Part shown: piece by piece, positions 1-20,004 of the stretch
Numbering within the stretch: the stretch's first letter is position 1
Layout of the letters: every line of letters starts with the position of its first letter
DNA from: a virus
Virus record (IMG/VR): IMGVR_UViG_3300044974_000160
Location: 1 to 20,004 of that record
Length of the DNA stretch: 20,004 bases
Direction: 5' to 3' (one strand)
Notes under the pieces: model-generated
The model's database searches: none
Told to the model about the DNA's origin: nothing
What the model saw: only the letters and a program-made list of their open reading frames with translations
Made by a program: the position numbers and the translations under genes

Positions 1-99
1 AACAGTTCTATTTAAAGCCTTAGCTACATCCTCAGTAAAGTTATCAGCGTAGTGATTAACCAGGTACTGCATTTCTTCTATGGTCCAATCTTTAGCCAT
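1..99 (-). CDS. Myb/SANT-like DNA-binding protein, N-terminal fragment
   Basis: The ATG at 99-97 opens a frame that runs off the left edge, so only 33 residues are visible. They read as a WTIEEMQYL helix followed by HYADNFTEDVAKALNRT. This resembles the W-x-x-E-E-x-x-x-L ... IA-x-x-L-N-R-T pattern of Myb/SANT-like and GcrA-like helix-turn-helix domains, which often sit at the N-terminus of phage HNH or AP2-type DNA-binding proteins. The start overlaps the end of the upstream gene (stop at 94-92) by 8 nt, which is usual packing here. The rest of the gene is outside the window, so the role is not determined. A small DNA-binding regulator or the front of a homing endonuclease are both possible. 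Confidence 0.6.
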   Translation of the reverse strand, partial: MAKDWTIEEMQYLVNHYADNFTEDVAKALNRTV

Positions 100-832
100 T
101 GTTAATTTGTTTAATAATGTCAATGTAGATTAATCTACTCAGCTCAATCTTTTGCAAGCCATCAAATTCAGCTTGTGCGCTTTCGCCTAAGATTACTTTG
201 TTTGAAGCCTTAAATTTAGCCTCTACCTTTTGCTTAGCTATATCTTCAAATCTTGCCCATACTTCGGGTGCCCACATAGATTTTTTATAGATGCCACTCT
301 TAAAGAGGCGCTGGCAGTTGTAAGGTGCAGATATTTCTACCCAAGTATGCTTACCATCATTCCATCTATCTACGTCAGCGTGCAGGACATTTAAAGGATC
401 AGTAGGCTCTATGTGTTTTATCTCAGCTTCCGGTAATACAAGCGCCTTGTTAAGCTCTCTCCACACCTTAGCTTTATACTCTTCGTACCTCTTAAGCACA
501 TCGGCCATAAAGCTTATGCTGAAAAGGTTAAAAGCTTCTACTCTTTCGAAGTCTTTACCTATAGCATTGTACAGGAAGGCATTCTGCCAATCCTTAATAC
601 TTGTACTGCGATACGTATTTTGTGTAACTTGCTGTAATAGAGTTACTTCAATGTCTGAAGGTAAAGCTTTAATAGAGTTAATCACAGCAGCTTGAGCTAT
701 GAGCTCTCTAAACTCCTGCTCAGATAATGAATGCAGCTTAGGTGAGCTGATGCATTCAGCTATAGCTCTCTCTTCAGCGCTTAGTGAACGACTGAAGCTC
801 TGCTGTACTGATGCGGCCAATTCTTTGCTCAT
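92..832 (-). CDS. hypothetical early protein, 246 aa, replication neighbourhood
   Basis: I do not recognise a named family. The frame is open to a GTG at 862, but I chose the ATG at 832-830 (MSKELAASVQQSF), which gives 246 residues and overlaps the previous gene by 59 nt. The protein is soluble, charged and mostly helical, with no signal peptide or membrane segment. Residues about 20-60 carry a Ser/Glu-rich helical stretch (EERAIAECISSPKLHSLSEQEF). The C-terminal half is Lys/Trp-rich (HTWVEISAPYNCQRLFKSG, then KKSMWAPEVWARF). Its place, near the end of the early operon after a DnaA-like and an SSB-like gene, suggests a role in DNA replication or its accessory steps. That is inference from context only. 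Confidence 0.75.
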   Translation of the reverse strand: MSKELAASVQQSFSRSLSAEERAIAECISSPKLHSLSEQEFRELIAQAAVINSIKALPSDIEVTLLQQVTQNTYRSTSIKDWQNAFLYNAIGKDFERVEAFNLFSISFMADVLKRYEEYKAKVWRELNKALVLPEAEIKHIEPTDPLNVLHADVDRWNDGKHTWVEISAPYNCQRLFKSGIYKKSMWAPEVWARFEDIAKQKVEAKFKASNKVILGESAQAEFDGLQKIELSRLIYIDIIKQINNG

Positions 833-1097
833 CTTGTATTGTTTTATTTTGGTTAATCTCACGTGCTCTCCACTGATCAGCAGCAGCTCTCCAGCTCTTC
901 ATGGAGTTCTTACCTACTTTCCATCCATTGCTCTCATAGTGGCAATAGAATTTCTTAGCTAACACTAAATCTTCTAAGTAGGTTACTACATCTGAGAGTG
1001 ATGGGGGTGTGAATTTGGTAGAGGTAGAGCGCTTAGATTCAAGCGCCTTTACCCTCTCTTCGAGCGCTTCTATGCGCTTTAATAGAATAGTCATCAT
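774..1097 (-). CDS. hypothetical protein with coiled-coil N-terminus and YESNGWKVGK motif
   Basis: This 107-aa protein begins with a short leucine/glutamate heptad coiled coil (residues 3-22, LLKRIEALEERVKALES). A linker of Ser/Thr follows, then a compact domain (about 38-78) with FYCHYESNGWKVGKNSM followed by KSWRAAADQW. I recall that FY-x-HYES-x-GW-x-VGK-x-x-MK-x-W pattern as a tail found on replication-linked proteins of Bacteroidetes phages and mobile elements, but I cannot verify it here. The gene starts with two Met codons (1097 or 1094). GATTATT lies in its leader at 1107-1113. The function is unknown; DNA-replication accessory is a context-based guess. Confidence 0.75.
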   Translation of the reverse strand: MMTILLKRIEALEERVKALESKRSTSTKFTPPSLSDVVTYLEDLVLAKKFYCHYESNGWKVGKNSMKSWRAAADQWRAREINQNKTIQDEQRIGRISTAELQSFTKR

Positions 1098-1108
1098 TTG
1101 GTTTAAGA

Positions 1109-1549
1109 TTATTGATTAGCCAAATATAGTAAAATTCTTTTCCACCATGGCAACGCTACAGCTTTTTTTACAGGCTTACTCTTTGGCATATTAACTAATC
1201 CAACCATATCAGTATCTGCTTTAGGTGCTGGATAGTAAGAAGTAGCTTTACCATTTGTTTTATGTTTAACACGCTGATTGCACATTTTATTATACTCTAT
1301 TCTTAATCTAAGAAATTCACTGTAAGTAGATTGGTGTAGTTTTTCTACTGCTTTCCATTCATCTTTACCGACCTTCTTAATTATACCTACGTCAATAAGC
1401 AATTTCGCACAGGCTGCGCCCATTCTAACTATTGCTATAGCTTCTCTTGGAGTAGCTCCAGCATTAACTAACTCGCATACTTTCTTAACTCTTTCCGGTG
1501 AAAACTTTTCGTTTTTCCTTTTCTCAAAATTCATTGTTAACTGCTTCAT
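1109..1549 (-). CDS. hypothetical helix-turn-helix-like early protein, 146 aa
   Basis: Residues about 15-60 (FSPERVKKVCELVNAGATPREA, then a second helix ending LIDVGIIKK) look like a homeodomain-type or resolvase-type helix-turn-helix. The rest is basic and Tyr/Pro/Lys-rich, and it ends in a Trp-containing short hydrophobic tail (LPWWKRILLYLANQ). That tail could be a weak amphipathic or membrane-touching helix. An alternative start is Met6. The leader carries TGATTATT at 1558-1565. I do not recognise a family. A DNA-binding accessory of the early operon is plausible but unproven. Confidence 0.7.
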   Translation of the reverse strand: MKQLTMNFEKRKNEKFSPERVKKVCELVNAGATPREAIAIVRMGAACAKLLIDVGIIKKVGKDEWKAVEKLHQSTYSEFLRLRIEYNKMCNQRVKHKTNGKATSYYPAPKADTDMVGLVNMPKSKPVKKAVALPWWKRILLYLANQ

Positions 1550-1571
1550 TGGTTTAGTGATTATTTGGTTA

Positions 1572-1775
1572 TTAATTTTGATCTATAAAAAGAGGCTTGC
1601 TTTTAGTTAAGTCAATAAGTAAAGCTATTCCTATTTCTTTAGGGTTATTTTCAGTATGCATATCAGCTGCAGCAAAATTATGAATGCTATATTGATGCGC
1701 TTGGTGTATTACAATTTTCACTTCAGTAGCACTATCATAAGTGCTTAAAAATTCTATTAGTTCTTTTGCGTTCAT
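1572..1775 (-). CDS. hypothetical small early protein, 67 aa
   Basis: A 67-aa acidic soluble protein (MNAKELIEFLSTYDSATEVKI...). It begins with a Leu-rich helix followed by a beta-type segment (EVKIVIHQ) and a second one (IGIALLIDL). That is the size and pattern of small single-domain host-modulation proteins, but no family is recognised. Its ATG overlaps the stop of the upstream ribbon-helix-helix gene by 4 nt (ATGA), so the two are probably translationally coupled. Confidence 0.65.
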   Translation of the reverse strand: MNAKELIEFLSTYDSATEVKIVIHQAHQYSIHNFAAADMHTENNPKEIGIALLIDLTKSKPLFIDQN

Positions 1776-1930
1776 ACTGATTCATTTAAAATATTTCTAA
1801 CATATTCACTTATGGTCAAGTTACTTTTCTTAGCTAACTCTTTAATCTGATTAGTCATTTCATCAGTCATTCTAAAAGTAACTCGCTTTACGCGATTTGC
1901 TTTTTCTTTTGGTGTTCTTTGGATCTTCAT
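1772..1930 (-). CDS. ribbon-helix-helix (Arc/CopG-type) transcriptional regulator, 52 aa
   Basis: A short gene that fills the gap between its neighbours (ATG 1930-1928, TGA 1774-1772). After a basic N-terminal arm comes RVTFRMTDEMTNQIKELAKK followed by SNLTISEYVRNILNES. This is the classic ribbon-helix-helix layout: an alternating beta strand (RVTFRM) that inserts into the DNA major groove, helix A, a turn with the S-N-L-T-I-S pattern, and helix B (SEYVRNIL). Such proteins are obligate dimers, often autoregulators, and bind short repeated operators. TGATTATT occurs twice at its own start (1930-1937 and 1945-1952), which makes autoregulation worth considering. Overlaps the next gene by 4 nt. 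Family call is confident; target is inference. Confidence 0.85.
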   Translation of the reverse strand: MKIQRTPKEKANRVKRVTFRMTDEMTNQIKELAKKSNLTISEYVRNILNESV

Positions 1931-1947
1931 GATTATTTGATTTATGA

Positions 1948-2436
1948 TTATTGAGTTAATTTATTATACACTCTCTGCAAATTAGCATCCTGTAACTTAT
2001 CTAAAATAGACTGTACACATGCCCGATATAATGGATCGGTTTGCAGCATTGCCTCTACGTGATTAACAGCATGCAGTATGGTAGCGTGATGCCTGACAAA
2101 TATTAGCCCTACATTTTGAAAGCTCATGCTGGTCCCGTTGCGAACTATCCACATGCATATCTGCCTAATATCATTCACCTCTCTATGCCTGCTCCTACCT
2201 TTAAGCTGTTCCCATGTGCAATAGCCATGCTCAAATATTACCTGTAGCATCTCTTTAGCCTTAGCCTCGTTTAGTGATTCTGCTATGCCGTTAATTGATT
2301 TCCACTTAAGCTCCGGTATCTCACTCTCATTTACAGCTCGCACTAAGTTATCTAACCTTTGACGTGCGAACTGCTGCCCATCTGCAGGGATTAGCAGCAA
2401 TATATCTGCTATCTTTCTATCTATTACTTTGCTCAT
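1948..2436 (-). CDS. stand-alone DnaA domain IV-like DNA-binding protein, 162 aa
   Basis: Residues about 80-125 match the DNA-binding domain IV of the replication initiator DnaA. They carry a basic RSRHREVNDIRQICMWIVRN helix, corresponding to the family's R-x-x-x-x-x-x-RQIAMYL region. IGxxF-like NVGLIFV and RHHATILHAV follow, equivalent to the family signature RDHSTVLHA. The AAA+ ATPase domain of full DnaA is absent: the first 75 residues are an unrelated short helical region. The protein could bind DnaA boxes at the phage origin, recruit host replication factors, or compete with host DnaA. The start overlaps the upstream helix-turn-helix gene by 4 nt. Function as DNA binder is well supported; the precise role is inferred. 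Confidence 0.8.
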   Translation of the reverse strand: MSKVIDRKIADILLLIPADGQQFARQRLDNLVRAVNESEIPELKWKSINGIAESLNEAKAKEMLQVIFEHGYCTWEQLKGRSRHREVNDIRQICMWIVRNGTSMSFQNVGLIFVRHHATILHAVNHVEAMLQTDPLYRACVQSILDKLQDANLQRVYNKLTQ

Positions 2437-2666
2437 TTGCTATCCTTCATTAGTTCAAGTATGTATGGTATCTCCTCCTCAGTAATTGTAGCCAGCTTAC
2501 CTATGTCGCTTACCTTCATAGAGCGAGGCTGCTTAATGTACTTTTGAGCTGTGGGGTAACTTACCTCAAGCACCTCCGCGAAGGCTGCGACAGTCATAAA
2601 ATGACTGCGCACCCATGCGTGAAATGGAGTAAGCTTAGAATGGCATTTCATCGTCTGCGCTTTCAT
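2433..2666 (-). CDS. small helix-turn-helix protein, 77 aa
   Basis: The core FMTVAAFAEVLEVSYPTAQK followed by YIKQPRSMKVSDIGKLA is a Cro/XRE-like helix-turn-helix: a positioning helix (AAFAEVL), a turn, a recognition helix (SYPTAQKYI) and a trailing helix (VSDIGKLA). It is the length of a phage repressor or DNA-binding accessory with no extra domain. The start could be Met1 (2666) or Met6 (2651); both overlap the end of the SSB-like gene. It overlaps the DnaA-IV-like gene by 4 nt downstream, so it may act with it at the origin or regulate the early operon. The direction of regulation cannot be read from the sequence. Confidence 0.75.
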   Translation of the reverse strand: MKAQTMKCHSKLTPFHAWVRSHFMTVAAFAEVLEVSYPTAQKYIKQPRSMKVSDIGKLATITEEEIPYILELMKDSK

Positions 2667-3261
2667 TTGTTACTGCTTTAATTTGTACTGCTTCTACTGC
2701 TTCACCTTTAAGCCAAGCCAAGAATATCTCAGCTGTATCTAATACATCCCCTGGCTTGCTGCCCTTCTGCTCTTTGCAGAATAGCACAGCATTGTTTAGA
2801 GCTACTGATCTACTAATAGAATTCTGCACATCAGGAGATTCTTTGCGCGGAGTGTATGCTGATTGTACTATACCTGTCCCTCCTCCATTAAATGGATTAG
2901 GATTCTGCAGCTTAAAGTTCGTGCTCTTTCTGCCTGTTGGGCCAGTGCGCTCTTCGGATGTATAGTGAATAGTAGCGCCTACTTGAATCTTAGGGCTGTT
3001 CATATCCTTTACACCTACTTGGCCTACTTCATTTACTCCATTATTCTCTACGATTAAATCGAAGTAATAGATTGTACCTGATGGGCCATTCCAATCTCTA
3101 ACAAATTTCTGACTTTTAACGATTCCTTGATTCATAACTGTTTGTTTTATTTTGTTTTTATTAATATACGTATCTAACTTATCTGCTAACTTTTCTTCCT
3201 GCTCATCCCAGTCTATCTCAGGCTTGAGCTTCTGCCAATTAGGTTCTCTGCTGTAGTTCAT
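2635..3261 (-). CDS. SSB-like OB-fold protein with acidic DDEMPF tip, 208 aa
   Basis: I chose the ATG at 3261-3259 (MNYSREPNWQ) over an upstream in-frame start at 3297. Residues about 38-120 are beta-rich (IKQTVMNQGIVKSQKFVRDW, YYFDLIVENN, IQVGATIHYT), consistent with an OB fold. Residues 125-140 are Gly-rich. Residues 150-187 form a helical segment (RSVALNNAVLFCKEQ, AEIFLAWLKG), and the protein ends in ESADDEMPF. That last hexapeptide matches the DDxIPF tip of single-stranded DNA-binding proteins, which docks replication and repair partners. Full length is close to that of bacterial SSB plus an insert. A recombination-annealing or Gp2.5-like role is the alternative. It sits just upstream of the HTH and DnaA-IV-like genes, as expected for a replication module. 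Confidence 0.7.
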   Translation of the reverse strand: MNYSREPNWQKLKPEIDWDEQEEKLADKLDTYINKNKIKQTVMNQGIVKSQKFVRDWNGPSGTIYYFDLIVENNGVNEVGQVGVKDMNSPKIQVGATIHYTSEERTGPTGRKSTNFKLQNPNPFNGGGTGIVQSAYTPRKESPDVQNSISRSVALNNAVLFCKEQKGSKPGDVLDTAEIFLAWLKGEAVEAVQIKAVTNESADDEMPF

Positions 3262-3394
3262 GGGGGTTATTTTGGAAGTAAGAGCGCCAGCTCTCATAAA
3301 CTACTTTCTGAGCCATTTCATTGAACTCTAACTCCTCTCCCGGTAGTGAGCTCTGCACGCAAATGAATTTGCTGTTGGCGCGATCAGATAACAT
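3239..3394 (-). CDS. hypothetical 51-aa early protein
   Basis: A short frame (ATG 3394-3392, TAA 3241-3239) encodes MLSDRANSKFICVQ and then a region with EELEFNEMAQKVVYESWRSY and a polar C-terminus. It overlaps the previous gene by 11 nt and the next by 23 nt, exactly the spacing seen elsewhere here, and it closes what would otherwise be a gap of about 120 nt. The protein is soluble with a long amphipathic helix near its middle. No family is recognised. It is supported by packing rather than homology. Confidence 0.6.
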   Translation of the reverse strand: MLSDRANSKFICVQSSLPGEELEFNEMAQKVVYESWRSYFQNNPHELQQRT

Positions 3395-3614
3395 AGCGGT
3401 CGCTCATAAAGTAATCATGTACATTGCTTTCCCCTTCGCTCTCGAATTGGTACAGGAAAGTACCATCATCAGGGAATACCTCACCATGCTTTTTAGCTGT
3501 TGAGAAATCAGTTAGAGAATAGCTGTGAGCTGATGTGTACAGCTTCCATCCGCAAGCTTCGGCATCCCACCGACTTACGATAACCTTACCGGTTACATTG
3601 TTTGGTTTGTTCAT
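3384..3614 (-). CDS. hypothetical early protein, 76 aa
   Basis: An aromatic-rich small protein, probably beta-sheet: KVIVSRWDAEACGWKLYTSA, then YSLTDFSTAKKHG, then TFLYQFESEG. The alternating hydrophobic/polar residues suggest a small beta barrel or ubiquitin-like fold. No signal peptide or membrane segment is seen. TGATTATT lies in its leader at 3617-3624, 3 nt before the start codon. It has no recognised family. Small proteins like this in phage early operons commonly act on host enzymes, but nothing in the sequence proves that. Confidence 0.65.
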   Translation of the reverse strand: MNKPNNVTGKVIVSRWDAEACGWKLYTSAHSYSLTDFSTAKKHGEVFPDDGTFLYQFESEGESNVHDYFMSDRYVI

Positions 3615-3642
3615 ATTGATTATTAATTAAGTTGCTAATATA

Positions 3643-3879
3643 CTAAACTTTCTTTATACTAATTACTACCTCATCATTTTCCCACTCATACAGTGCGCCT
3701 TCGTTGTATTCATTAATCCAAACTGGCACGTAATCAAATTTGTAGATCTTCATAAGTAGTGGTAGCATCTGCTGTGCTACTTCCCAAGTATCTGCTATGA
3801 ATAGGTTAGCAGTTCCTAAGCGCTCAGCTATAGAGATTTGTACCTCGTCTAATGGTGTAACTGTTACATGGAATTTCAT
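3643..3879 (-). CDS. hypothetical early protein, 78 aa
   Basis: MKFHVTVTPLDEVQISIAER begins with two short beta strands. A helical stretch (TWEVAQQMLPLLMKIYKF) and an acidic aromatic C-terminus (WINEYNEGALYEWENDEVVI) follow. It overlaps the upstream gene's stop by 4 nt (ATGA), so translation is probably coupled. Family and function are unrecognised. The mix of Trp, Tyr and acidic residues in the C-terminal third is typical of small inhibitor-type proteins, which is only a weak hint. Confidence 0.65.
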   Translation of the reverse strand: MKFHVTVTPLDEVQISIAERLGTANLFIADTWEVAQQMLPLLMKIYKFDYVPVWINEYNEGALYEWENDEVVISIKKV

Positions 3880-4058
3880 AGCTCTACTTCTTTAGTTTCT
3901 AAAATTGTTTTGCTGAATGTAAAGCTAACAGCCTTATCATATTCCTCTTTAGCCTCTTCGTATGTGCTAAAAGATTTGTGATAGCATCCATCAATTTTAA
4001 GATAGTAGTGTAAGCCATCGTAACGGTTTTGCTCTTCTAATTCAAATAGTTTTTTCAT
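3876..4058 (-). CDS. hypothetical early protein, 60 aa
   Basis: A 60-aa acidic protein: KKLFELEEQNRYDGLHYYLK, then DGCYHKSFSTYEEAKEEYDK, then a short beta-like end. YEEAKEEYDKAV is a likely amphipathic helix. Its ATG lies 2 nt after the stop of the upstream 37-aa gene, and TGATTATT overlaps the start (4058-4065). No family is recognised; it reads as a real gene because of its position and spacing in a gapless operon. Confidence 0.6.
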   Translation of the reverse strand: MKKLFELEEQNRYDGLHYYLKIDGCYHKSFSTYEEAKEEYDKAVSFTFSKTILETKEVEL

Positions 4059-4060
4059 GA

Positions 4061-4174
4061 TTATTTATTTATGTGATTTGGTTGTGATTCTAATTCTGCT
4101 GTCTGAGCATCGAATGTGCCAGCAATTAACATTCCTGCGATTAGCATGGCTAAGAAGAGTAGTGCTTTTTTCAT
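4061..4174 (-). CDS. 37-aa secreted or membrane-inserted peptide
   Basis: This short frame (ATG 4174-4172, TAA 4063-4061) has a basic start (MKK), an uninterrupted hydrophobic core of about 16 residues (ALLFLAMLIAGMLIAG) and a small polar tail (TFDAQTAELES...). That is the layout of a signal peptide or a one-span membrane peptide, with a possible cut after FDA. It lies 2 nt after the previous gene and 2 nt before the next. It is the only exported product in the early operon. A role at the host envelope, such as superinfection exclusion, is a guess from localisation alone. Confidence 0.6.
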   Translation of the reverse strand: MKKALLFLAMLIAGMLIAGTFDAQTAELESQPNHINK

Positions 4175-4176
4175 GA

Positions 4177-4365
4177 TTAGGCTTCGTTTAAGATTAAAAG
4201 TGTTTCAGGCTTAACACCAGCGCTATAAGCTTCGGTGTAATTATCATTTATTTCAAGACTTTCTTCAGCAGCTTTTTCAATTAAATAATTTACTGCTTGT
4301 CTCTCAGTTAAAAATTCCAATGTTTTAACTAACTTGCTTTGATGATAAACATTTACTGTGTTCAT
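4177..4365 (-). CDS. first gene of the early operon, hypothetical, 62 aa
   Basis: MNTVNVYHQSKLVKTLEFLT then RQAVNYLIEKAAEESLEIND and an acidic tail. An N-terminal beta strand pair is followed by an amphipathic helix. This is the first open gene downstream of the promoter at 4402-4432, with a predicted leader of only about 30 nt that is A-rich and lacks a Shine-Dalgarno sequence. First genes of phage early operons are often host-takeover factors, but the family is not recognised and the function is unknown. Confidence 0.65.
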   Translation of the reverse strand: MNTVNVYHQSKLVKTLEFLTERQAVNYLIEKAAEESLEINDNYTEAYSAGVKPETLLILNEA

Positions 4366-4387
4366 TTGGTTTGTTTTTTATTGTTAT

Positions 4388-4395
4388 TGATTATT
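4388..4395 (-). promoter_or_regulatory. TGATTATT octamer at the predicted transcription start
   Basis: AATAATCA on the transcribed strand, 6 nt beyond the -7 box and so at or next to the likely first transcribed base. Identical octamers occur at 1558-1565, 1930-1937, 1945-1952, 3617-3624 and 4058-4065, always in the leader or at the start of an early gene. GATTATT is found at 1107-1113. This copy is in the right place for an operator; the others look more like translation-initiation elements. Confidence 0.4.
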
Positions 4396-4401
4396 GTTTG
4401 A

Positions 4402-4432
4402 CAAATGTACTACAATATTTTAGATATGCAAA
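4402..4432 (-). promoter_or_regulatory. Bacteroidetes-type sigma-A promoter for the early operon
   Basis: Read on the minus strand, TTTG (4432-4429) is followed after exactly 19 nt by TACATTTG (4409-4402). This is the established Bacteroidetes vegetative consensus, a -33 TTTG and a -7 TAnnTTTG. It points into the early operon; the expected start of transcription is near 4395, about 30 nt before the first gene's ATG. It lies in the only intergenic gap above 100 nt in the window (4366-4479). This supports both the host assignment and a separate transcript for the replication genes. Confidence 0.8.
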
Positions 4433-4461
4433 AGAAACCTTACTAATCTTAGCAAAGTTAT

Positions 4462-4477
4462 TAACAATAAATTGTTA
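4462..4477. repeat. perfect inverted repeat between lysis and early modules
   Basis: TAACAAT-AA-ATTGTTA: two perfect 7-bp arms with a 2-bp centre. It starts 3 nt downstream of the last late/lysis stop codon and 30 nt upstream of the early promoter's -33 box. It is too AT-rich and lacks a strong U-tract, so it is a weak terminator candidate. An operator bound by a dimeric regulator such as the HTH protein is the alternative. Confidence 0.45.
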
Positions 4478-4479
4478 GC

Positions 4480-4878
4480 TTAGAAAAGTATAGTGAAGAT
4501 AATACCCCCTATAAATGAGATAGGAATACCTATAAGCGCTGTATTGCGCCAAGATTCTTTACGTGCAGCTTCTTTGTATAACTGCTCTTGCGCTTTAACT
4601 AAATCTTTAGATGTCTTCTCATTGGTGAGCGCCCAAGCATCTATAGTTTTCTGCTGATCCTTAATGACAAAACTTGCAATACTATCACTTTTTGATAATA
4701 AGCCTACTTGCCCTTTAAGATAATCACGCTCGGCCTTTAACTTAAGTAGCGCTCTTACTTCGTTAGTCGTTAGACTCACCAGGGTATCTCTCACCGGTAA
4801 GGCTTGAGAGTAGATTGTGCATGGCACGCTTAAGGCCATTGCGATCAAGAGAATCAATAGCGCTGATGTTAGCTTCAT
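4480..4878 (-). CDS. spanin-like protein with N-terminal signal and C-terminal membrane helix, 132 aa
   Basis: I chose the ATG at 4878-4876 (MKLTSALLIL) over an in-frame upstream start at 4920, because it begins directly at a signal sequence. Layout: signal peptide 1-25 (LLILLIAMALSVPC then SQA, a plausible signal-peptidase I site), a charged helical periplasmic segment 36-110 with DYLKGQVGLL and KDLVKAQEQLYKEA, and a C-terminal membrane span about 113-131. Cys20 is present but its surroundings (S-V-P-C) are a poor lipobox. The two-ended anchoring resembles unimolecular spanins, which fuse the envelope membranes at lysis. The first 116 nt overlap the upstream spanin-like gene in another frame, as in Rz/Rz1 pairs. 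Confidence 0.6.
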   Translation of the reverse strand: MKLTSALLILLIAMALSVPCTIYSQALPVRDTLVSLTTNEVRALLKLKAERDYLKGQVGLLSKSDSIASFVIKDQQKTIDAWALTNEKTSKDLVKAQEQLYKEAARKESWRNTALIGIPISFIGGIIFTILF

Positions 4879-5119
4879 ATCTTTTATTATTGTTTTCAAT
4901 CTGCATATTGAGTTCTGCAATCTCTTGCATACGCTGCACGTTAGTAGCTTCTAAAGAGTCTATCACATGCGTAGCCCTATCAGCTCTGCGCTCATAACCC
5001 TGTAAAGCTTTCTCATCTTCCTTAATTCTGATGTACATGAGCTGCATTAGAATGCAAATGAATACAGCTACTCCGAATACTACAGCTAACTTAATTTGGT
5101 TCTTGGCTTGTTGTGTCAT
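4763..5119 (-). CDS. i-spanin-like (Rz-type) membrane-anchored coiled-coil protein, 118 aa
   Basis: The frame is open to a TTG at 5149, but the ATG at 5119-5117 (MTQQAKNQIK) is the better start. Residues about 10-29 form one N-terminal membrane span (LAVVFGVAVFICILMQLMYI). The rest is a long charged coiled-coil (KEDEKALQGYERRADRATHV to NNNKRYEANISAIDSLD) and a short polar tail. That is the topology of the inner-membrane spanin Rz. It starts inside the end of the holin gene (29-nt overlap) and ends inside the next spanin-like gene. The lysis context makes this the likely inner-membrane partner. Confidence 0.65.
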   Translation of the reverse strand: MTQQAKNQIKLAVVFGVAVFICILMQLMYIRIKEDEKALQGYERRADRATHVIDSLEATNVQRMQEIAELNMQIENNNKRYEANISAIDSLDRNGLKRAMHNLLSSLTGERYPGESND

Positions 5120-5336
5120 TTGATTTCTTTTTGTCAAAGATAGACTCAATTACTGTTAATCCTAATCCTCCTCCTGCTAAAATTAACAAGCCATCATACA
5201 TGTATTCAGGAGTTTTATACTCAGTAAACGTGCCGATGTAACTTAAGTTAATGCATACAAGTAACGCTAGTATAGATGCTACTCGTTTAGAGCTCGCATC
5301 TCCTTCGTTACTAAATATGCTCTTAAGCCATTTCAT
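5091..5336 (-). CDS. putative holin, 81 aa, two membrane spans
   Basis: A cytoplasmic basic start (MKWLKSIFSNEGDASSKRV) leads into a span at about 20-37 (ASILALLVCINLSYIGTF). A short periplasmic loop (EYKTPEYMYD) and a second Gly-rich span at about 49-66 (GLLILAGGGLGLTVIESIF) follow, with a hydrophilic charged tail. Two spans with a charged C-terminus and a length near 80 residues are typical of holins, which form the pores that release or activate the endolysin. It follows the endolysin and a second small membrane protein with ATGA overlaps. Confidence 0.7.
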   Translation of the reverse strand: MKWLKSIFSNEGDASSKRVASILALLVCINLSYIGTFTEYKTPEYMYDGLLILAGGGLGLTVIESIFDKKKSNDTTSQEPN

Positions 5337-5506
5337 CTCTTCTTACGCATCTTATAGATCGTAAAGATAGATGCAGCTGCTGATAGCATTAAACAAAATA
5401 TCTTTAATGCGAATTCAACATCTACCATCCATGCTGGCACGCTTAACAAAATGCTGCTAACTGCTCCTGTTACTCCCTCTGCTACTTGTTGCTGATGATT
5501 ACTCAT
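5333..5506 (-). CDS. 57-aa single-span membrane protein, holin or antiholin candidate
   Basis: A short frame (ATG 5506-5504, TGA 5335-5333) joined by ATGA overlaps both to the endolysin before it and to the holin after it. It has a hydrophilic N-terminus (MSNHQQQVAEGVTGAV), a hydrophobic stretch with a break (about 17-28), one good span at about 33-50 (LKIFCLMLSAAASIF) and a strongly basic end (YKMRKKR). The size, topology and position fit a holin partner or antiholin. A sequence family cannot be named. Confidence 0.7.
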   Translation of the reverse strand: MSNHQQQVAEGVTGAVSSILLSVPAWMVDVEFALKIFCLMLSAAASIFTIYKMRKKR

Positions 5507-6048
5507 GACTCTTTTAGTAGTGTGTAGGTAAATGACTTCTTACCACTCTTTATGCAAGCCTGAATGAGCTCTTTAAATTGGCTAGGGTTATTCATTACTT
5601 GGCAGCCTGCACTCCACTTATCTACGTTCTTTGATTCTGCAGATTCATTAGCGCGATGGATGTTAATTCCAAATAGGCCTGTATCCTCTTTACCTTGCTC
5701 CTCAGCTACGCTATCCTTATCAGCATCTCTAAACACTGTAACTTTCTTTGCTTGCTTTAATGCTGTGTATTTGCCCTGATGCAGCCCTATTGTGTAAGTG
5801 TCTACGTATTGCCCTGCTTTTAATACTGCTGTGCCTAAGCTATTCATAGGTGAGTTAAGCCAAAATGTACCTGGGTTAGTGGTACCGGTGTACCAATTCA
5901 GCTCGCTGCCATTTACTAAACCTATTAGATCATCAAATTTATTAGGCTCGTTAGCTTTAGACCTGATACCTACCACGTGAATAGTAGGCCATTTGTAGCC
6001 AAGCTCTGTAAATTGAGCTTTAAGCTCTTCGATTGTTGGTGCTTTCAT
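5503..6048 (-). CDS. L,D-transpeptidase-fold putative endolysin, 181 aa
   Basis: Residues 127-151 carry FGINIHRANES ... WSAGCQVM: a His (H131) followed 15 residues later by S-A-G-C (C149). This matches the catalytic H ... S-x-G-C layout of the YkuD (L,D-transpeptidase) family, where the Cys attacks peptidoglycan stem peptides. No signal peptide is seen, so a holin would be needed for access to the wall, and holin candidates follow directly. Usual L,D-transpeptidases build cross-links; in a lysis cassette a hydrolytic (L,D-endo- or carboxypeptidase-like) role is the sensible inference. The first 29 nt overlap the 39-aa gene upstream. Confidence 0.75.
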   Translation of the reverse strand: MKAPTIEELKAQFTELGYKWPTIHVVGIRSKANEPNKFDDLIGLVNGSELNWYTGTTNPGTFWLNSPMNSLGTAVLKAGQYVDTYTIGLHQGKYTALKQAKKVTVFRDADKDSVAEEQGKEDTGLFGINIHRANESAESKNVDKWSAGCQVMNNPSQFKELIQACIKSGKKSFTYTLLKES

Positions 6049-6139
6049 TCTTTCTTAATTCTTTATCTCGTTTAGTTAGGTAGACCTTCAGCTTACGCTC
6101 ATAGTCTTTACGTGTTTGCTGCTCCTTTGTTAGCTTCAT
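6020..6139 (-). CDS. 39-aa basic helical protein between adaptor and endolysin
   Basis: A short frame (ATG 6139-6137, TAA 6022-6020) begins 2 nt after the adaptor stop and overlaps the endolysin start by 29 nt. The product (MKLTKEQQTRKDYERKLKVY, then TKRDKELRKNES...) is almost all charged and strongly basic, and is predicted to be one long helix. It has no membrane part. Its placement supports a real gene; a nucleic-acid or scaffold-binding peptide is conceivable, but the function is unknown. Confidence 0.6.
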   Translation of the reverse strand: MKLTKEQQTRKDYERKLKVYLTKRDKELRKNESTNNRRA

Positions 6140-6141
6140 TC

Positions 6142-6717
6142 TTAGTTAGTAAAGTCTCGCACATTAAATCTGCTCCATGGACTCTCCATATTATTCATAC
6201 TTCTGCTAAAAGATATTTGGCTCTGCCTGTTTACTACTCTGATAGGTGTAATGTTAGGGCTTGTGTTATTGCTGTATTCGGGATAGTCTGAGTTGTTAGC
6301 GCAAAGGTAATCTACTAAGCGTTGAGTGTAGTAGTTAGCGTTCTCTCTTGCCATATCGCGTAACGCTGATAGCTCACCTTGAGTAATGGCTGTAGTGTTC
6401 TCAGATTGGCGAGTAACTAAGTTACCGTTATCGTGCTTATACATCAGCATAGGATACAATTCTACCATGGTCCACCATGCAGTAGGCTTTACAATATACT
6501 CATTTAATAGAGTCTCATAGACTCCTGCTAACGTGCCTGCGCTTATCTCATTCTTAATCTTATTGGTAAGATTAGTGCCAAGCCAAAGTGTAATGTACTT
6601 ATCCTGCGCCAAGTATATTGCAGGCCTAATTAAGTTAGTATCTACAGCTTCATTTAGCTGAGTGTATTTCTTTAAAAACTCTTCGTTAATGAATAATATT
6701 TCGGGTGCTATTGCCAT
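6142..6717 (-). CDS. putative head-tail adaptor protein, 191 aa
   Basis: Mostly helical, with FINEEFLKKYTQLNEAVDTN, IYLAQDKYITLWLGTNL and a conserved-looking aromatic stretch KPTAWWTMVELYPMLMYKHD followed by NLVTRQSENTTAI. This is the pattern and size of the DNA-packaging/head-tail adaptor proteins that dock beneath the portal ring (gp6/gp15-like). I also associate it with a Bacteroidetes-phage structural family (DUF6712), unverified. It lies directly downstream of the portal gene (12-nt gap), which fits a partner of the portal. The C-terminus is Asn/Ser-rich and probably flexible. Confidence 0.6.
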   Translation of the reverse strand: MAIAPEILFINEEFLKKYTQLNEAVDTNLIRPAIYLAQDKYITLWLGTNLTNKIKNEISAGTLAGVYETLLNEYIVKPTAWWTMVELYPMLMYKHDNGNLVTRQSENTTAITQGELSALRDMARENANYYTQRLVDYLCANNSDYPEYSNNTSPNITPIRVVNRQSQISFSRSMNNMESPWSRFNVRDFTN

Positions 6718-6729
6718 GTTCTTTTAGGT

Positions 6730-8499
6730 TTAATTTGTTCCTGGGTATCTGCCGTTATTAGGCAAGTCATAAGTGCGAGTGTTAGCCGTAGCAAAGTCTT
6801 TAGCAATATCTCTCAAAGGCATTCCTGCTCTGATTGCTTTTGATACTGAGATTGAATCAGATGACTCTAAACCATTGTCTGCAATAAATCGGCCCCTCTC
6901 TCTCTTTCTAAAATAGACTTTTCTCTCCCAGTAGTGCTTACAGTTAACCGATCCTTTGTATAACCACACGCTATAACTTGAGCCGTTATGGCCCATGTTT
7001 GGATTAAGCTGATTAGTATCTGCACTCATCCCTGTTAAATCTTCATATCTATAAACATAGCCAGCATTAGCAGCGCTTACCATTTGCCTGCAGAATTTTC
7101 TACTATTGCCACTTAGATTCTTTGAATAAGAATAACGAATCTTATACAATCCGCTATCCATTTCAGATGGTCTATCAGGATCAGAATAACTTCTAACTGA
7201 GGTAAGATTAACAGGCTCAGCTTCGATTAATTCCCACTCCTCTTCATCTACTATCTCGCCCTTATCTTCTAAGAATTCACACCACCAATTCTCATCCTCA
7301 TCTGTGAAGATTGGAGGCTTTTCTTGTGGCTCTAAATTAATCTTTTTTTTTTCCTCAGATAATTGAGTTGTTGCAGATTGTGCAACAGTTGGAGCAGTGA
7401 TTTCCTCACCGAAAATATCATTAGACTCAATATAAATATCAGCCACAATGCCCATACCCTTAAATATCTCTTCAAAGCTATCTGTTATAATTTTTTGATA
7501 TGGCTCAATAATGTTCTTATTAAAGATGCGGTAAGCCTGTTTCATTTCATCAGCGTTGCTGCCTAATCCTCCTGAGTCTCTAATACCAAATAATAGAGGA
7601 GACGTTACGCGGTGAGCTGTTAAAATATTCTCTCTTGACTGCACGCTTAACTCTTGCCATTGCTTATCCGCTTGAGTCATATCTACAACGTCTAATCGAG
7701 GCATTCTATCAGCGCTCTCATTAAAGGTAAAGATTACCTTACCCGCTTTTTTAGCACCTACCATAGTCTCCCAATTTCTACGGATAGCCATTTGCTCCTC
7801 AGGATCAGGAATACCGTTATTCATGTGCAGCATGTATGAAGGATTCATGCCATTAGCTAAGAAAGCTCTATAAAATTCACTGATATCTCTTGTGATTTCT
7901 ATGTAATTAACTGCGCTATAGTAATCAGGCTTAGGATAGTAAGCGCTGCCTGGTGTCATTATCCCCACAAATAGCACTTGAGAAGGCTCATCTGCTTTTG
8001 AAGTTGGATTATACATAGGTATAAATACCGGTATATTTTTCTTTTTGCGAGTATCATTCCAATCTTTAGAATAATAAATGCCAGGTATAACATCTTCATC
8101 ATTAGCCACAGCCAAGCGACAATTCTCATAAGGCAAATGATTAATCTTAGCTACAGTAGTTCTATCTACGCTCCAAATCACTTCTAAATAAAAGCCACCT
8201 TGCATCTTTGCATCTAAGGTAATAGGCCTTCTAATGCTATTTAATTTAAGTCTATCTATCTCACGCTGAGCTGCAGGATTATTACTCTTAATCTCTTTCC
8301 CTGCTATCATAAACGCTATGCTCATGGTAAGAGCAGAATGCACCGGAGAGCTATAGTATAAATCTATTAAATAATTAGGGAAGGAGTTAGCCTCACCTAA
8401 TGTTACCCATCCCTTGGGAGTTTCTTTCTCGTTAGCCTCTTGTGGCATTGCTGCGCCAAGATTAACTAACATTGGTGCTGCGTGTGTTATCTTATCCAT
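6730..8499 (-). CDS. phage portal protein with an extra C-terminal domain, 589 aa
   Basis: Residues about 30-365 have portal features. They include a start region with NSFPNYLIDLYYSSPVHSAL, a wing/clip beta-rich part with GIYYSKDWNDT, and the stem/crown helices ending with SPLLFGIRDSGGLGSNADEM then AYRIFNKNIIEPYQKIITD. The portal ring forms the DNA entry channel of the capsid and docks terminase. Residues 366-450 are an acidic, Pro/Glu-rich linker. Residues 450-589 form a further domain with RKFCRQMV, YRYEDLTGMSADTNQL and VNCKHYWERKVYF (C470, C520, H522). The usual portal length is about 400-500, so this is a fusion. An A10 run codes for the linker. It overlaps the previous gene by 8 nt. Confidence 0.85.
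   Translation of the reverse strand: MDKITHAAPMLVNLGAAMPQEANEKETPKGWVTLGEANSFPNYLIDLYYSSPVHSALTMSIAFMIAGKEIKSNNPAAQREIDRLKLNSIRRPITLDAKMQGGFYLEVIWSVDRTTVAKINHLPYENCRLAVANDEDVIPGIYYSKDWNDTRKKKNIPVFIPMYNPTSKADEPSQVLFVGIMTPGSAYYPKPDYYSAVNYIEITRDISEFYRAFLANGMNPSYMLHMNNGIPDPEEQMAIRRNWETMVGAKKAGKVIFTFNESADRMPRLDVVDMTQADKQWQELSVQSRENILTAHRVTSPLLFGIRDSGGLGSNADEMKQAYRIFNKNIIEPYQKIITDSFEEIFKGMGIVADIYIESNDIFGEEITAPTVAQSATTQLSEEKKKINLEPQEKPPIFTDEDENWWCEFLEDKGEIVDEEEWELIEAEPVNLTSVRSYSDPDRPSEMDSGLYKIRYSYSKNLSGNSRKFCRQMVSAANAGYVYRYEDLTGMSADTNQLNPNMGHNGSSYSVWLYKGSVNCKHYWERKVYFRKRERGRFIADNGLESSDSISVSKAIRAGMPLRDIAKDFATANTRTYDLPNNGRYPGTN
7343..7352 (-). other. A10 slippery run in the portal linker
   Basis: Ten consecutive A on the coding strand encode the end of E-E-K-K-K (residues 383-386). 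Frame calculation: loss of one A gives E-E-K-K-R-L-I-stop, and gain of one A gives E-E-K-K-K-D-stop. Either slip therefore ends the protein at about residue 387-389, just after the portal core and before the C-terminal domain. A runs of nine or more are known sites of RNA polymerase slippage in bacteria. I saw no equally long homopolymer inside another gene of the window. Confidence 0.6.
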
Positions 8500-8902
8500 T
8501 GTAGGCTATATCTGAATCTATGGTTAGGTTAGGCTCTGTAAATCGGGGAGTAGTTAAATCTTCTACTATTAAATAACCCATTTGGATTACCCCTTCCACA
8601 ACAGCATCTGTAGGATCTAAGTTAGTGCTGCTATTTTGCCCATAAACTACGTAGCTAAATCTTGCTGGGTAGTTAATTAGTAGGCTCGCAGCTGTTGGTG
8701 TGTTGGCATTGGTGCCAATCTGAATGGTAGTATACCTATCATTCTGAGCTATCTGTGTTGGGATAGCATAAAGCTTTTCTAAAGTCTGCTCGTTAGTTAG
8801 TTCTAACAAGTAATGCGTGTATGTATTAGCAAGCAAAAGCTCCCCTTCCTTAAGACTAAGGTAGAGGAGCTGTGCTGCTGTATTTTTTAGTAAGTATATC
8901 AT
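8492..8902 (-). CDS. hypothetical neck/tail structural protein, 136 aa
   Basis: A beta-rich protein: MIYLLKNTAAQLLYLSLKEG, then YTHYLLELTNEQTLEKLYAI, RYTTIQIGTN, and RFSYVVYGQNSSTN, ending in a segment with GYLIVEDLTT. Regular alternation of Tyr/Leu/Ile with polar residues suggests an immunoglobulin-like or neck-type beta fold. It lies between the tail-tube-like gene and the portal gene and overlaps the latter by 8 nt, so a head-tail joining or tail-terminator role is likely. The family is not recognised. Confidence 0.55.
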   Translation of the reverse strand: MIYLLKNTAAQLLYLSLKEGELLLANTYTHYLLELTNEQTLEKLYAIPTQIAQNDRYTTIQIGTNANTPTAASLLINYPARFSYVVYGQNSSTNLDPTDAVVEGVIQMGYLIVEDLTTPRFTEPNLTIDSDIAYNG

Positions 8903-8926
8903 GCTTTAAATATAGCACAATTTTAC

Positions 8927-9475
8927 TTACAATGTAGCGCCTACTACAGTAATTGTAGTAAAGTCTAAGAATGGAGTATCTCCTGCATCCTGATCTAACA
9001 AGTATGCCTTATCTTTCTCCTCACCAGTAAAGGTGATTGTATATCCTGACATGTCTCCCTTGGCTGTGCCACTTGCTGTAGTAAAGGCAGTAACCTCTAC
9101 TCCATCTTTGTAACCACACATCCAAATATTGTCGTTATTATCCTGTACGAATAATACGTTACGACCTTTAGAAATGTTTTGAAGCTCAAATGAACGTGCA
9201 GCAGTCATGCCATGAAACATAGCTACAACAGTTTGAGTATAGTAAACAGTGCCATTCTCGATGCTGATAGCAGCCTCTTCTGTGAATGATCCTGTGTGCT
9301 TAGGTAATTCGAATTCGTAAACATCTCCTGTAGCAAGAGCAGTAACTAAGTTAGTTCCTGCATTGATAGTAGCAGTGTTTGCGAATGTAGCGTAATCTCC
9401 TAAGTATAAGGCTTTTATCCCTCCGATTGCTTCTTTGCAAGCAATTAGTATTCCCGCGGTAGTTAGACAGCTCAT
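8927..9475 (-). CDS. putative major tail tube protein, 182 aa
   Basis: Two beta-rich halves: GGIKALYLGDYATFANTATI, VYEFELPKHTGSF, and then SIENGTVYYTQTVVAMFHGM with the last part VLFVQDNNDNIWMCGYKDG and YTITFTGEEKDK. This size and the Gly/Thr-rich alternating strands fit a tail-tube beta-sandwich, with the EFELPKHTGSF segment typical of the family's inner-ring hairpin. It lies just downstream of the capsid gene, after a 87-nt gap with three stem-loops, and needs high copy number. The leader is A-rich (AATAAATAAAAAATAACT) without Shine-Dalgarno. A capsid decoration protein is the main alternative. Confidence 0.5.
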   Translation of the reverse strand: MSCLTTAGILIACKEAIGGIKALYLGDYATFANTATINAGTNLVTALATGDVYEFELPKHTGSFTEEAAISIENGTVYYTQTVVAMFHGMTAARSFELQNISKGRNVLFVQDNNDNIWMCGYKDGVEVTAFTTASGTAKGDMSGYTITFTGEEKDKAYLLDQDAGDTPFLDFTTITVVGATL

Positions 9476-9502
9476 AGTTATTTTTTATTTATTAGTTAAA
9501 AT

Positions 9503-9557
9503 ATTCTTTGCAAAGAATGGGCAGCTATTAGCTAACCCACTCTTTTAACAAAGGAGT
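9503..9557 (-). terminator. three adjacent stem-loops after the capsid gene
   Basis: In the transcript order: (1) 9557-9539, an 8-bp stem with one mismatch and a GTTA loop; (2) 9538-9519, GGG and CCC closing a second helix AGCT/AGCT with an AAT loop; (3) 9518-9503, ATTCTTTG-CAAAGAAT, a perfect 16-nt palindrome, followed by ATTTT. This fills the gap between the capsid stop and the tail-tube start. The U-tract is short, so partial termination, attenuation or 3'-end stabilisation of capsid mRNA is more likely than full termination. Confidence 0.5.
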
Positions 9558-9562
9558 ATTAT

Positions 9563-10486
9563 TTAGTTATCAAATCCGATAACGATATCACCTAGTACAG
9601 CGTACTGAACACCAGCGCGGAAGCGCATAGCCATTCTCACGTTATCAGATGCATCAGTAAAGCTCATGTCTACTACTTTCACCTCGTTGAAATCTGAAGT
9701 CAAATCAGTTCCGAAGTTTAAGTTTGCAACAGTAGCTAAGATAACTACTGAGTCAGATATACCTGGGCAAACATACACATCATACCCGTTAAAGGTAAGT
9801 GGGAATTGTGCAGTACCTTGGAACGTTTGCAAGTAACCTGCAGTAGCCAAAGCTTGGCGGTATAACTGTGCAGTCTTACGGTTAACGTAGATCTTAAGGT
9901 CAGGGCTTCCTACCAATGTAGCAGGCAATGCATCTGTGCACTCTTGTAATTTAGCAATTACGTTACCTGCAGTCAAAGCAGTAGTAAAGTCAACATCAGG
10001 AGTACCACCTTTACCGGCATCGATTAAGTATTGTAAACCGTTGAATCCTGTGAATCCTGAAGATGGCCAGTTACCTTTCCAAATGTTACACTCAATCTCT
10101 TGAGCAACCTTAGCAGCCAAGTGAGAGATTAAGAAATCAGAGAAGTTAGCAGGAACTACATCGTTGATAAATCCACGACCTGTTTGAGCCGCTTCCCAAT
10201 CTTTTGTAAATTCTGCTTTACAAAGTTGGATATTAACCATAAGGTCAGTAACCGTTAACACTTTCTCCTCAAGAGTAAGCGCAGATGTAGAGTTGTCAAA
10301 GTCGCAAGTAGCAGCTTTAACTAATCCTGTTGAAGCAAGAATCTTAAGTACAGCTTTGTACTTTACGTTTTCTTTAACAGTGATGTAATTGTTTGCAATA
10401 GTGTCTCCTGAAAGGACAGCTGCAGCAATGTACGGTAGCGCTAATTCGCCAGCGTAGGTTGAGGTGATGGTCAAGTTATCAGCCAT
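9563..10486 (-). CDS. major capsid protein, 307 aa
   Basis: Sequence order and length fit an HK97-fold capsid: a start with TSTYAGELALPYIAAAVLSG, an E-loop-like region (NNYITVKENVKYKAVLKIL), a long spine helix around DFLISHLAAKVAQEIECNIW and a Trp/Gly-rich strand (KGNWPSSGFTGFNGLQYLID). After that come A-domain strands (PDLKIYVNRKTAQLYRQALA, VYVCPGISDSVVILA) and a C-terminal beta end. There is no long N-terminal delta domain, in line with a separate scaffold gene upstream. The order protease-scaffold-capsid upstream supports the call. It is expected to be the most abundant product, in keeping with its A-rich leader and the stem-loops after it. Confidence 0.85.
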   Translation of the reverse strand: MADNLTITSTYAGELALPYIAAAVLSGDTIANNYITVKENVKYKAVLKILASTGLVKAATCDFDNSTSALTLEEKVLTVTDLMVNIQLCKAEFTKDWEAAQTGRGFINDVVPANFSDFLISHLAAKVAQEIECNIWKGNWPSSGFTGFNGLQYLIDAGKGGTPDVDFTTALTAGNVIAKLQECTDALPATLVGSPDLKIYVNRKTAQLYRQALATAGYLQTFQGTAQFPLTFNGYDVYVCPGISDSVVILATVANLNFGTDLTSDFNEVKVVDMSFTDASDNVRMAMRFRAGVQYAVLGDIVIGFDN

Positions 10487-10510
10487 GTTTTTGTTTTTTT
10501 GTTTTTGTTT
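10487..10510 (-). promoter_or_regulatory. A-rich translation leader of the capsid gene
   Basis: The 24-nt gap between scaffold stop and capsid ATG is almost only A with sparse C on the transcript (AAAAACAAAAAAACAAAAAC before the ATG). It lacks a Shine-Dalgarno sequence. Bacteroidetes translation is known to favour unstructured A-rich leaders over Shine-Dalgarno pairing. This fits a strongly translated capsid gene. Confidence 0.55.
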
Positions 10511-11086
10511 TTAGTTGTTTTTGTATCTTGCTACTATAGCACGAGTTCTATCTTCGATGTTACTCATTGCTGTAATGTTTAAAGGTGCTTGAGGTGCAGC
10601 TTGGCGCGACTGCTTTACAGTAGTTGCAGCTGGTGCTTTACTTAGCTCAGTGATTTGCTTCTCAGCAGCGCTTAACTTAGCTTCGAATTCAGAGATTACA
10701 TTTTTAAGCAATCCTTCTACTTGCTCCTTAGAGTAAGTCTCAGCTACTTCCTGCTCTACTTCAATCTCTACAGTAGGCTCTTCAGTAATAGCTTCTGCCA
10801 TTGACTCAATTACGCCTGCTGCAACAACGATAGTCATACCGTTATCCATTGTGTATTCACCATCAGCTAATGGTGTAGGGTTGCCATCTGCATCCATTAC
10901 GAATACATCTACTCCTTCGGCAAATGCATCAGCACTTGAGTAGATCATAGTACCATCAGCTAAAGCTCCTTCTACAGCCATTGCTACAGGTGTAGCTTCC
11001 GGTGCAGTCTCTTCTACTGATAGTTTTATCCCATGCTTACTAAGCATCGGAGTGAATTTGTTTAGAATGTCTTGAATCATGTTCAT
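10511..11086 (-). CDS. putative head scaffolding protein, 191 aa
   Basis: An Ala/Glu-rich acidic protein. Residues 1-30 are a helix (IQDILNKFTPMLSKHGIKL). Residues 35-95 form a small beta domain (VFVMDADGNPTPLADGEYTM, MTIVVAAGVIESM). Residues 96-160 form a Glu-rich coiled coil (EVEQEVAETYSKEQVEGLL, FEAKLSAAEKQITELS), and the end is basic and Pro/Ala-rich (RQAAPQAPLNI to VARYKNN). A coiled coil plus a basic C-terminal tail is the usual layout of scaffolds that bind capsid protein through the tail. It stands between the protease and the capsid genes, the expected place. The DGEYTM-DNGMTI-beta domain is known to me from Bacteroidetes phages and may bind capsid. Confidence 0.75.
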   Translation of the reverse strand: MNMIQDILNKFTPMLSKHGIKLSVEETAPEATPVAMAVEGALADGTMIYSSADAFAEGVDVFVMDADGNPTPLADGEYTMDNGMTIVVAAGVIESMAEAITEEPTVEIEVEQEVAETYSKEQVEGLLKNVISEFEAKLSAAEKQITELSKAPAATTVKQSRQAAPQAPLNITAMSNIEDRTRAIVARYKNN

Positions 11087-11095
11087 CGTGTTATA

Positions 11096-11111
11096 TTTAT
11101 TAGTGGAAAAA
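11096..11111 (-). repeat. 16-bp direct repeat in the scaffold leader (copy 1)
   Basis: TTTATTAGTGGAAAAA on the plus strand, identical to 11721-11736. In the transcript it is TTTTTCCACTAATAAA, starting within 3 nt of the protease stop codon and ending 9 nt before the scaffold start. A 9-bp part (TTTATTAGT) occurs a third time in the tail-tube leader at 9488-9496. Confidence 0.65.
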
Positions 11112-11112
11112 A

Positions 11113-11709
11113 TTACAAATTCATTTCAAGCTGCTCAGCTAATTCAGCTAATAGCTTCTCTAAGTCTTTCTCGCTTACATCAGTTTCACTCATTGGAGCA
11201 AACCATCCCTCTATTGAGAATCCTTTAACCTCGCCATTCTTTACAGCTTGCCAAGTTTTATCATCATCTACTTTTACCCCTATCATCCATGTGCCCTCAG
11301 GAAGTTCAAAGCCATAATTCATACTCTTATCATGTGCTCCTGTAGTAACCCAAGATTCAACAACAGTTAAGTTGTTTACAGGCATCTCATGCTGGATAGT
11401 ATGATTGTGGTGCATGTTTCTTTTTAGAAATTCCTGAGCAGTTTGCTCTATAGTCTCTTTAGAATATGTGATAAAATACTTTTCGTTATTACCATCATAT
11501 CTAACTATAGGCTGATTAGGAATTAAGGCAGGGCCATACAGCATGCGCTTCTCTCCATCCTCTACGCGAGCTAGTAACAAGTTAGCTTTAGACAGTGCTA
11601 CAAAGTCTACCATTATAGCAGGCTCAGATACAAGGCTTACAGCGTAAACCCCCATGTTATCCTCCTCCTCACCTAAGCCGTATTCTATTAATTTCAATTT
11701 ATCATTCAT
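11113..11709 (-). CDS. prohead maturation protease, XkdF-like, 198 aa
   Basis: Opens with an acidic segment, then VYAVSLVSEPAIMVDFVALS, which is typical of XkdF/S78-type prohead proteases. Key stretches are RYDGNNEKYFITYSKETIEQ, RNMHHNHTIQH (H100, H101, H103), VESWVTTG, then TWMIGVKVDD and a Ser-containing GEVKGFSIEGWF (S165). In the family the His cluster and this Ser are the catalytic pair. The enzyme cleaves scaffold and capsid ends in the procapsid, and its place just upstream of scaffold and capsid fits. The start is ATG 11709-11707; its leader contains the 16-bp direct repeat. Length is normal for the family. Confidence 0.85.
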   Translation of the reverse strand: MNDKLKLIEYGLGEEEDNMGVYAVSLVSEPAIMVDFVALSKANLLLARVEDGEKRMLYGPALIPNQPIVRYDGNNEKYFITYSKETIEQTAQEFLKRNMHHNHTIQHEMPVNNLTVVESWVTTGAHDKSMNYGFELPEGTWMIGVKVDDDKTWQAVKNGEVKGFSIEGWFAPMSETDVSEKDLEKLLAELAEQLEMNL

Positions 11710-11720
11710 GTGATTGCTTT

Positions 11721-11736
11721 TTTATTAGTGGAAAAA
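11721..11736 (-). repeat. 16-bp direct repeat in the protease leader (copy 2)
   Basis: TTTATTAGTGGAAAAA on the plus strand, identical to 11096-11111. It starts within 3 nt of the tape-measure stop codon and ends 11 nt before the protease start. Both copies therefore sit between a stop codon and the next start codon at almost equal spacing. Confidence 0.65.
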
Positions 11737-11738
11737 TT

Positions 11739-13964
11739 CTATAAATGTGATTGGTCTATTATCTTTTGGCGTGCCTCTAATGCGTTTGCTACGTTACCAG
11801 CAAGTACATACGTCTCAGTACTACCAGGTGCATTAACTTGCATATTAGCTCCGCTAAAATCTACAGCAGGTGCATTAGCTCCTCCTCCCGTTGGTGCATT
11901 TAGATTACCATTACCTCCACCTGAGCCACCTCCACTAAATTGAGTTTGATTAATCTTAACAATGTTAGCCACACCCGCTGCTGCTATTGCTGCTGCTTTT
12001 ACGAAGTTCATACCTGTTAACTGATCTTGGGGAACACCTAACTGTTGAACTATACCTGCAGCCATAGCTATAGTAGCTTGCGCTTTCTGCATTAACTTGT
12101 TACGCTCAAAAGTCTTGCGCTGGCTTGCTTCATCTCCTTTAGCAGCTGCATCATTAAGACTCATTAAAGCATCTAAGCCAAGTGAAGCCATCTCAAAGCC
12201 TGCTTGAATGTTAGCCATTCTTTTCTCTGCATCTTCCTTTCTATACTTCTCTTTTATCTCATTCTCTTTACGTGCCTGCTCTTCTACCAATGCTGTAGCA
12301 TCTAAGCCTGCAGCTAAAGCCTGTTCTTTTAAAGTAAGATAGTATTCTTGTGATGCTATTAAATCACGCTCTTGCTGAGTTGCTGTAGATTCAATATTAC
12401 CCTTGTCTGCTGCATCTACTATAGCTTGAATGTCAGCTAACTCTTTTTTCTTTTCTTCTAATCTTGCAGCTGCAGCTTCCTTTTCTTTAAGAGCTTGCTC
12501 ATCTAAAATATCTTGCGCTGCTTTAGCGTATTTATCATTAATGATTTTGAGCTCAGTAGCGTGAGATTTCTTTAATTCTGCTATTTCCGTTTCGTTCTTT
12601 TTAGCTTTTGTGAATGTAGCGAGCTCTTGTTTTTGTCTCTCTTCCAATAACAAAATCTCTCTTTCTTTGTCAGGCATAAGAGATCTTGTAACATCTACCA
12701 TACTCTTCTCAATAGCTAAAATGTCATCTGCTAATTTCTTAGCTGCTGCATCTGCTGCGCTCTTACGCTCTGCTTGCTTAGCTTTGCTTGCTGCTATTCT
12801 TTCAAGTTCTTTCTCAGTTTTAACCTCAGATTTAGCAGCCATTCCTGCATTCCAAATCTCATCTTTGTTAGATTGTAACGAAACATTCTGATTGTATAGA
12901 TCTAACTTTTGTAACTTTAATTTATCTTCTAAAGCCTTATTTCCGTTACGTTGAGCATCAGCAATTTGATTAGTTAGCTGTTTAGATTGCTCGTTATTTA
13001 ATTGCTGTAATACACCTATCTCCTCAGTAGATTTTTTGTATTCGCTAAAAGCTTGATTTTGTAGTAACTGTTTATTGTATTGGTCATCAGTGCCAGCACG
13101 AATCTTATCAAGTAATGCCTGTGCATCTGTATTAATCTTAATTTTACGTAGCTCTAAATCATTAATAGCCTGTAGCTGCGCTTGCTGTGCTTCTAAAAAT
13201 GCTGCTTTATCCTTTTCAGCATAAGCTATTTTCATGGCTACCTCAGCTTGCTGCTGCTTATTCTTAAGCAAAGCTAGTTCAGTCTGTAAGATAGCTGCAG
13301 CTCCTGCGCCTAAAGCTTTCTGCAATGCAAGCTCACGCGTTAAGGTTTGCTCTTGAGATTTTAAAGCCTCAGCTTGAGCTTTAAGATTTTCAAGCATCTT
13401 GCTTTTACCTGTAACAAAATCGCTAAATTCTTTCCAATAAGATATAAGTGCAATAATTAAACCTGCTAAAAGAAAAATAGGGTTTTGATAAATAACTTTT
13501 CCAAGAGTTTTAAAACCTTGAATACCTGCTGAAAGCATTGCTTTCAACGAGCTTGTAATACTGCTAACACTAACCTTAGCAAGATTTCCTGTAAATAATT
13601 GTACTGATTGTGTAAGACCTTCAAAGTCTAAGTTTCTGACTTGTTCGCCCATCAAGCCAAATGAATTTCGTAAACCTTCAACAGCAGGGCCTGTGTTAGC
13701 CTTAACTGCATCGGCTGCATCATTCATTCTATCCTTAAGCTCACCCATCTTAATAGATAGCTGATTGAATTTTTCAGTGCCCGGATCATACTGATCCTGC
13801 TCTTTCTTTAAAGCCTTAAATTGCTGCGCTAAAGTCTTAACCTGCTCCTCCGTATCTTTAGCTGCTTTATCAGTTTTTTGTAAACTCTTGTTAATCTCTT
13901 CTAAACCCGCAAATGTTCCATCATCGTTGAACATTAACTTCAATATCATCTCTTGTGTAGCCAT
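11739..13964 (-). CDS. tail tape measure protein, 741 aa
   Basis: A long helical protein. Residues 1-90 are polar with KSLQKTDKAAKDTEEQVKTL, a coiled coil common at tape-measure starts. A membrane-like segment lies at about 160-177 (NPIFLLAGLIIALISYW), and a very long Ala/Gln/Lys/Glu coiled coil runs from about 185 to 600. A hydrophobic Ala-rich stretch (FVKAAAIAAAGVANIVKI) is followed by a Gly/Asn-rich linker (SGGGSGGGNGNL) and the C-terminal TETYVLAGNVANALEARQK. Tape measures set tail length and are ejected to form the DNA channel; the hydrophobic segment is the usual candidate for insertion into the host membrane. It starts 1 nt inside the previous gene's stop (TAATG). No frameshifted chaperone gene (gpG/GT type) precedes it. 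Confidence 0.8.
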   Translation of the reverse strand: MATQEMILKLMFNDDGTFAGLEEINKSLQKTDKAAKDTEEQVKTLAQQFKALKKEQDQYDPGTEKFNQLSIKMGELKDRMNDAADAVKANTGPAVEGLRNSFGLMGEQVRNLDFEGLTQSVQLFTGNLAKVSVSSITSSLKAMLSAGIQGFKTLGKVIYQNPIFLLAGLIIALISYWKEFSDFVTGKSKMLENLKAQAEALKSQEQTLTRELALQKALGAGAAAILQTELALLKNKQQQAEVAMKIAYAEKDKAAFLEAQQAQLQAINDLELRKIKINTDAQALLDKIRAGTDDQYNKQLLQNQAFSEYKKSTEEIGVLQQLNNEQSKQLTNQIADAQRNGNKALEDKLKLQKLDLYNQNVSLQSNKDEIWNAGMAAKSEVKTEKELERIAASKAKQAERKSAADAAAKKLADDILAIEKSMVDVTRSLMPDKEREILLLEERQKQELATFTKAKKNETEIAELKKSHATELKIINDKYAKAAQDILDEQALKEKEAAAARLEEKKKELADIQAIVDAADKGNIESTATQQERDLIASQEYYLTLKEQALAAGLDATALVEEQARKENEIKEKYRKEDAEKRMANIQAGFEMASLGLDALMSLNDAAAKGDEASQRKTFERNKLMQKAQATIAMAAGIVQQLGVPQDQLTGMNFVKAAAIAAAGVANIVKINQTQFSGGGSGGGNGNLNAPTGGGANAPAVDFSGANMQVNAPGSTETYVLAGNVANALEARQKIIDQSHL

Positions 13965-14161
13965 TATATTACGCTATAAATTGTGAATGTAATTAAGCTA
14001 AGTAGCCCTATAACTATAGTGTAATTAATAGCTCTTATTTGCCACACCTTTAGCCTCGCATGGTAGATACCACTAGCCTGCTTAAACTCTTTGCTCTTAC
14101 CCTGCACTCCTGATCTAAGTAAAGTCATACTAAGTATGATGTCATTTTGTGGATTTGTCAT
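13964..14161 (-). CDS. 65-aa single-span membrane protein
   Basis: A polar N-terminus (MTNPQNDIILSMTLLRSGVQ), a basic middle (KSKEFKQASGIYHARLKVWQ) and one C-terminal membrane span of about 20 residues (IRAINYTIVIGLLSLITFTI). The gene is locked in place by ATGA overlap with the tail hub before it and TAATG overlap with the tape measure after it. A tail-tip component that meets the host membrane, or an assembly helper for the tape measure, are possible. No family is recognised. Confidence 0.65.
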   Translation of the reverse strand: MTNPQNDIILSMTLLRSGVQGKSKEFKQASGIYHARLKVWQIRAINYTIVIGLLSLITFTIYSVI

Positions 14162-17100
14162 ATTATAGGTGTACGTTGAAATTTACTTTGAGTGTATTGA
14201 AACGTTGCGCTGATTACTGCAGTTTTACCGGTGTGCTTGCACTCTAAGTAGGGTGCAATCTTATTGCTAACAATAGGTAAGTGTAGAGTAAATGTGTTAG
14301 ATGCAAAGCCGCTTGTAAATTCATGTATCTTATGAGGAGTAGCTGAGTAATGTGTTACCTTATCGCGCCAAACCATGCAGCTATATTCAACAGATGCTAC
14401 CTTGCCCGTAAAATCAGTAGTGCCATAGTTATACTCAAGCACTGAAATATAAACCTTCAGATTCCATACCGTCTCTGTAGGCATGGTTATTACACCGTTG
14501 TTAATGCCGTCTAAGAATAAATCTACATCAGTTGGATTAGATACCATTTCACCTAAGCCCATGAGCTGAATAAAGCCATGTTGTGAGCGCCCTGGTATTG
14601 TTGTTCCGAAATCACTTGTACCATCCCACCAAGTACCACCACCAAAGTGCACCCCTCTTACATCTGCCTCTGCCCATCGGCCCATAACAGTAGTGCCTTC
14701 TAAGTTAGGTCTAATGAAGTTGCGATAGCCCATAGCTTGGCTGTAGTTGTTGTTAGGGCTAATGCCATGGCCTAAGCCACTAACAAAAATGCGTTCGTTA
14801 TTATTCTCTATCTCACCTCTGTTTACGTTACCCATACCGGTAGCGCTTTTTTGATTACCACTTGTGTTGGTGATATTACTACCGCCTACGTTATTAGGGC
14901 TGCTAATTATACCGCCTGTTCCATTAGTTACAGTTGTAGCGTAGCATCTTCCCTTATCTGTGCTCCATGTATATCCGTAAAACTCGCAGCATTCCTGTGA
15001 GCCATAGCTTGTATCTCCATCGTAATCTAAAAACTCTACTGCTCCTGTGCTTACGTTAATGTTAGATGGAGTGAACTCACATAAAGCTCCAATGTCAAGT
15101 AAGCGAATAAGCTTGCACTTAGTTACTTGCTCATCTGCTACTATGTAATCAGTTAATTCTATTACTCTCCACCACGAATCTTTAACCCAAATCTTATCAT
15201 TAAACTTAAGCCCGAATACATCAGTTACGCTAAGCTTAAAATAAGCTTCCATTATCTTCTGTTCGCTATCATACAGCTCAGAGATATACTGCCTCCAATA
15301 CCTATCGAAAAGAGTGTGTAGTGGCATGGCCTCGATTGGATGAGGAGGAATCTCCTGCCCAAAGTTTAGGTCATTAGTACCTATCTCAGTTGGGATAGAT
15401 GAGTAATGGCTAAGTAGTGGAATAACGGTAAAGCTTGCATCTTCTGCTACCTCATCATACACCATTACTACAGCATCCTCGGCTGCATCTCTTCTATAAA
15501 GAATGCGCGGACCAGGTGCCATAAATTCACCCTTCTCATTAAAGTATTTTGGGATTACGTAATTAGTGTTAGGTATTAAATCGCAGGGCGAAGCTCCAAA
15601 GGTTAATTCAACAGTGTAATCGTTAGTGCTAAAATCATTGCCTGGATCAGTAAGCCTAAGCTCACCATAGATGCGTTGTGCTCCTGTTTTATACTTAGCA
15701 TTAAAGAAATCTCCCTGCTCTTTATAGCTCCACTTAAGTAGGCGCTTTCTAATGTCAGCAGCAGGAGTAAGCACAATATCTTTAGATAGGTCAAGCTTAC
15801 CGGTCCAATCGTAATCAGCACCGCTGCCCAAATACTCCACCATTGGAATAATCTCAACAGCGTTAGGCATGTTAGGATTAGGAACTAATACAGCGTTAAA
15901 CATCTTGAGGATGTCGCGCAAGTAATCTACCTGCTTCATCTCAGGAGCGTTGTTAGCCACTTGCACTGGATAGGCATAGCTTAACCCACTAACATAACTA
16001 AAGCGAGCGTAACTGCCTGCTTTAATTTCTACATTCTGAGAGCTTCCTCCATGAGCAAAAATATAAAGCGTATAGATGTCACCATCTTGCACATCTAATT
16101 GAAAGTTGCTCGCTACGTTAAATGGATTAATTGGAGTAGTAGGCTGCCATCCTATGCCTTGAGTATATTGTAAAGATGTAGGGCCCACTCCCATAGATAG
16201 AGGAAATGGAAAAAATAACTCAGTGCCTGCTCTCTCTCTCTTCCACATGATATCATACACATGCTGAGTATCGGCAGAATAACCTGTAGTATCTACTTCA
16301 ATATTTAAATCTATTTCAAAATTAGCTTGAAAGCTGCCCTGTGCAGTGTATGCATTAGCTGCCCAGCTGTTAGATGGATCACTTATTTCAGTCCATCCTG
16401 TAAGTTGTTTGAAATAATTACTTTGATCACCTTGAACATTGATATTAAATGCAGTATCTGTAGCAAATTCTACCTTAAACTTAGCCTCATCGTTGCTTAA
16501 TCCTTCAGTGCGAGGCCCTGTAATGTAAGGAATATACATTTCTGTAAGTTCAGCATCTAAGGTATCTCCACTCCATGTAAAGCCTGCTTCATTTATTATC
16601 TTATCCATTAACCACTTTGCCTGTATAGCTAAAGTAAGCTCACCAGTATAGATAGGATTAACCGAGCTAAATATCCTTCTGCTGCCGATGGCTGTATCTT
16701 CACTCCAATTCTGCCCTTTATCAGTTAGCGTGTAACAGATAGCATTATCAAATAAGCTACCATCATTAATTGAGTTTACATTTTCATAGCTATTGTCATG
16801 GGCCAAATCAGTGTAGTCTAATTCTTTTAACAGCTTATCTCCAATGCTGCGAGCTAAGTCTACTGTCTCGCCAAAGAATGCTATTACGAACTCATGCATC
16901 TTGCCCTGTTGAGTGATGGCCTGCTTGAATTGCAGATGCCCTTCTGCAATAGGTAAGGTATCTACTGATAAAGTAGCCTCTATCTTACGTAGTACATTGA
17001 TTTGAGTAGTGTCATCATTAAGCAGATTCACGTTATACTGTTGGCCAAAGAAATCTACGTTAGCCTTCGTTGCAGGTATTCTAAACTCTCTTGAAAAAGC

Positions 17101-17229
17101 TCCCCTGGTAGTAAACTCAGATACGCTATTAAAGTTAGATGAGTAGCTTATGCTCTCATTCTCATACAAGTCTACTACTACTGCAGCTCCATTGCTTGCC
17201 TTAACGGTTAATATTACTGTTGGCCTCAT
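14158..17229 (-). CDS. tail hub protein fused to an adhesin-like C-terminal module, 1023 aa
   Basis: The N-terminal part (1-120) opens with RPTVILTVKASNGAAVVVDL, then GAFSREFRIPATKANVDFFG, typical of Bacteroidetes-phage tail proteins. A hub/baseplate domain (about 420-735) has VDYLRDILKMFNAVLVPNPN, DYDWTGKLDLSKDIV and LLKWSYKEQGDFFNAKYK, similar to gp27/Tal-type hubs. At about 744-760 a Cys-bearing ECCEFYGYTWSTDKGRCYA leads into a Gly/Asn/Ser-rich linker. Residues about 805-850 carry short G-x-x-x repeats (FVSGLGHGISPNN, AMGYRNFIRPNLEGTTVMG) like YadA-type adhesin heads. Residues about 900-1023 form a beta-rich end (WNLKVYISVLEYN, TLHLPIVS). It binds the cell through the C-terminus (inference). 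Overlaps its neighbours by ATGA. Confidence 0.7.
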   Translation of the reverse strand: MRPTVILTVKASNGAAVVVDLYENESISYSSNFNSVSEFTTRGAFSREFRIPATKANVDFFGQQYNVNLLNDDTTQINVLRKIEATLSVDTLPIAEGHLQFKQAITQQGKMHEFVIAFFGETVDLARSIGDKLLKELDYTDLAHDNSYENVNSINDGSLFDNAICYTLTDKGQNWSEDTAIGSRRIFSSVNPIYTGELTLAIQAKWLMDKIINEAGFTWSGDTLDAELTEMYIPYITGPRTEGLSNDEAKFKVEFATDTAFNINVQGDQSNYFKQLTGWTEISDPSNSWAANAYTAQGSFQANFEIDLNIEVDTTGYSADTQHVYDIMWKRERAGTELFFPFPLSMGVGPTSLQYTQGIGWQPTTPINPFNVASNFQLDVQDGDIYTLYIFAHGGSSQNVEIKAGSYARFSYVSGLSYAYPVQVANNAPEMKQVDYLRDILKMFNAVLVPNPNMPNAVEIIPMVEYLGSGADYDWTGKLDLSKDIVLTPAADIRKRLLKWSYKEQGDFFNAKYKTGAQRIYGELRLTDPGNDFSTNDYTVELTFGASPCDLIPNTNYVIPKYFNEKGEFMAPGPRILYRRDAAEDAVVMVYDEVAEDASFTVIPLLSHYSSIPTEIGTNDLNFGQEIPPHPIEAMPLHTLFDRYWRQYISELYDSEQKIMEAYFKLSVTDVFGLKFNDKIWVKDSWWRVIELTDYIVADEQVTKCKLIRLLDIGALCEFTPSNINVSTGAVEFLDYDGDTSYGSQECCEFYGYTWSTDKGRCYATTVTNGTGGIISSPNNVGGSNITNTSGNQKSATGMGNVNRGEIENNNERIFVSGLGHGISPNNNYSQAMGYRNFIRPNLEGTTVMGRWAEADVRGVHFGGGTWWDGTSDFGTTIPGRSQHGFIQLMGLGEMVSNPTDVDLFLDGINNGVITMPTETVWNLKVYISVLEYNYGTTDFTGKVASVEYSCMVWRDKVTHYSATPHKIHEFTSGFASNTFTLHLPIVSNKIAPYLECKHTGKTAVISATFQYTQSKFQRTPII

Positions 17230-18506
17230 GCTGTATAGTCGTTACTAAATTTTAACATCAATTCTAAATCTGTTTTACGCGAGCTTCTGCTTTTAACAGC
17301 TGTGTAGTTATTGCTATCTATTAGCACTGGTATAGCTGAGCCTTTAGGATTAATCATGTAGACTGATTCGGAGTAGATAAGATTCTTTAAGTATTCAAAC
17401 TGCCCTTCGGTTAAGAAGTCAGTGCGTATGCGCATCATCTTTTCTACAAATGGGCTGCGCTCAGTTAGCCCTCTATCGTATGTGTTAAATCCAAAGGCCT
17501 CAGCTTCATCTGCAGTAGCGTAGTTACCCACTACCTTGCGATATCTCTTGCGCTCTACTGAGTAAGATTCCTCAGAGCGTTTAGTAAAGTTGAAGTAATC
17601 CCATCCACCTCTGCTATTTGTCCAGCCTAATCTTATCTTATCGAATCTGCATTCATCAGCTGCCTTGAATATTGCTAATGATCGTGCAGTTGCTGTGCCT
17701 CCTGCATTTCTAAAGTTCAATAGGTAGTGATGCCAATCTGCATCTAACCCAAATACATCATTTATGTTAGCCGGTAACAGAGGTAGATGGTTAATAGTGC
17801 CTGCTGCAATTACGCAAGCTAAAGTATCAGTCTGAACAGGTGTGCCTGCTGCATTGAATTGAACTATCTGAATGTCATCAATAGCATTACCTGTTAAACT
17901 TGTGCCGTCATCAGCAGGTAGAGTAAGCACCCCATAATCATTATTAAAGGCTGTTATGCCTATCGTGTTAGCACCTAATGAGTATTGGCTCAGCATGTCA
18001 TCCATTGCATAGGTGCTTCTAACTAAATCACTCATGATGTAGCTCCCTGCTGAGTCTAATGAGAAGTAGTCAGCAGGATCAGGATTAAAGCCATCGCTAA
18101 TCTGAAAAGCTGCATTGATTAAAGCGCTGCCGTCTAATGGGTATTGAGTAGCCTGCACCTCGAATAAGCCAAGCACCTCATAGCCTTCCTGTATGATTGT
18201 GCTAATACCTAAGATATTACGTGATGTAGCAGCATCTTGCACCGTTGTAGATGCAAATAAAGATGGCACAGCATCAGTGCTGTTTACCCCTAAATCCATT
18301 GCAGAGCTAACTACAGGATTAAGGTCAAATACAAGTGCACCTGATAAGTTAGGCTGCACGTAAAAGACATTTGAAGTAGTGCCATTGCTTACCGTTATCA
18401 CATATCTAAAGCCAGGCTGCCCTACGTTGGTAGATGTAGCCACTACTATAAGCTTCTGCTTTAGAGCTGTGAATATGTAGGGCTGTTGTTGTATTGTAAT
18501 TGCCAT
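17226..18506 (-). CDS. tail-tip or baseplate structural protein, 426 aa
   Basis: Beta-rich start with MAITIQQQPYIFTALKQKLI and RYVITVSNGTTSNVFYVQPN. The middle is Asp/Asn/Gly-rich. The C-terminal half (about 285-426) carries CRFDKIRLGWTNSRGGWDYF, NFTKRSEESYSVERKRYRKV, LTERSPFVEKMMRIRTDFLT and EGQFEYLKNLIYSESVYMIN, ending with KTDLELMLKFSNDYTA. That C-terminal part resembles distal-tail-type proteins in other phages, where it joins tail tube to hub. The place directly upstream of the hub gene fits that. Family naming is uncertain; the structural role is well supported by context. Confidence 0.6.
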   Translation of the reverse strand: MAITIQQQPYIFTALKQKLIVVATSTNVGQPGFRYVITVSNGTTSNVFYVQPNLSGALVFDLNPVVSSAMDLGVNSTDAVPSLFASTTVQDAATSRNILGISTIIQEGYEVLGLFEVQATQYPLDGSALINAAFQISDGFNPDPADYFSLDSAGSYIMSDLVRSTYAMDDMLSQYSLGANTIGITAFNNDYGVLTLPADDGTSLTGNAIDDIQIVQFNAAGTPVQTDTLACVIAAGTINHLPLLPANINDVFGLDADWHHYLLNFRNAGGTATARSLAIFKAADECRFDKIRLGWTNSRGGWDYFNFTKRSEESYSVERKRYRKVVGNYATADEAEAFGFNTYDRGLTERSPFVEKMMRIRTDFLTEGQFEYLKNLIYSESVYMINPKGSAIPVLIDSNNYTAVKSRSSRKTDLELMLKFSNDYTA

Positions 18507-18508
18507 TA

Positions 18509-19132
18509 TTATGAAGGTCTAATGTTAGTTAGTTTTCTCGTTTGGTTTAAGATGTAGATGTTAACCGCATCACTCATGGCAGCGTTCAGCTGAGGAGCGT
18601 AATCAGGTAGCCACTCTAAGTATGCATCTCTAAAATAGTAGAGAGGTGCAATACCTTTCTTCTCAATGCTCTTTGCCATAGCGTTAGCCACTCTTCTGCG
18701 CTGATCCTCATCTTTGTTAGCTGCGCTCTTAGCGAACTTAGTCATCTTGCCAGTCTCACCTATAGCTCTCAGCTTAATCTTCTTTAGATTCATCCAGGTA
18801 AAAATTGCTTCTACCGGAGGCTTAGCAGCTCCTGCTGCAAATCTTGTATCTATTCCTTTGTAATTACTCTCCTTACCTTGGCGCCCATACTCTACCCACT
18901 TAGCGTAGTCAGCTGATGAGTCAAAGCCAATAGATGGCAGCGTGCCTCTTACATCTATATCGTAATAGAGAGAAGCTGCCAGCGTGCCTGTAGTGTTAGC
19001 TCTACGCTTCTTGCCGTATCTCGTTTGCTGGATGCGAATGTTACTACGTGCGCTCTCAGTAACGGATTCCCCGAAATCTAAGAGCACATCGTATAGTGCT
19101 CCCTGTTCAAACAGCTCAGCAAGTATGCTCAT
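18509..19132 (-). CDS. HK97 gp10-like head-tail joining / tail completion protein, 207 aa
   Basis: Residues 76-84 read YAKWVEYGR, the signature (Y-A-x-x-V-E-x-G) of the HK97 gp10 family; 104-114 read KPPVEAIFTWM. Before it comes the N-terminal helix VLLDFGESVTESARSNIRIQ; after it a charged stretch (KTTKFAKSAANKDEDQRRR-like) and a C-terminal helix. Family members form the ring that closes the tail where it joins the head neck. It overlaps the previous 40-aa gene by 4 nt (ATGA). Here it is encoded among tail genes and well upstream of the portal. Confidence 0.75.
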   Translation of the reverse strand: MSILAELFEQGALYDVLLDFGESVTESARSNIRIQQTRYGKKRRANTTGTLAASLYYDIDVRGTLPSIGFDSSADYAKWVEYGRQGKESNYKGIDTRFAAGAAKPPVEAIFTWMNLKKIKLRAIGETGKMTKFAKSAANKDEDQRRRVANAMAKSIEKKGIAPLYYFRDAYLEWLPDYAPQLNAAMSDAVNIYILNQTRKLTNIRPS

Positions 19133-19251
19133 TCTTTGTCAGCCTCTTCTTTTATCTTGTTGAAGAATTGAATCAATGGTAAGCCAAATTTTACAGGCAT
19201 TTCTTGAATGAAAGCATCTAACTGCTTTAAGTGTTCTTCGGTAAGGTTCAT
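19129..19251 (-). CDS. 40-aa hypothetical micro-gene next to the gp10-like gene
   Basis: A short frame (ATG 19251-19249, TGA 19131-19129) that fills the gap exactly: 2 nt after the previous stop and ATGA overlap with the next gene. The product MNLTEEHLKQLDAFIQEMPV continues with KFGLPLIQFF and a charged end. Two amphipathic helices with an EMPVKFGLPLIQFF hinge are visible. I have the impression that this pattern recurs in Bacteroidetes prophages in this place, which is unverified. A small assembly helper for tail completion is possible. Confidence 0.7.
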   Translation of the reverse strand: MNLTEEHLKQLDAFIQEMPVKFGLPLIQFFNKIKEEADKE

Positions 19252-19253
19252 AA

Positions 19254-19523
19254 TTAGAAAGTTATAATTGTTACACCTATCGCGTTAGCTACGCAAGTTT
19301 CCACCCACGAATTGTCCTCACCCCACGCTGCGAATTCCTGTTCGGTCAAAGTGTAGTTACCATTACTCAAAACCTTTGCAGCCACTTCTTCAGTAGCCTC
19401 AGATTTCAGTTCGTAGTAGGTAGTGCAAGTTGTTGCACTTGTTTCGAAGTTGAGAATGAGTACACTCATTTCTGTTGCTGTTCCTGCATTTAAAGGAAAG
19501 ACGATTGGTTGTATTTTAGCCAT
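19254..19523 (-). CDS. small beta-rich hypothetical protein after the tail fibre, 89 aa
   Basis: MAKIQPIVFPLNAGTATEMS, then VLILNFETSATTCTTYYELK and the end NGNYTLTEQEFAAWGEDNSW, then VANAIGVTIITF. Alternating hydrophobic residues suggest a small beta sandwich, with no signal peptide or coiled coil. It lies directly after the tail-fibre gene (21-nt gap). A fibre accessory, tip or assembly role is a context inference. No family is recognised. Confidence 0.65.
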   Translation of the reverse strand: MAKIQPIVFPLNAGTATEMSVLILNFETSATTCTTYYELKSEATEEVAAKVLSNGNYTLTEQEFAAWGEDNSWVETCVANAIGVTIITF

Positions 19524-19544
19524 TGTATTTTGTTTGTTAATTTT

Positions 19545-20004
19545 TTATATTACGAAAGTCCACCCTGTTGATTTGTTTATGTATAAGCCTTCCACTACAT
19601 CGGTGCAATAAACTATCAATCCAACAGCAGGAGTTGCTATTGCTAACCTTTGCGCGTTAGTCATGCGAGGAGGAAGGAATCCTTTTGTAGTTGATGCAAG
19701 TGTTAAAATAGAAGACGCCACGTCTGTGAATGTTCCGCCATTTTGAAGAAGAAGATTTCCTGTTCCAAAAAATTGTAAAACTTGAGTACCTAATGAATTA
19801 TATATTGCTAAGTTCGTTACACCAAAAAATAAATTATTTGTATACGTACTAATCGCCACAAGTGTTCCATTAAAATACCCACTTTTAAATCTATTTGCTA
19901 AAGTTCCTAAATCATATGTATTATGAGTGGACGGAATTATTGATTGAGTTGTAGTTGTTCCACTCACCCTCGCCGTCCCATTCACATCAAGCTTGTACCC
20001 TGCG
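19545..20004 (-). CDS. tail fibre / fibre-like protein, C-terminal part (cut by the window edge)
   Basis: The frame is open to the right edge: before the GTG at 19985 it reads A-G-Y-K-L-D, so this is not the true start. YKLDVNGTARVSG is the repeat-like entry motif of Bacteroidetes phage fibres and trimeric surface proteins. It is followed by Thr/Asn/Gly-rich beta repeats (IPSTHNTYDLGTLANRFKSG, GYFNGTLVAIST). The C-terminal end STTKGFLPPRMTNAQRLAI then VGLIVYCTDVVEGLYINKST is a well-known ending of such proteins. It probably recognises the host surface. The N-terminal part lies outside the window. Confidence 0.75.
   Translation of the reverse strand, partial: AGYKLDVNGTARVSGTTTTQSIIPSTHNTYDLGTLANRFKSGYFNGTLVAISTYTNNLFFGVTNLAIYNSLGTQVLQFFGTGNLLLQNGGTFTDVASSILTLASTTKGFLPPRMTNAQRLAIATPAVGLIVYCTDVVEGLYINKSTGWTFVI

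Follow-up and report, generated by a model that had tools for sequence, protein, structure and literature searches.

A run of ten adenines (A10) in a phage portal gene is probably a programmed reading-frame switch, at which slippage of the host RNA polymerase would lead to short and long isoforms of the portal or, in related phages, of a head protease. The gene lies in a 20-kb virus sequence from IMG/VR (20,004 nucleotides), called the window here. The sequences themselves show the run, which is conserved in three reading phases, stops that soon close the shifted frames, and a conserved module that becomes readable only when one A is added. The portal features of the window are the following.

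6730..8499, minus strand: portal protein gene, 589 aa, consisting of core, linker and C-terminal accessory domain (Pfam, PHROG, Foldseek)
7306..7416, minus strand: linker, portal residues 362-398, predicted to be disordered (AlphaFold2 pLDDT <50); it holds the run and is the insertion point of modules
7343..7352, minus strand: A10 run, proposed slippage site, codons 383-386, phase 1, conserved in relatives
7337..7339, minus strand: TAA stop of the n+1 frame (A11, or -1 ribosomal), closing a predicted 387-aa portal; same place in 65/65 distinct contexts of the close relatives (clade 1)
7332..7334, minus strand: TAG stop of the n-1 frame (A9), closing a predicted 388-aa portal; same place in 65/65 distinct clade-1 contexts
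6733..7302, minus strand: C-terminal accessory domain, residues about 400-589, predicted for the long isoform only (relatives with and without the run; Foldseek)

The portal gene and its close relatives

The product of the gene matched the Pfam family Phage_portal (PF04860) with E=5.1e-10 and 39.5 bits, just exceeding the curated cut-off of 39.1, and it matched phrog_33693 over residues 27-586 (E=5.9e-72). Its core resembled solved portals in the PDB (Foldseek, best E=2e-9), and the portal-family match stopped at residue 344-349. AlphaFold2 models were of low confidence (mean pLDDT 57 for the full portal and 53 for the C-terminal part) and were used for the linker and as a mere lead for the C-terminal domain. 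A comparison of the window with Rfam gave no match.

The A10 occupies coding bases 1148-1157 of the portal gene, in the codons GAG-GAA-AAA-AAA-AAG followed by ATT, and it is the only A/T run of at least eight nucleotides in the 20-kb window. The original prediction had placed ten A of the coding strand at 7343-7352, in a linker between the portal core and an extra C-terminal domain, with shifted frames ending in R-L-I after loss of one A and in D after gain of one. The coordinates were exact (7352..7343, minus strand), residues 362-398 were disordered in the low-confidence AlphaFold2 model, and recomputation gave the same two ends. The n+1 frame reads ...EEKKKD* (387 aa, 43.7 kDa) and the n-1 frame ...EEKKRLI* (388 aa, 43.9 kDa); the full-length portal has 589 aa and 67.0 kDa. 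A slippage site is expected to be an A/T run of at least nine nucleotides inside a coding region and to give a defined alternative product from the shifted frames. The portal A10 is such a run, and defined products followed from the early stops in the portal gene and from a HAD-like module in the protease genes described below.

Taken as a single sequence the run is not improbable, because the protein reads EKKK at this place: 27% of synonymous codon shuffles of the portal gene also gave a run of at least ten. A chance origin was therefore not rejected by the shuffles; it was rejected by conservation across relatives, from which, and not from the window sequence alone, A10 takes its significance. 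A protein search with the window portal provided 80 loci at 84-94% identity (clade 1), of which 79 were informative, one contig stopping short of the linker. Exactly A10 in the same phase was present in all 79. The n+1 frame ended in K-D-stop (K-V-stop in three of them); the n-1 frame closed with R-L-I-stop, in some cases changed by one residue. Stop distances in both shifted frames were identical in each of the 65 distinct contexts, although modules of ~78 aa and/or ~110 aa had entered the linker. The former was inserted before the run, the latter after it, or both were present, resulting in proteins of about 590, 670, 700 and 780 aa.

The conservation concerned nucleotides. On the gene tree of 67 distinct clade-1 genes the run codons showed no third-position change, while the other Lys, Glu and Gln columns showed a median of 7 and only 3/58 of them showed none. 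The first codon of the run underwent approximately 13 Glu/Gln swaps (GAA<->CAA) and never lost its third-base A. GAA and CAA made up only 43% and 64%, respectively, of their codon pairs in clade 1, and AAA only 48% of the Lys codons, so that a Lys-codon bias was rejected as the cause of the conservation in this clade. This rejection is weaker in the more distant clade 2 described below, where AAA reached 70% and 11/59 other columns were also unchanged. The bases preceding the run were not conserved in clade 1. The alignment of homologues that had been suggested as a check thus found the A run kept at the nucleotide level while nearby codons drifted, and a search for AAG codons breaking the run in close relatives detected none. 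Comparative genomics in this way supports the prediction that one gene may give both a core and an extended portal.

Distant portals and the length of the run

A second set of portals (clade 2) was drawn by protein search alone with the portal of locus L088, which is 43% identical to the window portal. Exactly A10 was found in 79/79 other members of this set (57-65% identical to L088). Their run is read as TTA-AAA-AAA-AAA-GTA, in phase 2, whereas the window clade reads it in phase 1, and the flanks of A10 are wholly different from those in clade 1. The shifted frames again closed early: 4-6 codons sufficed to reach a stop in the n-1 frame and 5-15 in the n+1 frame. A third set of 80 genes was drawn by the C-terminal domain alone, and 77/80 of them contained A10 or A11 in three combinations of phase and length (38 with A10 in phase 2, 34 with A11 in phase 1 and 5 with A10 in phase 1); the three portal sets overlap in part and are dominated by single metagenome contigs with many near copies, and their counts are not numbers of independent events. 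The remaining three genes were L585, fused without a run, one on a cut-off contig, and L564, in which A10 is present together with a separate frame break further down.

In a tree of portal cores the run-bearing portals formed one clade (100/100). The tree requires one gain of the run and one change of phase, with L088 (phase 1) basal in clade 2, and outgroup portals with the same C-terminal domain had no run. Since the phase changed while the length stayed, the constraint acts on the run length (10-11 A) and not on the codons. The run length was conserved among homologues, as described for slippage sites in PMC1088944; such conservation has been proposed as a sign of purposeful slippage (PMC1088944, PMC4256274, PMC5009743). 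A sublineage of portals (many of L511-L561, as well as L568-L571, L575 and L577) carries A11 and remains in frame, from which a tolerated run length of 10-11 follows.

Counted within the ORFs of every locus that the protein searches retrieved, A runs fell from 1799 of six through 602 of seven, 88 of eight and 25 of nine, rose to 153 of ten, and ended with two of eleven, so that the decay was broken only at ten. Nearly all A10 runs in long ORFs were in genes for portals or XkdF-type proteases. The sequence A10GATTAATCTAA was also found at position 7572 of L085 (minus strand), within an unrelated ORF of 424 aa that is acidic and contains repeats. It may mark a third switch-bearing gene or have arisen by chance.

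Homopolymers as long as this one may be hypermutable, as PMC1088944 notes, and the run might then be a tract of phase variation at the DNA level, where genomic length changes between particles would switch the long form on and off. This explanation is hardly credible given that the roughly 160 portal contigs from clades 1 and 2 included none with a frame-breaking run length, and that the A11 sublineage is in frame. Frame breaks between portal core and C-terminal domain were observed near the run in two loci, L564 (about 2589-2640) and L572 (2753-2763). A slip at the run could rejoin the frames of L572 but not those of L564, and the breaks are assembly errors or real variants.

Among isolated phages the C-terminal domain was found only in the Nonlabens phages P12024S/L, whose portal, also of the phrog_33693 type, has the same core and C-terminal domain (about 30% identity over 95% of the length). 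It differs in that the linker lacks the A run and one fused product is predicted. The P12024S clade and L585 both have this domain fused without a run, which indicates that not every such portal needs two isoforms. Prophage homologues in genomes were found on three contigs, none of them informative.

Head proteases with in-frame and hidden modules

The window encodes one further gene that bears on the switch.

11113..11709, minus strand: XkdF-type head protease of 198 aa that lacks both a C-terminal module and an A run (Pfam PF14550, E=9.9e-22)

Relatives of this protease elsewhere bear the same A10 switch. A scan of IMG/VR for A10GAYTARTYTAR retrieved portals and XkdF-type head proteases, and a 20-nt stretch, A10-GAYTAATTTA, was common to the two kinds of gene. 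Two protein searches with module-less protease cores as queries revealed three states. In the first state the protease lacked a module and also lacked a run at the corresponding position. In the second, A10 was followed by an in-frame module of the ESYTDYP type, with both shifted frames closed; this module is phrog_2859-like and belongs to the same family as the 110-aa portal module. In the third, A10 was followed by an immediate stop and the module was readable only with one added A. The third state was found in 11 loci with a HAD-like module, where the zero frame stops after 4-6 codons and the default protease of about 198 aa would become a fused protein of about 297 aa. It was also found in L266 (phase 0) and L270 (phase 2), where an ESYTDYP-type module needs A11. 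A switch in a protease gene with the module one added A out of frame gives the proposal stronger support than the original prediction had.

Differences between copies of the hidden HAD-like module fell mostly at third positions of the hidden frame, and pairwise dN/dS was 0.07-0.53; by this measure the hidden module is under purifying selection. The same module starts directly at its own in-frame ATG, without a run, in 7 other loci, and it stands in frame behind A10 in L596. The module is called HAD-like because of a motif in its sequence and a weak match to a nucleotidase (phrog_8630, E=5.6e-4). The module of ~95 aa is hidden behind A10 in L586-L594 (including L474) and L602, copies that standard gene calling would miss, and has its own in-frame ATG in L595, L597-L601 and L603.

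The shared 20-nt stretch, with modules inserted before or after it, would also be expected if the run were a recombination joint for swaps of C-terminal modules between portal and protease genes and no second product were made. We consider this improbable. A10 stayed in clade 2 despite fully different flanks, both shifted frames had early stops in nearly all cases, and the modules of the 11 HAD loci, L266 and L270 are start-less and out of frame. A pure joint predicts that hidden modules decay, and purifying selection on the HAD-like module counts against it.

In loci holding both genes the run was on the portal in 86, on the protease in 2 and on neither in 29, and never on both. Some more distant proteases had the module in frame without a run, which suggests that the switch can be lost. 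The proteases of L275 and L280 share the same in-frame A11, and that of L275 is shorter by about 70 aa of the module, either by a module deletion or by an assembly collapse.

Proposed slippage mechanism, precedents and accessory domains

Bacterial RNA polymerases slip on A runs of at least nine (PMC1088944), and single-base insertions grow exponentially with run length (PMC5574713). We propose that the host RNA polymerase slips on A10 and that some transcripts thereby gain or lose an A. In the window phage, unslipped mRNA would be translated into the 589-aa portal and slipped mRNA into a portal of 387 or 388 aa ending just past the core, and one gene would supply both short and long portal subunits. 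In related phages, A10 or A11 would act between the XkdF-type protease and its C-terminal module, the default product being long in some of these phages and short in others; phages with the HAD-like module would be reversed, unslipped mRNA giving the short protease and slipped mRNA the long one.

The same two isoforms could be made by the ribosome, through -1 frameshifting at A_AAA_AAG or A_AAA_AAA or through sliding on poly(A). Every run contains one of these heptamers in frame, which could give the n+1 products, and each of the out-of-frame modules is encoded in the -1 (n+1) frame; ribosomes have been shown to slide on poly(A) in E. coli extracts, robustly at A11 (PMC4363877). In the same extract, however, the sliding product was slight with A9 or A10 (PMC4363877). 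Seven A are enough for a heptamer, yet at least ten were kept, and the third base outlasted the Glu/Gln swaps in the first codon. The phase changed at constant length. As a result the best heptamer, A_AAA_AAG, is read in frame in clade 1 but not in clade 2, which has only A_AAA_AAA in frame. The bases before the run were not conserved either. Folding of nested (pseudoknot-free) structures found no conserved downstream stem-loop, the drawn structures varying among relatives. Random positions gave a mean folding z of about -0.15 (sd about 1.1); the two clade-1 groups gave -1.0 and -0.9, and clade 2 gave -0.3. We therefore regard a purely ribosomal origin of the isoforms as unlikely. It is most likely the polymerase that slips, because a length beyond seven A was kept, the run is independent of phase and there is no conserved downstream structure; polymerase slippage and ribosomal frameshifting could also act together.

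Transcriptional slippage is established for Thermus thermophilus dnaX with A9 (PMC1088944), for Shigella type III genes and for Citrobacter tssM (PMC4256274, PMC5009743). These cases (dnaX; Shigella spa13, spa33, mxiA and mxiE; Citrobacter rodentium tssM with A11) resemble the portal in having a homopolymer in the coding region and a truncated or extended protein. They differ in being cellular or plasmid genes with proof from RNA and protein, while the evidence for the phage portal and protease genes is comparative. In further contrast to them, one element here serves two unrelated genes, and either form can be the default. A -1 ribosomal frameshift of the dnaX type could use the A_AAA_AAG that the window gene has in frame, and its product would be the 387-aa portal; the out-of-frame heptamer of clade 2, the lack of a conserved stimulatory structure and the conservation of three surplus A distinguish our case from that type.

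A core and an extended form of a structural protein, as predicted here, are also known for T7/T3 gp10B, for Ig-like domains, for the Listeria phages A118, A500 and PSA and for Lactobacillus phage A2, and there, too, it makes little difference whether the extension is reached in frame or by a frameshift (PMC5009743). All of these have been described as frameshifting by the ribosome, mostly in the genes of major capsid or tail proteins, whereas the element studied here is an A run of 10-11 nt in portal or protease genes, and none of the matches obtained for the added domains was to an Ig-like family. The literature searched, which covered few subscription papers, contained no case of transcriptional slippage in a phage or a phage head gene.

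If the slippage site is real, many environmental phages use two isoforms, in a fixed proportion, to build their portals or prohead proteases, and programmed transcriptional slippage extends to head genes of tailed phages. Portals are usually regarded as twelve identical chains from one product. Their C-termini generally face the head interior, and as the proteases also act there, the dose of accessory domain in the capsid is a natural guess for what is regulated. Mixed rings of twelve in which only some subunits are extended, a ratio between the isoforms and a role in loading accessory domains into the head may follow from such a switch. Tentatively, the run may be a portable poly(A) slippage cassette that sets the fraction of portal or protease subunits carrying an accessory domain on the inner side, with exchangeable cargo, a HAD-like enzyme included, dosed into the capsid in a large group of uncultured tailed phages, probably of Bacteroidota; we found no precedent for this use of RNA polymerase slippage. 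A stretch of 10-11 A at a domain junction, with one frame open and two closed, would also be a signature for hidden C-terminal domains missed by gene callers.

Foldseek searches of BFVD with the low-confidence model linked the C-terminal domain to parts of XkdF-type proteins, a portal and a HAD-like protein (E down to 7.6e-11). Such links fit one pool of exchangeable modules in uncultured phages. A MuF-like minor head domain had been suggested by motif resemblance and was not supported by Pfam, by a sequence search of the PDB or by Foldseek. Neither the C-terminal domain nor the modules matched an Ig-like family. The 78-aa module (NGAQIASALEIVAAVG...FLVQFLQLPIDVATAMF) lies just before the A run in L042, L048, L055 and others, at residues about 380-455, and would belong to both portal isoforms; it had no Pfam or PHROG match. 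The phrog_2859-like module, of roughly 100 aa with the motif ...GTPVGKARANQLA...WLAWGGDAG, was observed in L037, L044 and L072, in L101 and L429, and in HGTV-1 and HRTV-28. Module contexts in Roseobacter phages were rejected as a parallel, the module being at the opposite end of the protein. In phages of bacteria and of archaea, the phrog_2859-like module is joined to portals, head proteases and other head proteins.
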